Shown: positions 1-64,000 of the stretch, piece after piece
Numbering within the stretch: position 1 is the stretch's first letter
How the letters are laid out: the number at the start of each line of letters is the position of its first letter
Assembly (NCBI RefSeq): GCF_003814555.1
Contig: NZ_RKQN01000002.1
Coordinates: 372,001-436,000 of the forward strand
DNA length: 64,000 nucleotides
Direction: 5' to 3'
Source: Vulcaniibacterium tengchongense
GTDB lineage: Bacteria; Pseudomonadota; Gammaproteobacteria; Xanthomonadales; Xanthomonadaceae
Position numbers and translations under genes: made by a program
Notes under the pieces: model-generated
The model's input: only the letters and a program-made list of their open reading frames with translations
Databases searched by the model: none
Told to the model about the DNA's origin: nothing

Positions 1-379
1 TGCCCAGATCGTGCAGCAGCGCGGCCAGTCGGGCGAGCAGGCGGACGTCCTCGCCGTTGTGCCAGTCGTCCTCGTCCTCGCGACGCAGCACGTCGCGAGC
101 GGTGGTGTTGGTCGGAACCGCACCCTCCGCGTTGAAGCGGCGGGCGTCGCCTACGATCCACAGCAACTCGGTATGGTCGCGCCCGCGGATCCAGTGGCAG
201 GCCACAGCGGTGTTCTTGCGCGCGGTCTTGCGCAGAAGCTTGCGCAAGGTGGCCAGCCCCACCTCGGTGATGGCCGTCTGCCAGGTGCGCTCGCCGCGGC
301 GCTCGGCGAACTGGTCGAGGATGCGGCGGGTTTCGACCAAGGCACGCTTGTCGCACTCGCAGACCAGCAGCACGTTCAT
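1..379 (-). CDS. cas3: Type I-F Cas3 (Cas2-Cas3 fusion), N-terminal fragment cut by the window edge
   Basis: Only the first 126 codons are inside the window; the gene continues past base 1. The ATG at 377-379 overlaps the cas1 stop by four bases (ATGA), so the two are translationally coupled. The first ~95 residues look like the Cas2 domain that type I-F carries fused to Cas3 (start MNVLLVCECD, then a basic helix and a GRDHTELLWIVGD strand). Residues 119-126 (AALLHDLG) are the start of the HD nuclease domain, with His123-Asp124 as the first metal ligands. In type I-F the fusion joins Cas1 for spacer acquisition and is recruited by Csy1-4 to degrade targets. The csy genes and the cognate array should lie to the left, outside the window. 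Identity is strong; whether the rest is intact cannot be seen. Confidence 0.9.
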   Translation of the reverse strand, partial: MNVLLVCECDKRALVETRRILDQFAERRGERTWQTAITEVGLATLRKLLRKTARKNTAVACHWIRGRDHTELLWIVGDARRFNAEGAVPTNTTARDVLRREDEDDWHNGEDVRLLARLAALLHDLG

Positions 380-1371
380 GCCGACTGCTCCTGCGCCGGG
401 ACGGCCTGCGCTGCGATTTCCAGCGCTACGGCCTTGGCGGTGTCGATCATGAAGTCCAGCGCTTCGCTGCGCGCCAACGCTTCGATGCAGTTGCGGCGGA
501 ACTGCTGCTCGTCGTCGCCGCGCATTGCCGACAGGAACGCTTGTGGCAGGATGGTGGCGTCCTTGACCAGGTCGGCGACGTCGAAGACCAAGCCGCCGCG
601 CCGGGTCTTGCCGTGCAGCACCGCCAGCCCGTGCGGCAACCCCAGTACCCAGCAGGCCGTCGCGCCGAGGCCGTAGGCCAGGTAGTTGCCGTGGTCGAGG
701 AAGCGGTTGGCCGGGTCGGTGCCGGTGCCGCGCTTGGCGCGGAGGAAATCGCCGTAACCGACGGTATCCGCCGCCAGCTTGAACAATGCCTTGCTCAGCC
801 GCGCCTCCTCGGTCAGCAAGGCCGTGGTGTCCTGCGCCAGCGTCACCGCCTGCCGGCTGCGCTCCACCAGCGCCTGGAGCCTGCCGGCGTCGGCGGCGAA
901 ACCGGCCTCGCGCAAGTGCCGGTGTGGCCATTGCGCTTGCAGGCGTGCGAGGCGGGAAAGCTGGAAGGCCCGCGCGGCCGCCAGGCGCAGGCTGTCGTCG
1001 AACCAGAATTTCACCCAGGCCTGCAGGTACTCGGTGGGCCGATACTCGCTCTGCGGCGAGAACCACACCGCTTCCATGTCCCTCTCATTGGCCGAGAACA
1101 ACGGCGTGCCGCCCCCGCCACAGAAGCCCACCAGTACGCCAGCTTTGGCCAGTTCGCGCACTGCCGCCTGGGTGATGGACGTGCCGGTCCCCAGCAACAG
1201 GCAGGTCGTGTTGGCGATCGGGATGTTCCAGTACAACTGGCGCTTGCCCCCGTCGGTGACGTACTCGACGCGTCCGCCGTTGACCAGCACCCGGCAATGC
1301 TCCAGGTAGTACAGGTTCGCGCGCTTGGAATGCAGGATCGTCTTCAGATCCGAGGGCGACAAATCGTTCAT
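376..1371 (-). CDS. cas1: CRISPR-associated endonuclease Cas1, subtype I-F
   Basis: A 331-residue integrase that inserts new spacers into the CRISPR array together with the Cas2 domain of Cas3. The sequence closely follows the Pseudomonas I-F Cas1 family from end to end (NDLSPSDLKTILHSKRANLY at the start, NRFLDHGNYLAYGL in the middle). The metal ligands are all visible: Glu189 in TEEARLSK, His253 in VLHGKTRRGG, and Asp264/Asp267 in LVFDVADLVKD. The start at 1371 has a good Shine-Dalgarno run (GGGGGAG, 7 bases upstream), and length is normal for the family. It is the first gene of the operon and is divergent from hemC across 286 bases, which must hold both promoters. No array with a I-F (28-nt) repeat is seen in the window. 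Confidence 0.95.
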   Translation of the reverse strand: MNDLSPSDLKTILHSKRANLYYLEHCRVLVNGGRVEYVTDGGKRQLYWNIPIANTTCLLLGTGTSITQAAVRELAKAGVLVGFCGGGGTPLFSANERDMEAVWFSPQSEYRPTEYLQAWVKFWFDDSLRLAAARAFQLSRLARLQAQWPHRHLREAGFAADAGRLQALVERSRQAVTLAQDTTALLTEEARLSKALFKLAADTVGYGDFLRAKRGTGTDPANRFLDHGNYLAYGLGATACWVLGLPHGLAVLHGKTRRGGLVFDVADLVKDATILPQAFLSAMRGDDEQQFRRNCIEALARSEALDFMIDTAKAVALEIAAQAVPAQEQSA

Positions 1372-1657
1372 CAGCCAACTCCCCCCAAGGGACCGGGTCG
1401 CCGCCCTCGAGACGTGGGCGGCGGGAGCGAAATGCGGGAACGACGATGCGCCGCCCGCGAGCCGGCGGCAGGGATGACGCGAAGCCGGCGTTCGCTCTTG
1501 ACGAGCCGGCATCGGCGGATTTGCACGCAGCAGTGGTTCCATCCACTCCCCCCAGGGCCGATTGTGCCGCAAAACGTCGGCGCCCGGCGACCGCCGTATC
1601 GGCGACTCGCATCCAGACAGGCCGGGCGCCGGCCGCGCGCTCGGCGATAATGCCGCG

Positions 1658-2575
1658 ATGGACACGCTGCGCATCGCCACCCGCAAGAGCCCGCTCGCCC
1701 TGTGGCAGAGCGAACACGTCGCCGCGCGGCTGCGCGCGGCGCATCCCGGTTTGCAGGTCGAGCTGGTGCCGATGAGCACGCGCGGCGACGAGGTGCTGGA
1801 CCGTTCGCTGGCGGCGATAGGCGGCAAGGGGCTGTTCCTCAAGGAGCTGGAGCTGGCGATGCTGCGCGGCGAGGCCGACTGCGCGGTGCACTCCCTCAAG
1901 GACGTGCCGATGGACCTGGAGCCGGGCTTCGCGCTGCCGGCGGTGCTGCCGCGCGCCGACCACGCCGATGCCTTCGTCAGCGCGCGCTTCGCCGGCCTGG
2001 ACGCGCTGCCGCCCGGCGCGCGCGTGGGCACCTCGTCGCTGCGCCGGCAGGCGCAGCTGCGCGCGCGGCGTCCGGACCTGCAGGCGATCGACCTGCGCGG
2101 CAACGTCAACACGCGCCTGGCCAAGCTCGACGCCGGCGACTACGACGCGATCGTGCTGGCCTGCGCCGGACTGCAGCGGCTCGGCTTCGAGGCGCGCATC
2201 CGCTGCCGCCTGGACGCGCCGGACTGGCTGCCGGCACCGGCGCAGGGCGCGATCGCGATCGAGTGCCGCGGCGACGACGCGGCCACGCGCGCGCTGTGCG
2301 CCGCGCTCGACGATGCCGGCACCCGCGTCTGCGTCGAGGCCGAGCGGGCGATGAACCGCGCCCTGCACGGCAGTTGCCACGTGCCGGTGGCGGCGTACGC
2401 GCAGCGCGAAGGCGCGCGGCTGCGGCTGCACGGCCTGGTCGGTTCGGCCGCGGACGGGCGCAGCGTGCGCGCGTTCGGCGAAGGCGACGCGGCGACGCCG
2501 GCCCGGCTCGGCGAACAGGTCGCGCGCCGGCTGCTGGAGCAAGGCGCGGCGGCATTGATCGCGGCGGGCGGGTGA
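1658..2575 (+). CDS. hemC: Porphobilinogen deaminase (hydroxymethylbilane synthase)
   Basis: A cytosolic enzyme of haem and tetrapyrrole synthesis that joins four porphobilinogens into hydroxymethylbilane. It has 305 residues, normal for the family. Visible landmarks are the N-terminal [14 protein letters not shown] block, [11 protein letters not shown], the catalytic Asp82 in HSLKDVP, and Cys240 in LHGSCHVPV, which carries the dipyrromethane cofactor. The ATG at 1658 was chosen because the conserved block begins at residue 4; longer in-frame reading upstream has no family similarity. No clear Shine-Dalgarno is present. A GATAAT sequence lies only 7 bases before the ATG, so it could be a -10 only if the message is nearly leaderless. 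It stands alone here, next to cas1 rather than beside hemD. Confidence 0.96.
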
Positions 2576-2806
2576 GCGCCCGGTCGCCCGCCTACTCGCG
2601 TCGCCATCGCCGCGTTCGACCTGCCGCCCCGGCATGCGCGGCTTCGCCCCGCCCTCGTCCGGACGGCCGTGGGCGGGGCCAGGCGCGTCCGCGGCGGATC
2701 GACATGCGGCCGCGCGGACCGCGCTCCATCGCTCGTCGCTCCATCGTGCCGGTGTCCGCGCACCTCCCAGCCGAGGCGTGCGGCTTGCGTCGCGACGCCG
2801 GTGCGC

Positions 2807-3505
2807 TCAGAACCGGCGGCGCAGCTCGATCGTGCTTTCCGCGGTCTCGCTGCCGCCGCCGCTCTGGGTGTCGTGGCGGATCGCGAAGTCGCTCTCCAGC
2901 GTCCAGTTCGGCCACAGGTTCACGTCCAGGCTGACCGACTGCTTGACGAAGGCCTCGCCGTGGCCGCTTTCGAACTGCACGCGCTGGGTCCAGCGCGCGC
3001 GCTCGCCGAACCGCTGGCCGAAGTTCAGTTCGCCGCGGAACACCGCGCCGGGGCGGTTGATGCCGTCGTCGTGCAGCGGCGCCAAGCGGTAGCCGGCGCC
3101 GAGCTTGAGGCCGAGCTCGGTGGGGCCGTTGCGCAGGGCCTGCACGCCGAAGCGGCCGCCGATGCGGTAGTCGTTGGAGTACAGCTCGCGCGACTCGCGC
3201 GGCGTCGCCGGCGCGCTCAGCGCGGCGTAGCGCTGGCTGCCGGGCAGCGGCGGCGGCGCCTCGCGCCGGGCGGGGATGATCGGGTCACGCGGCGGCGCCA
3301 GCGCCAGGCGCCATTCCTCGTCGCCGCAGCGGGTGGAGAAGCAGTACAGCCGCATCTGCGCCGGATCGCTCGCGATCGCGATCAGCGTCGGGTCGCCGGT
3401 GACGACCGGCAGGGGCATGGTGACGAACGGCCCGCTCAGCAGGGCGTACGCGAGGGCGCCGAGCATGGTTGGACGGGTCTGCGGACTGGCCCCGGATGAT
3501 GCCAT
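2807..3505 (-). CDS. DUF481-type outer-membrane beta-barrel protein
   Basis: A 232-residue protein ending in alternating aromatic/hydrophobic strands and a C-terminal Phe (ELRRRF), the usual signature for insertion by the BAM machinery. The second half resembles the DUF481 (YdiY, salt-induced outer-membrane protein) family: a YRIGGRFGVQ strand, a GLKLGAGYRLA strand, and a terminal series of paired strands. The N-terminus is a hydrophobic signal-like stretch (LGALAYALLSG). The start at 3505 was preferred because it puts an Arg before that stretch; an ATG at 3464-3466 would remove all positive charge. Neither start has a clear ribosome site. Function is unknown. It lies between hemC and the first CRISPR array with no apparent operon partner. 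Confidence 0.65.
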   Translation of the reverse strand: MASSGASPQTRPTMLGALAYALLSGPFVTMPLPVVTGDPTLIAIASDPAQMRLYCFSTRCGDEEWRLALAPPRDPIIPARREAPPPLPGSQRYAALSAPATPRESRELYSNDYRIGGRFGVQALRNGPTELGLKLGAGYRLAPLHDDGINRPGAVFRGELNFGQRFGERARWTQRVQFESGHGEAFVKQSVSLDVNLWPNWTLESDFAIRHDTQSGGGSETAESTIELRRRF

Positions 3506-3548
3506 GAAACCGGTTACAGGCGCAGCCCGCCGTGCGGCACCGGTCACA

Positions 3549-4008
3549 TTCCGCTCAGCCGAGCGCGTGGAGTGAAAACCGTGCCAGCCTGTACGAGGTC
3601 GAAGCAAGGCCCGGTCGCGCCTTCACGGCGCGCGGATTGAAACGGGTTCGGCTCGCTGTCCGCGCAGCCGCCCCACGTCGCGCCATCACGCACGCGCCGC
3701 GGATGCGCACCTGGATGATCCGTCGCACCCTTGCGGGCGCGCGGATTCAAACAACGCGGAGCAGATCGACGGCCTGCCGCCGCTCGAGTCGCGCCCTCAC
3801 GGACGCGGATGGAAACGGCCGGTTAGGCTTGCCTTCGTCGCCGGCGCCAGGGCGCGCCCTTACGGGCGCGCGGATTGAAACGCGCTCGAGCCTGCGACCC
3901 GCACGGCGCAGGTGGTCGCGTCCTCGCGGGAACGCGGATCGAAACCGGCACGAGGTGCGCGGCGGGTACACGCGCGATGGGGTCGCGCCCTCGCGGATGG
4001 ACAGGAAC
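3549..4008 (+). CRISPR. Degenerate CRISPR array (31-nt, type I-C-like repeat), eight repeat remnants
   Basis: Eight diverged copies of a ~31-base repeat lie at 3549-3579, 3614-3643, 3677-3710, 3722-3752, 3788-3816, 3851-3881, 3915-3945 and 3982-4008. The best-kept parts are the 5' GTCGCGCC, a GC-rich inverted repeat, and the 3' GGATTGAAAC. The gaps are unique and spacer-sized (34, 33, 11, 35, 34, 33 and 36 bases), so the period is ~65. The 11-base gap suggests a deletion inside one spacer. No two repeats are identical, unlike a living array. The repeat resembles type I-C repeats known from Xanthomonas, not the I-F repeat expected for the nearby cas1. No I-C cas genes are in the window. It fills the region between the DUF481 gene and soeC, where no gene is seen. 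Confidence 0.8.
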
Positions 4009-4047
4009 GAGCCGGTCGCTTCCACGCCTTCCTGGCGACGCCGCGCC

Positions 4048-5025
4048 TCAGTAATACAGCGTGACCAGATGCCGCGCCTGGGCGAAGAACAGCCAGCGCT
4101 CGACCAGGGTGCCCAGCAGCGTGGCCAACGCCGCCAGCGCGAACACCGGCCCGGCCAGCTCCGGCAGCGCCCAGGCCAGCCAGGCGGCGAACGCCGGCAC
4201 CGCCGCGAACAACAGCACCGCCAGCGCGCGCAGCGGCCGCGCGTGGCGGCGCGCCAGCACGTAACCCATCTCGCGGGTCAGGTAGTTGGCCTCGGTATGC
4301 GGGCGCTCGAACACGGCGACCTCGCGCCCCGGCAGGCCGACTGCGTCGCCACGATCGGCGCCGAGCGGTTGCCGGTCGATGCGATGCCAATAGGCCAGCT
4401 TCAGCGCGGCGGCGAGCGCGGCCAGCGCGAAGGTGACCAGCAGGTTGAACGCCAGCGCCGCGTCGGACAGCGCCGCCCAGTTCGCCAGCGCCATCAGCAC
4501 CATCCAGCCGCCGAGCAAGGCGAAGGCGAAGTACACCGGCACCACCAGCGCCTGCCGCCACGCCGGGACCGGCTTCAGCGAGGCGTAGATCATCGCCGTG
4601 CAGGCCACCGTGCCGGCGGACAGCAGCATCGTCGCCGCGGCGAGCGTAGGCACCAGCGCGCCCTGCAACGGCGCATGGGAGCCGAGGAACGTGGGCGCGG
4701 CCACCGCCGCCAGCAGCGCCAGCACGGCCAGCGCGGTCGCCACCGCCAGCACGCCCTCGCGCGACAGCCACGAGGTGCGCCACTGCGAGAACGCGCGCCA
4801 GGCGCGCGCCGGCCTGCCGAGGTGGAACAGCGAGCTCACCAGCCCGGCCGTGGTCAACACGAAGCCGGTCGCCAGCAGCACCGCCCACAGCAGCGGCAGC
4901 ACGCCCTGCTGGGGCGGCCGTCCCTGCGCGTACGGCAGCAGGATCAGCGCGCCGGTCCACAGCAGCAGGCCGTAGCCGGCGCCGGAGAGCGTGGTGAAGA
5001 GCAGGACGGAGAAGGCGGGATGCAT
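4048..5025 (-). CDS. soeC: NrfD/DmsC-type membrane anchor of a molybdopterin oxidoreductase (probable SoeC)
   Basis: A 325-residue integral membrane protein with about eight hydrophobic helices, for example LLFTTLSGAGYGLLLWTGAL near the start. It matches the DmsC-type anchor that exchanges electrons with the quinone pool for a cytoplasmic Mo/Fe-S module. The motif SSLFHLGRPARAW, typical of the family, follows the third helix. It is last in the minus-strand operon after soeA, a small protein and soeB. The start at 5025 begins right at the first helix. A longer in-frame start at 5097 would add 24 polar residues and lacks support. The 183-base gap after soeB is longer than the other junctions and is GC-rich with no gene. 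The SoeC label rests on the partner proteins; DmsC-like anchor is the safer name. Confidence 0.75.
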   Translation of the reverse strand: MHPAFSVLLFTTLSGAGYGLLLWTGALILLPYAQGRPPQQGVLPLLWAVLLATGFVLTTAGLVSSLFHLGRPARAWRAFSQWRTSWLSREGVLAVATALAVLALLAAVAAPTFLGSHAPLQGALVPTLAAATMLLSAGTVACTAMIYASLKPVPAWRQALVVPVYFAFALLGGWMVLMALANWAALSDAALAFNLLVTFALAALAAALKLAYWHRIDRQPLGADRGDAVGLPGREVAVFERPHTEANYLTREMGYVLARRHARPLRALAVLLFAAVPAFAAWLAWALPELAGPVFALAALATLLGTLVERWLFFAQARHLVTLYY

Positions 5026-5208
5026 GCGCTGGTCAGCAAATGCCGCGCCGGTCCCCGCGCACGCGGGGCGGGGAACCTGCGCTTGCGGGTTGCGCAACGG
5101 GGCCTTGGCCGGGCCGGCCCGCCGGCCGCGGCAGGCGGCGGGACGGCAGGTCCTTGGCTCCGCTCGCGCGGCGGTCCACAGCGGCGGGATGGAAAACGAG
5201 GGGAAGGC

Positions 5209-5967
5209 TCATCGCGACAGCACGCGGTCGAGCCAGCGCAGCAGCGGCGGCAGCGCGGCGGTGTCGAGCGGCTCCTCGGCGGGGGCGGCGTCCTGGCCGG
5301 CGCGGCGCGGCCGCGGCGGCAGGTACTTGTTGACCGGCCGGTAGCCCAGCTGCGGCAGCAGGTCGACGCCGCCGCGCTCGGCCACCAGCCTCGACACCGG
5401 CGAGTCCGGGTCGCCGAGGTCGCCGAAGTGGCGCGCGCGGGTCGGGCAGGCCTGCACGCAGGCCGGCTGGCGCTCGGCCTCGGGCAGGTTCTCGTTGTAG
5501 ATGCGGTCGATGCACAGCGTGCATTTCTTCATCACGCCCTCGACCGCGCTGTACTCGCGCGCGCCGTAGGGGCAGGCCCAGGAGCACAGCTTGCAGCCGA
5601 TGCACTTGTCCTCGTCGACCAGCACGATGCCATCCTCGGCGCGCTTGTAGCTGGCGCCGGTCGGGCACACGGTGACGCAGGCGGGGGTCTCGCAATGCAG
5701 GCACGAGCGCGGGAAGTGCAGCGTGCCCGCCGGCTGCGCCGGCGCATCGCCGCACGCGGGCGCCGCCGCCACCTCGTAGCTGTGCACGCGGTTGAACCAC
5801 ACGCCCGAGGGCTGCCCGCCGTAGGGCTGCTCGTCGGGCAGCGGCGCGGCGAAGCCGCCGGCGTTCCATTCCTTGCAGCTGACCGCGCAGGCATGGCAGC
5901 CGACGCAGGTGTCCAGGTCGATCACCAGGCCGAGCTTCTTCTTCGACGGCGGCGGCAGCGCGGTCAT
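5209..5967 (-). CDS. soeB: Four-cluster ferredoxin subunit (probable SoeB)
   Basis: A 252-residue iron-sulfur protein that passes electrons between the molybdenum subunit and the membrane anchor. Four cysteine sets for [4Fe-4S] clusters are visible: CVGCHACAVSC near residue 18, CLHCETPACVTVCP, CIGCKLCSWACP, and CTLC followed by CVQACP. This is the DmsB/SoeB arrangement. There is no Tat or Sec signal, so the protein is cytoplasmic. The ATG at 5967 overlaps the stop of the upstream 69-residue gene by four bases. A proline- and arginine-rich tail follows the last cluster ([10 protein letters not shown]). Its electron carrier role is secure; the natural substrate of the complex is inferred. Confidence 0.85.
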   Translation of the reverse strand: MTALPPPSKKKLGLVIDLDTCVGCHACAVSCKEWNAGGFAAPLPDEQPYGGQPSGVWFNRVHSYEVAAAPACGDAPAQPAGTLHFPRSCLHCETPACVTVCPTGASYKRAEDGIVLVDEDKCIGCKLCSWACPYGAREYSAVEGVMKKCTLCIDRIYNENLPEAERQPACVQACPTRARHFGDLGDPDSPVSRLVAERGGVDLLPQLGYRPVNKYLPPRPRRAGQDAAPAEEPLDTAALPPLLRWLDRVLSR

Positions 5968-6173
5968 CGCCGGGTGCCCCCGGCGATCAACCACACCCCC
6001 AGCGCGCACAGGGCGATGCCGAGGCTGACCCGCGGCAGCAGGCCGACCAGCGGCGGCCACGCCAGGCCGACCGGATCGAGCAGCGGGTCGAACACGCCGA
6101 ACACCAGCAGGATCGTCAGCACGAACCCGGCGGCCAGGCACAGCCAGCCGAGGAGCGAAGCCCAGGATTTCAT
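5964..6173 (-). CDS. Small two-helix membrane protein coupled to soeA and soeB
   Basis: A 69-residue protein with two hydrophobic segments, LLGWLCLAAGFVLTILLVFG and VSLGIALCALGVWLIAGG, separated by a short DPLLDPVGLAWPP loop. Both junctions are four-base ATGA overlaps: its ATG (6171-6173) overlaps the soeA stop, and its stop overlaps the soeB start. It is therefore translated in step with the enzyme subunits. I do not recognise a family. Its tight placement suggests an assembly factor or an accessory membrane subunit of the complex, but this is inference. It is a real gene rather than a chance frame because the adjacent starts depend on it. Confidence 0.75.
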   Translation of the reverse strand: MKSWASLLGWLCLAAGFVLTILLVFGVFDPLLDPVGLAWPPLVGLLPRVSLGIALCALGVWLIAGGTRR

Positions 6174-9100
6174 CGGCGCGTCCCCGTGCGGAATTCGGCG
6201 CCGTAGCGCAGCGGCCCCGGCGGCGCCTCGCCCAGCGGCAGCGGCGCGAACTGCGGCGCGCTCGCGTCCGCGGGCGCGGCCTTGGCGATGCGCACGCGCA
6301 GGTCGAACCAGGCCGCCTGGCCGGTGACCGGGTCGGCGTTGGCGTAGTCGCCGCGCGGGGTCAGGTCGCTGATCAGGTGGTTGAGCAGGAAGCCGCGGCG
6401 GCCCTCCGGCGCGTCCTGGTCGAGGCGCCAGGCGCCGCGGCGCTTGCCGATCGCGTTCCAGGTCCAGACCGTGTCGGGCTGCACGTTGGCCGCGAACCGG
6501 GCCTGCACGACGATGCGGCCGTGGTGCGAGCGCACCTCGACCCAGTCGCCGTCGGCAATGCCGTGGCGCGCGCCGGTGTCCGGGTGCAGGTACAGCCAGT
6601 TGCGCGCGGCGATCTGCCGCAGCCAGGCGTTCTGCGAACCCCAGGCGTGGTACATGAACATCGGCCGCTGGGTGACCGCGCTGAGCGGGAACGGATGGGC
6701 GTCGCCGCGCGCGGAGGTCGCCGGCGCCCCGCCCTCTCCCCGCTCCTCTCCCGCAAGCGGGCGGGACGGCGCGGCCGCGCTGCGGGCGTCGCTTCGACCG
6801 CCCTCGTTCCGGTCCGGGCGGTGCGCGGCTTCGAGTTGCGCCGATTCCAGGGGCTCGTACCAGATCGGCAACGGGTCGAAGTACGTCGCCAGCCGTTCGC
6901 GGTGCTGCGGCGGCGGTTGCACCGCGCCGTGCCCCTGCGCGGCCAGGCGGAACCGCTGCAACGGCTCGGCGTAGAGCTGCAGCGCGATCGGCGCGGCGGT
7001 GCCGAGGAAGCCCATGCGCTGCGCCCAGTCCAGGTAGCCGCGGTTGGCCATCTTGAAGTAGCGCGCGTGCTCGGGGATCTCGCTGCGCCAGAAGCCGCCG
7101 TGCTCGACGTAGCGCGCCAGCTGCTGCGGGTTCGGCGGGCCCTTGGCCTCCAGCGCGCCGTCGGCGCCGCGCCAGCCGGCGAGCAGGCCCACGCCCGGCG
7201 CGCGCTCGTGGCGGACGATGTAGTCGGCGTAGTCGCGGTACTTCGGCGAGCCGTCCTCGTTCACCAGGCCGGGCAAGCCCAGCCGCGCGCCGAGCTCGAT
7301 CAGCACCGACTGGAAGCCGCGCACGTCGCGGCCTTCCATCTGCGCGGCGGGATCGAGCACGGGATGGCGGATCGCGTCGGCGGCGCCGTCGGCGTCGGAG
7401 ATCGGCCGGTCGAGCAGGCTGATCGCGTCGAACCGCTCCAGGTAGGTGGTGTCCGGCAGCACCAGGTCGGCGTAGGCGACCATCTCGCTGGCGTAGGCGT
7501 CGGCGTAGACGATGCGCGGGATCCGGTATTCGCCGTGCTCGTCCTTGTCGGTGAGCCAGCGGATCGTCTCGGCGGTGTTCATCGCCGAGTTCCAGCTCAT
7601 GTTCGCCATGAACATCAGCAGCGTGTCGATCCGGTACGGATCGCCGGCCCAGGCGTTGCGGATCACCGTGTGCATCAGCCCGTGCGCGCTGAGCGGATAG
7701 GCCCAGGAGAACGCGTGGTCGATGCGGCGCGGGCGGCCTTCGGCGTCGACCAGCAGGTCCTCCGGGCCGTGCACGAAGCCCAGCGGCGGCGCGTCGAGCG
7801 TGCCGTCCTCGCGGCGCGCGCGGCCGGGGCGGTTCGGCGGCGGCACCGGCTTCGGGTACGGCGGCTGGTAGCGGAACGACCCGGGCGCATCGACCGCGCC
7901 GAGCAGCAGCTGCAGCACGTGCAACGCGCGGCAGGTGTGGAAGCCGTTGCTGTGCGCGCTGATCCCGCGCATCGCGTGCATCGCCACCGGGCGGCCGACC
8001 ATCTCGGCATGCGCGCGGCCCCAGGCGTCGGTCCAGGGAATCGGCAGGCGCAGGTTCGAGTCGAACGCGGCCTGGGCCAGCTCGCGCGCGATCCGGCGGA
8101 TGGTCTCGGCCGGGACGCCGCAGCGCTCGGCGACGGCCTCGGGGGCGTACTGCGGGTCGAGGTAGCGTTCGGCCAGCAGCTGGAACACCGGCACGGCGCG
8201 GCGGCCGTCGGGCAGCGCGTATTCGCCGACCACCGCGGGCGAGAGGCCGATCGCGTCGGCGGGCGCGAGGGCGCCGCGGCCCTGGTCCTCGCGGCCCTCG
8301 CCCCGGCCGCCTCCCGCAAACGGGCGAGGCGGCCCGCCGGGCGCGCCATGGGAATCGTGTGGCGACCCGTCGCGGGCTCCGCTCGCGGGAGCGGGATCGG
8401 GGCGGGGGCGCGCGCCGCGGTCCCAGCACAACGGCCGCCCCTGCGCGTCGCGCGCGAACAGCCCGTCGTCGGCCGCGCCGGGATCGCGGATCACCAGCCA
8501 GTGCGCGTCGGTGTAGCGCACCAGGTAGTCGAGGTCGATGCGGTCGGCGCGCAGCAGCTCGTGGATCAGCGCGAACGCGAACAGGCCGTCGGTGCCGGGG
8601 CGGATGCCGATCCATTCGTCGGCGATCGCGCCGTAGCCGCTGCGCACCGGGTTCACCGCGACGATCTTGGCGCCGCGCGCCTTCAGCCTGCCCAGGCCGA
8701 GCTTGATCGGGTTGGAATCGTGGTCCTCGGCCACGCCCCACAGCATCAGGTAGCGGGTGTGCTCCCAGTCCGGCTCGCCGAACTCCCAGAAGCTGCCGCC
8801 GAGCGTGTACAGCCCGCCGGCGGCCATGTTGACCGAGCAGAAGCCGCCGTGCGCGGCGTAGTTCACGGTGCCGAACTGTTGCGCCCACCAGCCGGTCAGC
8901 GCCTGGCTCTGGTCGCGCCCGGTGAAGAAGGCCAGCTCGTCGGGGTTGCGCTCGCGGATCGGCTTCAGCCACGAGGTCGCGATCTCCAGGGCCTCGTCCC
9001 ATTCGATCTCGCGGAACTCGCCGGACCCGCGCTCGCCCACCCGCAGCAGCGGCTTGCGCAGCCGCGCCGGCGAGTAGTGCTGCATGATCCCGGCCGAGCC

Positions 9101-9283
9101 CTTCGCGCACAGCACCCCGCGGTTGACCGGGTGCTCCGGGTTGCCCTGGATGTAGCGGATCCGCCCGTCCTTCAGCCACACCTTGATGCCGCAGCGGCAG
9201 GCGCACATGTAGCAGGTCGTCGTCGCGACGGCGTCGCCGGGCGAAGGCGAAAGATCGAGGATCGGCTCGGCGGGCGCGCGCAT
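6170..9283 (-). CDS. soeA: Molybdopterin oxidoreductase catalytic subunit (probable sulfite:quinone oxidoreductase SoeA)
   Basis: A 1037-residue DMSO-reductase-family subunit. The N-terminus has a [4Fe-4S] set, Cys24-x2-Cys27-x3-Cys31 and Cys59 (CYMCACRCG, then VLCAKGSAG). Cys149 in HGGFCSVNM is the likely molybdenum ligand. Later family blocks are GSFWEFGEPDWEHTRY and, near the end, MYHAWGSQNAWLRQIAARNW. No Tat signal precedes the first cysteine, which fits the cytoplasmic SoeA branch better than periplasmic thiosulfate or polysulfide reductases. Two in-frame stretches look foreign to the family: one around 6700-6830 (residues with SRPLAGEERGEGG) and one around 8255-8420 (PPRPFAGGGRGEGRE). 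Both are listed separately as repeat insertions. The ATG at 9283 was chosen because the cluster motif follows it closely. It begins the coupled soe operon. Sulfite is the inferred substrate. Confidence 0.8.
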   Translation of the reverse strand: MRAPAEPILDLSPSPGDAVATTTCYMCACRCGIKVWLKDGRIRYIQGNPEHPVNRGVLCAKGSAGIMQHYSPARLRKPLLRVGERGSGEFREIEWDEALEIATSWLKPIRERNPDELAFFTGRDQSQALTGWWAQQFGTVNYAAHGGFCSVNMAAGGLYTLGGSFWEFGEPDWEHTRYLMLWGVAEDHDSNPIKLGLGRLKARGAKIVAVNPVRSGYGAIADEWIGIRPGTDGLFAFALIHELLRADRIDLDYLVRYTDAHWLVIRDPGAADDGLFARDAQGRPLCWDRGARPRPDPAPASGARDGSPHDSHGAPGGPPRPFAGGGRGEGREDQGRGALAPADAIGLSPAVVGEYALPDGRRAVPVFQLLAERYLDPQYAPEAVAERCGVPAETIRRIARELAQAAFDSNLRLPIPWTDAWGRAHAEMVGRPVAMHAMRGISAHSNGFHTCRALHVLQLLLGAVDAPGSFRYQPPYPKPVPPPNRPGRARREDGTLDAPPLGFVHGPEDLLVDAEGRPRRIDHAFSWAYPLSAHGLMHTVIRNAWAGDPYRIDTLLMFMANMSWNSAMNTAETIRWLTDKDEHGEYRIPRIVYADAYASEMVAYADLVLPDTTYLERFDAISLLDRPISDADGAADAIRHPVLDPAAQMEGRDVRGFQSVLIELGARLGLPGLVNEDGSPKYRDYADYIVRHERAPGVGLLAGWRGADGALEAKGPPNPQQLARYVEHGGFWRSEIPEHARYFKMANRGYLDWAQRMGFLGTAAPIALQLYAEPLQRFRLAAQGHGAVQPPPQHRERLATYFDPLPIWYEPLESAQLEAAHRPDRNEGGRSDARSAAAPSRPLAGEERGEGGAPATSARGDAHPFPLSAVTQRPMFMYHAWGSQNAWLRQIAARNWLYLHPDTGARHGIADGDWVEVRSHHGRIVVQARFAANVQPDTVWTWNAIGKRRGAWRLDQDAPEGRRGFLLNHLISDLTPRGDYANADPVTGQAAWFDLRVRIAKAAPADASAPQFAPLPLGEAPPGPLRYGAEFRTGTRR
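6700..6830 (-). repeat. In-frame palindromic-repeat insertion inside soeA (first copy)
   Basis: Within soeA, about 40 residues between two well-conserved blocks (LEAA and AHPFPLSAVTQRP) are rich in Arg, Gly, Ser and Ala and do not look like the enzyme. The DNA core at ~6727-6775 contains the CTCTCCCGCAAGCGGGCGGG palindrome that also occurs, in variant form, between other genes here. The length keeps the reading frame. The limits are approximate, judged from where family similarity stops and restarts. Confidence 0.6.
8255..8420 (-). repeat. In-frame palindromic-repeat insertion inside soeA (second copy)
   Basis: A second low-similarity stretch of ~55 residues lies between PLCWDRG and ADAIGLSPAVVGEYALP of soeA. 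Its core at ~8300-8332 is a GCCTCCCGCAAACGGGCGAGGC palindrome-like sequence, encoding PPRPFAGGGRGEG. This parallels the SRPLAGEERGEGG of the first insertion, so the two belong to one repeat family inserted in the same orientation and frame. The boundaries are approximate. Confidence 0.6.
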
Positions 9284-9329
9284 CCTTGCATTTTGCCCGT
9301 CCCGCCGTCGCGGCGCGAACCGGCGCCGT

Positions 9330-9890
9330 TCAGGGCCGGCAGCGGCGGCGCTCGAAATCGACCTCCCGGGCGAGCGCGGCGGCGTCGCCGCCGGCCAGCG
9401 ACGGCGCGGCGATGCGCGCGCGGTTGGCCGGGCAGGGATCGGCCTCGTGGCCCGGAAGCGCGAACGCGCGGCCGATCGCCTCGGCCAGGCGCTGCGGCGA
9501 CAGCGGTTCGCGCATCCGAAGCGTTCGCGCGGCGGCGCGGGCCGGGCCAACGGATCGGCGGCTTCCGGCCGTGTCTGCCGCTGCGCCCACTGCCGTGCCT
9601 GCCCCCGCCAAACGGCCGCAGGCGCGACAGGCATCGTGGGCGCTGCTGGTGTCGTGGGCGTCGGCGTGGCGAGCGTTGCCACCGGCGGCGCGGACGGCGG
9701 CACCTTCGCAACGCCGGCCGGCGCGAGGACAGCGGCGGCGAAGGTGCAGGCGCCGCGGCAGGAATTCGGTCCGGATCGCCGTGTCCGCCGGCGGCACCCC
9801 GCTGCGCGGCAGGGGCGCAAGCCACCATGCCAGCAACAGGTGCGCGCACGCGGTGATCGCCGCGCCCAAGGCCCGGCCGCGAACCGGCAC
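9330..9890 (-). CDS. Membrane-anchored Pro/Ala-rich protein with a conserved MREPLSP tail (possible compensating frameshifts)
   Basis: A GTG start at 9890 gives 186 residues: a short basic start, one membrane helix (LGAAITACAHLLLAWWLA), a long linker, and a C-terminal domain (LRMREPLSPQRLAEAIGRAF, then DPCPANRARI and a final Cys-Arg-Pro). This layout resembles small energy-transducer-like proteins of Xanthomonadaceae with a conserved MREP block. In this frame the linker is rich in Arg, Cys and His. One of the other minus frames reads as a normal Pro/Ala linker over the same bases (VPPSAPPVATLATPTPTTP). Two indels that cancel out would explain this. A GGAGG site lies 4 bases before an ATG at 9904, but that ATG is out of frame with the helix. 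It sits 46 bases upstream of soeA on the same strand. Function unknown. Confidence 0.5.
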   Translation of the reverse strand: MPVRGRALGAAITACAHLLLAWWLAPLPRSGVPPADTAIRTEFLPRRLHLRRRCPRAGRRCEGAAVRAAGGNARHADAHDTSSAHDACRACGRLAGAGTAVGAAADTAGSRRSVGPARAAARTLRMREPLSPQRLAEAIGRAFALPGHEADPCPANRARIAAPSLAGGDAAALAREVDFERRRCRP

Positions 9891-10325
9891 CCGGTCCCGT
9901 GCATGCGGCCTCCCGTGCGCGGCGGCGCAGTGTGCGCAGGACCCGGTTGGCGGCCGGTCCAGCGCCGCGCGCGCCTCGGCGGCGCGTTGACCGGATCTGC
10001 CGGTTTGCGCGGCGGCCCTTGATGCGGCGACCACGCGGGCGCATGTACCAACGCGGTGGCCTTCGGCCCGCGATCCGTCGCGGGCGATGGCGGCTTCGGC
10101 CGCGGCGTACGCGCCGCGGCCGGTCGCGTCCGCAGGCGGGTCCGGCGGTTCGCGCGCATCCTGGCGACCGCTGGAACGCTCCGTTCGCGCCCCCACGATG
10201 GGCGCATCCGGAGCGCTGCGATTCAATAGGCGCCCCACGGCGCCGCCCCGCCTCGCGCGCGCAACGCCGGTCCGGCGGCGGACTCCCGCCGGCGGACGAT
10301 CACAAGAAAACGGACGAGAAAATCC
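9891..10325. other. Intergenic region with no supported gene
   Basis: About 435 bases separate the anchored Pro/Ala-rich gene from the divergent pagL-like gene. Open frames here are GC-driven, Arg/Pro-rich and without family similarity. The region should hold promoters for both neighbours, but no convincing -35/-10 pair was found. The last 60 bases before pagL are less GC-rich (CACAAGAAAACGGACGAG). Confidence 0.5.
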
Positions 10326-10766
10326 ATGAGAAGCAGCATCGTCGCGGTCGCGATGGCGGCCGCGTGCGCGCTCGCGCCCGCCTGGGCCGGAGTGCGGGTC
10401 GGCGGCGGCATCGCCGAGGAACACGGCGGCGAGGAAGCGCCGGTGGCCACGCTGGCGTGGCTCGGCGAGCAGCGCCACCCGTGGGAAGTGATGGTCGGCC
10501 ACATCGGCCGCCGCGAGGACGCGCGCATCGAGGAATCCTGGTTCTTCGCGCTGAGCAAGCGCCTGACCTGGAACCGCTGGTTCGTCAGCGGCGGCCTGGC
10601 CTGGGCCAACGTCGACAACGACATCCTCTCCGGCCATACCCAGTTCATGACCGCCGGCGGCTACGATTTCGGCCGGGTCGCGCTGTCGCTGCGGCACATG
10701 TCCAACGCCGGCATCGAGGGCCGCAACCGCGGCGAGACGTTCCTGCTGGTCGAAGTGGGCTTCTGA
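10326..10766 (+). CDS. pagL: PagL-like lipid A 3-O-deacylase (acyloxyacyl hydrolase family)
   Basis: A 146-residue outer-membrane enzyme expected to remove the 3-O-linked acyl chain of lipid A. It starts with a clear signal peptide (RSSIVAVAMAAACALAPAWA). The rest is beta-strand-like, ending in an aromatic C-terminus (LLVEVGF) typical of outer-membrane barrels. The catalytic motif is visible as His124-x-Ser126-Asn in LRHMSNAGIEGRN, with Glu137 matching the third catalytic residue of Pseudomonas PagL. Length fits the family. The Shine-Dalgarno is weak (ACGAG). It stands alone between divergent and unrelated neighbours. Family assignment is good; activity on lipid A is inferred from the motif. 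Confidence 0.8.
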   Translation: MRSSIVAVAMAAACALAPAWAGVRVGGGIAEEHGGEEAPVATLAWLGEQRHPWEVMVGHIGRREDARIEESWFFALSKRLTWNRWFVSGGLAWANVDNDILSGHTQFMTAGGYDFGRVALSLRHMSNAGIEGRNRGETFLLVEVGF

Positions 10767-10855
10767 CCGGCGCGGGGCGATGGCGCGGAGGCCGACGCCG
10801 ATGCCATGCTTAGGCCGCGACCCGCCGCAAAACCCACGCCCGGACCCCCGCCGCC

Positions 10856-11824
10856 ATGGAACGCATCGAACGCATCCACGCCCTGCACCGCATCCTCAGC
10901 GCCGCGCGCTACCCGGTCACCGTGCAGCGCCTGCAGGAGGACCTGGAATGCTCGCGCGCCACGGTCTACCGCGACCTGGCCTACCTGCGCGACTACCTGA
11001 TGGCGCCGGTGGTCGGCAACGGCGAGGCCGGCTTCCGCTACGACCCGAGCGAGGGCGAGCGCTTCGAGCTGCCCGGCCTGTGGCTGAGCTCGGAGGAGCT
11101 GTACGCCCTGCTCGCCGCGCAGCAGCTGCTGGTGCGCAGCGGCGGCGGGGTGCTGTCGAACGCGCTGGCGCCGCTGCAGCACCGGATCGAGAAGCTGCTG
11201 GACGAGCACGCCGGCGGCCGCCGGGTGCCGGTGGAGCGCGTGCGCGTGATCCCGCACCGCACGCGGCGCCTGGACGAGCCCGCGTTCCGCACCGTCGCCA
11301 CCGCCGTGCTCGACCGCAAGCGCCTGGCGTTCGAGTACCGCGCCCGCTCCACCGACGAGAAGACCCGGCGCACGGTCTCGCCGCAGCGCCTGACCCATTA
11401 CCGCGAGAACTGGTACCTCGACGCCTGGGACCACGACCGCGAGGCGTTGCGCAGCTTCGCGGTGGACCGGATCGGCGCCGCGCGGCGCCTGGACGAGCCG
11501 GCCCAGGACGTGCCCGACGAGGAACTGGACCGGCAGCTCGCCTCCAGCTACGGCATCTTCTCCGGCGAGCCCAAGGGCTGGGCGACGATCGTGTTCAGCG
11601 CCAAGGCCGCGCGCTGGGTCGCCGACGAGCACTGGCATTCGCAGCAGCAGGGCCGCTTCCTCGCCGACGGCCGCTACGAGCTCAAGGTGCCCTACAGCGC
11701 CGGCCGCGAGCTGCTGATGGACGTGATGCACTACGGCGCGGACGCCGAGATCGTCGAACCGGCCTCGCTGCGCGAGCAGGCGCGTGCGCTGCTGCAGCTG
11801 GCGCTGAGCAACTACGACCGCTGA
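10856..11824 (+). CDS. HTH plus WYL-domain transcriptional regulator (YafY type)
   Basis: A 322-residue cytosolic regulator. Residues 1-60 form a winged helix-turn-helix (RIERIHALHRILSAARYPVT, then a CSRATVYRDLAYLRDYL recognition helix). Residues ~140-205 form a WYL domain: a YRARST strand, then RTVSPQRLTHYRENWYLDAW and the FAVDRIGAARRL end. A C-terminal WCX-like domain follows (KAARWVADEHWHS, then LLMDVMHYGADAEIVEPASL). WYL domains bind nucleic-acid or small ligands, and several control CRISPR or anti-phage systems. This gene lies 128 bases before the second degenerate CRISPR array, which may be coincidence. It appears monocistronic, 89 bases after pagL. Confidence 0.85.
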   Translation: MERIERIHALHRILSAARYPVTVQRLQEDLECSRATVYRDLAYLRDYLMAPVVGNGEAGFRYDPSEGERFELPGLWLSSEELYALLAAQQLLVRSGGGVLSNALAPLQHRIEKLLDEHAGGRRVPVERVRVIPHRTRRLDEPAFRTVATAVLDRKRLAFEYRARSTDEKTRRTVSPQRLTHYRENWYLDAWDHDREALRSFAVDRIGAARRLDEPAQDVPDEELDRQLASSYGIFSGEPKGWATIVFSAKAARWVADEHWHSQQQGRFLADGRYELKVPYSAGRELLMDVMHYGADAEIVEPASLREQARALLQLALSNYDR

Positions 11825-11952
11825 TTTCCGCCCCGAGAGCGCCGCGGAACGAAGCCCCGGGCCGGCGTGGCGCCCGTCCTTCGACCGATCGACGCCCCGG
11901 GGCAAGCCGCGGCCGATCCGCCCGGTGGAGAGCTGCACCCGGCGCCGTCCAT

Positions 11953-12289
11953 GAGGCCCCGGCGCGGGCGCGGCGATTGAAGCGGGTCGGCCTCGTTCCG
12001 CGGCACGGCCGGCGAGGTCGCGCCCTTGGGGGGGTGCGGACTAAAACCTGGTCAGCCGTGTACTGGCCGATGCGCCTGGCGGGCGCGGGTGAAACGATGC
12101 AGCCGATTGCGCTGGTCGCGTATCCGGTCCGTCGCGCCTGGCGGGCGCGCGGATTGAAACGCGTCATCCGTGTCCGCTTGCCGGCACCTGCAGGCGTCGC
12201 GCCCTCGCGGGTGCGCGGATCGGGACAACGACGGTGGGCGGCCTACCCGGAAGGCCGGCGTCGCGCCCCCGCGGGCGCGGTGCCTGGAC
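11953..12289 (+). CRISPR. Second degenerate CRISPR array, same 31-nt repeat family, six remnants
   Basis: Repeat remnants lie at 11953-11983, 12017-12047, 12069-12095, 12131-12160, 12196-12226 and 12260-12289. Gaps are 33, 21, 35, 35 and 33 bases of unrelated sequence, again a ~64-base period. The 12131 copy is best kept (GTCGCGCCTGGCGGGCGCGC, then GGATTGAAAC). Others retain the stem but have lost the GAAAC end, for example CGGGAC at 12226. The family and orientation are the same as the array 8 kb to the left. No cas gene adjoins it. The array fills most of the gene-free stretch 11825-12421; outside the array that stretch shows no gene or clear promoter. Confidence 0.75.
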
Positions 12290-12421
12290 GCGGGCGCCGC
12301 ATGGCGCCGCTCGCAGGCGGCTGCCGGATCCCGCCCGGGGCGTTCTCGCGCGCTTGCGCGCGTCGCATCCCCTGAGATGTCGTCCGGGCACGTTGGGCGC
12401 CCGCCCAAGGGGAGCCCGAGC

Positions 12422-12745
12422 ATGACCGATCCGATCCGCGATTCCGACGAACCGATCTCCGCCGCCGACCTGCTCGAAGCGGTGCTGCGCCACGCCAGCG
12501 CGGTCGGCGCGGTGCTGGTGCTGCTGTGGCCGGCCGCGCGCGGCGCCAGCGAGACGTTCGGCTGGCTGCCGCTGTGGCTGCTGGCGATGCCGCTGAGCGC
12601 GTGCTGGGCGCTGCGCCGGTTCCGCGCGCCGCCGGTGCGCGAGGCGGCGCCGCTGCGGCGCGAACGCCGGCGCCGGGGCCGCGCCCAGGCGGTGCGCCGC
12701 GGTGCGGCGCCGCCGCTGCGGCGGCAGCGCCAGGCGGCCGCCTGA
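12422..12745 (+). CDS. Small two-helix membrane protein of unknown function
   Basis: A 107-residue protein with an acidic start (TDPIRDSDEPISAADLLEAV), two hydrophobic segments (SAVGAVLVLLWPAARG and GWLPLWLLAMPLSACWALRR), and a very basic C-terminal tail of Arg and Ala (RRERRRRGRAQAVRR). The charge pattern suggests both ends are cytoplasmic. The ATG at 12422 has a good Shine-Dalgarno (GGGGAG, 7 bases upstream). No family is recognised. It follows the decayed CRISPR array and precedes the S9 peptidase by 142 bases, a gap in which nothing was seen. Confidence 0.65.
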   Translation: MTDPIRDSDEPISAADLLEAVLRHASAVGAVLVLLWPAARGASETFGWLPLWLLAMPLSACWALRRFRAPPVREAAPLRRERRRRGRAQAVRRGAAPPLRRQRQAAA

Positions 12746-12887
12746 GCCGGGCGCGTTTGCGCGATCGGGCCGGAGCCGTTGCCGGCTCGCGGCGCCGGCG
12801 AGGCGCCGCCGCGTCGCCCGACCTCCGGCACGGCGCCCGCGCGGCCGGGCTGTGCTAGGTTCGCGGTTTTCCCGTTCAGGAGCGCCT

Positions 12888-15002
12888 ATGCCCACGCTGC
12901 CGCAGGCCTGCCGTGCCCTGCTGATCACCGCCGGTCTCGCCGCCGCGACCGCGGCCGGCGCCGCCCACGCGAAGGAGGCCCCGCCCGTGTCCGACGATCC
13001 CTACGCCTGGCTCGAAGACGTCACCGGCGAACGCGCGCTCGGCTGGGTGCGCGAGCGCAACGCCCGCACCGAGGCCGAGCTCGCGGCCACGCCCGAGTTC
13101 AAGCAGCTGGAGGCGGACATCCGCGGGATCCTCGACTCCGACGCCAAGATCCCCGCGGTCGAGAAGATCGGCGAGTACTACTACAACTTCTGGAAGGACC
13201 GGCAGCACGGGCGCGGCCTGTGGCGCCGCACCACGCTGGAGGAGTACCGCAAGCCGCAGCCGCGCTGGGAGACGGTGCTCGACCTCGACGCGCTCAACCG
13301 GGCCGAGGGCGAGAACTGGGTCTGGCACGGCGCGCAGTGCTTGAAGCCCGACTACACCCGCTGCCTGGTCGCGCTTTCGCGCGGCGGCGCCGACGCCGAC
13401 GTGACCCGCGAGTTCGACCTGGCCACCAAGACCTGGGTGAAGGACGGCTTCTACCGCCCCGAGGCCAAGGGCGGCCTGCAGTGGATCGACCGCGACACGG
13501 TCTACGTCTACACCGACTTCGGCGCGGGCTCGATGACCAGTTCCGGCTACCCGCGCGTGGTCAAGGAATGGAAGCGCGGCACCCCGCTGGAGCGCGCCAA
13601 GCCGGTGTACGAAGGCCGGCCCGAGGACATGTACATCGCCGCGTTCCGCGACGACACGCCGGGTTTCGAGCGCGACTTCGTCAGCCGCACGCTGGCCTTC
13701 TACAACGACGAACTGTACCTGCGCCGCGGCGACGCGCTGGTCAAGATCGACGCGCCGAACTCGGCCAACAAGTCGGTGCACCGCGAGTGGCTGCTGCTCG
13801 AGCTGCGCGAACCCTACGCCGCCGGCGGCCGCACCTACCCCGCCGGCAGCCTGATCGCGGCGAAGTTCGACGACTTCCTCGCCGGCAAGCGCGAGTTCGC
13901 CGTGCTGTTCGAGCCCACCGAGCGCACCTCGCTGGCCGGCTACGTCTGGACCCGGCACCACCTGGTGCTGAACGTGCTCGAGGACGTCAAGAACCGGCTG
14001 AGCGTGCTCACCCCCGGCGCGGGCGAATGGAAGCGCGGCGAATTCGTCGGCGCGCCCGAGTTCGGCACCCTCGGCGTGGCCGCGGTCGATCCGGACGAGA
14101 GCGATGCGGTCTGGCTGACCGCGACCGACTACCTGACGCCGAGCACGCTGTCGCTGGCGCAGATCGGGCAGAAGCCGGAGACGCTCAAGACCATGCCGGC
14201 GTTCTTCGACGCCTCCCGGCACGCGATCGAGCAGCACTTCGCCACCTCCAAGGACGGCACCCGGGTGCCGTACTTCCTGGTGCGGCCGAAGGACCTGAAG
14301 CTGGACGGCACCGCGCCGACCCTGCTGTACGGCTACGGCGGCTTCGAGATCTCGCTCACGCCCGCCTATTCCGGCAGCGTCGGCAAGGGCTGGCTGGAGA
14401 AGGGCGGCGTGTACGCGGTGGCCAACATCCGCGGCGGCGGCGAGTACGGGCCGCGCTGGCACCAGGCCGCGCTGAAGGCCAACCGGCACAAGGCCTACGA
14501 GGATTTCGCCGCGGTCGCGCAGGACCTGGTCGCGCGCAGGATCACCTCGCCCCGGCACCTGGGCATCCAGGGCGGCAGCAACGGCGGGCTGCTGATGGGC
14601 AACATGCTGACCCGGTATCCGGAGCTGTTCGGCGCGGTCGTCGTGCAGGTGCCGCTGCTGGACATGAAGCGCTACAGCCACCTGCTGGCCGGCGCCTCGT
14701 GGATGGCCGAGTACGGCGACCCGGACAGCGCCGACTGGGACTTCATCCGCACCTTCTCGCCCTACCACCTGTTCGATGCCGGCCGCGAGTACCCGCCGAC
14801 GATCTTCATGACCTCCACGCGCGACGACCGCGTGCATCCGGGCCACGCGCGCAAGATGGCGGCGAAGATGCTCGAGGCCGGCAAGGACGTGCGCTACTAC
14901 GAGAACATCGAGGGCGGCCACGGCGGCTCGGCCAACAACGCGCAGGCGGCGCACATGAGCGCGCTGGCGTTCACCTTCCTGTGGAAGGAATTGAGCCGGT
15001 GA
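12888..15002 (+). CDS. Secreted S9-family prolyl oligopeptidase
   Basis: A 704-residue serine peptidase that should cleave short peptides, probably after proline, in the periplasm. A signal peptide (ALLITAGLAAATAAGAAHA) is followed by the S9 N-terminal block DDPYAWLEDVTGERALGWV. The propeller region fills roughly residues 80-430. The C-terminal alpha/beta hydrolase has Ser564 (GGSNGGLLMGN), Asp646 (TRDDRVHPGH) and His678 (EGGHGGS). The start has AGGAG 7 bases upstream. It lies ahead of a second, paralogous S9 enzyme (oligopeptidase B) in the same direction, 322 bases away. The catalytic set is complete. The exact bond preference cannot be read from sequence. Confidence 0.92.
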   Translation: MPTLPQACRALLITAGLAAATAAGAAHAKEAPPVSDDPYAWLEDVTGERALGWVRERNARTEAELAATPEFKQLEADIRGILDSDAKIPAVEKIGEYYYNFWKDRQHGRGLWRRTTLEEYRKPQPRWETVLDLDALNRAEGENWVWHGAQCLKPDYTRCLVALSRGGADADVTREFDLATKTWVKDGFYRPEAKGGLQWIDRDTVYVYTDFGAGSMTSSGYPRVVKEWKRGTPLERAKPVYEGRPEDMYIAAFRDDTPGFERDFVSRTLAFYNDELYLRRGDALVKIDAPNSANKSVHREWLLLELREPYAAGGRTYPAGSLIAAKFDDFLAGKREFAVLFEPTERTSLAGYVWTRHHLVLNVLEDVKNRLSVLTPGAGEWKRGEFVGAPEFGTLGVAAVDPDESDAVWLTATDYLTPSTLSLAQIGQKPETLKTMPAFFDASRHAIEQHFATSKDGTRVPYFLVRPKDLKLDGTAPTLLYGYGGFEISLTPAYSGSVGKGWLEKGGVYAVANIRGGGEYGPRWHQAALKANRHKAYEDFAAVAQDLVARRITSPRHLGIQGGSNGGLLMGNMLTRYPELFGAVVVQVPLLDMKRYSHLLAGASWMAEYGDPDSADWDFIRTFSPYHLFDAGREYPPTIFMTSTRDDRVHPGHARKMAAKMLEAGKDVRYYENIEGGHGGSANNAQAAHMSALAFTFLWKELSR

Positions 15003-15106
15003 CCCGCGCGTCCCGCGCGAGCCGGCGTGCATTTTGCGGCTGCGCGTCGCCGCGCGTTCCGGAAGGCCGAGTGTTGGCGGCTGGAGCGCTGCCGGCCCGG
15101 GCCTGG

Positions 15107-15277
15107 CCGACCGGGGGTATTGCGCTTCCCCCGGTCGGGGCATCCTGCCCCGACCCGGGCGCGCGCCGTCCGTGGCGCGCCTGCCGCAAGCCCCCCGGCC
15201 GTCCGGACCCTCGGGTACGCGGCCGGCGCGTGAAGAGGCAAACGCCGGCCCGATGGCTCCCGGCCTGCGCCGGGAGC
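15107..15277. repeat. Cluster of strong inverted repeats upstream of ptrB
   Basis: Three hairpins lie in the 322-base gap between the two S9 peptidase genes. The first pairs 15107-15117 (CCGACCGGGGG) with 15128-15138. The second pairs 15133-15142 (GGTCGGGGCA) with 15146-15155, with a 3-base loop. The third pairs 15256-15264 (GCTCCCGGC) with 15269-15277. The first two share 15133-15138, so they cannot form together. There is no T-run after any of them. They may be REP-like elements, a factor-independent 3' structure for the upstream gene, or alternative leader structures for ptrB. No gene is seen in the gap. Confidence 0.6.
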
Positions 15278-15324
15278 GAAAAGCGCTTCTCCCCGTTGCA
15301 TCGCCCGCGACCGGACCCATCTGT

Positions 15325-17460
15325 ATGAGACTCTCTTCCCTGCTGCTTTCGACCCTCCTGATGAGCACGACCGCCTCCTCCCTCGCCGCCACCGCGCCGA
15401 CGCCGCCGCAAGCGGCCAAGAAGCCGCATACGGTGACCGCGCCGCACGGCGCGCAGCGCAGCGACGAGTACTACTGGCTGCGCGACGACAGCCGCAAGAA
15501 CCCGCAGATGCTGGCGTACCTCGAGGCCGAGAACGCGTACGCCGACGCGGTGATGGCGCGGCTGAAGCCGGTCGAGAGCAAGCTGTACGAGGAGATCGTC
15601 GGCCGCATCAAGCAGGACGACAGCTCGGTGCCGTACCGCGAGCGCGGCTGGTGGTACTACACGCGTTACCAGACCGGCCAGGACTATCCGATCCACGCCC
15701 GCCGCGAGGGCAGCATGGACGCCCCCGAGCAGGTCATGCTCGACGTCAACCAGCTCGCCGCGGGCAAGGACTACTACAACGTCGGCGACTGGGCGGTCAG
15801 CCAGGACAACCGCCTGCTCGCCTACGCCGAGGACGCCGTCGGCCGCCGCCAGTACACGATCCGGATCAAGAACCTGGAGACCGGCGAGCTGTACCCCGAG
15901 CAGATCCCCGGCGTGTCGCCGAACCTGGTCTGGGCCGACGACAACAGGACCCTGTTCTACGTCGAGAACGACCCCGAGACCCTGCTGACCAAGCGGGTCA
16001 AGAAGCACGTGCTCGGCACGCCGGTTTCGCAGGACGAGCTGGTCTACGAGGAGGCCGACGAGAGCTTCTACATGGGCATCTCGCGCACCCGCGACGACAA
16101 GTTCGTCTGCATCGGCGTCAGCAGCACCGTTTCCGACGAGCTGCGTTGCGCGCCGGCGGCCGACCCGCGCGAGTTCGTGGTGCTGGCGCCGCGCGAGCGC
16201 GACGTCGAGTACGACGCCGACCACCTCGGCGACCGCTGGGTGATCCGCACCAACGCCGACGGCGCCAAGAACTTCAAGCTGGTCACCGCGCCGACCGGCT
16301 CGACCTCGCGCAAGGACTGGCGGGACTGGGTGGCCCACCGCGAGGACGTGTTCATCGACGGCTTCGAGCTGTTCGACGGCTTCACCGCGGTCGCCGAGCG
16401 GTCCGACGGCCTGGAGCGCCTGCGCCTGGTCAAGCCGGGCGGCGAGGAGTACGTCAAGGCCGACGAGCCGGCCTACAGCATGGGCTTGGCGGTCAACGCC
16501 GAGCCGGACACCGACTGGCTGCGCTACACCTACACCTCGCTGACCACGCCGCCGACCACCTACGAGGTCAACGTCAAGACCGGCGAGCGCAAGCTGCTCA
16601 AGCAGCAGCCGGTGATCGGCTACGACCCCGGCCGGTACGAGACCGAACGGGTCTGGGCCACCGCGCGCGACGGGGTCAAGGTGCCGGTGTCGCTGGTCTA
16701 CAAGAAGGGCTTCAAGCGCGACGGCACCGCGGCGCTGCTGCAGTACGGCTATGGCAGCTACGGCGCGACCATGGACCCGAACTTCAACCTGCCGGTGGTG
16801 AGCCTGCTCGACCGCGGCATGGTGTACGCGATCGCGCACATCCGCGGCGGCCAGGAGATGGGCCGGCAGTGGTACGAGGACGGCAAGCTGTTCAAGAAGA
16901 AGAACACCTTCACCGACTTCATCGACGTCACCGACCACCTGGTGGCCCAAGGCTACGCCGCCCGGGACCGCGTCGCCGCCTACGGCGGCAGCGCTGGCGG
17001 CCTGCTGATGGGCGCGATCGCCAACATGGCGCCGGACAAGTACCGGGTGATCCTGTCGCAGGTGCCGTTCGTCGACGTGGTGACGACGATGCTCGATCCG
17101 AGCATCCCGCTGACCACCAACGAGTACGACGAGTGGGGCAACCCGGAGAAGAAGGCGTTCTACGACTACATGCTGTCCTACTCGCCGTACGACAACCTGC
17201 GCAGGCAGGCGTACCCGGCGATGTTCGTCGGCACCGGGCTGTGGGACTCGCAGGTGCAGTACTGGGAACCGGCCAAGTACGTCGCCCGCCTGCGCGACGT
17301 GAACACCTCCGACGAGCCGGTGGTGTTCCGGACCAACATGGACGCCGGCCACGGCGGCAAGTCCGGGCGCTTCCGCCGCTACCGCGAGCTGGCGGAGATG
17401 TACGCGTTCCTGCTGGACCGGCTGGGCGTCGCGGAAAGCGGCGCCGGCAGCGCGAAGTAA
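15325..17460 (+). CDS. ptrB: Oligopeptidase B (S9A serine peptidase, trypsin-like)
   Basis: A 711-residue peptidase expected to cut oligopeptides after Arg or Lys. It opens with a signal-like segment (LSSLLLSTLLMSTTASSLAA), then the family block HTVTAPHGAQRSDEYYWLRD. The propeller covers about residues 85-440. Catalytic residues are Ser556 (AYGGSAGGLLMG), Asp641 (GTGLWDSQVQYWEP) and His676 (NMDAGHGGKSGR). The SxGG neighbourhood with IRGGQEMGRQWYEDGK is typical of PtrB. The ATG at 15325 was chosen for the signal peptide; a second ATG at 15361 is possible. The signal peptide suggests export, unlike the cytosolic E. coli enzyme. It ends 189 bases before the DUF454 gene. Confidence 0.9.
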   Translation: MRLSSLLLSTLLMSTTASSLAATAPTPPQAAKKPHTVTAPHGAQRSDEYYWLRDDSRKNPQMLAYLEAENAYADAVMARLKPVESKLYEEIVGRIKQDDSSVPYRERGWWYYTRYQTGQDYPIHARREGSMDAPEQVMLDVNQLAAGKDYYNVGDWAVSQDNRLLAYAEDAVGRRQYTIRIKNLETGELYPEQIPGVSPNLVWADDNRTLFYVENDPETLLTKRVKKHVLGTPVSQDELVYEEADESFYMGISRTRDDKFVCIGVSSTVSDELRCAPAADPREFVVLAPRERDVEYDADHLGDRWVIRTNADGAKNFKLVTAPTGSTSRKDWRDWVAHREDVFIDGFELFDGFTAVAERSDGLERLRLVKPGGEEYVKADEPAYSMGLAVNAEPDTDWLRYTYTSLTTPPTTYEVNVKTGERKLLKQQPVIGYDPGRYETERVWATARDGVKVPVSLVYKKGFKRDGTAALLQYGYGSYGATMDPNFNLPVVSLLDRGMVYAIAHIRGGQEMGRQWYEDGKLFKKKNTFTDFIDVTDHLVAQGYAARDRVAAYGGSAGGLLMGAIANMAPDKYRVILSQVPFVDVVTTMLDPSIPLTTNEYDEWGNPEKKAFYDYMLSYSPYDNLRRQAYPAMFVGTGLWDSQVQYWEPAKYVARLRDVNTSDEPVVFRTNMDAGHGGKSGRFRRYRELAEMYAFLLDRLGVAESGAGSAK

Positions 17461-17546
17461 GGCGATGCGGGGCGCTTCGCGTCGCGCCCCTTTCCGCGGG
17501 CGGGTCCGCGCGCGGGTTCCCCGTCGCGCGGCGATACGTCCCGGAA

Positions 17547-17569
17547 CCCTCTCCCCGCGCGGGAGAGGG
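17547..17569. repeat. Perfect 9-bp hairpin of the CCCTCTCCC palindromic family
   Basis: CCCTCTCCC (17547-17555) pairs perfectly with GGGAGAGGG (17561-17569) around a CGCGC loop, 87 bases after ptrB. No T-run follows, so it is not a standard intrinsic terminator. The same CTCTCCC/GGGAGAG theme recurs inside soeA, near 55185, near 58550 and near 62205, so it is more likely a dispersed palindrome that may also serve as a 3' structure. Confidence 0.6.
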
Positions 17570-17649
17570 GCCGCCCCGGCGAACGCGGCTCGTGTGGCGT
17601 CCGCGCCAACGCCGGGCGCGTTTCGCGCCGCTCTGATCCCAGACCCGCG

Positions 17650-18063
17650 GTGACGCCTTCCCCCCTGCCTCCCGCCGGCCCCGAGCCGCCTTCGTCCCGC
17701 TGGCGCTGGGCGTGGTGGCTGCTCGCCTACGCCAGCCTCGCGCTCGGCGTGATCGGCATCGTCGTGCCGGGCCTGCCGACCGTGCCGTTCGTGCTGCTGT
17801 CCGCGTTCGCCGCCGCGCGCGGCTCGCAACGCCTGCACCGCTGGCTGCTCGAGCACCGCCGCTTCGGCCCGATGATCCGCGACTGGCAGGCGTACGGCGC
17901 GGTCAGCCGGCGCGCCAAGCGGCTGGCGACCGCCACCATGGCGGCGTGCGCGGCGGTGATGTTCCTGACCGCGCCGCGGCCGTGGATGGCCGCGCTCGGC
18001 ACCGCGATCATGGCCCTCGTCGCGCTGTGGCTGTGGGCGCGGCCGGAGCCGCCGCCGCGCTGA
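17650..18063 (+). CDS. DUF454 (YbaN-family) inner-membrane protein
   Basis: A 137-residue membrane protein of the YbaN/DUF454 family. A proline-rich start is followed by helix 1 with the family motif (WLLAYASLALGVIGIVVPGL, then PTVPFVLLSAFAAARGS), a soluble stretch with RLHRWLLEHRRFGPMIRDW, and two more helices (TMAACAAVMFLTA and ALGTAIMALVALWLWA). GTG at 17650 is the start; no ATG gives the full first helix. The biochemical function of the family is not established. It precedes the lptM-dapF cluster by 52 bases and may be co-transcribed with it. Confidence 0.85.
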   Translation: MTPSPLPPAGPEPPSSRWRWAWWLLAYASLALGVIGIVVPGLPTVPFVLLSAFAAARGSQRLHRWLLEHRRFGPMIRDWQAYGAVSRRAKRLATATMAACAAVMFLTAPRPWMAALGTAIMALVALWLWARPEPPPR

Positions 18064-18115
18064 ACGCCGCGCCGCGCGTCGTGTCGCGGCCTCCGTGGCG
18101 GGCTACACTGCGCGC

Positions 18116-18385
18116 ATGAACGCACGCCACCTCCTGTGTCTGATCGCGCTGCCGCTGGCCCTGGCCGCTTGCGGCAACAAGGGGCCGCTGTTCCTGCCGC
18201 CGAAGGAGTTGCCGGTCGATCCCGCCGTGCTGCCGCCGCCGGGCGAGCCCGCGACCGACGGCGCCCCGGCCGACGCCGGCAGCGCGCCGGAAACGGCGCC
18301 GCCTGCGCAGGAGGCCACCGATGCGCCGCCCGCCGAAGACGAGGGCGACGCCGAGCCGGTGCCGCCCGCAGGCGCGCGATCCTGA
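18116..18385 (+). CDS. lptM: LptM-like (YifL) small lipoprotein
   Basis: An 89-residue lipoprotein. The signal peptide ends in a lipobox, LALAAC (Cys19), followed by the family signature [10 protein letters not shown], which parallels CGLKGPLY in E. coli LptM/YifL. The rest is a disordered Pro/Ala/Asp tail. In E. coli LptM helps the LPS translocon LptD mature, and its gene lies directly upstream of dapF, as here, 13 bases away. The ATG at 18116 gives a normal basic signal start (NARHLL); a GTG seven codons upstream is less likely. Confidence 0.85.
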
Positions 18386-18398
18386 GCCGGAGCCGCCG

Positions 18399-19235
18399 AT
18401 GCGCTTCAGCAAGATGCACGGCGCCGGCAACGACTTCGTCGTGCTCGACCTGCGCGACGGTGCGGCGCCGCCCGATCCGGCGCTGTGCCGCGTCATCGCC
18501 GACCGCCATTTCGGCATCGGTTGCGACCAGATCCTCGCCGTCGAACCCGGCGCCGACGGCGCGGTGGCGCGCTACCGCATCTGGAATTCCGACGGCTCGC
18601 CCTCGCAGCAGTGCGGCAACGGCGCGCGCTGCATCGCCGCCTGGCTGGCGCGCGACGCGCGCCGGCGCGGCGCCGAGCTCGGCGCGCGCTTCGACCTGCT
18701 CAGCCCGGCCGGCCGCCACGCGGTGGACGCGCTCGGCGATGGCCGCTATCGCATCGAGATGGGCGTGCCGCGCTTCGCCCCGGCCGCGATCCCGCTGCAG
18801 GGCTACGCCGGCGCGCAGGACGAGTACGTGCTCGACGTGAACGACTCGCTCTACACCTTCGGTGCCGTGTCGATGGGCAACCCGCACGCGGTGATCGAGG
18901 TCGACGACATCGACGCCGCGCCGGTGGAGACGGTGGCGCCGGTGCTGCAGGCGCATCCGGCGTTCCCCGAATCGGTCAACGTCGGCTTCGCCCAGGTCGA
19001 GTCGCGCGCGCGCATCCGCCTGCGCGTGTACGAGCGCGGCGCCGGCGAGACCCTGGCCTGCGGCAGCGGCGCCTGCGCCGCCGCGGCGGTGCTGATCCGG
19101 CGCGGCCGGGTCGCGCGCGAGGTGGCCGTGGCGCTGCCCGGCGGCGAGCTGGCCATCGAATGGCCCCGCGACGACGCGCCGCTGCGCATGGCCGGCCCGA
19201 CCGCGTTCGTGTTCGAAGGAGAGTGGCACGCATGA
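18399..19235 (+). CDS. dapF: Diaminopimelate epimerase
   Basis: A 278-residue cytosolic enzyme that converts LL- to meso-diaminopimelate for lysine and peptidoglycan synthesis. The two active-site cysteines are Cys72 (QQCGNGARC) and Cys221 ([11 protein letters not shown]). The start [16 protein letters not shown] is the family N-terminus. Other landmarks are [16 protein letters not shown] and ERGAGET. Its stop overlaps the next gene's ATG by four bases. The cluster lptM-dapF-DUF484-xerC is the classical gammaproteobacterial order. Confidence 0.97.
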
Positions 19236-19906
19236 ACGAAACCCCGGAGAAGCTCGGCGCGCACGAAGTCGCGGCGTTCCTGCGCCGGCATCCGCGTTTC
19301 CTGCAGCAGTTCCCGGACCTGGCGCTGAGCCTGGTGGTGCCGCGCGAGGAAGGCCCGGCGGCGTCGCTGGCCAGCTACCAGCTGGAGGTGCTGCGCGACA
19401 AGAACCGCGAGCTGTCGCGGCGCCTGCACGAGCTGTTCGCCAACGCGCAGGAGAACGAGCGCCTGGCGGTGCGCACGCACCAGCTGACCCTGGCGCTGAT
19501 GCGCCAGCGCGACGCCGCCGACACCGTCCGCGCGATGGCCGCGAGCCTGGCCGAGGATTTCAACGGCGACCTGGTCCGCCTGGTGCTGTTCCGGCCGGTC
19601 GCCGGCCTGGAGGACGTCGATTGGCTGCAGGTCGTGCCGGCCGACGATCCGCGCCTGCGGCCGTTCCGCGACTGCCTGGCCGACGGCGAGCCGCTGTGCG
19701 GCCGCCTGCAGCCGGAGAAGCACGCGCTGCTGTACGGCGCGCGCGCCGAGGAGGTGCAGTCGACCGCGTTGCTGCCGCTGCCGGAGCTCGGTTTGGTCGC
19801 GATCGGCAGCCGCGACCCGAACCGCTTCTACCCCGGCATGGGCACGCTGTTCCTGCGCATGATGGGCGAGGCGCTGGCCGCGGCGCTGGCGAGGTATGGG
19901 CGCTAG
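19232..19906 (+). CDS. DUF484 (YigA-like) protein
   Basis: A 224-residue cytosolic protein of the DUF484 family, found almost always between dapF and xerC. Residues 10-40 carry the family block ([20 protein letters not shown]). A helical, possibly coiled segment follows ([20 protein letters not shown]), and then a GAF-like C-terminal domain ([22 protein letters not shown] and [16 protein letters not shown]). The function is not established. ATG at 19232 overlaps the dapF stop (ATGA), and its own end overlaps xerC by 11 bases, so all three are translationally coupled. Confidence 0.92.
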
Positions 19907-20819
19907 CGGCGAGCGCGCGCAGGCTCCCGCCTTGCCGCGGGCGGCGGCGGAGTTCCTGGCCCATCTGCAGGTCGAGCGGCGCATGTCCGCGCACACGCTG
20001 GACGCCTACCGCCGCGACCTCGACGCGCTGGCCGCCTGGGCCTCGCGGCGGGGCCTCGACGTGGTCGCGCTCGACGGCGAGCACCTGCGCGCCTTCGTCG
20101 CCGCCGAGCATCGCCGCGGCCTGTCGCCGAAGAGCCTGCAGCGGCGCCTGTCGGCCTGTCGCAGCTTCTACGCGTGGCTGGTGAAGCAGGGCCGCCTCGC
20201 CGCCAGCCCGGCGGCGGCGATCCGCTCGCCGAAGGCGCCGCGCAAGCTGCCGCAGGTGCTCGACCCGGACGAGGCCGCGGCGCTGGTCGAAGTGCCCACC
20301 GACGCGCCGCTGGGGCGGCGCGACCGCGCTTTGCTCGAACTGTTCTACTCCTCCGGCCTGCGCCTGTCCGAACTGTGCGCGCTGCGCTGGCGCGATCTCG
20401 ACCTCGACGACGGCCTGGTCACGGTGCTCGGCAAGGGCGGCAAGCAGCGCAGCGTGCCGGTCGGCTCGTACGCGCGCGCGGCGCTCGCCGCCTGGCGCGC
20501 GGAAAGCGGCGCCGCGGCCGAAGCGCCGGTGTTCCCGGGCCGCGGCGGCGGGCCGATCACGCCGCGCGCGGTGCAGCTGCGCCTGCGCCTGCTCGCGCAG
20601 CGCCAGGGCCTGTTCAAGCGCGTGCATCCGCACCTGCTGCGGCACAGCTTCGCCAGCCACGTGCTCGAATCCTCCGGCGACCTGCGCGGCGTGCAGGAGC
20701 TGCTTGGCCACGCCGACATCGCCACCACCCAGATCTACACCCACCTGGACTACCAGCATCTGGCCAGGGTGTACGACGCGGCGCATCCGCGGGCGAAGCG
20801 CAAAAGCGGGAACGAGTGA
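19896..20819 (+). CDS. xerC: Tyrosine recombinase XerC
   Basis: A 307-residue site-specific recombinase that, with XerD, resolves chromosome dimers at dif. The N-terminal SAM-like core-binding domain spans residues ~15-105. Catalytic residues are visible in order: Arg156 (SGLRLSEL), Lys180 ([11 protein letters not shown]), His246 and Arg249 ([12 protein letters not shown]), His272 ([10 protein letters not shown]), and the nucleophile Tyr281 (QIYTHLD). The ATG at 19896 lies inside the DUF484 gene, 11 bases before its end. Length and order match XerC rather than XerD. A low-complexity repeat begins right after the stop. Confidence 0.95.
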
Positions 20820-20820
20820 A

Positions 20821-20960
20821 GAGAGGCGAACGAAGAGGAACGAGGAACGCGTGGAAGCCATCCGCCGTCCCTTCGTTCCGGCACGCCCGTTCCTCGTGCC
20901 CCATTCCCAGTTCCCGCTCCTGGGCGGCTTGAACCCGCTCCGGCCCGTCCCCACCTCCCG
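20821..20960. repeat. Low-complexity interspersed repeat (GGAACGAGGAACG type) between xerC and hslV
   Basis: The 160-base gap between xerC and hslV starts with GAACGAAGAGGAACGAGGAA and later carries the inverted counterpart CGTTCCTCGTGCCCC and CATTCCCAGTTCCCG. The arms can form an imperfect large hairpin. Related sequences occur at 35291-35330 and 44544-44603. It is a dispersed intergenic repeat, not a gene; open frames through it are low-complexity Arg/Gly-rich. Confidence 0.6.
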
Positions 20961-20979
20961 GGAAACGCCCGGAGGCCGA

Positions 20980-21531
20980 ATGGACCCGAGTCACAACCCC
21001 CACGTCTTCCACGCCACCACCATCGTGTCGGTGCGCCGCGACGGCCGCGTTGCGGTCGCCGGCGACGGCCAAGTCACCCTCGGCAACACGGTGATGAAGG
21101 CCAATGCGCGCAAGGTGCGCCGGCTCGGCCGCGACGGTCAGGTGCTGGCCGGCTTCGCCGGCGCCGCCGCCGACGCCTTCACCCTGTTCGAACTGTTCGA
21201 GGCCAAGCTGGAGAAGCACGGCCAGCTGACCCGCGCGGCGGTGGAGCTGGCCAAGGATTGGCGCACCGAACGCCGCCTGGGCAAGCTCGAGGCGCTGCTC
21301 GCGGTCGCCGACAAGGAGACCTCGCTGGTGATCAGCGGCACCGGCGACGTGATCGAGCCGGAGGACGGGCTGATCGCGATCGGCTCCGGCGGCATGTACG
21401 CGCTGTCCGCCGCGCGCGCGCTGCTCGCGCACACGCAACTCGACGCGCGCACCGTCGCGGTCGAGGCGATCAGCATCGCCGGTGACGTTTGCATCTACAC
21501 CAACCGCAACGTCGTGGTCGAAGAGCTGTGA
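20980..21531 (+). CDS. hslV: HslV proteasome-like peptidase subunit
   Basis: A 183-residue threonine peptidase that forms a double hexamer capped by HslU. Residues 1-12 ([11 protein letters not shown] after Met1) form a propeptide. Cleavage before Thr13 would expose the catalytic Thr-Thr-Ile-Val of [10 protein letters not shown]. Further blocks are [30 protein letters not shown] and [13 protein letters not shown]-like ALSAARAL. The start at 20980 has a GGAGG site four bases upstream. E. coli HslV has no such extension, whereas xanthomonad HslV does as I recall it. It is followed by hslU after a repeat-filled gap. Confidence 0.96.
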
Positions 21532-21533
21532 GG

Positions 21534-21625
21534 CCGGGACCGGGGATTCGGCACCGGATTCGAACCCCCCGCTCCCGGCCCCGCTTCGGCCATTCCCCCA
21601 ATCCCCATATTCCCGAATCCCGGCT
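21534..21625. repeat. Low-complexity repeat (GGGATTCGG / CCCCAATCCCC type) between hslV and hslU
   Basis: Nearly the whole gap between hslV and hslU is made of GGGGATTCGG-like words on the left and their complements (CATTCCCCCAATCCCCATAT, then CCCGAATCCCGG) on the right. CCGGGGATTCGG and CCGAATCCCGG can pair as the outer arms. Such GGGATTCGGGA-type repeats are common between genes in Xanthomonadaceae. It lies within the presumed hslVU transcript, so it would be transcribed. No gene is seen. Confidence 0.65.
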
Positions 21626-21627
21626 CG

Positions 21628-23010
<1,383 letters not shown>

Positions 23011-23188
23011 GCGGCGCGCCCGCGCGGCGCCGACGCGGGCGCCGCCCTATGGCCGCGCGGAACGCGTATCCGCCGGCGATCGGCCGCTGGAACCCGGTCG
23101 CGCACGCACTCCGCCCGCAGCGGTTTTCGTGCGCGCGCGGATCGCCTGCCGGAGCATGGCCGGCGCCGGTGCCGACGAATGCAGCGCC

Positions 23189-23368
23189 TTACCGGCCGCC
23201 GGCGCGCGCCTCCGCGCGCCAGCGCCACAGCCCCACGGCCAGCGGCGACGCCGCCAGCACCAGCAGCAGCGCGTCCCAGGCGCCGTCGGCCAGCAGCAGT
23301 CCGACGATGCCGCAGGCGCTGGCCAGCGCCAGTACGATCACGGCCTTGAGGGCGTCGCGGCCTTTCAT
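23189..23368 (-). CDS. Small two-helix membrane protein coupled to the PepSY-TM gene
   Basis: A 59-residue protein with a short basic start (KGRDALKA) and two hydrophobic segments (VIVLALASACGIVGLLLA and ALLLVLAASPLAVGLW), ending RWRAEARAGGR. Its ATG (23366-23368) overlaps the stop of the upstream PepSY gene in an ATGA, so it is the last member of the receptor/PepSY operon. No family is recognised. It may be a small helper of the membrane reductase-like protein; this is inference from position only. Confidence 0.65.
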   Translation of the reverse strand: MKGRDALKAVIVLALASACGIVGLLLADGAWDALLLVLAASPLAVGLWRWRAEARAGGR

Positions 23369-24549
23369 GCGATGGCTCCTTCGCGCTTGCCGTTGCCGTT
23401 GCGGCGGCGACGGCGGTCCCACCACAGCCAGGCGCCGTTGGCGGTGATGAACAAGGTCAGCCAGGTGCACAGCGTCCACAGCAGCTTCAGCGCCAGGCCG
23501 CCGTAGTCGCCGAAGTGGAACGGCTGCGACAGCCAGATCGCCTGCAGGTACCACGGCGGCTGCTTCACCGTCGCGACCTGGCCGGTTTCGCCGTCGACCA
23601 AGGCGATCTGGTACATGCGCTCCTTCAGCCCCTCCTTGCCGCTGAGGAACACGGTGTAGTGGCGCTGGGTCGAGTAGTCGGTGTCCGGCCAGATCACCGA
23701 CAGCACCTTGCCGTCGGGCACCGCGCGCGCCGCCGCCTGCCAGGCCTGGTCGACGGTCGCGACCGGCTTGCGCGGGTCGGCCATGGCGCCGCCGAACCGC
23801 GCCTGCAGGCGCGGCAGTTCGGTGCCCTGCCAGATGCCGGCCGCCAGCGTGCCGAAGCCGAGCATCAGCCCCGTGACGGTCACCACCAGCGCCCAGCCCA
23901 GCACCACCGCGCCGATGAAGTTGTGCAGGTCCAGCTGCAGCAGCCGCGCGCCGCGCCCGCGGCGCAGCACGCCGAAGGCGATGCGCTTGACGTAGGGCGC
24001 GTACACCACCAGCCCGGACAGCAGCGAGATCAGCACCAGCAGCGCGATCAGCGCGCCGATCAACTCGCCGACGGGGCCGAGGAACCAGTTCGCGTGCAGC
24101 GTCAGCAGGAACCCGGTGAGCGTCTTCTCCAGGTCGACGCCGCCGACCAGCTGCGCGGTGGACTGGTCCGCGAAGTGGAACACCGAGCGGTCGTAGCCGC
24201 GGTCCCCGGGCGGCGCGGTGGCCACCATCACCACGCCGGGATGGTCCTCCTCCATCGCCACGCTGAGGATCCGTTGATCCGGGAACTTCGCCTGCACCGC
24301 CGCCACCGAATCGGCCATCGGCCGCGGCGGCGCGGCCTGGCTCAGCTCGGGCACCACGCCCATCGCGTGGTCGATCTCCTCGTGGAAGATCAGCACCGTG
24401 CCGGTCAGGCACAGGATCAGGAACGGGATCGTCGCGATCAGGCTGGTCCAGCGGTGCAGCCAGAGATTGACGCGGAACCAGCGCGACGCCGGACCCGTCC
24501 GGGCCGGGGCCTGCTGCGCGTTGGGGGCGATGCCGGAATCGGGGGCCAT
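23365..24549 (-). CDS. PepSY-associated transmembrane protein (iron-uptake type, PiuB-like)
   Basis: A 394-residue inner-membrane protein with four main helices: residues ~36-56 (SLIATIPFLILCLTGTVLIF), ~165-190 (ELIGALIALLVLISLLSGLV), ~205-230 (NFIGAVVLGWALVVTVTGLM), and near 360 (LLWTLCTWLTLFITANGAWL). The periplasmic loops carry PepSY-like domains. The WLHRWTSL motif at the start of helix 1 is typical of the family, whose histidines may bind haem. Members are usually next to siderophore receptors and are thought to reduce ferric-siderophores. That fits the TonB receptor gene 35 bases upstream. It overlaps the following 59-residue gene. Specific substrate unknown. Confidence 0.88.
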   Translation of the reverse strand: MAPDSGIAPNAQQAPARTGPASRWFRVNLWLHRWTSLIATIPFLILCLTGTVLIFHEEIDHAMGVVPELSQAAPPRPMADSVAAVQAKFPDQRILSVAMEEDHPGVVMVATAPPGDRGYDRSVFHFADQSTAQLVGGVDLEKTLTGFLLTLHANWFLGPVGELIGALIALLVLISLLSGLVVYAPYVKRIAFGVLRRGRGARLLQLDLHNFIGAVVLGWALVVTVTGLMLGFGTLAAGIWQGTELPRLQARFGGAMADPRKPVATVDQAWQAAARAVPDGKVLSVIWPDTDYSTQRHYTVFLSGKEGLKERMYQIALVDGETGQVATVKQPPWYLQAIWLSQPFHFGDYGGLALKLLWTLCTWLTLFITANGAWLWWDRRRRRNGNGKREGAIA

Positions 24550-24584
24550 GGCGTGCTCGCTCTCGAAAGGCGCGGAGTTGGCGG

Positions 24585-26621
24585 TCAGAAGTTCAGTTCG
24601 ACGCCGACGCCGTAGCTGCGCGGCCGCGGCAGCGTGGCGACGTCGTCGGCGGCGGTGGCGCCGGGGGTGATCAGCAAAGGCGTGTCGTCGTCGAGCAGGT
24701 TATCGACGAAGGCGAACAGGTGGGCGATGCCGATGCGGTAGCCGGCCTTGGCGTCGAGCAGCCAGTACGGCTCGGTCTTGCCGCGCGGGTGGTTGTCGAT
24801 GCTGGAGTGGTAGGCGTCGGAGTAGCGCGCGTTCGCGCTGAGCTCGAAGCCGTTGCCGGCGACCCAGGCGAAGCCGAGGTTGGCGGTGGCGGCGGGCGCG
24901 TTGGCGAACTCGTGGCCCTCGATGTTCGAGTCCGGGTAGTCGGTGACCTCGGTCCGGAGCAGGCCGAGATCGCCGTGCACGGTCAGGCCCGGCGCGGCCA
25001 GCCAGCGCAGGCCGAGCTCGGCGCCATAATTGCGGGCGCGGTCGGCGTTGCGCACGATCACCGACCACACCGACGGATCCGGGTTGAGGTCGAACGGCAG
25101 CTGCATGTCGCGGTATTCGCCGTAGAACACGTTGCCGGTCAGCTGCATCCGGCCGCCGAGCAGGTCGCCGCGGAAATAGGCCTCGTAGTTGTTCACGTAC
25201 TCCGGATCGAAGCTGTAGCTGACGATCGGGAAGTCGTAGGTGATGCCCCCGCCGCCGCCGTTGTAGCCGCGCGCGGCGGTGACGCCGAGCGTCCAGGCCT
25301 CGTCCGGCCGCCAGGCCAGGCCGAGCTTGGGCAGGAAGGTCTCGTAGGTTTCGTCGATGTCGATCGCCACGAACGTGCCGTCGCCGCCGCGGCGGCGGTG
25401 GCGCTCGCGCTCGAAGCGCGCGCCGAGGGTCAGGTCCAGGTCCTCGCGCAGCGCGACCGTGCCCTCGCCGAACAGCGCCGCGGTGTCGACGCGATCGTCC
25501 AGGTGCTCGTCGGCGGGGAAGTCGATGAATTCGTTCTGGTCGGCGCGGTACAGGTACACGCCGGCCACGCCGGCCAGGCGCCCGTCGCCGCGCGCCAGGC
25601 GCAGGCGCGGCTCGAGCACGTACTCCTCGCCGTCGATGCGGGCGAAGCCGGTGCCGGCCTCGGCGCGGCGCTCCACGTACAGGTCGTTGACCGAGAGCAG
25701 GTTCTCGAACGCCAGCCGCGGCGCGAACCGCCACTGCGTATCGACGATGCCGGTGCGCGCGCGCGGCGCGAACACCGGCATGCGCGGGAAGTCCGACACG
25801 TGCCCGCCGAACGGCCGGCGCTCGGTCACCACCTGCGGCCCGTGCGCGTCGGCGTGCTGCAGCGTGACCACGGTGCGGAAGCCGTCGAGCGCCTCCGGCT
25901 CGAACAGCAGCTTGCCGCGCAGCGTGCGCACGGCGAAGTCCTCGGGATCCTTCACGCCCGGGTACGGCTCGAAATCGACGAAGCTGCGCCAGGTCTGGAA
26001 GTCGCCGGCGATGCGGTAGGCGACCTGGTCCGAGAGCGGCCCGGACAGGTAGAACGCCGTCTGCGCGCGGCGCTGGCTGCCGGCGAGCAGGCGGATCCCG
26101 GCTTCGCTTTCCCAGGTCGGCTCGCGGGTGCGGATCGCCAGCGTGCCGGCCACGGCGTTGCGGCCCTGCAGCGTGCTCTGCGGGCCGCGCAGCATCTCCA
26201 CCTGCTCCACGTCCCACATCGACAGGTTGCCGAACACCACTTCGTTGTAGCTGGCCGGGCGGCCGTCGATCTGCACGTTCAGGCGCGGGCGGCTGCCGGC
26301 GAAGAACGCGTCGGCGCCCTGCGCCGGGCCGGTGCCGTCGACGCCGCGCACCGCCGGCGCCAGGTTGCTGGTCCCGGTGCCGGTGACGTTGGCGATGTTG
26401 CCCAGCACGTCGTTGCTGTCGTCCAGCCCGCGCTGCTCCAGCGCCGTGCGGTCCAGCACCACGGCGCTGGTCGCGGTGTCCTTCAGCGAGCGCTCGGTGC
26501 GCTCGGCGGTCACGGTGATGTTGTCCAGGGTGACCGCGTCGGCCGACGCCGCCAGGCCGGCCTGGCCGTGGGCGGAGCCGGCGGCGAGCGCGAGCGCCAG
26601 GAACGGGAGCGGGATGCGCAT
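24585..26621 (-). CDS. TonB-dependent outer-membrane receptor, probable siderophore receptor
   Basis: A 678-residue receptor. A signal peptide (PFLALALAAGSAHGQA) is followed by a TonB box-like stretch (LDNITVTAERTERSL). The plug domain spans residues ~45-165 with NVQIDGRPASYNEVVFGNLS and VEQVEMLRGPQSTLQGRNAV. A 22-strand barrel ends in SYGVGVELNF with terminal Phe. The plug and the downstream PepSY-TM protein suggest ferric-siderophore import; the ligand cannot be read from sequence. It is the first gene of a three-gene minus-strand operon. A candidate Fur-controlled promoter lies 34-62 bases upstream. Confidence 0.92.
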   Translation of the reverse strand: MRIPLPFLALALAAGSAHGQAGLAASADAVTLDNITVTAERTERSLKDTATSAVVLDRTALEQRGLDDSNDVLGNIANVTGTGTSNLAPAVRGVDGTGPAQGADAFFAGSRPRLNVQIDGRPASYNEVVFGNLSMWDVEQVEMLRGPQSTLQGRNAVAGTLAIRTREPTWESEAGIRLLAGSQRRAQTAFYLSGPLSDQVAYRIAGDFQTWRSFVDFEPYPGVKDPEDFAVRTLRGKLLFEPEALDGFRTVVTLQHADAHGPQVVTERRPFGGHVSDFPRMPVFAPRARTGIVDTQWRFAPRLAFENLLSVNDLYVERRAEAGTGFARIDGEEYVLEPRLRLARGDGRLAGVAGVYLYRADQNEFIDFPADEHLDDRVDTAALFGEGTVALREDLDLTLGARFERERHRRRGGDGTFVAIDIDETYETFLPKLGLAWRPDEAWTLGVTAARGYNGGGGGITYDFPIVSYSFDPEYVNNYEAYFRGDLLGGRMQLTGNVFYGEYRDMQLPFDLNPDPSVWSVIVRNADRARNYGAELGLRWLAAPGLTVHGDLGLLRTEVTDYPDSNIEGHEFANAPAATANLGFAWVAGNGFELSANARYSDAYHSSIDNHPRGKTEPYWLLDAKAGYRIGIAHLFAFVDNLLDDDTPLLITPGATAADDVATLPRPRSYGVGVELNF

Positions 26622-26654
26622 CTTGGGCGGGAGGCCGGATCGGTGGGGCGCCCT

Positions 26655-26683
26655 ACTCTAGTGGAATCAAGAATCATTCGCAA
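26655..26683 (-). promoter_or_regulatory. Candidate Fur-regulated promoter of the TonB receptor operon
   Basis: On the minus strand TTGCGA (26683-26678) and TAGAGT (26660-26655) are spaced by 17 bases and lie just before the receptor ATG at 26621. Overlapping them, 26663-26681 (on the plus strand GGAATCAAGAATCATTCGC) matches 11 of 19 positions of the classical Fur box, with the AATCATT core kept. This AT-rich island stands out in a GC-rich region. It lies in the 309-base gap 26622-26930, whose remainder shows no gene. Confidence 0.5.
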
Positions 26684-26930
26684 AAAGTGGCGGATCCGCC
26701 AGCCGCCGGGGCCGGCGGGCGGAGACGTCCGCGTTCCGCCCCCGGCTCCGGAAGGCGCATGCGAGCCGCGTCGCGGCTGGACCCGGGCGGCGGCGGCCGC
26801 GAATGCGCGATCGAGCCGGCGTCGGCCGGGATCGCGCGGCGTCGCACGCAGTTGCCGCACCACGGCCTTGGAGCGCCGGGTTCCCGCCTGTCCGCGCGCA
26901 CCTGGCGGTGCCGCCGGGCCGCGCGGCGGC

Positions 26931-27989
26931 TCAGCCGTTGGTGTAGCTGGCGTTGCCCAGGCCGGTGCCGATGGTCAGCACGCCCCAGCGGCGGGCCTTG
27001 CGCATGGTCCGGCGCGCGCTCAGGCCCTGCACCACCGCATCGTTGTGCAGCACCACGGCGGGCCGGCGGCCGTCGATCCGGTCCAGGCGCCGGTCCAGCT
27101 CGCGCGGCAGGTTGAACGGCGTTTCCCAGTCGCCGGGCAGGTTCTGCGCGCCCTGCGAGATGCCGCCGTCGGCCTCGATTTGGCCCGGACAGGCGATGCC
27201 GACGAACGGCGCCAGGCGGATGCCCAGCGTGCGCGCCTGGGCGGCGAGCCCGTTGAGCATGCCGGCGAGCCGCGCCACCGCGTCGCCGCGGTCCGGATCG
27301 TCGTTGGCATGGCGCCATTGCAGCCGCTCCAGCACGCGCGCCTTGGCGCCGCCCTCGTCGCGGTCCAGACGGTGCTCGACGATGCCGCAGCGCAGGTTCG
27401 AGCCGCCGATGTCGACCGCGAGAAACGCGTCGTACCGCGAGCCGACCGCTTCCGGCAGCAACGGCACCCAGCCGAGCAGCCCGCCCTCGTCGGGGTCGTG
27501 CGGCAGCACTTCCAACCCGACGCCGGCACGCGCTTCCTTCAACGCCCGCGCCGCGCGCCGGATCGCGAGCGCGCCGAACTTGCTCTCGGGCAGGCCGCCG
27601 CCGAGCACGATGCCTTCGACGCCGTCCCATTCCGGCTGGGCGAGGAAACAGCGCACTACCTCGGCCAGGCGCAGCGCGTAGCGCTCCACCGCGACGTGCA
27701 CCAGGTGCGCCGCGTCCGGATCGCCGCCGATCATCACCAGGTCGATCGCCTTCTTGCCGAGCTCGGCGCTGGGCTTCTTGCCGAACGGATCCTTGCCGGT
27801 GCGATGGCGCTTGCGCACCTCGTCCAGCAGTTCGCGGAACGCCGTCTGGCTGGCGCGGTCGCCGAGAAAGCCGTCGCCGTCCGGGTCGCGGATGGCGAGG
27901 TTGTAGCCGTCGATCGTCAGACCGGGCAGCCGCGTCGCGCCGTGGCGGCCGCGGTGGTCGGGGGATTCGGAGCGGGTGCGCTTGCCCAT
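26931..27989 (-). CDS. ROK-like sugar kinase family protein with permuted motif order
   Basis: A 352-residue soluble protein built from ROK/glucokinase blocks in an unusual order. The adenosine-type block (GVEGIVLGGGLPESKFG) comes first, around residue 125. The phosphate-1 loop (AVDIGGSNLRCGIVEH) begins at Asp193. The sugar-site region FVGIACPGQIEADGGI and LHNDAVVQGL follow. The phosphate-2 loop (GVLTIGTGLGNASYTNG) forms the very end. Normal ROK proteins run DIGGT, GTG, GGG. The zinc motif of classical ROK kinases is absent. The start at 27989 avoids a leader without similarity; no Shine-Dalgarno is clear. I recall similar unstudied xanthomonad and proteobacterial proteins annotated as ROK. 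Whether it phosphorylates a sugar is unknown. Confidence 0.75.
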   Translation of the reverse strand: MGKRTRSESPDHRGRHGATRLPGLTIDGYNLAIRDPDGDGFLGDRASQTAFRELLDEVRKRHRTGKDPFGKKPSAELGKKAIDLVMIGGDPDAAHLVHVAVERYALRLAEVVRCFLAQPEWDGVEGIVLGGGLPESKFGALAIRRAARALKEARAGVGLEVLPHDPDEGGLLGWVPLLPEAVGSRYDAFLAVDIGGSNLRCGIVEHRLDRDEGGAKARVLERLQWRHANDDPDRGDAVARLAGMLNGLAAQARTLGIRLAPFVGIACPGQIEADGGISQGAQNLPGDWETPFNLPRELDRRLDRIDGRRPAVVLHNDAVVQGLSARRTMRKARRWGVLTIGTGLGNASYTNG

Positions 27990-28119
27990 GCGGAACGGAG
28001 CCGGGTTCGGCCGGAAGTCGCGACCCGCGATTCTGGGCCGCGCGCCGATCAAGGCCGCGTCATTCGCCCGCGCCAGCCCGGGCGCGCTGGGGCGGCTGCG
28101 CGGATCCGGCGCGGCGGCC

Positions 28120-28483
28120 TCGCCGCGATGCAGGCGCCGCCTCGACGCGCCGCCGTCGCGCGCGCGAGCACGGCCTGTCCCGGCTCGATGCGCTCGCCGC
28201 CGCGCACGCGATCAGCGGGCGCCGGGCTCCACCGCGCCGCTCACTTCGACCGGGCCGTCGAGTTCGGCGCCGGTGTCCACCGGCAGGCGCTCGGCCTTGC
28301 CGTCGCGGCCGACGCGCAGGACGAAACTGCCTTCCCGGCGCAGGATCACCGCGTCGCGAGGCACCGCCACCACCGCGCGCGGCGCGGCGCTGGGCAGGCC
28401 GATGTCCACCGCGCTGCCGATGGGCAGCGCTTCGCCGTGGAGCGCGACGCGCGGTTCGAACAGGCGCGAGCTGCTGAAATCAC
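28120..28483 (-). pseudogene. Remnant of an RND efflux periplasmic adaptor (membrane-fusion protein) C-terminus
   Basis: The minus frame from ~28483 to 28212 reads SSRLFEPRVALHGEALPIGS, then VAVPRDAVILRREGSFVLRV and PVDTGAELDGPVEVSGAVEP, which is the C-terminal third of an HlyD/AcrA-type adaptor. It stops at a TGA (28212-28214) right after EPGAR. The expected continuation (VRGGERIEPGQAVLA) is found just downstream in another frame, so a frameshift is present. The 5' two thirds are missing; the fragment begins ~20 bases from the 3' end of the tRNA gene. No partner RND pump is nearby. It is a decayed fragment, perhaps left by recombination at the tRNA. Confidence 0.75.
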
Positions 28484-28503
28484 CTGAATTTTGCGGACTT
28501 TCA

Positions 28504-28579
28504 TGGTGGGCCCACCAGGATTCGAACCTGGAACCAAGGGATTATGAGTCCCCTGCTCTGACCGTTGAGCTATAGGCCC
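28504..28579 (-). tRNA. tRNA-Ile2 with anticodon CAU (lysidine type)
   Basis: 76 bases on the minus strand fold as a tRNA: acceptor arms GGGCCTA (28579-28573) and TGGGCCC, a D-arm with AGCTCAACGGTCAGAGC, an anticodon loop CTCATAA in the stem GGGGA/TCCCT, a T-arm CCAGGTTCGAATCCTGG, and an encoded CCA (28506-28504). The CAT anticodon could mean Met or Ile2. The body (GCAGGGGACTCATAATCCCT, then TTGGT) closely follows E. coli tRNA-Ile2, whose C34 is changed to lysidine by TilS to read AUA. No initiator features are present. The 3' end faces the truncated adaptor remnant. Confidence 0.9.
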
Positions 28580-28742
28580 ATCGGGCGTGCATGTTACAGC
28601 GCGGGTGGAGCCGGCGCGCGGCATCTCCGCCGCTGCGGCGGGGTATGTAGCACCATGTTCGCTTCTTCCGCCGCCATCGCGCGAGCGTCGGCGTGCCCCC
28701 TGGGCGGTGTTCGGCCGCCCGGCCTACCTTTCAGGAGACGCC

Positions 28743-29714
28743 ACGCGATTCCCGCGCTTTTCCCCTCTACGCGCGGCGGCGTGCGCCGCGCTGCTGGCCG
28801 TCGCCGCGCCCGCTGCCGCCGCAGGCGCGCCGCTGCGGCAGGTACCCGGCTACTACCACCAGGTCCTGGGCGAGCTGCGCGTGACCGCGCTGTTCGACGG
28901 CGTGGTGCCCCTGACGCGGCAGGAACTGCAGGGCGTGGACGACGCGGCCGAGGATGCGCTGCTGCGCCGCCAGTACGTGCCGGAAACACCGGCCGGCCTG
29001 CAGACCGCGGTCAACGCCTACCTGGTGCGCGCGCCGGGCCACGCCGTGCTGGTCGATACCGGCACCGCCGACTGCTTCGGCGACGGCCTCGGCCAGGTGC
29101 TGGCCAACCTGCGCGCTGCGGGGATCGCGCCCGGGGATATCGGCACGGTGCTGCTGACGCATGCGCACCCGGACCACATGTGCGGATTGCTCGATGTGGA
29201 AGGCCGGATGGCGTAGCCGAATGCGACCGTGTGGCTGGCGCAGGCCGACGCGGATTACGGGTTGTCGGAGGCGTAGGAAGCGAACGCCGCGGACGGGCTG
29301 CGCTGGCTGTTCGCCAAGGCGCGGCGGGCGGCCGCACCGTACCGGGCGAAGGGCAGGCTGCGCCTGTTCGCACCCGGCGCGGCGATGCCGGCAGGGGTGG
29401 CCGCGCTGGATTCCAGCGGACACACGCCGGGGCATACCTCCTACCTGTTCGACGGGCGTCGCGGGCAGAAGCTGCTGGCGTGGGGCGACATCGTCCACTA
29501 CCACGCAGTGCAGTTCGCCCGGCCGGACGCATCGCACGAAGGCGACAGTGACCGCGCGCGGGCGATCGCCGCCCGACGCGGGCTGATGGAGCGCACCGCG
29601 ACCGAGGGTTGGTGGCTGGCCGGCGCGCATCTGCCGTTCCCGGGCCTGGGGCATGTGCGCAAGGAGGACGAGGCCTACGCCTGGGTGCCCGGGGAGTTCG
29701 CGCCGCTGCCCTGA
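28743..29714 (+). pseudogene. Metallo-beta-lactamase-fold hydrolase, inactivated by two in-frame TAG codons and a lost start
   Basis: One frame encodes a nearly complete secreted MBL-fold hydrolase: a signal peptide (RFPRFSPLRAAACAALLAVA), the metal motif THAHPDHMCGL (HxHxDH), and later SSGHTPGHTSYLF, WGDIVHYHAVQF and AHLPFPGLGHV. TAG codons interrupt it at 29214-29216, after VEGRMA, and at 29274-29276, after YGLSEA, with frame and similarity continuing on both sides. The expected start, six bases after an AGGAG site, is ACG (28743-28745) rather than ATG. The first TAG could come from a Tyr codon before PNATVWL. Three independent lesions argue for a pseudogene rather than read-through. A signal-less product from an upstream ATG would stop before the C-terminal ligands. 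Confidence 0.85.
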
Positions 29715-29808
29715 GGCGGCGGCCGGCCCCGCCGCTGCGCCCGGCTCGCCCAGGCGCCGCCGCCCTGCCGCCTCCCTTCATGCGCAGGGAGGAAGGTCGG
29801 AGCGCCGT

Positions 29809-32160
29809 TCAGCGCGCCGACATCGAATAGGGCCGCTGCGCGGGATCGGTGGCCCACCGCGTGTTCGGCTGCGCCTGCATCACGAACCGCAGTTCGCCGC
29901 CGGCGAGGATCTCCTCGTGGCGCAGGTAGGCGCGCGGCAGCTCCTTGCCGTCCAGCAGCACCCGGCCCACGTACGGCTTCGCATCGCCCAGGCCCTCGGC
30001 GACCACGGTGAAGCGCTTGCCGTTGGGCAGGTTCAGCGTCGCCCGCGGCAGGAACGGCCGGCCGATCACGTACTCGTTGCTGCCCGGCGCGACCGGGTAG
30101 AAGCCCAACGCGGTGAACACGTACCAGGCCGACATCTGGCCGAGGTCGTCGTTGCCGGCCAGGCCATCGGGGCGCGGCGCGTACTGCGTGGCCATGATCC
30201 GCGCCAGCCGCGCCTGGGTGCGCCAGGGTTGCCCGGCGTAGGCGTACAGGTAGGCGACGTGGTGGCTGGGCTCGTTGCCGTGCGCATACCAGCCGATCAG
30301 GCCGGTGATGTCCTCCATGTGCGCGAAGATCTCCGGGTCGACCTGCGCGTCGAACACCTGGTCGAGCCTGGCCAGCAACCGGTCCTCGCCGCCGTGCGCG
30401 CGCGCCAGCCCAGCCACGTCGTGCGGCACGTACCAGGAGTACTGCCAGGCGTTGCCTTCGGTGTAGTCGCTGCCGTAGCCGCTGGCGGCGGGATCGAACG
30501 GTTCGCGCAAGGCGCCGTCGCGCTTGCGCGCGCGCATGAAGCCGGTAGCCGGGTCGAAGACGTGGCGCCAGTTGGCGGCGCGCTTCTCGAAGCGCGCGGC
30601 GATCTCCTCCCGCCCCATCGCCCGCGCCATGCGCGCGATGGTCCAGTCGTCGAAGGCGTACTCCAGCGTCTTCGACGCGGCCTCGCCCTCCTCGTCGATC
30701 GGCACGTAGCCCAGCTGCATGTACTGCGCCAGGCCGTCGTAGGGCCCGTAGCTGGCGCTGGCGACCATCGCCGCGAGCGCCTCGTCGGCGTCGAAGCCGC
30801 GGATCCCCTTCAGGTAGGCGTCGGCGATCACCGGCACCGCGTGGTAGCCGATCATGCACCACGTCTCCAGGCCGTGGAACGACCACACCGGCAGCACGCC
30901 GTAGGGGCTGTGCCGCCGGTGCGCGAGCAGCGAGTTGACGAAGTCGGCGTTGCGCTGCTCCGGCTGCACCAGGGTGAGCAGCGGATGCAGCGCGCGATAG
31001 GTGTCCCACAACGAGAACGTCGAGTAGTGGGTAAAGCCCTGCGCCTGGTGCACGGCGTTGTCGGGGCCGCGGTAGCGGCCGTCGACGTCCATGAACAGCG
31101 TGGGGCCGAGCAGCGCGTGGTAGAGCGCGGTGTAGAAGCTGCGGCGCGCGGGCGCCGGCGCGTCGACGTCGATCGCCGCCAGCGCCCGGGTCCATTGCAC
31201 GCGCGCGTCCGCGCGCACGCGGTCGAAGTCCCAGTACGGCACCTCGGCATCGAGATTCGCGATTGCCCCTTCCTCGCTCACCGGGGAGATCGCGACCTTG
31301 ACCAGCAGCGGCTCCTGGGTCCGGCCGAAGTCGAACGCGGCGACCAGCTGGCGCCCCTCGATTTGCGCGCGCTGGCGCGGGTCCTTGTCGCCCGGCGGCG
31401 GGAAGCCCTTGTACGGCAGGTCCTGCTCGGTGTCGTGCAGCTGGTGGCCGCTCGGCGCGCGCGAGAAGCGCAGCGCGAAGTACAGCTGCCGGCCCGGCGC
31501 CCAGCCGCGGGTCTCGCGGAAGCCGGTGACGGTGCCGTCCGGGCGCACGCGCAGGCGCGACCACAGCACCTTGCCGGGATAGTCGTACATGCTGGTACGC
31601 AGGTCGATCACCACGTGCGCCGGCTTGCCCTGCGGGAAGCGGTAGCGGTGCACGCCGACGCGGGCGGTGGCGGTCAGTTCGGCACGGATGCCGTAGTCGT
31701 CGAGCGTGACCGCGTAGTAGCCCGGCTGCGCGACCTCGTCGTCATGGCGGAAGCGCGAGGTATAGCCGCTGCCGGGCCGGTCCGGGTCGCCGCGCTCGAG
31801 CTTCGGCTCGCCGGACACCGGCATCAGCAGCACGTCGCCGAGGTCGGAATGGCCGGTGCCGGAGAAGTGCGTGTGCGAGAAGCCGACGATGGTGCGGTCG
31901 TCGTAGCGGTAGCCCGCGGCCCAGCCGTAGCCGTCCTTGCGCGGCTGGATGCGCGTGTCCGGGCTGAGCTGGACCATGCCGAACGGCACCGTCGCCCCCG
32001 GATAGGTATGGCCCTCGCCGCCGGTGCCGATGAAGGGGTCGACCGCGGCGTAGGCGCGCGCTCCCGCGCCGGGGGCGGGCGCGCCCAGCGCCGGGCCGCT
32101 CGCGAGTCCCCAGATGCCGAACAGCGACAGCATGGCGGTCAGGCGCGAACGATGCGGCAT
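29809..32160 (-). CDS. Secreted GH92-family alpha-mannosidase
   Basis: A 783-residue glycoside hydrolase. A signal peptide (LTAMLSLFGIWGLASGPALG) precedes the GH92 N-terminal block (DPFIGTGGEGHTYPGATVPF, then GMVQLSPDT). Central and C-terminal family blocks are visible: YSTFSLWDTYRALHPLLTLV, PVWSFHGLETWCMIGYHAVP, GNDDLGQMSAWYVFTALGFY and PVAPGSNEYVIGRPFL. GH92 enzymes are calcium-dependent exo-alpha-mannosidases, mostly acting on 1,2 linkages of glycans; the linkage here is inferred. The ATG at 32160 has AGGGAG upstream. It is alone on its strand, with no other glycan-use genes nearby. Confidence 0.92.
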   Translation of the reverse strand: MPHRSRLTAMLSLFGIWGLASGPALGAPAPGAGARAYAAVDPFIGTGGEGHTYPGATVPFGMVQLSPDTRIQPRKDGYGWAAGYRYDDRTIVGFSHTHFSGTGHSDLGDVLLMPVSGEPKLERGDPDRPGSGYTSRFRHDDEVAQPGYYAVTLDDYGIRAELTATARVGVHRYRFPQGKPAHVVIDLRTSMYDYPGKVLWSRLRVRPDGTVTGFRETRGWAPGRQLYFALRFSRAPSGHQLHDTEQDLPYKGFPPPGDKDPRQRAQIEGRQLVAAFDFGRTQEPLLVKVAISPVSEEGAIANLDAEVPYWDFDRVRADARVQWTRALAAIDVDAPAPARRSFYTALYHALLGPTLFMDVDGRYRGPDNAVHQAQGFTHYSTFSLWDTYRALHPLLTLVQPEQRNADFVNSLLAHRRHSPYGVLPVWSFHGLETWCMIGYHAVPVIADAYLKGIRGFDADEALAAMVASASYGPYDGLAQYMQLGYVPIDEEGEAASKTLEYAFDDWTIARMARAMGREEIAARFEKRAANWRHVFDPATGFMRARKRDGALREPFDPAASGYGSDYTEGNAWQYSWYVPHDVAGLARAHGGEDRLLARLDQVFDAQVDPEIFAHMEDITGLIGWYAHGNEPSHHVAYLYAYAGQPWRTQARLARIMATQYAPRPDGLAGNDDLGQMSAWYVFTALGFYPVAPGSNEYVIGRPFLPRATLNLPNGKRFTVVAEGLGDAKPYVGRVLLDGKELPRAYLRHEEILAGGELRFVMQAQPNTRWATDPAQRPYSMSAR

Positions 32161-32304
32161 CGGGCGGCTCCCTGGAGGCGTTTGGATCGGTTGAATCCGC
32201 GAACCGTACCACTCCGCCGCCGCCCTTGGCACCGCGTCTGCTGACGATACGGTGTCAGCACCTGGCGGCTAGGCTGGTCCCGGTCCCCAACGAGGAGCGT
32301 TGCG

Positions 32305-32679
32305 ATGAACACCGAGCAAGTCGCCCGGCGTCTGGTCGAACTGTGCCGCGCCGGCGAGTACGACAAGGCCCAGGAAGAGCTGTACGCGCCCGATGCCGTC
32401 AGCATCGAGATGGAGGGCGCCGGCGGCGACGGCATGCCCGTGCGGGTCGAGGGCATGGAGGCGATCCGCGAGAAGGGCCGCAAGTGGGCCGAGAACCTGG
32501 TCGGGATCCATGCCCAGCGGGTCAGCGAACCGGTGGTCGCCGGCGACTGGTTCAGCGTCGCCATGGGCATCGACGCCACCTACAAGGACAGGGGACGGAT
32601 GCCGATGGAGGAGATCTGCGTGTACCAGGTGCGCGGCGGCAGGATCGTGCGCGAGCAGTTCTTCTACAGCCTGGGCTAG
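32305..32679 (+). CDS. SnoaL-like (NTF2 fold) protein
   Basis: A 124-residue soluble protein with an NTF2-like alpha+beta cone: an N-terminal helix pair ([20 protein letters not shown]), then [10 protein letters not shown], a [16 protein letters not shown] helix, and antiparallel strands ([15 protein letters not shown], then [20 protein letters not shown]). Such SnoaL-domain proteins may be enzymes or stress proteins; no catalytic set can be named here. An AGGAG site lies seven bases before the ATG. It is a single gene facing rpoD across a shared terminator. Confidence 0.8.
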
Positions 32680-32827
32680 CCGCCATGCGCGCGGATGCCT
32701 CGGGCCCGGCATCGGCGTGCCCATCGGACCGGGCGGGCGATCCGCTCGGGCGTCCGCACGCCGGGTCGTCGGCCCTTGCGGCCGGGGGCGTTGCCGGCGG
32801 CCGGCGCCGCGGAGGGCGCGGAAAAGG

Positions 32828-32852
32828 AAAGGCCCGCGCGGGGCGGGCCTTT
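32828..32852. terminator. Bidirectional intrinsic terminator between the SnoaL-like gene and rpoD
   Basis: AAAGGCCCGC (32828-32837) pairs perfectly with GCGGGCCTTT (32843-32852) around a five-base loop. Read rightwards it ends in CCTTTCG; read leftwards in CCTTTCCTTTTCC, which is the stronger U-tract. It lies 20 bases beyond the rpoD stop and serves the convergent pair. Confidence 0.85.
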
Positions 32853-32871
32853 CGTCGCAGCGATGCCGCGC

Positions 32872-34731
<1,860 letters not shown>

Positions 34732-34773
34732 GGGTTGCGCCACCGCGCTGTTGGAGGGAATGGGGAACGTTCC

Positions 34774-34782
34774 AGTATAGCA
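34774..34782 (-). promoter_or_regulatory. Candidate extended -10 promoter of rpoD
   Basis: On the minus strand TG-C-TATACT (34782-34774) is a textbook extended -10, 43 bases before the rpoD ATG. No -35 of quality lies 17 bases upstream, where the sequence is GC only; extended -10 promoters can work without one. It lies between dtd and rpoD, so rpoD need not depend on read-through. Confidence 0.55.
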
Positions 34783-34804
34783 GGCCGGCCGCCGGGGCCG
34801 GGGC

Positions 34805-35245
34805 TCAGGCCCGCAACAGGAAGGTGACCGGGCCGTCGTTGACCAGGCTGACATGCATATGGGCGCCGAACCGCCCGGTTTCCACCCCCCCTGCGTGCTT
34901 TTCCCGGCAGATCGCGACCAGACGGCTGAAGACCGGTTCAGCCAGCTCCGGCGCGGCCGCGGTGCTGAAGCCGGGCCGCATGCCGCTGCGGGTGTCGGCG
35001 GCCAGGGTGAACTGGCTGACCAGCAGCAGGCCGCCGCCGGTCTCGGCCAGGCCCAGGTTCATGCGTCCGGCCTCATCGGCGAATACACGGTATCCGAGCA
35101 GCCGATCGGCCATGCGCCGCGCCTGCGCCTCGCCGTCGCCGGGTTCGATGCCGACCAGCGCCAGCAGGCCGGGGCCGATCGCGCCGACCGTGTCGCCGCC
35201 GACCCGCACCGAGGCTTCGGTGACGCGTTGGATCAATGCCAGCAT
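34805..35245 (-). CDS. dtd: D-aminoacyl-tRNA deacylase
   Basis: A 146-residue enzyme that removes D-amino acids and glycine mischarged on tRNA. The N-terminus [17 protein letters not shown], the SQFTLAAD motif (with catalytic-site Ser-Gln-Phe-Thr), and the C-terminal NDGPVTF with the Gly-cisPro pair are all present. Length is exactly that of the family. The ATG at 35245 gives the conserved start. It lies just upstream of rpoD on the same strand, 73 bases away, and is divergent from lpxL. Confidence 0.96.
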
Positions 35246-35290
35246 CGCAGGAACCCGAGAGGCGGAACCGGGGACGAGTGTAAGGGCACG

Positions 35291-35330
35291 CTCGCGCGTT
35301 CGTTCCGCGTTCCTGATTTCCCGTTCCCCT
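35291..35330. repeat. Low-complexity interspersed repeat between dtd and lpxL
   Basis: The sequence CGCGCGTTCGTTCC followed by GCGTTCCTGATTTCC and CGTTCCCC fills most of the 100-base gap between the divergent dtd and lpxL genes. Its complement contains GGAACGAACGCGCG, shared with the repeat at 44544-44603. It leaves little room for separate promoters. Confidence 0.55.
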
Positions 35331-35345
35331 CACTAAACTGCCCGG

Positions 35346-36269
35346 ATGACCGACTTCGCCGCCCGCCTGCTCTACGCCAGCGCCTGGATGCTCGGGCGCC
35401 TGCCCTGGCCCTTGCTGCTGCGCCTGGGCGACGCGCTGGCGCTGTGGTGGCGCTGGCGCGAGGTGCGCGAGGCCCGGGTCGCCCGGGTCAACCTGGAGCT
35501 GGCCTACCCGGAACTGGCGCCGGCGCAGCGCGAGCGGCTGCGCCGCGCGATCCTGCGCACCACCGCGCGCCAGGCGCTGGAGACCGCGCGGCTGTGGACC
35601 CGCCCGCATGCGCGCAACCTCGACGAGCTGCTGGTCGAGCGCCACGGCACCGAACTGATGGACCGCGCGATCGCCGCCGGCCGCGGGGTGATCGTCGCCG
35701 CGCCGCACCACGGCAACTGGGAACTGCTGAACCAGTGGCTGGCCTGGCGCACGCCGCTGGCGATCCTGTACCGCCCGCCCGAATCCCCGGTGGTCGAGGG
35801 GTTCCTCACCCGCGTGCGCGCCGCCGCCGGCGACGCCGAGCGGGTCACCCAGGTGCGCGCCGAAGGCCCGGCGGTGCGGCAGCTGTTCAAGCGCCTGGGC
35901 GACGGCGGGGTGATCGGCATCCTGCCCGACCAGCAGCCGAAGGCCGGCGACGGCGAGTTCGCGCCGTTCTTCGGCGTGCCGGCGCTGACCATGACCCTGC
36001 TCGGGCGGCTGGCCGCGCGCACCGGCGCGGCCGTGCTGTTCGCCTGGTGCGAGCGCCTCGACGAGAGCACGCGGCCGCGCTTCGCGCTGCGCATCGAACA
36101 GGCGCCGCCGGGCATCGCCGATCCGGACCCGAAGGCCGCGGTGGCCGCGCTCAACGCCGAGGTCGAGCGCATCGCGCGGCGCGACCCGGCGCAATACCAG
36201 TGGACCTACAAACGCTATACCCTGCGCCCGCCGGGTTCCGGGGAGCCGAATCCGTACCACAACCGATAG
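35346..36269 (+). CDS. lpxL: Lipid A biosynthesis acyltransferase (LpxL/HtrB family)
   Basis: A 307-residue inner-membrane-associated enzyme that adds a secondary acyl chain to Kdo2-lipid IVA. A hydrophobic N-terminus (YASAWMLGRLPWPLLLRLGD) anchors it. The catalytic HX4E motif is His121 to Glu126 (APHHGNWELL). Later family blocks are ILPDQQPKAGDGEFAPFFG, VPALTMTLLGRLA and a final QYQWTYKRYTLRPPGS. It opens a plus-strand run of envelope-related genes. LpxL and LpxM are hard to tell apart from sequence alone; LpxL is the default. Confidence 0.9.
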   Translation: MTDFAARLLYASAWMLGRLPWPLLLRLGDALALWWRWREVREARVARVNLELAYPELAPAQRERLRRAILRTTARQALETARLWTRPHARNLDELLVERHGTELMDRAIAAGRGVIVAAPHHGNWELLNQWLAWRTPLAILYRPPESPVVEGFLTRVRAAAGDAERVTQVRAEGPAVRQLFKRLGDGGVIGILPDQQPKAGDGEFAPFFGVPALTMTLLGRLAARTGAAVLFAWCERLDESTRPRFALRIEQAPPGIADPDPKAAVAALNAEVERIARRDPAQYQWTYKRYTLRPPGSGEPNPYHNR

Positions 36270-36300
36270 GGGAATGAGCCGCGACGGCTCGGGAGACTCG

Positions 36301-37749
36301 ATGCGCCGCTGGATGCCGACCTTCGCCCTCGTGCTCGCCTTGCTCGGCCCGTCCCGCGTCGCCGCCGACGATCTGGCCGAAATGAACGCGGTCAGCCGCG
36401 CCTGGGACCGCTACGCGCTGCTGAGCAGCCGCGACGATCCGGCCGCGGCCGATCTGCTGGCCGCGTCGAGCCTGCGCCACTACGGCTTCCTGCGCGACGC
36501 CGCGCTGTACGCCTCGCCGGAGCAGCTGCGACGGCTGCCGCTGGTCGACCGGGTCCTGGCCTACACGCTGCGCGGCGGGCTCGACGCCGACGCGCTGGCG
36601 GCGCTGGACGAGGCCGCCGTCGCGCGGCGCTGCCTGCGCGAGGGCTGGTGCGGCGTGGCCGCGCCGGAGGAGGGCGCGACGCTGCCGCAGCTGAGCCACG
36701 TGACCCTGCTCGACGGCGGGCGCGCGGTCGGCGAGCTGGCGCCGCCGACCGGCAGCCAGTTCCAGTTCGGCCCCGAATTCGCCCGCGAGGGCGGCGCCTG
36801 GAAGGTCCGCACCGAGAGCACCGTGCCCGACGAATCGGCCCGGCTGCAGCGGCAGATCGCGCAGACCGGCGTGCCGGAGGCCGACCTGCTGCAGCAGATC
36901 GTCGCCGGCCTGCTCGGCGCCGACCCGGCACCGGCGCTGGCCGTGCTCGACCGGCCGCTGCGCGACGATCCGGCCGCGCGCACGCGCCTCAACGAGACCT
37001 GGCCCAGGTACGAGCAGGCCTACCGCGCCCGCATCGAGGCGCTGCGGCGCAAGGCCGAGGACGGCGACGGCCTGGCGATGTACGGGCTCGGCGCGCTGCT
37101 GTATTCCGGCGCGCTGCCGGCGGTGGCGCCGCAGGACCAGGCCGGCGGGCTGGCCTGGCTGGAACGCGCCAGCGACGCCGGCCACGCCCCGGCCGCGGCC
37201 CTGGTGCTGGAGGCGCTCAGCCGCGACCAGCGCCCGCCGCGCGGCCAGGCGCCGTCGCCCGAGTTCGTCGCCCGGCTCGCGCGGCACGCGCGCCGCGCCG
37301 CCGAGGGCGGCAACGGCCCGGCCATGGCCGAGTACGGCAGCCTGCTGTTCAACGGCGCCGGCGGCCTCGCGCGCGACTGCCGCCAGGCCGAGGAATGGAG
37401 CGCCCGCGCCGAGGACGCCGGCGTGCCGACCGCGCGCAACGACCGCGTCTGGTTCCTCGCCACCTGCCCGATCGCCGCCCAGCGCGATCCGCACCGCGCG
37501 CTGGCGCTGGCCGGGCACCTGATCGCCAACGCCGACACGCTGCGCTTCGCCGAACTGGATACGATCGCCGCGGCGCTGGCCGCGAACGGCCGCTACGACG
37601 AGGCCGCCGGCTACCAGCAGCGCGCGCTCGACGCCCTGCCCGAAGAGGCCGCGGCGCTGCGCCCGCGCCTGCAGCGGCGGCTGCAGGACTACCGTGCCGG
37701 CCGCGACTGGGTGCAGGACTTCGACACCTACGCGGAGCCGATGCCGTGA
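36301..37749 (+). CDS. Secreted Sel1-repeat-like helical protein
   Basis: A 482-residue exported protein with a signal peptide (WMPTFALVLALLGPSRVAA). The body is helical and Ala-rich, with Sel1/TPR-like repeats: GDGLAMYGLGALLYSGALPA, GLAWLERASDAGHAPAAALV, GNGPAMAEYGSLLFNGAGGL and AEEWSARAEDAGVPTARNDR. Sel1 repeats mediate protein contacts in the periplasm or outer membrane. The ATG at 36301 was chosen for its GGGAG site and direct signal peptide; an ATG at 36274 adds nine residues. Its stop overlaps the next gene's GTG. Function is unknown. Confidence 0.8.
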   Translation: MRRWMPTFALVLALLGPSRVAADDLAEMNAVSRAWDRYALLSSRDDPAAADLLAASSLRHYGFLRDAALYASPEQLRRLPLVDRVLAYTLRGGLDADALAALDEAAVARRCLREGWCGVAAPEEGATLPQLSHVTLLDGGRAVGELAPPTGSQFQFGPEFAREGGAWKVRTESTVPDESARLQRQIAQTGVPEADLLQQIVAGLLGADPAPALAVLDRPLRDDPAARTRLNETWPRYEQAYRARIEALRRKAEDGDGLAMYGLGALLYSGALPAVAPQDQAGGLAWLERASDAGHAPAAALVLEALSRDQRPPRGQAPSPEFVARLARHARRAAEGGNGPAMAEYGSLLFNGAGGLARDCRQAEEWSARAEDAGVPTARNDRVWFLATCPIAAQRDPHRALALAGHLIANADTLRFAELDTIAAALAANGRYDEAAGYQQRALDALPEEAAALRPRLQRRLQDYRAGRDWVQDFDTYAEPMP

Positions 37750-38258
37750 GCGAGGCCGGAGCGCCGCCCGCCGCGGCGGCCGAGGCGCCGTGGCAGCCGC
37801 TGCCGGCGCGGGCGCGGCCGCTGTTCGCGCTCGAGCGCGCGCTCGCGCTGGCCGTGCCCGGCGGCATCGCCGGGGGCCTGCTCGCCCTCGCCGGCGGCTG
37901 GACCCGGCCGCTGGTCCTCGGCGCCGGCGCCGCGCTGCTCGCGCTGGCGGTCGGCTACGCGATCGGCATGCGCCAGTTCCGCCACGTCGCCTGGCGCCTC
38001 GACGAGGAGGGCCTGGCGATCCGCCGCGGCCGGCTGTGGCAGCGCGAGACGCGGGTACCGGCCACGCGCGTGCAGCATCTCGACCTCAAGCGCGGGCCGT
38101 GGCAGCGCCGGCGGGCGCTGGCCACGCTGACCGTGCACACCGCCGGCACCCGCCACAGCGCGGTGACGGTGCCGCACCTGGACGCCGCCGACGCCGAGCG
38201 CCTGCGCGACCGCCTCGGCCGCCAGGGCGACGGCGACGACGCCGATGAGCAGGCCTGA
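37746..38258 (+). CDS. PH-domain membrane protein (DUF304, YdbS-like)
   Basis: A 170-residue protein with two helices (ALALAVPGGIAGGLLALAGG and LVLGAGAALLALAVGYAIG), then a bacterial PH domain of the DUF304 type: WRLDEEGLAIRRGRLWQRET, RVPATRVQHLDLKRGPWQRR and TLTVHTAGTRHSAVTVPHLD. The start is GTG at 37746, which overlaps the preceding TGA (GTGA). The end overlaps the next gene by 14 bases. In Bacillus the YdbS/YdbT pair gives resistance to some bacteriocins; a role here is only a guess from family. Confidence 0.85.
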   Translation: MSEAGAPPAAAAEAPWQPLPARARPLFALERALALAVPGGIAGGLLALAGGWTRPLVLGAGAALLALAVGYAIGMRQFRHVAWRLDEEGLAIRRGRLWQRETRVPATRVQHLDLKRGPWQRRRALATLTVHTAGTRHSAVTVPHLDAADAERLRDRLGRQGDGDDADEQA

Positions 38259-39729
38259 CCCCGCCGCGCCGGCGCCGCGCGAGCGCCGGCTGCATCCGAT
38301 GTCGTGGCTGTTCGTGCTGCTGCAGCAGCTCAGGCAGTTCATCGTGCCGCTGCTGGCGCTGCTGCTGTTCGGCCGCGGCGACCGCAACGAGCTGTGGTCG
38401 CTGATCGGCGTCGGCGCGCTGGCGCTGGCGTCGCTGTGGCAGTACTTCACCTACCGCTACACGGTCGGCGAGGACGGCCTCGCCATCCGCAGCGGCCTGC
38501 TCGAGCGCAGCCTGCGGGTGATCCCGTTCGCGCGCATCCACAACGTCGCGTTGCAGCAGAACTTGCTGCACCGGCTGTTCGGCGTGGCCGAGGTGCGCCT
38601 GGAATCGGCCGGCGGCGCGCGGCCGGAGGCGGAGATGCGGGTGCTGAAGCTGGCCGACGCGCTGGCGCTGGAGGCGCTGGTGCGGCGCCACGCCACCGCC
38701 GCGGCCGAAGGCGCGGCGGCGACGCCGGCGGCGCCGTTGCTGCGCCTGGACCTGGGCGAGGTGCTGCGCCTGGGCCTGGTCTCGAACCGCGGCATGATCG
38801 TGGTCGGCGCCGGCGTCGCGGCGCTGTCGCAGACCAACCCGGAGCTGCTGCCGCGGCTGATCGGATCGTTCGGCCGGCGCCTGCTCGGCTATCTCGACGT
38901 GCACCGCTTCGGCCCGCTCGAATACGCGCTCGGCGGCGCCGGCCTGCTGCTGCTCGCGGTGGCGCTGCTGCGGCTGTTCTCGGTCGCGCTGGCCCTGCTG
39001 CAGTACCACGGCTTCCGTCTCAGCGAGCACGGCCGGCGCCTGACCGTGGAACGCGGCCTGCTCGCGCGCTGGCGCACCAGCGCCTCGCGCCGGCGGATCC
39101 AGGCCTGGACCCTGCGCGAGGGCGTGCTGCACCGCGTGCTGCGGCGGCGCAGCCTCGAAGTCGACACCGCCGTGGTCGACCGCCACGGCGGCGACCGCGG
39201 CCTGCGCGAGCTGGCGCCGATCGCGCCCCCGCACGCCTGCGACGCGCTGATCGAGCATCTGTTGCCGCAGGCGCGCTGGAACGCGCTGCCCTGGCGGCCG
39301 CTGCCGGCGGCGAGCGGGTGGCGGCTGTTCCTGCCGGCGCTGCCGGTCACCGCGCTGGTCGCCGCGCTCGCCGGCTGGCGCTTCGGCGCCTGGGGCCTGC
39401 TGGCGCTGGCCTGGCTGCCCTGGGCCGCGTACCAGGCCCGCCGGCAGGCCGCGCGCCTGGCCTATGCGCTGAACGACGCGCTCATCGCGGTGCGCGAGGG
39501 CTGGTGGAGCCGGCACTGGCGCTTCGCCGAACTGGACAAGTTGCAGGCGCTGCAGCTGGTGCGCGGCCCGCTCGACCGCCGCTGCGGCACCGCCACGTTG
39601 TGGCTCGACACCGCCGGCCGCGGCGCGATGGCGCCGCCGCTGCGGATCCGCTTCCTGCCGCTGGCCGAGGCGCGCGCGCTGTACGCCGAACTCTCGCGCA
39701 CGCTGGCGCGGCGGCCGCTGCGCTGGTGA
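38245..39729 (+). CDS. PH-domain membrane protein (DUF304, YdbT-like)
   Basis: A 494-residue protein with three PH (DUF304) repeats between membrane helices. The first follows YFTYRYTVGEDGLAIRSGLL and has the motif RVIPFARIHNVALQQNLLHR LFG. The second begins at LQYHGFRLSEHGRRLTVERG. The third is at AYALNDALIAVREGWWSRHW. Helices include IVPLLALLLFG, LLLLAVALLRLFSVALALL and LFLPALPVTALVAALAGW. It is the partner of the preceding smaller PH protein, a conserved pair. The ATG lies inside the upstream gene, so translation is coupled. Confidence 0.87.
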   Translation: MSRPDPAAPAPRERRLHPMSWLFVLLQQLRQFIVPLLALLLFGRGDRNELWSLIGVGALALASLWQYFTYRYTVGEDGLAIRSGLLERSLRVIPFARIHNVALQQNLLHRLFGVAEVRLESAGGARPEAEMRVLKLADALALEALVRRHATAAAEGAAATPAAPLLRLDLGEVLRLGLVSNRGMIVVGAGVAALSQTNPELLPRLIGSFGRRLLGYLDVHRFGPLEYALGGAGLLLLAVALLRLFSVALALLQYHGFRLSEHGRRLTVERGLLARWRTSASRRRIQAWTLREGVLHRVLRRRSLEVDTAVVDRHGGDRGLRELAPIAPPHACDALIEHLLPQARWNALPWRPLPAASGWRLFLPALPVTALVAALAGWRFGAWGLLALAWLPWAAYQARRQAARLAYALNDALIAVREGWWSRHWRFAELDKLQALQLVRGPLDRRCGTATLWLDTAGRGAMAPPLRIRFLPLAEARALYAELSRTLARRPLRW

Positions 39730-39750
39730 CCGCGCGGCGCCGCCGCCGCG

Positions 39751-40809
39751 CTAGGCCCCCCGCCCCCAGTAGCCCAGCTCGCGCCGGATCTGCAGGCCGC
39801 GCCACAGCGCCGCCGGCGGCTTGCGCCGCAGCCGCCCGAGCTCGCCGCGCAGCAGCGCCTCGGTCGCGGCGAGCACGCGCTCGGACGAGCGGCCGTCGCG
39901 GTACGGGTGGATCGCGTCGGCATAGGCGGCCAGCGCCGCGCGCAGTTCCGCGCCCGGCGCGAACGCCCGCTCGAGCATCGCCTGCAGCCGCGCCGGCGCG
40001 TCGAAGTCGAGCATGTGCGGCTTCGGCGCGCGGTTGCGGAAGGTCACCACCGGCTTGCGCTGCACCGCGAACTCGGACACCACCGAGGTGGTGTCGGCGA
40101 CCAGCACGTCGGCGGCGCGCTGTGCGGCGACCAGCTGCTCGGTCTCGACGAAGGCGGCGTTCGGCCCGGCCAGGGCGCGGTAGCGGGCGAACAGCGCCGG
40201 CGCGCACTTCGGGTGCAGGGTCAGCAACCAGTAACGCTCGCCGCGCGCGACCTCGGCGGCGATTTCTTCGTACAGGTGCGGCGCCGCGCTCAGCCGCTCG
40301 GTGAAGGTCGAGGCGAACAGCACCACCGGCCGCGCGCCGGCCGGGGCGCGCAGCGCCGCGGCGGCGCCGTCGTCCTCGCGGAACAGCGGATCGAGCTTGG
40401 GCCAGCCGGTCTCGGCCACGGCGAAGTGGCGGTGGCGCGCGGCCAGTTGCCGGAACGGCGCGGTCGTGGCCGGGCCCTGCGTGCAGTACAGGTCGAACAG
40501 CCCGCGCACGCGGAAATGGCCGCGCGCGTCGGAGCGCTTCTCGACGTTGAAGCCGTGGAACAGCTGCACCTTGGCCCCGGCGACGAAGGTCGGCACCTCG
40601 TTGGCGGCGCTGAACACGGCGCGCGGCCGCAGCGCGACCGCCTCGCGCGGACCGCCTATCATGCGCACCGGCGCCGGCAACGCGGCGCCGGCCGCGCCGC
40701 CGACGAACCAGGCGTGGGCGCGGTGGCCGGCCGCTTGCAGCGCCTGCGCCAGCGGCTGCAGGATCGGCAGCGCGTACCGCTCGCTCGCGAACAACAGGTA
40801 ATCCGCCAT
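39751..40809 (-). CDS. CDP-glycerol glycerophosphotransferase-like / glycosyltransferase protein
   Basis: A 352-residue cytosolic GT-B-type protein. The N-terminal Rossmann half begins YLLFASERYALPILQPLAQA. The C-terminal half carries LFHGFNVEKRSD, FASTFTERLSAAPHLYEEIA, YWLLTLHPKC and VLVADTTSVVSEFAVQRKPV, which resemble the CDP-glycerol glycerophosphotransferase family (TagB/TagF-like) found in LPS gene clusters. The product transferred is not known. It is divergent from the adjacent GT2 gene with essentially no spacer, and convergent with the PH-domain genes. Confidence 0.75.
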   Translation of the reverse strand: MADYLLFASERYALPILQPLAQALQAAGHRAHAWFVGGAAGAALPAPVRMIGGPREAVALRPRAVFSAANEVPTFVAGAKVQLFHGFNVEKRSDARGHFRVRGLFDLYCTQGPATTAPFRQLAARHRHFAVAETGWPKLDPLFREDDGAAAALRAPAGARPVVLFASTFTERLSAAPHLYEEIAAEVARGERYWLLTLHPKCAPALFARYRALAGPNAAFVETEQLVAAQRAADVLVADTTSVVSEFAVQRKPVVTFRNRAPKPHMLDFDAPARLQAMLERAFAPGAELRAALAAYADAIHPYRDGRSSERVLAATEALLRGELGRLRRKPPAALWRGLQIRRELGYWGRGA

Positions 40810-41629
40810 CGACGCTTCCTCGCCCTCGCCGCCCTCGCCGCCCGCGCCGTCGCCGGCTCCGCTCTCGGCCTGCATTATCGCGTTCAACGAGGCCGACCGC
40901 ATCGGCGATTGCATCGCCTCGCTCGCGTTCTGCGACGAGATCGTCGTGGTCGATTCGCATTCGACCGACGCCACCGCGCGGGTCGCCGCAAGGATGGGCG
41001 CGCGCGTGCTGCAGCGGCCGTTCGACGGCTTCCGCAGCCAGAAGCAGTTCGCGGTCGAGCAGGCCGCGCACGACTGGGTGCTGTGCCTGGACGCCGACGA
41101 GCGCGTCGGCGACGCGCTGCGCGCCGCGATCGAGGCCGAGCGCGCGCGCGGCTTCGCCGGCGCCGCCGGCTACCGCTTCGCCCGCCTGAGCGACTACTTC
41201 GGCAAGTTCCTGCGCCACGGCAACGCCTACCCCGACCGCGTGCTGCGCCTGTTCGACCGCCGCCGCGGCGGCTGGCGCGGCAAGCGCGAAGTGCACGAGG
41301 CCGCGAGCGTCGACGGCCCGGTGAAGACGCTCGCCGGCGACCTGATCCACTACCCGTACCGCTCGCTCGAGCAGCAGCTCGCCAAGACCCAGCGCTACGC
41401 GCGGATGATGGCCGAGTACGACTACGCGCGCGGCAAGCGCGCCACCCTGGCCAAGCTGGTGCTGTCGCCGGCCTGGCGGTTCTGGCGCGGCTACGTGCTG
41501 CGCCTGGGCTTCCTCGACGGCTGGCACGGCCTGGTCTACGCCTACGTGCGCGCCAACTACGTGCGGCAGAAGACCATCATGCTGTGGCTGCTGCAGAACG
41601 GGCAGCCGGTGGCCACGCCCGAACGCTAG
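40808..41629 (+). CDS. GT2-family glycosyltransferase (LPS core type) lacking a standard start codon
   Basis: The GT-A fold begins SACIIAFNEADRIGDCIASL, followed by DEIVVVDSHSTDATARVAA, the metal motif LCLDADERV, GYRFARLSDYFGKFLRHGNA and DRVLRLFDRRRGGWRGKREV. This matches the WaaE/KdtX-like core glycosyltransferases. The open frame runs back to a stop at 40799-40801 but has no ATG, GTG or TTG before the first strand. The GTG at 40946 would delete the nucleotide-sugar-binding N-terminus. ATC at 40808 (followed by DASSSPSPPS) is given as a tentative start; it overlaps the divergent gene's ATG. The stop overlaps the convergent neighbour. A mutation, rare start codon, or sequence error are all possible. 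Confidence 0.75.
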   Translation: MDASSPSPPSPPAPSPAPLSACIIAFNEADRIGDCIASLAFCDEIVVVDSHSTDATARVAARMGARVLQRPFDGFRSQKQFAVEQAAHDWVLCLDADERVGDALRAAIEAERARGFAGAAGYRFARLSDYFGKFLRHGNAYPDRVLRLFDRRRGGWRGKREVHEAASVDGPVKTLAGDLIHYPYRSLEQQLAKTQRYARMMAEYDYARGKRATLAKLVLSPAWRFWRGYVLRLGFLDGWHGLVYAYVRANYVRQKTIMLWLLQNGQPVATPER

Positions 41630-42693
41630 AGCTGCCGCTGCGCCGTTCCGGGGCGCAGCGGCACCCTGGCGTCGTTGTTTCCGGCCCCGGCGGCGTCGCC
41701 GATCCGGTCCGCCTTCAGCAGGTTGCGCACCGCGGCGACCAGGCGATCGCCGAATTGCCGGTCGTTGGCCTCGTACCACGCGCGCGCGCGGGCGCCGATC
41801 CGTTCCCGCTCCGGAGACGGCATCGCCAGGACCCGCTCGATCGCGGCCTCCATCGCGGCCTCGTCGAAGTGGTAGGTCGTGGCCAGATGCTGGCGGCCGC
41901 GCGCCGCGGCCGCGACCAGCACGCCGCGATCGGCCCCGACCAGTTCGTTCATCGGCTCCGCGTCCAGGGTGATCGTGACGGCGCCGACGCTCATCGCCTC
42001 GACGATGTAGTGGCCGAACCCTTCGGTTTCCGACGGGCACAGGTGGACCGCGTGTTCGTTCTGCAGCCGGCGCAGTTCGTCGTCGCCGACGTAGCCGACG
42101 CGGTGTTCGATATTCGCCGCCGCCGGGCCCGGCTGCGCCTTGCAGGGGTTCTGCAACACCCGCAGCACCGGCCACTCCGGGTGCCGGCGCCAAAGGGCGA
42201 GCAGCCGTTGCGTGCCCTTGTTGCCGCTGCGGCCGGCCAGATGGAAGAAGGCCAACTCGCGCCGCCGGCCCGGCAACAGCCGATCCTCGCTGGTGAAGCC
42301 CACGAACTCGGTCGGCTTGCCGAGCGCCTCGAACACAGCCTGGGCGTGCCGCGTCTTCGCGAGCACCGCATCGACACGGTCGAACAGCGCCCGGTCCCGC
42401 TCGTCGAACCACTCCGGGTTGGGCAGCAATGCGGTGCGCCGCGCCAGCGGCAGGAAGTCGCGGTGGACGTGCTCGAACATCAGGTTGAGGTCGGCCGGCG
42501 CGGTGCCGGCCGCGCGCATGCCGGCGACCCGCAGCTTCATCCACAGCGGACGCAGCCACTTGCGCAACTTGCCCCGGCGCAGGCCCCAGATGCGGACTTC
42601 GAAACCCGCTGCCGACAATGCATTGGCGACCAGCCGCATGTCGCGCGACAGGCCCACGCCGTTGTCGCGCCCGATCAGATTGATGCTCGCCAT
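41626..42693 (-). CDS. GT4-like glycosyltransferase
   Basis: A 355-residue GT-B glycosyltransferase. The N-terminal half starts ASINLIGRDNGVGLSRDMRL, and the C-terminal nucleotide-binding half has VHLCPSETEGFGHYIVEAMS and VGAVTITLDAEPMNELV, the E-x7-E type motif of GT4. The ATG at 42693 begins the first strand; a start at 42726 adds eleven basic residues. It overlaps the convergent GT2 gene at the stop codons. Its GC content looks slightly lower and less even than its neighbours (TTCGCGAGC, GTTGTTTCC), which may hint at exchange, as is common for LPS genes. Sugar and acceptor are unknown. Confidence 0.8.
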   Translation of the reverse strand: MASINLIGRDNGVGLSRDMRLVANALSAAGFEVRIWGLRRGKLRKWLRPLWMKLRVAGMRAAGTAPADLNLMFEHVHRDFLPLARRTALLPNPEWFDERDRALFDRVDAVLAKTRHAQAVFEALGKPTEFVGFTSEDRLLPGRRRELAFFHLAGRSGNKGTQRLLALWRRHPEWPVLRVLQNPCKAQPGPAAANIEHRVGYVGDDELRRLQNEHAVHLCPSETEGFGHYIVEAMSVGAVTITLDAEPMNELVGADRGVLVAAAARGRQHLATTYHFDEAAMEAAIERVLAMPSPERERIGARARAWYEANDRQFGDRLVAAVRNLLKADRIGDAAGAGNNDARVPLRPGTAQRQL

Positions 42694-42841
42694 TCGGCCC
42701 TTCGGTCGCTTCGCGCCTGCCGCCAAGTGCGAAAAGTCTACCGGAACGGCGGTATGCGCTGGGCGAACGGAACGGCCGCTCGCGCGCGCGAATTACGCCG
42801 GCAGTCAGGCGGGAACCGGTCCGGTGATCGGCCGGCGCCGA

Positions 42842-44512
42842 TCACCGGCAGCCCGCGGCGGCGTCGCTCGGCACCAGCGTCCAGCCGCGCCGGTTGGCGC
42901 TGCCCAGGTGCAGGGTCTTGCGCGGATCGATGCAGGCGGCCAGGGCCACGTCCTGCACCAGCAGCCAGCGCCGCGCGGGAGCCTGCCGCTGCCAGGCCAG
43001 GCCGCGCCGCATCTGTTCGCCGAACCCGACCTTGAAGCCGAACGTCGCCGCGGGGCGGTCGGCCATCAGCAGGTTCTGCTCCTTCCACGCGACCAGGCCC
43101 AGCTCCGCGTCCGGGCCGATGCGGCGGCCGACCTCGCGCATCAACCCGCGCGCGGACGAGGCGTCGTTGAGCAGCGGGCCGGCCACCAGGCCGAACAGCA
43201 CCCACAAGCCGGCCAGCGCCGCCAGCATCGCCGGCACCGCCCGGCGCACGCCGCCCCACAGCGCGCAGGCCACGCCCCAGGCGCCGATCGCCGCCAGCAT
43301 CGCGGCGACGCCGCGCGCGTCCGCGTCCATGCCGCGCTCGGCGAGGAAGCGCCGCTCGAATCCGGGGTCGCCGAACCAGGCGGCCGCGCCGGCCAGCAGC
43401 AGCCCGCCGAACAGCAGCGCGGTGAACGCCAGCGCCGCGGCGCGCGCGCGCGGCCGGCGCACGATGCCCGGCAGCAGCGGCGCCAGCGCCAGGCACACCA
43501 TCGGCAGCGCCGGCAGGATGTACATGTCGCGCTTGCCGTCGGGAATGGTGAAGAACACCAGCACCAGCCCCCACCACGCCAGCGGCAGCAGGTAGCGCGC
43601 GTCGCGCCGGCGCAGGCGGCGGCGCCAGGCGGGAATCGCCCAAGGCAGCGCCAGCGCCGCCGGCAGCCACATCGTCAGCATGACCTCGAGGAAGTACCAC
43701 GGCGGCTGGTGGTGGTCCCACGACGTGCCGTAACGCTTGGCGGTCTGGCGCAGCAGGATGTCGTCGACGTAGGCGCGGTATTCGGGCGCGGCGTTGCCGG
43801 ACACGGCGACCAGCATCGGCACCAGCCACACGCAGGCGGCCAGCACGAACGCGAGCGGACCGAGCCAGAACTTCGGGTCCTTGGCATGCACCTTGACGTC
43901 CCAGCCGCGCAGCGAGGCGATGCCGGCGGGGACCAGCACCAGCAGCGCGATCGCGCCGACGCCCTTGCTGATCGTACCCAGCGCCGCGGCGGCCCAGCCC
44001 AGCATCCACAGCGGCCAATGCGGGCCGCGATTGCGCCGCACCTGCAGCACGTGGCGCAGCAGGCCGTAGTTGGCCAGGGTGATCCAGAACACCACCAGCG
44101 GATCGATCTGCGCCTTCTTCGCCTGCCAGGTGAACTGCAGCGCGAACAGCAGCGCATAGCCGGCGTACAGGCCGACCCGCCGCGTCCACAGGCGCCGGCC
44201 GAGGTCGACCACGCACCACAGCGTGCCCAGCGCTGCCAGCAGCGACGGCAGCAGGAAGGCGATGCGCCAGTGGCCGAACAGCAGGTAGGCCAGCCCCTGC
44301 AGCCACATGAACAACGGCGGCTTGTCCGAGTACAGCTCGTTGCCGCGGTGCGGGAACAGCCAGTCGCCGCTCTCGACCATCTGCCTGGCGACCAGGGCGA
44401 AGCGCGGCTCGTCGGCGGGCCAGGGGTCGCGCAGCCCGAGGCCGGCGCCCAGCACCAGCACGGCGACGATCCAGAACAGCCAGGTCTCGCGGGAACGGGC
44501 GGTCTTGAGCAT
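42842..44512 (-). CDS. GT39-type (ArnT-like) membrane glycosyltransferase
   Basis: A 556-residue integral membrane protein with about 12 helices that should move a sugar from an undecaprenyl-phosphate donor to an envelope acceptor. The first periplasmic loop carries the family motif RDPWPADEPRFALVARQMVE with the catalytic Asp-Glu, then SGDWLFPHRGNELYSDKPPL. Later blocks are KAQIDPLVVFWITLANYGLL and FFTIPDGKRDMYILPALPMV. The ATG at 44512 directly precedes the first helix. ArnT adds aminoarabinose to lipid A, but no arn genes are present, so the sugar is uncertain. Confidence 0.82.
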   Translation of the reverse strand: MLKTARSRETWLFWIVAVLVLGAGLGLRDPWPADEPRFALVARQMVESGDWLFPHRGNELYSDKPPLFMWLQGLAYLLFGHWRIAFLLPSLLAALGTLWCVVDLGRRLWTRRVGLYAGYALLFALQFTWQAKKAQIDPLVVFWITLANYGLLRHVLQVRRNRGPHWPLWMLGWAAAALGTISKGVGAIALLVLVPAGIASLRGWDVKVHAKDPKFWLGPLAFVLAACVWLVPMLVAVSGNAAPEYRAYVDDILLRQTAKRYGTSWDHHQPPWYFLEVMLTMWLPAALALPWAIPAWRRRLRRRDARYLLPLAWWGLVLVFFTIPDGKRDMYILPALPMVCLALAPLLPGIVRRPRARAAALAFTALLFGGLLLAGAAAWFGDPGFERRFLAERGMDADARGVAAMLAAIGAWGVACALWGGVRRAVPAMLAALAGLWVLFGLVAGPLLNDASSARGLMREVGRRIGPDAELGLVAWKEQNLLMADRPAATFGFKVGFGEQMRRGLAWQRQAPARRWLLVQDVALAACIDPRKTLHLGSANRRGWTLVPSDAAAGCR

Positions 44513-44543
44513 GCGCGGATGATACCGGGCCGGCCGGCGCGTC

Positions 44544-44603
44544 CAGGAACGAAGAACGAGGAACGAACGCGCGCCGCGCGAGCTGCTCGTTCCCCGTCGC
44601 GCC
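44544..44603. repeat. Low-complexity interspersed repeat (GGAACGAACGCG type)
   Basis: CAGGAACGAAGAACGAGGAA followed by CGAACGCGCGCC, then the inverted CTGCTCGTTCCCC, fills the gap between rsmB and the GT39 gene. CGAGGAACGA and TCGTTCC can pair. It shares GGAACGAACGCGCG with the complement of 35291-35330 and the CGAGGAACG word with 20821-20960. No gene or promoter is seen in it. Confidence 0.6.
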
Positions 44604-45995
44604 CTACCCGCTCCCGCCGCTCTTGCGCAGGCGCGCATAGAAGAACCCGTCGCCGCCGTGCTCGCCGGGCAGGCGCTGGCGGCCGGCGCCGCTGACGCGG
44701 CCGAAGCGCGCGTCCAGCGGCTCGGCGCGCGCGTCCGGGGTGCGCGCGAGGAAGGCGGCGATCTGCGCCGCGTTCTCGGCCTCGAGGATCGAACAGGTCG
44801 CGTACAGCAGCACGCCGCCGGGCGCGAGCGTGCGCCAGCAGCCGTCGAGCAGGCGCGCCTGGGCCGCGACCAGCGCGTCGAGGTCGGCGGCGCGCCGATG
44901 CCGCAGCACGTCGGGCTGGCGGCGGATCACGCCGGTGGCGGAGCACGGCGCGTCCAGCAATACCGCGTCGAACGGCGCGCCGTCCCACCACGCGCCCGGA
45001 TCGGCGGCATCGGCCGCGCGCAAGGTCGCGCCGTCCAGGCGCAGGCGCGCGAGCGTGGCGCGCACCCGCTCCAGGCGGACGGGGTCGACGTCGAGCGCAA
45101 GCAGGCGCAGGCCCGGGTCGCGTTCGAGCAGGTGCGCGGCCTTGCCGCCGGGCGCGGCGCAGGCGTCGAGCACGCGCGCGCCCGGCGCGGGCGCGAGCGC
45201 CTCGGCGACCAGCTGCGCCGAGGCGTCCTGCACCGACGCCGCGCCGGCGTCGAACTCCGGCAGCGCCGCCACCGGCACCGTCGCGTCCAGGCGCAACCCG
45301 TCGGGCAGCGCGGGATCGATCGCGGCCTCGATGCCGGCCTCGCGCAGGCGCTCGCGATAGGCATCGCGCGTGCCGCGGCGGCGGTTGACGCGCAACCACA
45401 GCGGCGGCTCGGTGGCGCTGGCGGCGAGGATCGCCGGCAGGTCCCGCGGCCAGTCCGCGGCCAGGCGCTCGCGCAACCAGGCCGGCCAGTGCGCGGCCGG
45501 ATCGCCGGCCGGCACGCCCTCGCGCTGGGCGCGGCGCAGCAACGCGTTGACCAGCCCGGCCTGGTGCGCGCGGCCGAGCCCGCGCGCCGCTTCGACCGTG
45601 GCGGCGAGCGCCGCGTGCGCCGGCAGCCGCAGCGGATCGAGCTGGGCGAGCCCGGCGTACAGCAGCGCCTTCAGCTCGCCGTCGCGACGCGGCAGCGGGC
45701 GCGGCATCCACGCGCCGACCGCGGCCTCGTAGCGCGAAGGCGCACGCAGCACGGCGAAGCAGATCGCCTCGACCAGGGCGCGGTCGCGCGGATCGCCGAG
45801 CGCCGGCAGCGCTGCGGCGAGTTCCGTCTTCAGCGAGCGGCCGCGATGCAGCACCGCGTCGAGCACGCGCGCGGCGGCGGCGCGTGGCGCGGCGCCGCTG
45901 CCCGCCCGCCCGCCGCGACGCGACGGCGCCCGCGCCCCGGCGTGGCGCGCGCGCGGCGGGGCGTGGCGTTCGGAGGGCGGCTTATCGTCGGTCAC
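44604..45995 (-). CDS. rsmB: 16S rRNA (cytosine-967-C5)-methyltransferase
   Basis: A 463-residue SAM-dependent RNA methyltransferase. A basic, disordered start is followed by an NusB-like domain (residues ~35-165: [20 protein letters not shown], and [19 protein letters not shown]). The Rossmann catalytic domain has [19 protein letters not shown] for [20 protein letters not shown] with the general-acid Cys, and [13 protein letters not shown] with the nucleophile Cys. This two-Cys layout is typical of RsmB. It is the third gene in the minus-strand order def-fmt-rsmB, 92 bases after fmt. The N-terminal Arg/Ala extension of ~35 residues is longer than usual. Confidence 0.93.
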
Positions 45996-46087
45996 GGGCT
46001 CGGCGAGTCATCGGCAGGAACATCGGGGACGGCGAAGGCGCACGATGCCGCGCCGCGCGTGCGACCGGCGGCGGCGAACGGACGGCG

Positions 46088-47011
46088 CTATGCCTGCGCC
46101 AGCAGATCGCGCCGCGCGTTGAGGTAGTCGGCGGCGGTGATCGCCTTGCCGCCCTCGCGCTGCAGCACGCGGATGCGCAGCGTGCCTTCGCCGCAGGCCA
46201 CGTCGAGGCCGTCGCGGCCGGCGCGCAGCAGGGTGCCGGGCGCCGCGCCGTGGGCCTCGTCGCGCGCAACCGCGCCGTGCAGGCGCAGGCGCTCGCCGGC
46301 GACCACCGCCTCGGCCATCGGCCACGGGTTGAACGCGCGCACCTGGTTCGCCAGCACGCGGGCCGGCCGGGTCCAGTCGAGCTTCGCCTCGGCCTTGTCG
46401 AGCTTGTGCGCGTAGGTCACGCCCGCCTCCGGCTGCGGCTGCGGCACCGGGCGGATGCCGGCGCGCAGCAGGCCGAGGCCGTCGCCGAGCACCTGCGCGC
46501 CGAGCTCGGCCAGGCGGTCGTGCAGCTGGCCGCCGGTCTCGTGCTCGCCGATCGGCGTCGCCCGCGACAGCAGCACCGGCCCGGTGTCCAGGCCCTTCTC
46601 CATCTGCATCAGGCACACGCCGGTCTCGGCGTCGCCGGCCTCGATCGCGCGCTGGATCGGCGCCGCGCCGCGCCAGCGCGGCAGCAGCGAGGCGTGCACG
46701 TTCCAGCAACCGTGGGTCGGAATCTCCAGCACCGCCTGCGGCAGGATCAGGCCATAGGCCACCACGATCATCAGGTCCGGCCGCAGCGCGCGCAGCGCGG
46801 CCCGCGATTCGGCCTTGCGCAGGCTCTCCGGCTGCAGCACCGGGATGCCGCGCAGCAGCGCCTCGCGCTTGACCGGCGAGGGCGTCAGCGCGCGGCCGCG
46901 CCCGGCCGGGCGGTCGGGCTGGGTGTAGACGGCGACGACCTCGCCGCGCTGCGCGGCGGCGCGCAGGCTGGGCACGGCGAAGTCGGGCGTACCGGCGAAA
47001 ACGAGGCGCAT
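46088..47011 (-). CDS. fmt: Methionyl-tRNA formyltransferase
   Basis: A 307-residue enzyme that formylates initiator Met-tRNA. The N-terminal formyltransferase domain begins [18 protein letters not shown] and holds the catalytic N-H-D set around [20 protein letters not shown] and [13 protein letters not shown]. The C-terminal OB-like domain starts near [20 protein letters not shown] and has FNPWPMAEA. Length is normal. The start at 47011 is set by the MRLVFAGTP motif. It follows def with a 126-base gap and precedes rsmB. Confidence 0.96.
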
Positions 47012-47137
47012 GCGGACGAGACTCGAAGAACGGGGATGTCGGCGCAGCCATCGCGCGAGGGGGCCACCGCGCCGCCGGCCCCGCCGCGGCGCCGCTCGCC
47101 CCGCCCGGGACCACCGCGCCACACGGCGCGGCGCGCG

Positions 47138-47653
47138 TCAGGCCGCGGCCTGGCGCCGCTGCTTGGCCAGCTTCTTGCGCACCATCTCGCGCTTGAGCGG
47201 CGAGAGGTAGTCGACGAACAGCTTGCCGGCGAGATGGTCCATCTCGTGCTGGATGCACACCGCGAGCAGGCCGTCGGCCCGCAGTTCCTGCGGCCGGGCC
47301 TCGCGGTCGAGGTAGCGCACGGTGATGCGGTCGGCGCGGGTCACGTCGGCGAAGATGCCGGGCACCGACAGGCATCCTTCCTGGCAGACCTGCTCGCCCT
47401 CGCGGGCGACGATCTCCGGGTTGATGAACACCAGCGGCTGGTTCTTCTCCTCGCTGACGTCGATCACCATGAAGCGCTGGTGCACGTCGACCTGGCTGGC
47501 GGCCAGGCCGATGCCCGGCGCCGCGTACATGGTCTCGAACATGTCGTCGAGCAGGCGCTGGAATCCGGGCGTGGGCACGCGCGCGGGATCGACCGGCGCG
47601 GCGACGGTGCGCAGGCGCGGATCGGGGAATTCGAGGATGGGGAGCAGGGCCAT
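47138..47653 (-). CDS. def: Peptide deformylase
   Basis: A 171-residue metalloenzyme that removes the N-formyl group from new proteins. All three motifs are present: GIGLAASQ (residues 47-54), EGCLSVP with metal ligand Cys94, and QHEMDHLAG with ligands His136 and His140 and catalytic Glu137. The ATG at 47653 gives the usual start [14 protein letters not shown]. It is divergent from the LysM gene and leads the def-fmt-rsmB set. Confidence 0.97.
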
Positions 47654-47729
47654 GGCGTTGGAAATGGGGGCGTGCGTCACAACCGCAACGTGCCGGTGGA
47701 TTGTAACCCCGTTTACCCCCGGCATTCGC

Positions 47730-47760
47730 TTGCAACCCCGCGCTTTTTCTGGGCTATAGT
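47730..47760 (+). promoter_or_regulatory. Candidate promoter of the LysM gene
   Basis: TTGCAA (47730-47735) and TATAGT (47755-47760) lie upstream of the LysM ATG (47832) in a locally AT-rich stretch (CTTTTTCTGGGCTATAGTG). The spacing is 19 bases, longer than the ideal 17, so the -35 is less certain than the -10. The leader would be about 65 bases. Confidence 0.5.
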
Positions 47761-47831
47761 GCCGCGCGGGGCCCGCCGTTCAGCGGCGCGGCGGAGCTGC
47801 GGAAGCAGCGCAGTAAGGGGAATCCGGGCAG

Positions 47832-48989
47832 ATGGCCACCATGCTTAAACCGTTGCGCACGGTGCTGACCGCGGCGCTGTTCACGATCGCCACCTACGGC
47901 ATCGCCGCCGAGCTGCGCGGCGACCATCCCGATACCTACGTGGTCAAGCGCGGCGACACCCTGTGGGACATCGCCGGGCGCTTCCTGAAGAAGCCCTGGC
48001 TGTGGCCGGAGATCTGGCAGGCCAACCCGCAGGTCAAGAACCCGCACCTGATCTATCCGGGCGACGTGCTGTCGCTGGCCTACCTGGATCGCGTGGCGGT
48101 GCAGGAGGGCCCGCGCGAGGAAGCGCCGATCACCGGCATCCCGCTGGCGGAGGTCGAGGCCTTCCTCAAGGACCTGCGCGTGGTCGACAGCTTCGAGCAC
48201 CTGCCCTACGTGGTCGGCCTGGAGGAGGACCGGCTGCGCAGCAGCCTGAACCAAGTCGCCTACGTGAAGGGCCTGGCCGACGCCCAGCCCGGCCAGCGCT
48301 ACCTGGTGGTGCGGCCGGGCGCGCGCTACGTCGGCCTCGACCCCAAGCGCTGCTGCGGCAACGCCAACCGCCGCGCGGACGACCTCGACTTCCGCGGCCG
48401 CCGCAACATCGGCACCGAGCAGATGTGGAACTACCAGCTGCCGCCCGGCGGTGGCGAGTTCCTCGGCTACGAGCTGATGAAGCTCACCACCGCCACCGTC
48501 AGCCGCGGCCAGGCCGGCGACGCCGAGGCCGCGACCGTGGTGATCGACGTGTCCGGGCGCGAGGTCCGGGTCGGCGACCGCCTGATCCCGGTCGAGGCCC
48601 AGCCCTACGACCTGCAGTTCTTCCCGCATCCGCCCAGGCAGGAACTGCCGGCCAGGCGCGCGCACGTGCTCGCGGTCGCCGACACCCTGACCACCGGCGG
48701 CCCGCGCGACGTGGTCGCGCTGTCGGTCGGCGCCCGCGACGGCATCGACAACGGCACCGTGCTCTCGACCTGGCGCGTCGGCAGCACCGAGGCCGACCGC
48801 GTCCGCGTCGGCCTGGATCGCAGCCCCGACCTGGTCGGCCGCGGCAGCAAGGTCAAGCTGCCGGACGAATTCGCCGGCCATGCGATGGTGTTCCGCACCT
48901 TCGACAAGGTCAGCTACGCGCTGGTGATGGACAGCGTGCGCCCGACCCGGATCGGCTACGCGCTCAAGCACCCCGACGCGACCCACTGA
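47832..48989 (+). CDS. Exported LysM-domain protein
   Basis: A 385-residue protein with a signal peptide (LKPLRTVLTAALFTIATYGI), then a LysM domain (residues ~33-80: DTYVVKRGDTLWDIAGRFLK, with LWPEIWQANPQVKNPHLIYP), which binds peptidoglycan. The rest (~300 residues) is conserved in the family but unnamed: VDSFEHLPYVVGLEEDRLRS, then GQRYLVVRPGARYV and a late KVSYALVMDSVRPTRIGYAL. It usually lies upstream of dprA and opposite def, as here. ATG at 47832 or 47841 are both possible. A role at the cell wall is inferred. Confidence 0.9.
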   Translation: MATMLKPLRTVLTAALFTIATYGIAAELRGDHPDTYVVKRGDTLWDIAGRFLKKPWLWPEIWQANPQVKNPHLIYPGDVLSLAYLDRVAVQEGPREEAPITGIPLAEVEAFLKDLRVVDSFEHLPYVVGLEEDRLRSSLNQVAYVKGLADAQPGQRYLVVRPGARYVGLDPKRCCGNANRRADDLDFRGRRNIGTEQMWNYQLPPGGGEFLGYELMKLTTATVSRGQAGDAEAATVVIDVSGREVRVGDRLIPVEAQPYDLQFFPHPPRQELPARRAHVLAVADTLTTGGPRDVVALSVGARDGIDNGTVLSTWRVGSTEADRVRVGLDRSPDLVGRGSKVKLPDEFAGHAMVFRTFDKVSYALVMDSVRPTRIGYALKHPDATH

Positions 48990-49389
48990 CGCGGCCGCGG
49001 CGCTTCGCCGCGAACCGGCGCGCGGGACGAGAGGGCGGCCACGGCCGCCCTCGGCGCATGCGGCGCGACGCGCCGCGACCGGGCGTGGCGCGATCGGGCC
49101 ACGGTGGATCGCGCATCCGCGCGTGCGCCCATCGGGCCGAACCTGAGACGGTCCTTTCCGCTCCGGCATCCGCGCCGTTCCGCAACGCTCGGCGCGGACA
49201 CGCGCGCCCGGGCAGGGCAAGACCGCCCGCGCCCGGCACCCGGGCCGACCGGGGTTCCGGACGACGCAACGGGTCGTCTCCACGCCGATCCGCGGAGCCC
49301 TGGCCGGGGTCCCGCCTGCGGCGTTTTCCTACCCGATGCCGCGGCGCCCGCCGAGCGCGCGCCCGCGCCGGCCGACGCAGACTGGGGCG
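48990..49389. other. Intergenic stretch with one strong hairpin and no supported gene
   Basis: The 400 bases between the LysM gene and dprA contain a perfect hairpin, GAGGGCGGCC (49031-49040) with GGCCGCCCTC (49043-49052), 41 bases after the LysM stop. It lacks a T-run, so it is a possible 3' structure at best. Open frames here are Arg/Pro-rich and match no family. No clear promoter for dprA was found. Confidence 0.5.
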
Positions 49390-50529
49390 ATGCGCTGCGA
49401 CGACGACATCGACGCCCTGCTGCGCCTGGCCCTCGCCGGCGGGCCGGCCGCGCCGCGCCGCGGGCTGCTGGAGCGGTTCGCCAGCGCCGCGGCGGCCTGC
49501 CGCGCCGGTCCCGATGCCTGGCGCATCGCCGGCCTGGACGCCGACCAGGCACAAGCCCTGCGGCAGCCGGACCGCGCCGCGCTGGCGCGGGCGCGGGCCT
49601 GGCTCGCCGCGCCCGGCCGCCACCTGCTCGGCTGGCACGATCCGGACTATCCGCCGCAGCTGCGGCGCACCCCGAATCCGCCGCCGGCGCTGTTCGTCGC
49701 CGGCGAGCCGGCGCGGCTGTGGCACCCCGGTATCGCCGTGGTCGGCAGCCGCGCGCCGACCCCCGGCGGGCGCGAGCACGCGCGCGAGTTCGCCCACGCC
49801 TTCGCCGCGTCCGGGCTGGCGGTGGTCAGCGGCCTCGCCGCCGGCATCGACACCGCCGCGCACGAAGGCGCGCTCGAGGCCGGCGGCCTCACCGTGGCCG
49901 TGCTCGGCACCGGCCCCGATGTGGCTTACCCGCGCGCCAACGCCGGCCTGCTCGAACGCATCGCGGCCTCCGGCGTGGTGGTCAGCGAGCACCCGCCCGG
50001 CACCGGCCCGCACCGCGGGCACTTCCCCAGCCGCAACCGCATCCTCGCCGGGCTGGCGCTGGGCACGGTGGTGGTCGAGGCGGCGCTGCGCTCCGGCGCG
50101 CTGATCACCGCGCGCCTGGCCGCCGAGGCCGGGCGCGAGGTGTTCGCGCTGCCCGGCTCGATCCGCAATCCGCTCGCGCGCGGCTGCCACCGCCTGATCC
50201 GCGACGGCGCGGCGCTGATCGAAGGCCCGGGCGAGGCGATCGACGCGCTCGCCGCGCAAGCGGCGGAGCTGGCCACGGACTTGCGTGCGCGCCTGTGCGC
50301 CCCCATTTCGCCTTCACAGGGGAACGACGCGGCGCCCGCAGCGGACCCGCCGCCGGCGGACCCCGACCACCAGACCTTGTGGAACGCGCTCGGCCACGAC
50401 CCGACAGGTATGGACGAGCTGGTCGCGCGCACCGGATTGACGGCCGCGGCGGTGTCCTCCATGCTGCTGCTCATGGAGCTTGAAGGCCGCGTGGCCTCGC
50501 GGCACGGCCGCTACTTCCGCAGCCGTTGA
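49390..50529 (+). CDS. dprA: DNA-processing protein DprA (Smf)
   Basis: A 379-residue protein that loads RecA onto incoming single-stranded DNA in transformation. An N-terminal SAM-like region precedes the Rossmann core (residues ~95-295) with [71 protein letters not shown] and [20 protein letters not shown]. The C-terminal winged-helix DML1-like domain is at [23 protein letters not shown] at 49390 was chosen because residues before it have no similarity. It is followed by smg and topA, the usual smf-smg-topA order. Confidence 0.95.
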
Positions 50530-50590
50530 GGCCGGGCGGTTCCGCCGCAAGTTCTGCCCACCGCGCCGCGTGCGGCGCAGGCCGAGGGAA

Positions 50591-51079
50591 ATGAAAGAGA
50601 GCATCCTGGACGTCCTGCTGTACCTGTTCGAGCACTATTTCTCCGACGATGCGGACCTGGTCCGCGACAGCGATTCGCTCCGCAGCGGCCCCCTTTTCGA
50701 CGAACTCGGCAAGGCCGGCTTCAGCCCGGCGGAAATCCACAAGGCCTTCGAATGGCTGGACGCGCTCGCCCGGCAGCGGCCGAGCACGGCCGCGCCACGC
50801 GCGAACGGGCCGGTGCGGGTGTTCTTCGGCCCGGAGCTGGACAAGCTCGATGTCGAGGCGCGCGGCTTCCTGCTGTTCCTCGAGCAGCACGGCGTGCTCG
50901 ACGCCGACCAGCGCGAACTGGTGCTCGACCGCGCCATGGCCCTGGACCAGGACCAGATCGACCTGGACGACCTGAAGTGGGTGGTGCTGATGGTGCTGTT
51001 CAACCAGCCCGGCAGCGAGGCCGCCTACGCGTGGATGGAGACGCAGATCTTCGAGGACGAGCCCGAGCCGGTGCACTGA
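50591..51079 (+). CDS. smg: DUF494 protein Smg
   Basis: A 162-residue acidic cytosolic protein of the Smg/DUF494 family, almost always encoded between dprA and topA. It begins [19 protein letters not shown] and has [37 protein letters not shown], and an acidic end ([12 protein letters not shown]). Its function is not established. The ATG at 50591 has a GAGGGA site close upstream. A strong intrinsic terminator follows 49 bases after the stop. Confidence 0.95.
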
Positions 51080-51127
51080 GGCGCGGCGCCGCCTGCGCCG
51101 GTACCGGAGCGATGCGAGGAGAACGGG

Positions 51128-51163
51128 AAGCGGGCGGGTCGCACCTGCCCGCTTTCGTTTTTT
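51128..51163 (+). terminator. Intrinsic terminator after smg
   Basis: AAGCGGGC (51128-51135) pairs with GCCCGCTT (51147-51154); inside, GGT and ACC extend the stem around a CGC loop. A TCG and a run of six T (51158-51163) follow. It ends the dprA-smg transcript. The remaining ~295 bases before the RDD gene contain no visible gene, only a short GC hairpin near 51235. Confidence 0.9.
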
Positions 51164-51458
51164 CCGCTCCGCCGGCGCGCGCCGAATTCGGCCTTGCGGA
51201 CGGCGGCGTCCGCATCCCCATCTAGTGTTCCCGCGCGCCGTCCGGCGCGGCGCCTTGGTCCCCTCCCCAGGAGGACCAGTCGTCCGTCGCCTGGAACGAG
51301 GATGGCGCGGAACGCGCACGTGCCGCTCGGCCGGGGCCGGGATGGCGTTTGGCACCCGAGCGCTCGGCCGGGGGATACCGCCGCGGCGCCGCCGCCGACG
51401 CGACACGGGCATGAACAGGCCCTAAGATCGCGGCGGGGATACGACAAGGGGACGCGGG

Positions 51459-52415
51459 ATGAACGACTGGTATTACCACGTGCCCGGCCAGGGCCGGGTC
51501 GGGCCGCTGCCGGCCGACGCGGTACGCGAGCGCTACCGCCGCGGCGAGATCGACCGCGACACCCTGGCCTGGCACCCGGGCGTGCGCGACTGGCAGCCGC
51601 TGGACCGCTTCTCCGAACAGCTCGAACTCGACGTCGCGCCCCTGCCGGAGGCCGCCGCGCCTGCCTTCGCCGATGCCGGGGCGCCTGCCGGCGCGCCCGC
51701 GTTCGCGCCGGCGGCCGCCGCGCCGGGCGCGGGCGGCATGGCGGCCTCGCCCTACGCGCCGCCGCAGGCCGCGCTGGCGGAGGACGCCGGCTACCACGGC
51801 GGCGGCGAGGTGGTGTACGCCGGCTTCTGGAAGCGCGCGGCGGCGCTGATGATCGACCAGGTCCTGGTCGCGATCGCCTACTACGTGATCCTGATCGTGG
51901 CGATGGTCGCGCTCGGCGCGGGCGCCGGCCTGGCCGGCCTGGGCGAAGGCGGGCTCGGCGCGGGCGCGTTCGCGCTGCTCGGCCTGGTCTACCTGCTGTA
52001 TCCGCTGCTGAGCGCGCTGTACTTCGTCGGCTTCGAGTCGTCGCCGGCCCAGGCCACGCTCGGCAAGATGGCGGTGGGCATCAAGGTGGTCGACGCGTCC
52101 GGACGGCGCCTGGGCCGGGCGCATGCGCTGGGCCGCTGGGTCTCGCACCTGCTGGGTTACTTCACGCTCTATGTCGGCTACCTGATGGCCGCGTTCACCG
52201 AACGCAAGCGCGGCCTGCACGACATGGCCGCGGGCGTGCTGGTGGTGGACCGCTGGGCCTACACCGGCCAGCCGCAGCGCCAGCGCCGTGCCTTGGGCGC
52301 GGTGACGATCGCCGTGCTGGTCCTGGGCGCGCTGCTGCTGATCGCCTACCTGGCGGTGCTGTTCGCCGTCGCCCTCCCGGCCTACCAGAGCTATCTGCAG
52401 CGCGCCGGCGCCTGA
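51459..52415 (+). CDS. GYF_2 plus RDD-family membrane protein
   Basis: A 318-residue protein. Residues 1-50 are a GYF_2 domain (DWYYHVPGQGRVGPLPADAV, then WHPGVRDWQPLDRF), a small module that binds other proteins. A Pro/Ala-rich linker follows to about residue 120. The C-terminal half is an RDD domain with three helices: YAGFWKRAAALMIDQVLVAI with the Arg-Asp pair, YLLYPLLSALYFVGFESSPA, GKMAVGIKVVDASGRRLGRA, and a final helix TIAVLVLGALLLIAYLAVLF. RDD proteins are thought to be transporters or ion antiporters; the role here is unknown. It is monocistronic between two terminator-like hairpins. Confidence 0.88.
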   Translation: MNDWYYHVPGQGRVGPLPADAVRERYRRGEIDRDTLAWHPGVRDWQPLDRFSEQLELDVAPLPEAAAPAFADAGAPAGAPAFAPAAAAPGAGGMAASPYAPPQAALAEDAGYHGGGEVVYAGFWKRAAALMIDQVLVAIAYYVILIVAMVALGAGAGLAGLGEGGLGAGAFALLGLVYLLYPLLSALYFVGFESSPAQATLGKMAVGIKVVDASGRRLGRAHALGRWVSHLLGYFTLYVGYLMAAFTERKRGLHDMAAGVLVVDRWAYTGQPQRQRRALGAVTIAVLVLGALLLIAYLAVLFAVALPAYQSYLQRAGA

Positions 52416-52531
52416 CCCCGAACCTGAACGGAACCGCATCGGCGACCCGGCCGGGCGCGACGCCGGTAGCGGCCCGCGCCGCGCCGGCTTGACAGGCGCG
52501 GCCGGCGCATGGCCTCAATAGAAAAAGAAGC

Positions 52532-52556
52532 ACGCCCGCGGCCGCCCCGCGGGCGT
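52532..52556 (-). terminator. Terminator-like hairpin upstream of topA, T-rich on the minus strand
   Basis: ACGCCCGCG (52532-52540) pairs with CGCGGGCGT (52548-52556). The A-rich AATAGAAAAAGAAGC lies on its left, so the U-tract only forms in the minus-strand direction, though no minus-strand gene ends here. In the plus direction it may still close the RDD transcript in A-tract/bidirectional fashion. Confidence 0.55.
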
Positions 52557-52620
52557 CGCCATCTCTAGCCGTCCAGTCGTTTCCCCCGGCAGGACCCGGA
52601 CCGTCCTGCGGAGTCGCCCA

Positions 52621-55104
52621 ATGGCCAAGAACCTCCTCATCGTCGAATCGCCCGCCAAGGCCAAGACGATCAACAAGTACCTCGGCAAGGACTTCACCGT
52701 CCTGGCCTCCTACGGCCATGTCCGCGACCTGGTGCCGAAGGAGGGCGCGGTCGACCCGGAGCGCGGCTTCGCGATGCGCTACGAGCTGATCGACAAGAAC
52801 GAGAAGCACGTGGAGGCCATCGCCAAGGCGGCGAAGCAGGCCGAGGCGCTGTACCTGGCCACCGACCCGGACCGCGAGGGCGAGGCGATCAGCTGGCACA
52901 TCGCCGAGATCCTCAAGGAGCGCGGCCTGCTCGACGGCAAGCCGCTGCACCGGGTGGTGTTCACCGAGATCACGCCGCGCGCGATCCGCGAGGCGATGAG
53001 CCGGCCGCGCACCATCTCCAGCGAACTGGTCGACGCGCAGCAGGCGCGGCGCGCGCTCGACTACCTGGTCGGCTTCAACCTGTCGCCGGTGCTGTGGCGC
53101 AAGGTCCAGCGCGGCCTGTCCGCCGGCCGCGTGCAGAGCCCCGCGCTGCGCATGATCGTCGAGCGCGAGGAGGAGATCGAAGCCTTCGTCGCGCGCGAGT
53201 ACTGGACCATCGAGGCCGAGTGCGCGCATCCGGCGCAGCCGTTCACCGCCAAGCTGACCAGGCTCGACGGACAGAAGTTCGAGCAGTTCACCATCACCGA
53301 CGGCGAGGCCGCCGAGGCCGCCCGCCAGCGCATCGTCCAGGCCGCCGCCGGCGCGCTGCACGTCACCGACGTGGCGAGCAAGGAGCGCAAGCGCCGCCCG
53401 GCGCCGCCGTTCACCACCTCCACGCTGCAGCAGGAAGCCGCGCGCAAGCTCGGCTTCACCACCCGCAAGACCATGCAGGTCGCGCAGAAGCTGTACGAGG
53501 GCGTGACCCTGGGCGAGGAAGGCACGGTCGGCCTGATCACCTACATGCGTACCGACTCGGTCAACCTCGCGCTGGACGCGGTGGCCGAGATCCGCGACGT
53601 GATCGCGCGCGACTTCGGCACCCGCGCCCTGCCGGACAAGCCGAACGCCTACCAGACCAAGTCCAAGAACGCGCAGGAGGCGCACGAGGCGGTGCGCCCG
53701 ACCTCGGCGCTGCGCACGCCGGCGCAGGTGGCGCGCTACCTGTCCGAAGACGAGCGCAAGCTGTACGAACTGGTGTGGAAGCGCGCGGTGGCCTCGCAGA
53801 TGGTGCCGGCCACGCTCAACACCGTCAGCGTCGACCTCGCCGCCGGCAACGCGCACAGCTTCCGCGCGTCCGGCACCACCGTGGTCGACCCCGGCTTCCT
53901 CGCCGTGTACGAGGAGGGCAAGGACACCAAGACCTCCGAGGACGAGGACGAGGGCCGCAAGCTGCCGGCGATGAAGCCCGGCGACCGCGTGCCGCTGGAC
54001 CGCATCCACGCCGACCAGCACTTCACCCAGCCGCCACCGCGCTTCACCGAGGCGGCGCTGGTCAAGGCGCTGGAGGAGTACGGCATCGGCCGCCCGTCCA
54101 CCTACGCCTCGATCATCCAGACCCTGCTGTTCCGCAAGTACGTCGAGATGGAGGGCCGCAGCTTCCGCCCGACCGACGTCGGCCGCGCCGTGTCCAAGTT
54201 CCTCAGCTCGCACTTCACCCGCTACGTCGACTACGACTTCACCGCGAAGATGGAGGACGAGCTCGACGCGGTCAGCCGCGGCGAGGAGGACTGGGTGCCG
54301 CTGATGGAGAAGTTCTGGGGCCCGTTCAAGGAACTGGTCGAGGACAAGACCGAGTCGGTCGACCGCAGCGAGGCCACCGGCGCGCGCGAGCTCGGCACCG
54401 ACCCGAAGAGCGGCAAGCCGGTCAGCGTGCGCCTGGGCCGGTTCGGGCCCTACGCGCAGATCGGCGACAAGGACACCGACGAGAAGCTCCAGTTCGCCTC
54501 GCTGCGGCCCGGCCAGTCGATGCACACGATCACGCTCGAGGAGGCGCTGGAGCTGTTCAAGCTGCCGCGCAAGCTCGGCGAATCCAACGGCCAGGAAGTC
54601 AGCGTCGGCATCGGCCGCTTCGGCCCGTTCGCCAGGCGCGGCAGCACCTACGCCTCGCTGACCAAGGACGACGACCCGTACACCATCGACCTGGCGCGGG
54701 CGGTGTTCCTGATCGAGCAGAAGGAAGAGATCGCGCGCAACCGCATCATCCAGCAGTGGGACGGCAGCGACGTGCAGGTGCTCAACGGCCGCTTCGGCCC
54801 GTACATCAGCGACGGCAGGCTCAACGGCAAGATCCCGAAGGACCGCGACCCGGGCTCGCTGACCCTGGAGGAGGCGACCCGGCTGCTCGAGGAAACCGGC
54901 AAGCCGGTGCGCGGCCGCTTCGCCAGAAAGGCGGCGGCGAAGAAGCCCCCCCAGGACGCCGCTGCGGCCAAGCCCGCCGCCAAGAAGACCGCGCGCAAGG
55001 CGCCGCCGAAACAGGCCGCCAAGCAGGCGGCGAAGAAGACCGCGGCCAAGAAGGCCGCGAAGAAGGCGCAGGCGAAGAAGGCGGCCAAGCGCGCGGCGGG
55101 CTGA
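52621..55104 (+). CDS. topA: DNA topoisomerase I, without zinc fingers and with a Lys/Ala-rich tail
   Basis: An 827-residue type IA topoisomerase that relaxes negative supercoils. The Toprim domain opens AKNLLIVESPAKAKTINKYL and has ATDPDREGEAISWHI. The nucleophile is Tyr308 in GLITYMRTDSVN. The gate domains follow (RPTSALRTPAQVARYLSEDE, then EEYGIGRPSTYASIIQTLLF). From residue ~580 the C-terminal part has repeated FGPY/FGPF modules (RLGRFGPYAQIG, GIGRFGPFARRG, NGRFGPYISDG) instead of the four-Cys zinc ribbons of E. coli TopA; the protein has only one Cys. The last ~65 residues are a Lys/Ala tail (KKTAAKKAAKKAQAKKAAKR) likely to bind DNA. Start and length are secure. Confidence 0.97.
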   Translation: MAKNLLIVESPAKAKTINKYLGKDFTVLASYGHVRDLVPKEGAVDPERGFAMRYELIDKNEKHVEAIAKAAKQAEALYLATDPDREGEAISWHIAEILKERGLLDGKPLHRVVFTEITPRAIREAMSRPRTISSELVDAQQARRALDYLVGFNLSPVLWRKVQRGLSAGRVQSPALRMIVEREEEIEAFVAREYWTIEAECAHPAQPFTAKLTRLDGQKFEQFTITDGEAAEAARQRIVQAAAGALHVTDVASKERKRRPAPPFTTSTLQQEAARKLGFTTRKTMQVAQKLYEGVTLGEEGTVGLITYMRTDSVNLALDAVAEIRDVIARDFGTRALPDKPNAYQTKSKNAQEAHEAVRPTSALRTPAQVARYLSEDERKLYELVWKRAVASQMVPATLNTVSVDLAAGNAHSFRASGTTVVDPGFLAVYEEGKDTKTSEDEDEGRKLPAMKPGDRVPLDRIHADQHFTQPPPRFTEAALVKALEEYGIGRPSTYASIIQTLLFRKYVEMEGRSFRPTDVGRAVSKFLSSHFTRYVDYDFTAKMEDELDAVSRGEEDWVPLMEKFWGPFKELVEDKTESVDRSEATGARELGTDPKSGKPVSVRLGRFGPYAQIGDKDTDEKLQFASLRPGQSMHTITLEEALELFKLPRKLGESNGQEVSVGIGRFGPFARRGSTYASLTKDDDPYTIDLARAVFLIEQKEEIARNRIIQQWDGSDVQVLNGRFGPYISDGRLNGKIPKDRDPGSLTLEEATRLLEETGKPVRGRFARKAAAKKPPQDAAAAKPAAKKTARKAPPKQAAKQAAKKTAAKKAAKKAQAKKAAKRAAG

Positions 55105-55343
55105 ACGCCAGGGCGCGCGCCGGCACGGGCGGCGCGTGCGCGCCGCCTCCCTCCGCGTGCGCGAGCGAAGCGGTGGCGCCCCCTTCCCGCCTGCGGGAAA
55201 GGGCCGGGGAGCGAGGGCAACAAAGCCGGCCGGAATCGGCGGCAGCTTCGCCGCATCGCAGCCGCATGGCAGCGACCCGCGCGGCACTCGACCTGCGCCG
55301 CGAAGCCGCTATGCTCGCCGCGGTCCCCTGCCACCGATCGCCG

Positions 55344-55919
55344 ATGCCCGACTCGATCCCGCCCGCGCTCGCCGTTCCCGCCGCCGCCGCCGCGCTGCGC
55401 CGCGGCGGCGTGGTCGCCTACCCGACCGAGGCGGTCTGGGGCCTGGGCTGCGACCCGTTCGACCGCGCCGCCAGCGAGCGCCTGCTCGCGATCAAGCAGC
55501 GCCCGGTCGACAAGGGCCTGATCCTGATCGCCGCCGCGTTGCCTCAGTTCGACGGCCTGCTCGACTGGGACGCGTTGCCGGCCGAGCGCCGCGATGCGGT
55601 GCTGGCCAGCTGGCCCGGCCCGAACACCTGGATCGTGCCGGCCACCGCGCGCGTGCCGGCGTGGATCCGCGGCGCCCACGCGGGCGTGGCGGTGCGGGTC
55701 AGCGCGCACCCGGTCGTCGTCGCGCTGTGCGAAGCCTTCGGCGCGCCGCTGGTCTCGACCAGCGCCAACCTGTCGGGCCAGCCGCCGGCGTTCGCCCGCC
55801 CCGAGCTCGACCCGGCCCTGCTGGCGCGGATCGACGGCGTCTGCGAGGGCGAGACCGGCGGCCTGACCGCCCCTACCGCGATCCGCGACGCCCGCAGCGG
55901 CGCGGTCCTGCGCGCCTGA
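55344..55919 (+). CDS. tsaC: Threonylcarbamoyl-AMP synthase TsaC (YrdC)
   Basis: A 191-residue enzyme of the tRNA t6A37 modification pathway that makes threonylcarbamoyl-AMP. The YrdC fold is visible: AAALRRGGVVAYPTEAVWGL, then LLAIKQRPVDKGLILIAA with the KxR-type site, SWPGPNTWIVPA, VAVRVSAHPVV and APLVSTSANLSGQPPAF. There is no C-terminal Sua5 domain, so this is the short TsaC form. The ATG at 55344 gives the normal start. Its place after topA is usual in gammaproteobacteria. The 239-base gap upstream has a palindrome of the CCCTTCCCGC/GCGGGAAAGGG type near 55185. Confidence 0.95.
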   Translation: MPDSIPPALAVPAAAAALRRGGVVAYPTEAVWGLGCDPFDRAASERLLAIKQRPVDKGLILIAAALPQFDGLLDWDALPAERRDAVLASWPGPNTWIVPATARVPAWIRGAHAGVAVRVSAHPVVVALCEAFGAPLVSTSANLSGQPPAFARPELDPALLARIDGVCEGETGGLTAPTAIRDARSGAVLRA

Positions 55920-55920
55920 T

Positions 55921-56008
55921 GGCGGGAAGGCCGGAAACGAGAGACGGGGACGGGAAGCCGGGGGAGCTTCCTCCGGTGGCCTCACTCCCGGTTCCCGGTT
56001 TCTGCCCC
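55921..56008. repeat. Low-complexity inverted repeat between tsaC and the DUF4124 pair
   Basis: The gap holds GGAAACGAGAGACGGGGACG, then GGAAGCCGGGGGAGC on the left and CTCACTCCCGGTTCCCGG TTTCTG on the right. The arms form an imperfect hairpin (GGGAAGCCGGG with CCGGTTCCC). It belongs to the same type of G/A-rich dispersed repeats seen at 20821, 21534, 35291 and 44544. No gene is in it. Confidence 0.5.
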
Positions 56009-56019
56009 AGAATGGGCCC

Positions 56020-56724
56020 ATGCGCTGGCTGGCCGCCCCGATCCTCGCCCTGCTGCCGATCGCGGCGGCGCCGGCGCGCGCCGCCGAGGTGACGATCTAC
56101 CGCTGCACCGATGCCGCCGGCCGCGTCGCGCTGCGCGACACGCCCTGCCGCCGCGGCGAGACCCAGCAGGTGCGCACGATGCAGCGCCCGACCGACCCGC
56201 CGCCGCGCCCCGCCGCCGCGGTGCCGGCCCCCGCAGCGACCGCCGCGCCGCGCGAGCGCGAAGTGGTCGTCTACCGCACCCCGCCGCGGCCGATGTACGA
56301 ATGCACGACGCCCGACGGCGAGCGCTACCTCAGCGACACCGGCGAAGGCAATCCGCGCTGGGTGCCGCTGGGCGTGCTCGGCTACCCGGTCGGCGCGGCG
56401 CCGGCGCTGCCGTACGGCGGTGGCGTGCATGCGCGCGTCGGCGGCCGCATCGGCGGCGATACGCGCTACGAGGTGCGCGTCGGCGACCCTCCGCCGTTGC
56501 CCTCGCCGCTGCCGCCGCGCGCCGGCTACCTCCATCCCGCCGGCGCCTGGGTGCGCGATGAATGCCATCCGCTGCCGCAACAGGACGTCTGCGCGCGCCT
56601 GCGCGACCGCCGCTGGGAGCTCGACCGCCGCTACAACAGCGCGCTGCAGAGCGAGCGCCGGCGGATCGACGACGAGCAACGCGGCATCGACGCGCGCCTG
56701 GCCCACGACTGCCGCGACCTGTGA
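56020..56724 (+). CDS. Exported DUF4124-domain protein (first of a tandem pair)
   Basis: A 234-residue protein with a signal peptide (RWLAAPILALLPIAAAPARA) and an N-terminal DUF4124 module (VTIYRCTDAAGRVALRDTPC). A Pro/Ala linker follows, then a second Cys-containing module (RPMYECTTPDGERYLSDTGE). A C-terminal helical region contains Cys pairs and many charged residues (DVCARLRDRRWELDRRYNSA). The DUF4124 family is common in Xanthomonadaceae and Pseudomonadales envelopes, with no known function. Its stop shares one base with the next ATG, so the pair is coupled. Confidence 0.85.
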   Translation: MRWLAAPILALLPIAAAPARAAEVTIYRCTDAAGRVALRDTPCRRGETQQVRTMQRPTDPPPRPAAAVPAPAATAAPREREVVVYRTPPRPMYECTTPDGERYLSDTGEGNPRWVPLGVLGYPVGAAPALPYGGGVHARVGGRIGGDTRYEVRVGDPPPLPSPLPPRAGYLHPAGAWVRDECHPLPQQDVCARLRDRRWELDRRYNSALQSERRRIDDEQRGIDARLAHDCRDL

Positions 56725-57329
56725 TGCCCCGTCGCGCCCGCATCGCGCCGCGCCTTGCCGCGGCGGTCCTGGTCGCCGCGACCGGCGCCGCGCAGGCGCA
56801 GACGGTGATCTATCGCTGCACCGACGCCGCCGGCCGCGTCGCGCTGCAGAACGACCGGCCGTGCCCGCAAGGGAGCAAGCAGGAGACGCGCGTCATCGAA
56901 GCGCCGGCGGCGCCGTGGCGCGCGCTGCCGCCCGCCACGCCGGCGCCCGCCGCAGCCGCGCCGGTGATTGCGACACCGGCGCCGGCGCCCGCCGCCGCAT
57001 CGCGCGTCGCACCGCCGCCGCTGTACGTCTGCGGCGGCCAGGACCGCGAGCGCTACTACAGCGAGGCCGAGCAGCCGCCCTCGCGCTGCGTGCCGCTGCC
57101 GGTGGTCGGCCTCGACGGCACCCGGGCCACCGCCGCCGGCAGCGCCTGCCAGGTGGTGCAGGACCGCTGCGAAGCCGTGCCCGCCGAGGCGCAATGCACG
57201 CAATGGCGCCGGTACCTGGGCGAACTGGAGTTCAAGGCGCGCTTCGCCCCGGGCGGGCGGCGCCCGGACGCGCAGGCCGAGGCCGAACGCGTCCGCCGCC
57301 TGCTCGCCGCCAGCCTCTGCGGCGATTGA
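56724..57329 (+). CDS. Exported DUF4124-domain protein (second of a tandem pair)
   Basis: A 201-residue paralogue of the preceding protein: signal peptide (ARIAPRLAAAVLVAATGAAQ), DUF4124 module (TVIYRCTDAAGRVALQNDRP), Pro/Ala linker, then a Cys-rich C-terminal part (APPPLYVCGGQDRERYYSEA, and the CQVVQDRCEAVPAEAQC stretch). The shared IYRCTDAAGRVAL string shows recent duplication. The ATG at 56724 overlaps the preceding TGA. The even pairing of cysteines suggests periplasmic disulfides. Function unknown. Confidence 0.85.
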   Translation: MPRRARIAPRLAAAVLVAATGAAQAQTVIYRCTDAAGRVALQNDRPCPQGSKQETRVIEAPAAPWRALPPATPAPAAAAPVIATPAPAPAAASRVAPPPLYVCGGQDRERYYSEAEQPPSRCVPLPVVGLDGTRATAAGSACQVVQDRCEAVPAEAQCTQWRRYLGELEFKARFAPGGRRPDAQAEAERVRRLLAASLCGD

Positions 57330-57415
57330 GGGCACGCGGCGCGCGTAACGCTGTGGTGGCCGGACGCTCGCGCGACGCCGCGCGCGCTCGGCGAGGCCAA
57401 GTGGCCGCGCGGCGG

Positions 57416-58192
57416 CTAGAAGCCGTAGCGCAGGAACCCGCCGTCCACCGCGATGCATTCGCCGGTGACGTAGCCCGCCGCGGGCAGGCACAGGAACGCG
57501 ACCGCCGCGGCCACTTCCTCCGGCTCGCCGATGCGGCCCAGCGGCGTGCGCAGCAGCACCTCGTCGAGATAGTCCGGGTCGGCGAGCTTGTCGGAGGTGC
57601 GGCGGGTGCGGATGTACCACGGCGCCACCGCGTTCACCCGAACGCCGTCCTCGGCCCATTCGACCGCGAGATTGCGGGTCATCTGGTGCAACGCGGCCTT
57701 GCTCATGCCGTAGGGCGCGCCGGTGCGCACGTGGGTCAGCCCGGACACGCTGCCGACGTTGACGATGCAGGACGCGGCGTGCCTCGTCAGCAGCGGGTGC
57801 GCGTAGCGCGACAGCTCGAACGCGGAGAACAGGTTGACCTCGAAGATCTGCCGCCACTCGTCCTCGGTGTAGTCGGTCGCGGCCTTGCTCAGGTTGCCGC
57901 CGGCGTTGTTGACCAGGACGTGCAGGCCCTCGCCGAAGTCCTCGACCCAGTCCAGCAGTTCGCGGCGCTGCTCCTCGTCGGCGACGTCGGCGACGAAGGC
58001 CTGGATCTCGCGCTCGGGGAAGTCCTCCTGCAGCTCGGCGCGCGCGGCGTCGAGCGCGGCCGCGTCGCGCGCGGCCAGCAGCACGTCGGCGCCGAAGCCG
58101 AGCAGCTCGCGCGCGATCGCACGGCCGATGCCGGCGCTGCCGCCGGTGACCAGGGCGAGCTGACCGTCGAGCCGCCAACGCTTGGGATCCAT
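57416..58192 (-). CDS. Short-chain dehydrogenase/reductase (tropinone-reductase-like)
   Basis: A 258-residue NAD(P)-dependent oxidoreductase. The cofactor loop TGGSAGIG is at residues 16-23, NNAG at 95-98, and the catalytic Ser148, Tyr161 and Lys165 in NVGSVSGL and PYGMSKAAL. The C-terminus GECIAVDGGFLRYGF is typical of classical SDRs. The pattern SDKLADPDYLDEVLLRTPLG resembles tropinone-reductase-like members. An Arg in the second strand (AARDAAAL) suggests NADPH preference. The substrate is unknown. It is divergent from the small lipoprotein gene. Confidence 0.9.
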   Translation of the reverse strand: MDPKRWRLDGQLALVTGGSAGIGRAIARELLGFGADVLLAARDAAALDAARAELQEDFPEREIQAFVADVADEEQRRELLDWVEDFGEGLHVLVNNAGGNLSKAATDYTEDEWRQIFEVNLFSAFELSRYAHPLLTRHAASCIVNVGSVSGLTHVRTGAPYGMSKAALHQMTRNLAVEWAEDGVRVNAVAPWYIRTRRTSDKLADPDYLDEVLLRTPLGRIGEPEEVAAAVAFLCLPAAGYVTGECIAVDGGFLRYGF

Positions 58193-58267
58193 CGCTGCCT
58201 CCGTAGGTGCGGCCTTCGCCGCGGCGCGGGAGTAGCATAGCGGCGGGTCATAGCGAGGAGTGCCGCG

Positions 58268-58483
58268 ATGGCACGCAGGCTGTTGCTCGCCGTACTGACG
58301 CTGGCGCTGGGCGCCGGCTGCTCGAAGCCGAAGCCGCCGGAGAAGGAGCGCCCGCCGGAACCGCAGGCGACCCAGCTGCGCGAGGTGATCCAGGCGCCGC
58401 TGGACCAGGCCGGGGCCGCCGATGCCGCGGCCAGGCGCGCCGCCCGGGCGCGGCGCGGCGCGATCGAGGCCGCCGGCGGCTAG
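58268..58483 (+). CDS. Small lipoprotein
   Basis: A 71-residue protein with a lipoprotein signal (RRLLLAVLTLALGAGC), Cys18 being the lipidated residue. After it comes a short Lys/Pro-rich segment (SKPKPPEKERPPEP) and an Ala/Arg-rich helix ([15 protein letters not shown]). Ser at position +2 points to the outer membrane under the usual sorting rule. A GAGGAG-like site (GCGAGGAG) lies seven bases before the ATG. No family is recognised. Confidence 0.7.
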   Translation: MARRLLLAVLTLALGAGCSKPKPPEKERPPEPQATQLREVIQAPLDQAGAADAAARRAARARRGAIEAAGG

Positions 58484-58570
58484 CGGCACCGCGCTGCGTC
58501 GGACGCCCCGCGGTCGCGGGCGCCTGGACGCGGCACGCGACGGCTCCCTCCCGCGGGAGAGAAGCCGCGG

Positions 58571-60472
58571 TCAGAACCCGCAGAAGCAGTACGCCAGCGC
58601 CTTCACCGGCACGCCGCCGGCGCGCGGCGTCGCCGCGTCGGCGAGGAAGCGCAGGTCGTCGGCGGTGCGCGGCGACGCCCGGGCCAGCAGCGCGGGCAGC
58701 AGCGCATCGCGGGCGAAGCCGGAGTCGCGCAGCCAGGCGCGGCCGAGGCGGCTCCCGGCGAAGCCGGCGAAGAAGCGCTCGAACGGCGTCGCCGGCTTCT
58801 CGAGGTAGCGCACCCGGTACTCGTCGGGCTTGCCCAGCTTGGCGCGCGCGGCGGCGAAGCCGATCGCCTGCTGCAGCCCGCCCAGCTCGTCGACCAGCCC
58901 GCGCTCCTTGGCCTGCGCGCCGGTCCAGACGCGGCCGCGCGCGACCGCGTCGATCTGCTCGACGCTGCGCTTGCGCGCCTGGGCGACGCGGCCGGTGAAG
59001 TCGCGGTAGCCCTTCTCGATCACCGCCTGCACCACCTGCCCCACTTCCGGCTGCAGCGGCCGGGTGATGTCGAACGCGCCGGCGAAGCGGGTGGTGCCGA
59101 CGCCGTCGCTGTGCACGCCGATCTTGTCCAGCGCGCGCGGCAGGGTCGGGATCAGGCCGAAGATGCCGATCGAGCCGGTGACCGTGGACGGGTCGGCGAA
59201 GATGCGGTCGGCGTCCATCGCGATCCAGTAGCCGCCGGACGCGGCCAGGTCGCCCATCGACACCGCGACCGGCTTGCCGGCCCGCTTCAGCGCGAGCACC
59301 TCGCGGCGGATCTGCTCGGAGGCGAACACCTCGCCGCCCGGCGAATCCACCCGCAGCACCACCGCCTTCACGTCCTCGTCGTCGCGCGCGGCGCGCAGCA
59401 GCGCCGCGGTGGACTCGCCGCCGACGGTGCCCGGCGGCTGCTCGCCGCCGCGGATCTCGCCCTCGGCCACCACCACCGCGACCTGCGGCTTGCCCGCCAT
59501 CTCGGCCAGGCCGCGGTCCAGGTGCGCGAGGTATTCGTCCAGCGAGACCTGGCGGAAGCCGCCCTCGGCGTCGGGGTCGGCGACGCCGCGCTCGGCCAGC
59601 AGCTCGTCGACTTCGTCGCGGGTCTTGAGGCCGTCGATCAGCTTGGCCTGCAGCGCCTGCCGGGCGAGGTCGCCCTGCACCGCCGCCAGCTGCTGCGGCA
59701 ACTCGTCGATGCCCTGCGCGATCCGCGCCGGGTCGAGCTTGCGCGCCTTCGCCACGTCGGCCAGGTAGCGCTGCCAGACGTCGTTCATCCAGAACAGGTC
59801 GGCCTCCTTGGCCTCGGGCGACGCCGCGTCGAGCACGAACGGCTCGGCCGCGGACTTGTACTCGCCCACCTTGAACAGGTGCACGTCGACGCCGAGCTTG
59901 TCCTGCAGGCCCTCGCGGTAGTAGCTGCGGTAGCGGCCCAGGCCCTCCAGCAGCAGCCCGCCCATCGGGTCGAGATAGACCTCGCCGGCCTGCGCGGCGA
60001 GCAGGTACTGGCGCTGGTCCAGCATCTCGCCGAACGCGATCACCTGCTTGCCGCTGGCGCGCACGCGCGCGATCGCCGCGGCCAGCTCGCGCAGCGAGGC
60101 CATGCCGCCGGCCTGCAGCTTGTCCAGGCGCAGCACCACGCGCTCGATGCGGCTGTCGCTGCGCGCGGCGTCGAGCGCGCGCAGCAGATCGCGCAGCTGC
60201 ACCTCGCCCGCCTTCTCGCCCACCGCGCGGCCGAGCGCGCGCGTGGCCGGGTCGCTGCTGTACTGCTCGACCAGCGCGCCCTCCGGCGCGATCACCAGCG
60301 CGCTGCGCGCCTGCAGCGGCTTGGCCCGGTCGCCGGCGCCGAGCACCGCGAGGAACAGGAACAGCAGCAGCAGGAACAGCAGGTTGAGGACGAGGCGGCG
60401 GGTGAAGTTCACCGCGTCCCACAGCCCGACGAAGAACCGGGCGATGGGGCCGCGACGCGGGGGTTGGCTCAT
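58571..60472 (-). CDS. sppA: Signal peptide peptidase SppA, long (67K) type
   Basis: A 633-residue inner-membrane serine-lysine protease that degrades cleaved signal peptides. One N-terminal helix (LVLNLLFLLLLFLFLAVLGA) anchors it. It has two tandem S49 domains, as in E. coli SppA. The catalytic Lys206 is in the first (VGEYKSAAEPF) and Ser412 in the second (GDLAASGGYWIAMDADRIFA). This Lys/Ser split matches the E. coli dyad K209/S409. The product ends AYCFCGF, a short Cys-bearing tail of unknown meaning. It is followed on the same strand by the lipoprotein-free gap with a CTCCCGCGGGAG palindrome near 58550. Confidence 0.95.
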   Translation of the reverse strand: MSQPPRRGPIARFFVGLWDAVNFTRRLVLNLLFLLLLFLFLAVLGAGDRAKPLQARSALVIAPEGALVEQYSSDPATRALGRAVGEKAGEVQLRDLLRALDAARSDSRIERVVLRLDKLQAGGMASLRELAAAIARVRASGKQVIAFGEMLDQRQYLLAAQAGEVYLDPMGGLLLEGLGRYRSYYREGLQDKLGVDVHLFKVGEYKSAAEPFVLDAASPEAKEADLFWMNDVWQRYLADVAKARKLDPARIAQGIDELPQQLAAVQGDLARQALQAKLIDGLKTRDEVDELLAERGVADPDAEGGFRQVSLDEYLAHLDRGLAEMAGKPQVAVVVAEGEIRGGEQPPGTVGGESTAALLRAARDDEDVKAVVLRVDSPGGEVFASEQIRREVLALKRAGKPVAVSMGDLAASGGYWIAMDADRIFADPSTVTGSIGIFGLIPTLPRALDKIGVHSDGVGTTRFAGAFDITRPLQPEVGQVVQAVIEKGYRDFTGRVAQARKRSVEQIDAVARGRVWTGAQAKERGLVDELGGLQQAIGFAAARAKLGKPDEYRVRYLEKPATPFERFFAGFAGSRLGRAWLRDSGFARDALLPALLARASPRTADDLRFLADAATPRAGGVPVKALAYCFCGF

Positions 60473-60596
60473 TGCGGGGGACTCCTGTTCAGGCCACCAG
60501 CCTAAACGCAGGCGGCGGCGGTTTCACCCGCCATTCGTAACACGGACTTGCGTCGGCGAAACGAAAGCGGCCCCGCATCCGCCGCCCGGGCGCGCG

Positions 60597-61985
60597 TCAA
60601 GCGCCGCCCCGCAACCGCGCCGCCGCCAGCCGCCGCGGCGTGCTCGCGCGCAGGAAGCGCGTGCACAGCAGCAGCGAGGCGAAGGTCAGGCCGGCGATCA
60701 GGCCGATCCACATCCCGCGCGGGCCCCAGCCGAGGCCGAGCCCGAGCCCCGCGCCCAGCGGCATGCCGATGCCCCAGTACGCCAGCGCCGCCAGCAGCAT
60801 CGGCACCCGCGTGTCCTTGAGCCCGCGCAGCGCGCCGGCCGACAGCACCTGCACGCCGTCGGGGAACTGGAACGCCGCCGCGTACAGCAGCAGCGACGCC
60901 GCCAGCGCCGCCACCGCGGCGTCGCGGGTGTAGAGCCCGACCAGCGCCTCGTTGCCGGTCAGCAGCACGATGCCGGAGACCGCCTGCGTCGCCAGCACGA
61001 TCGCGTAGCCGGCGAACGCGGCGCGGCGCACGCCGGCGAAGTCGCCGCGGCCGAGCGCATGGCCGACCCGCACCGTGGTCGCCTCGGCCAGGCCCATCGG
61101 CACCATGAAGCACAGCGAGGCCAGGTTGATCGCGATCTGGTGCGCCGCCGCCGGCACCTCGCCGAGACGCCCGATCAGCAGCGCGGTGGCGATGAACAGC
61201 CCGCCCTCCATCATCACGGTCACACCGATCGGCAGGCCGGTGGCGAGCAGGTTGCGGATGGTCGGCCAGTGCGGCGGGTCGAAGCGCGCGAACAGCCCGA
61301 GGTCGGCGAAGCGGCGCGCGCGGCGCAGCACCAGCAGGAAGCCGACCGCCTGCAGCCACAGCATCGCCGCCGAAGCGTAGCCCAGGCCGCCCGCGCCCAG
61401 TTCGGGGAAGCCGAAGCGGCCGAAGGTCAGCGCGTAGCCCAGCGGCCCCAGCACCAGCAGGCCGCCGGCCGACAGCAGCATCGTCGGCAGGGTCCAGTGC
61501 AGGCCTTCGCTGAGATAGCGCGTGCAGAAGAACAGGGTCAGCGCGAACACGCCCCAGCGGATGCCGTGCAGGAACGCGGTCGCGCCGGGCACGATCTCCG
61601 GCGCGATGCCCACCGGCCCGAGCAGGAGCGGGATCGCGCTGAGGAACGCGAACAGCACCACGCCCAGGCCGAGCGCCAGCCACAGCGCCTGCCGGAACAG
61701 CGCGCCGATCTCGCCGCGGCGGCCGGCGCCGTCGAGCTGCGACACCGACGGCGGCACCGACAGCAAGGTGCCGATCGGCACCATCATCGGCAGCCACCAC
61801 AGCGCGGTGCCGACGGTGACCGAGGCCAGGGTGGTGGTGCCGTGGTGGCCGGCGAGGACGTTGTCGACGAAGCCGATCAGGCCGGTGGACACGTGGCCGG
61901 CGACCAGCGGCGCGGCCAGGAACGCGGTGGTGCGGATCTCGCCGGCCAGGCCGCGGCGCGCCGGCGCGGAAACATCGAGGGACAT
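60597..61985 (-). CDS. MATE-family multidrug/cation antiporter
   Basis: A 462-residue membrane protein with 12 predicted helices in two related halves of six. The first helix region reads AFLAAPLVAGHVSTGLIGFV with DNVLAGHHG, and the seventh LATGLPIGVTVMMEGGLFIA, the usual pseudo-symmetry of MATE. AAHQIAINLASLCFMVPMGL and TTVRVGHALGRGD are family landmarks of the NorM branch. Substrates are drugs or cations driven by Na+ or H+; which is not known. The ATG at 61985 directly precedes the conserved region. It is divergent from the DUF3667 gene. Confidence 0.92.
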   Translation of the reverse strand: MSLDVSAPARRGLAGEIRTTAFLAAPLVAGHVSTGLIGFVDNVLAGHHGTTTLASVTVGTALWWLPMMVPIGTLLSVPPSVSQLDGAGRRGEIGALFRQALWLALGLGVVLFAFLSAIPLLLGPVGIAPEIVPGATAFLHGIRWGVFALTLFFCTRYLSEGLHWTLPTMLLSAGGLLVLGPLGYALTFGRFGFPELGAGGLGYASAAMLWLQAVGFLLVLRRARRFADLGLFARFDPPHWPTIRNLLATGLPIGVTVMMEGGLFIATALLIGRLGEVPAAAHQIAINLASLCFMVPMGLAEATTVRVGHALGRGDFAGVRRAAFAGYAIVLATQAVSGIVLLTGNEALVGLYTRDAAVAALAASLLLYAAAFQFPDGVQVLSAGALRGLKDTRVPMLLAALAYWGIGMPLGAGLGLGLGWGPRGMWIGLIAGLTFASLLLCTRFLRASTPRRLAAARLRGGA

Positions 61986-62292
61986 GGGGGAACCGGAACG
62001 CGCGACTGCGGCCGGGCCGCATCCGATGTCGGCCGCTGGCGCCGGGTCGCGGCGGCCGGCTATCTTAGCGCGCCGATCCGCCCGCCCGGTTTGCGCAGCG
62101 TGCCGGCGCAGGCCCCGCGCCTGGCTCGTGGCGCAGGCCGGGCCGGAGCGGCAGCGGCGCGGGCGGCGCCCGCGGGTGCGCCGCGGCACCGAAGAACGGA
62201 CCTTCGCCGCCTCGGGGAGAGGCGGCGCGGTTATCGCCGAGACACGGCACCCCGCGGGGACGCGGGAACGACGAGAGAGCCCGAGGTTCCCG
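61986..62292. other. Divergent intergenic region with a palindrome, no supported gene
   Basis: These 307 bases separate the MATE and DUF3667 starts. CGCCGCCTC (62205-62213) pairs with GAGGCGGCG (62219-62227) around GGGGA, similar in style to the CTC/GAG palindromes elsewhere. TAAGAT (62067-62062, minus) could be a -10 for the MATE gene but has no -35. Nothing else is seen. Confidence 0.45.
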
Positions 62293-63771
62293 ATGAGCGC
62301 CCACGCCGACCCCGCCGCCCCCCGCCATTGCGAGAACTGCGGCACCGCCTTGCAGGGCCGCTACTGCCACGCCTGCGGGCAATCGATCGTCAACCCGATC
62401 CGCCACACCGCGCATGCGATCGAGGAAGTGTTCGAGGCGTTCTGGCACCTGGACGGGCGGGTGTTCCGCACCCTGCGCGACCTGCTCGTGCCGGGCAGGG
62501 TCGCGATCAACTACCTGCTCGGCCAGCGCGCGCGCTACATCGCGCCGCTGCGCCTGTTCGTGGTGCTGAGCGTGCTGACCTTCTTCGTCGGCCAGATGGC
62601 GATCCACGTCGAGCGGCCGCGCGCGAACGAGGCGGCCGCGGCCCGGCCCGGCGGGGAGGCCGGGCCGGGCGACGACGACGTCGAGCTGTTCGCCCGCGCC
62701 GACGATATCGCCGACGTGGAGCGCCGCCGCTACAAGCGGCTGCGCGAACTGGCCGAGGCGCGCGCGGCGATCCCGTCGGTGGTGACCGTCGCCCGCGCCG
62801 GCATCGACCGGCAGATCGCCGCGGTCGAACGCGCCGCCGATGCGCGCATCGAACAGCTGCGCGTCGAGCGCGGCCTGAGCGCCGAGCAGGTGGCCGCGGC
62901 CCGCGCCGAAGCGGCGCGCGCGAACGCGGCCAAGGCGCCGCCCGGCGACGCGCTGCGCCAGGCGCGCAGCCTGGCCGAGGTCGAGCGCCTGCGCGACCAG
63001 CGCCTGGCGCCGCTGCACGCCCGGCTGGCCGACGCGGCCGACGCCGCCGCGCGCCGCGCGCGCCTGCACGAGATCCGCCAGACCAATCGCGCCGCCGGCT
63101 GCCGCGCCGCGCAGCTGCAGATCGACCACGCCGCGGTCAGCGAACGCGGCCTGCGCCGCGACCCGACCCGCGACGCGGCGGTGTACGGCGATCCGGAATG
63201 CGACGACGTCGACCTGTCCTTCGACGGCGAGCCCTGGGATCCGGTCGACCACCCGCTGCGGGTGGAATGGGCGCCGGAGTTCTTCAACCGCTGGCTCAAC
63301 CGCCAGATCGGCCACGGCCGGGAGAACCTGGCGCGCGCGCAGAAGGACCCGGGCCTGTACGTGCGCGCGCTGCTGGGCGCGGTGCCGTCGGCGCTGTTCC
63401 TGCTGGTGCCGGTGTTCGCGCTGCTGCTCAAGCTCGCCTACCTCGGTTCCGGCCGGCTGTACCTGGAGCACCTGGCGGTGGCGCTGTACAGCCACGCCTT
63501 CCTGTGCCTGGCGCTGCTGGCGATGTTCCTGCTGGCGGCGCTGAGCGGCGCGATCGCGCCGCACTGGGCGCCGTTCGGCTGGATCTCGGGCCTGCTGCAG
63601 GGCCTGCTCTGGCTGTGGCTGCCGGTCTACCTGCTGCTGATGCAGAAGCGCGTGTACCGCAACGGCTGGCCGCTGACCCTGCTGCGCTACTTCGTGGTCG
63701 GCCACCTGTACTTCGTGCTGCTCAGCTTCGCGGCGGCGTTCCTGGCCCTGGCCAGCCTGGTGCGGATGTAG
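62293..63771 (+). CDS. DUF3667 membrane protein with zinc ribbon and a long charged insert
   Basis: A 492-residue protein. An N-terminal zinc ribbon has Cys13, Cys16, Cys25 and Cys28 (CENCGTALQGRYCHACGQ), followed by the family stretch HAIEEVFEAFWHLDGRVFRT and LLVPGRVAINYLLGQRARYI. One helix (APLRLFVVLSVLTFFVGQMA) comes next. Residues ~110-345 are a charged Arg/Glu/Ala-rich segment likely to form coiled coils (ERRRYKRLRELAEARAAIPS; RAEAARANAAKAPPGDALRQ). Four or five helices close the protein (LLGAVPSALFLLVPVFALLL and later). DUF3667 proteins have no established function. The insert seems longer than in usual family members. ATG at 62293 is set by the zinc ribbon. Confidence 0.85.
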   Translation: MSAHADPAAPRHCENCGTALQGRYCHACGQSIVNPIRHTAHAIEEVFEAFWHLDGRVFRTLRDLLVPGRVAINYLLGQRARYIAPLRLFVVLSVLTFFVGQMAIHVERPRANEAAAARPGGEAGPGDDDVELFARADDIADVERRRYKRLRELAEARAAIPSVVTVARAGIDRQIAAVERAADARIEQLRVERGLSAEQVAAARAEAARANAAKAPPGDALRQARSLAEVERLRDQRLAPLHARLADAADAAARRARLHEIRQTNRAAGCRAAQLQIDHAAVSERGLRRDPTRDAAVYGDPECDDVDLSFDGEPWDPVDHPLRVEWAPEFFNRWLNRQIGHGRENLARAQKDPGLYVRALLGAVPSALFLLVPVFALLLKLAYLGSGRLYLEHLAVALYSHAFLCLALLAMFLLAALSGAIAPHWAPFGWISGLLQGLLWLWLPVYLLLMQKRVYRNGWPLTLLRYFVVGHLYFVLLSFAAAFLALASLVRM

Positions 63772-63898
63772 CGCACGCTGCGCGGCGGCGTTCGCGCGCC
63801 GGCCGGTTGAACGCGCGCTGACGCCCCCCGGCCGCGCGCTTGCGCCGCGCGGCCTCGGCGGCGACCATCGCGGTGGTGTTCCGGGACGACGTACGACG

Positions 63899-64000
63899 AT
63901 GTTGCGTTCGCTGTTCGGCGCGCTGCTCGCGCTGATGGTGGTGCCGCCCGCCGCCGCCGGGGACGGCGCGACGCCGGAGTTCACCCTGGTCACGCTCAAT
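63899..64000 (+). CDS. Start of an exported protein, cut by the window edge
   Basis: The last 34 codons encode a signal peptide (LRSLFGALLALMVVPPAAAG) and the first residues of a mature protein (DGATPEFTLVTLN). The ending FTLVTLN resembles the first strand of endonuclease/exonuclease/phosphatase-family enzymes, but this is too short to assign. No strong Shine-Dalgarno is visible (GGGACGACGTACG). The 127-base gap from the DUF3667 gene holds nothing recognisable. Confidence 0.55.
   Translation, partial: MLRSLFGALLALMVVPPAAAGDGATPEFTLVTLN

What the first reader, a model, noticed from the sequence alone, without database searches (positions are those of the whole stretch)
3549..4008. Orphan, decaying CRISPR array whose repeat does not match the adjacent I-F system
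Eight ~31-base repeats with a regular ~65-base period and unique 33-36-base spacers are seen directly, ending GGATTGAAAC. Type I-F uses a different 28-base repeat, and the repeat here resembles type I-C. Every copy differs, yet the GC stem and GAAAC end are the best-kept parts. This suggests a fossil of a lost I-C system next to a present I-F operon, or repeats kept for another role.
Basis: partly seen in the sequence, partly recalled or inferred. Interest (0 to 1): 0.7.

Follow-up and report, generated by a model that had tools for sequence, protein, structure and literature searches.

The report
Decayed remnants of a lost CRISPR
Two short, worn-out CRISPR memory arrays of type I-C survive in this bacterium without any I-C machinery, and one stored spacer can still be traced to the traC gene of conjugative plasmids; it is a clear genomic fossil, not a new system.

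Summary
The array is real. Window 3548-4008 holds eight degenerate ~31-nt units with a ~65-nt period. A chain scan with an intact relative's repeat scores 29 there; 60 simulated 64-kb sequences never exceed 4. A covariance model of the 14 units finds no third cluster in the 3.58-Mb genome. The consensus is 29/31 identical to the intact type I-C repeat of two family members, which has the same 65/66-nt period. One spacer (3753-3787) matches traC/ArdC of conjugative plasmids at 32/35 positions, with TTC directly 5', the confirmed I-C PAM of Xanthomonas oryzae. cas5c, cas7c, cas8c and cas1c are absent; the adjacent intact I-F system uses a different 28-nt repeat. Decay looks neutral: stem pairing equals shuffled expectation, conservation is even along the repeat, mutations drift toward the genome's GC. 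The nearest Lysobacter relatives have the same genes in the same order, short gaps and no arrays. Best reading: dead remnants of a lost I-C system. How two arrays came to lie 8 kb apart is unresolved. New member of a known kind; modest interest.

The parts
3548..4008 (+). Array 1: eight degenerate I-C-type repeat units with seven spacers, between a DUF481 gene and dmsC
3753..3787 (+). Spacer 4 of array 1; matches plasmid traC/ArdC genes at 32/35, protospacer preceded by TTC
   Evidence: decoy
3851..3881 (+). One of the best-kept repeat units (28/31 to consensus; best covariance-model score)
11953..12290 (+).
12131..12160 (+). Best-kept unit of array 2 (29/31 to consensus)
376..1371 (-). cas1f of the resident, intact type I-F system (rest of that system lies left of the window, in L008); context, not the partner of these arrays
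2807..3505 (-). DUF481 gene, left neighbour of array 1; conserved in relatives
4048..5052 (-). dmsC-like gene, right neighbour of array 1; conserved in relatives
10856..11824 (+). WYL-domain regulator, left neighbour of array 2; CRISPR-Cas loci lie downstream of its orthologue in other genera

Best explanation
These are two dead, orphan CRISPR arrays of a type I-C system that the lineage once had. Originally the adaptation proteins of that system stored ~34-nt pieces of invading DNA, one of them from a traC/ArdC gene of a conjugative plasmid next to a TTC PAM, between copies of a 31-nt repeat. The transcript would have been cut at each hairpin by Cas5c and used by a Cas5c-Cas8c-Cas7c complex with Cas3. 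After the cas genes (and any recognisable leader) were lost, nothing maintained the repeats, so each copy drifted on its own. Shown: repeat type, period, spacer origin and PAM, absence of I-C cas5c/7c/8c/1c, neutral pattern of decay. Inferred: past activity, order of loss, and that no crRNA is made or used today.
For: The repeat consensus differs from the intact repeat of G270/G231 (GTCGCGCCCTCACGGGCGCGTGGATTGAAAC, period 65/66) at 2 of 31 positions; in L116 that array lies beside cas3, cas8c, cas7c, cas4 and cas1c. The X. oryzae I-C repeat is GTCGCGTCCTCACGGGCGCGTGGATTGAAAC with PAM TTC (PMC8406640). Spacer 3753-3787 matches traC at 32/35 in pADP-1 and pMBUI2, E 3e-6 to 1e-5, with TTC directly 5'; best listed decoy hits about 0.9. 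No cas8c, cas7c, cas1c or cas5c in a genome rated 100% complete. Stem pairing 84.2% against 84.4% shuffled; AT-to-GC changes 2.1 times as frequent per site as GC-to-AT, 2.76 expected at the window's 73% GC. No cluster in 80 related loci, and the nearest relatives have short gaps at both sites.
Against: No leader remnant was recognised. Only one of twelve spacers could be traced. Two arrays at separate intergenic sites 8 kb apart do not follow simply from the loss of one locus. The genome is in 16 contigs, so a missed cas gene is conceivable, and an I-C cas3 was not searched for.
Confidence: 0.93

Rival explanations
1. The repeats are degenerate but kept for another role, for example as a regulatory RNA or as crRNAs used by the resident I-F complex.
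For: 14 units remain recognisable, and crRNA-like regulators with degenerate repeats exist (PMC12737573).
Against: No compensatory stem changes, no position held better than the rest (P=0.15), each unit broken differently, no I-C effector, I-F repeat and Cas6f type differ, no strong self-match of spacers in the 97 kb around.
Confidence: 0.04
2. It is an interspersed or tandem repeat family (REP or STAR type) that only resembles CRISPR.
For: GC-rich hairpin unit in intergenic gaps; two clusters.
Against: No copies outside the two clusters above chance; unique spacers of CRISPR length; 29/31 identity to a repeat beside I-C cas genes; plasmid-derived spacer with PAM.
Confidence: 0.01
3. The arrays arrived without cas genes, as stand-alone arrays carried by a mobile element or by recombination from a relative, and never worked in this lineage.
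For: Two small arrays at two conserved gaps, no cas remnants, no leader; nearest relatives lack them.
Against: No element boundaries or mobility genes were recognised next to them; stand-alone arrival at two sites needs two events.
Confidence: 0.1

Closest known systems
Type I-C CRISPR array of Xanthomonadaceae (X. oryzae PXO99A in PMC8406640; here G270/L116, G231/L118)
   Same: 31-nt repeat (29/31 to the consensus), 65-nt period, ATTGAAAC 3' end, TTC PAM of the traceable protospacer
   Different: every copy decayed, 8 and 6 units only, no I-C cas genes, no leader recognised, two separate small arrays
Orphan or isolated CRISPR arrays (review PMC8616872)
   Same: arrays without cas genes, read as degeneration of a system
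   Different: all repeats have diverged here (mean 80% to consensus), so function is unlikely; unlike the E. coli orphan I-F arrays with anti-cas spacers, no spacer here gives a convincing match to I-C cas genes
Type I-F system of the same genome
   Same: CRISPR; its cas1f lies about 2 kb from array 1
   Different: 28-nt repeat GTTCGCTGCCGCGTAGGCAGCTCAGAAG, 60-nt period, about 67 nearly identical copies; not the source of these units

Membership tests
CRISPR array, repeat class of type I-C | direct repeats of constant length separated by unique spacers of near-constant length | tested here: met
   8 + 6 units; ten of twelve spacers 33-36 nt, two truncated; chain scores 29 and 16 against a simulated maximum of 4
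CRISPR array, repeat class of type I-C | repeat sequence of the I-C class, GC hairpin and ATTGAAAC end | tested here: met
   29/31 to the intact repeat beside cas8c/cas7c in L116
CRISPR array, repeat class of type I-C | spacers from mobile elements, protospacer with PAM TTC | tested here: met
   one of twelve spacers: traC 32/35 with TTC; the others were not traced
CRISPR array, repeat class of type I-C | leader sequence upstream | tested here: not met
   no similarity to I-C leaders of six family members; leaders diverge fast, so weak evidence; expected for a decayed array
Functional type I-C CRISPR-Cas system | cas5c, cas7c, cas8c and cas1c in the genome | tested here: not met
   no match for TIGR01876, TIGR02589, TIGR01863, TIGR03640
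Functional type I-C CRISPR-Cas system | production of processed crRNA | not testable with these tools
   no expression data
Type I-F array | 28-nt I-F repeat (Rfam CRISPR-DR4) | tested here: not met
   DR4 matches lie only in L008; the units' nearest family is CRISPR-DR9, below its threshold
Dispersed repeat family (REP/STAR) | copies scattered over the genome | tested here: not met
   only two clusters
crRNA-like regulator (CreA/CreR) | degenerate repeats of the cognate resident Cas effector, spacer partly matching a local promoter | tested here: not met
   no cognate I-C effector; no strong match of the spacers in the surrounding 97 kb

The most novel reading that the evidence does not exclude
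The two same-orientation arrays in conserved gaps on both sides of the dms-WYL block are array DNA that moved to new intergenic sites without cas genes, or still give RNAs with a host role unrelated to I-C immunity.
Probability: 0.06. Interest if true: 0.6.

Novelty: new member of a known kind. Interest (0 to 1): 0.25.

Why it matters
It is a well-supported case of CRISPR decay in which the former system can still be typed by repeat, period and the PAM of a remnant spacer, and it records past contact with conjugative plasmids or their relatives. It suggests that array finders tuned to near-identical repeats can overlook old arrays, and adds to signs that the site after this WYL regulator receives CRISPR-Cas loci repeatedly in Lysobacteraceae.

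Tried and rejected
A plain 31-mer match count at 17 or more of 31 is swamped by GC-rich background; the spacing-aware chain test replaced it. Leader similarity to six intact I-C loci: only 9-nt chance matches. Anti-cas spacers, as in E. coli orphan I-F arrays: only 13-18 nt chance-like matches to I-C cas loci. Spacers against phages: nothing convincing besides the ArdC gene of Caulobacter phages, 27/35 with TTC. Array 2 against plasmids: weak hits only, the best being repeat similarity to a Tistrella plasmid, which carries a clean array of a similar repeat. The large WYL-g12422 insert in Stenotrophomonas L089, suspected to be CRISPR, holds ubiD, ubiU and ubiV. Dating the decay by four-fold sites failed: differences are flat at 0.21-0.25 across relatives, so not informative. 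The long ORF 3532-6327 running through array 1 was judged a frame artefact of GC-rich sequence.

Full report
Observation. Window 3548-4008 contains eight degenerate copies of a 31-nt unit on the + strand, with end-to-end steps of about 63-68 nt except one of about 41 caused by a shortened spacer. Spacers are unique; six of seven are 33-36 nt. To avoid circularity I scored the window with the intact repeat of a relative, chaining units 62-68 nt apart: array 1 scores 29, a second cluster scores 16, 60 simulated 64-kb sequences reach at most 4, and the rest of the window reaches 1.

A second array. A covariance model of all 14 units (R1) places 11 of the 14 at E below 0.01 and nothing else in the 3.58-Mb genome at that level; the most decayed units mingle with background hits (one unit, 12069-12095, is not listed there). 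The units are clustered, not dispersed.

What the repeat is. The unit consensus GTCGCGCCCTCGCGGGCGCGCGGATTGAAAC differs at 2 of 31 positions from the intact repeat of two family members (G270, G231), which has a period of 65 or 66 nt. In L116 (G270) that array lies next to cas3, cas8c, cas7c, cas4 and cas1c, a type I-C operon. The functional I-C array of Xanthomonas oryzae has GTCGCGTCCTCACGGGCGCGTGGATTGAAAC and the PAM TTC (PMC8406640). Rfam's nearest family is CRISPR-DR9, below its curated threshold.

A traceable spacer. Spacer 4 of array 1 (3753-3787) matches the traC gene of plasmids such as pADP-1 (conjugative, IncP) and pMBUI2 (mobilizable) at 32 of 35 positions, E 3e-6 to 1e-5, and a homologous gene on a Comamonas plasmid at 31 of 35. 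The matched stretch of pADP-1 encodes VFNGEQIDGLP, in a protein whose N-terminal part is the ArdcN domain. In all four targets read, TTC stands directly 5' of the protospacer. These four are not independent: TTC is the codon of a conserved phenylalanine, so this is one PAM observation, not four. The reversed query gives E about 0.9 in its best listed hits.

No machinery. No match to cas8c, cas7c, cas5c or cas1c exists in the genome, which is rated 100% complete. The adjacent system is I-F (cas1f, cas3f, csy1-4) with about 67 nearly identical 28-nt repeats of another sequence.

Decay. Units average 80% identity to their consensus. Stem pairs are kept in 84.2% of cells, against 84.4% after shuffling partners. 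Conservation along the repeat is not significantly uneven (P=0.15), GAAAC is kept like the average, and changes run toward G/C 2.1 times as often per site as away from it, near the 2.8 expected at 73% GC. This is what unselected drift gives. Measured against the intact foreign repeat the unevenness is significant, but that comes mainly from positions 12 and 21, where the local ancestor probably differed.

Neighbourhood. The order hemC, DUF481, dmsC, dmsB, dmsA, WYL, a small gene and an oligopeptidase-like gene is shared with Lysobacter relatives (DUF481, DmsC and WYL by Pfam; the other names by recognition). In the five nearest relatives compared (L022, L023, L029, L030, L032) the DUF481 and dmsC matches are about 42-62 bp apart and WYL to the next gene about 200-360 bp, against about 530 and 600 bp here. 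None of 80 related loci carries a cluster of these units. So the arrays are extra DNA at two conserved gaps, or were lost cleanly in the relatives. In two members of another genus (G004, G055) cas8c lies a few kb downstream of the same WYL gene, with a patatin-like gene directly after WYL; the fuller I-C operon was checked for G004. In Vulcaniibacterium thermophilum a cas1f lies there. The G004 and G055 repeats differ from the fossil, so this shows a recurrent location, not an orthologous locus. It makes a former I-C locus at array 2 plausible; array 1 is not explained by it.

Not unique. Another family member without cas8c (G057) has at least three decayed units of this class, two of them 65 nt apart.

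Conclusion. The arrays are best read as dead remnants of a lost I-C system. Past immunity is inferred; present inactivity is inferred from missing cas genes and neutral decay, not measured.

Noticed in passing
L008:14625-14710 (left of the window, genome C2 about 368625-368710): Between cas3f and csy1 of the I-F locus lies a mini-array: an I-F type repeat unlike the main array's, a 30-nt spacer and a degenerate repeat. The spacer matches 17 of the first 21 nt of L008:14554-14574, which is preceded by CC, in the same intergenic region; this looks like a cas-autoregulating CreR RNA.
   Followed up: partly
window 10856-11824; L104, L131, L046: The region downstream of this WYL regulator carries CRISPR-Cas genes in other genera: I-C in G004 and G055 (a patatin-like gene between), I-F cas1f in Vulcaniibacterium thermophilum.
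   Followed up: partly
L127:2298-2620 (+); L130:2024-2118 (reverse-strand coordinates): Further decayed or isolated units of the same repeat class in other family members, one lacking cas8c (G057) and one with an intact array elsewhere (G192).
   Followed up: partly
L008:7851-7970: Two successive I-F spacers in the main array are identical (GAGATGGAGATCGATCTCGGCCAGCTCGGAAA), a spacer duplication.
   Followed up: no
L124 (Caulobacter phage BL57): The ArdC-like antirestriction gene of Caulobacter phages shares the spacer's motif, 27/35 with TTC, so the original target might have been another element with an ArdC gene.
   Followed up: partly
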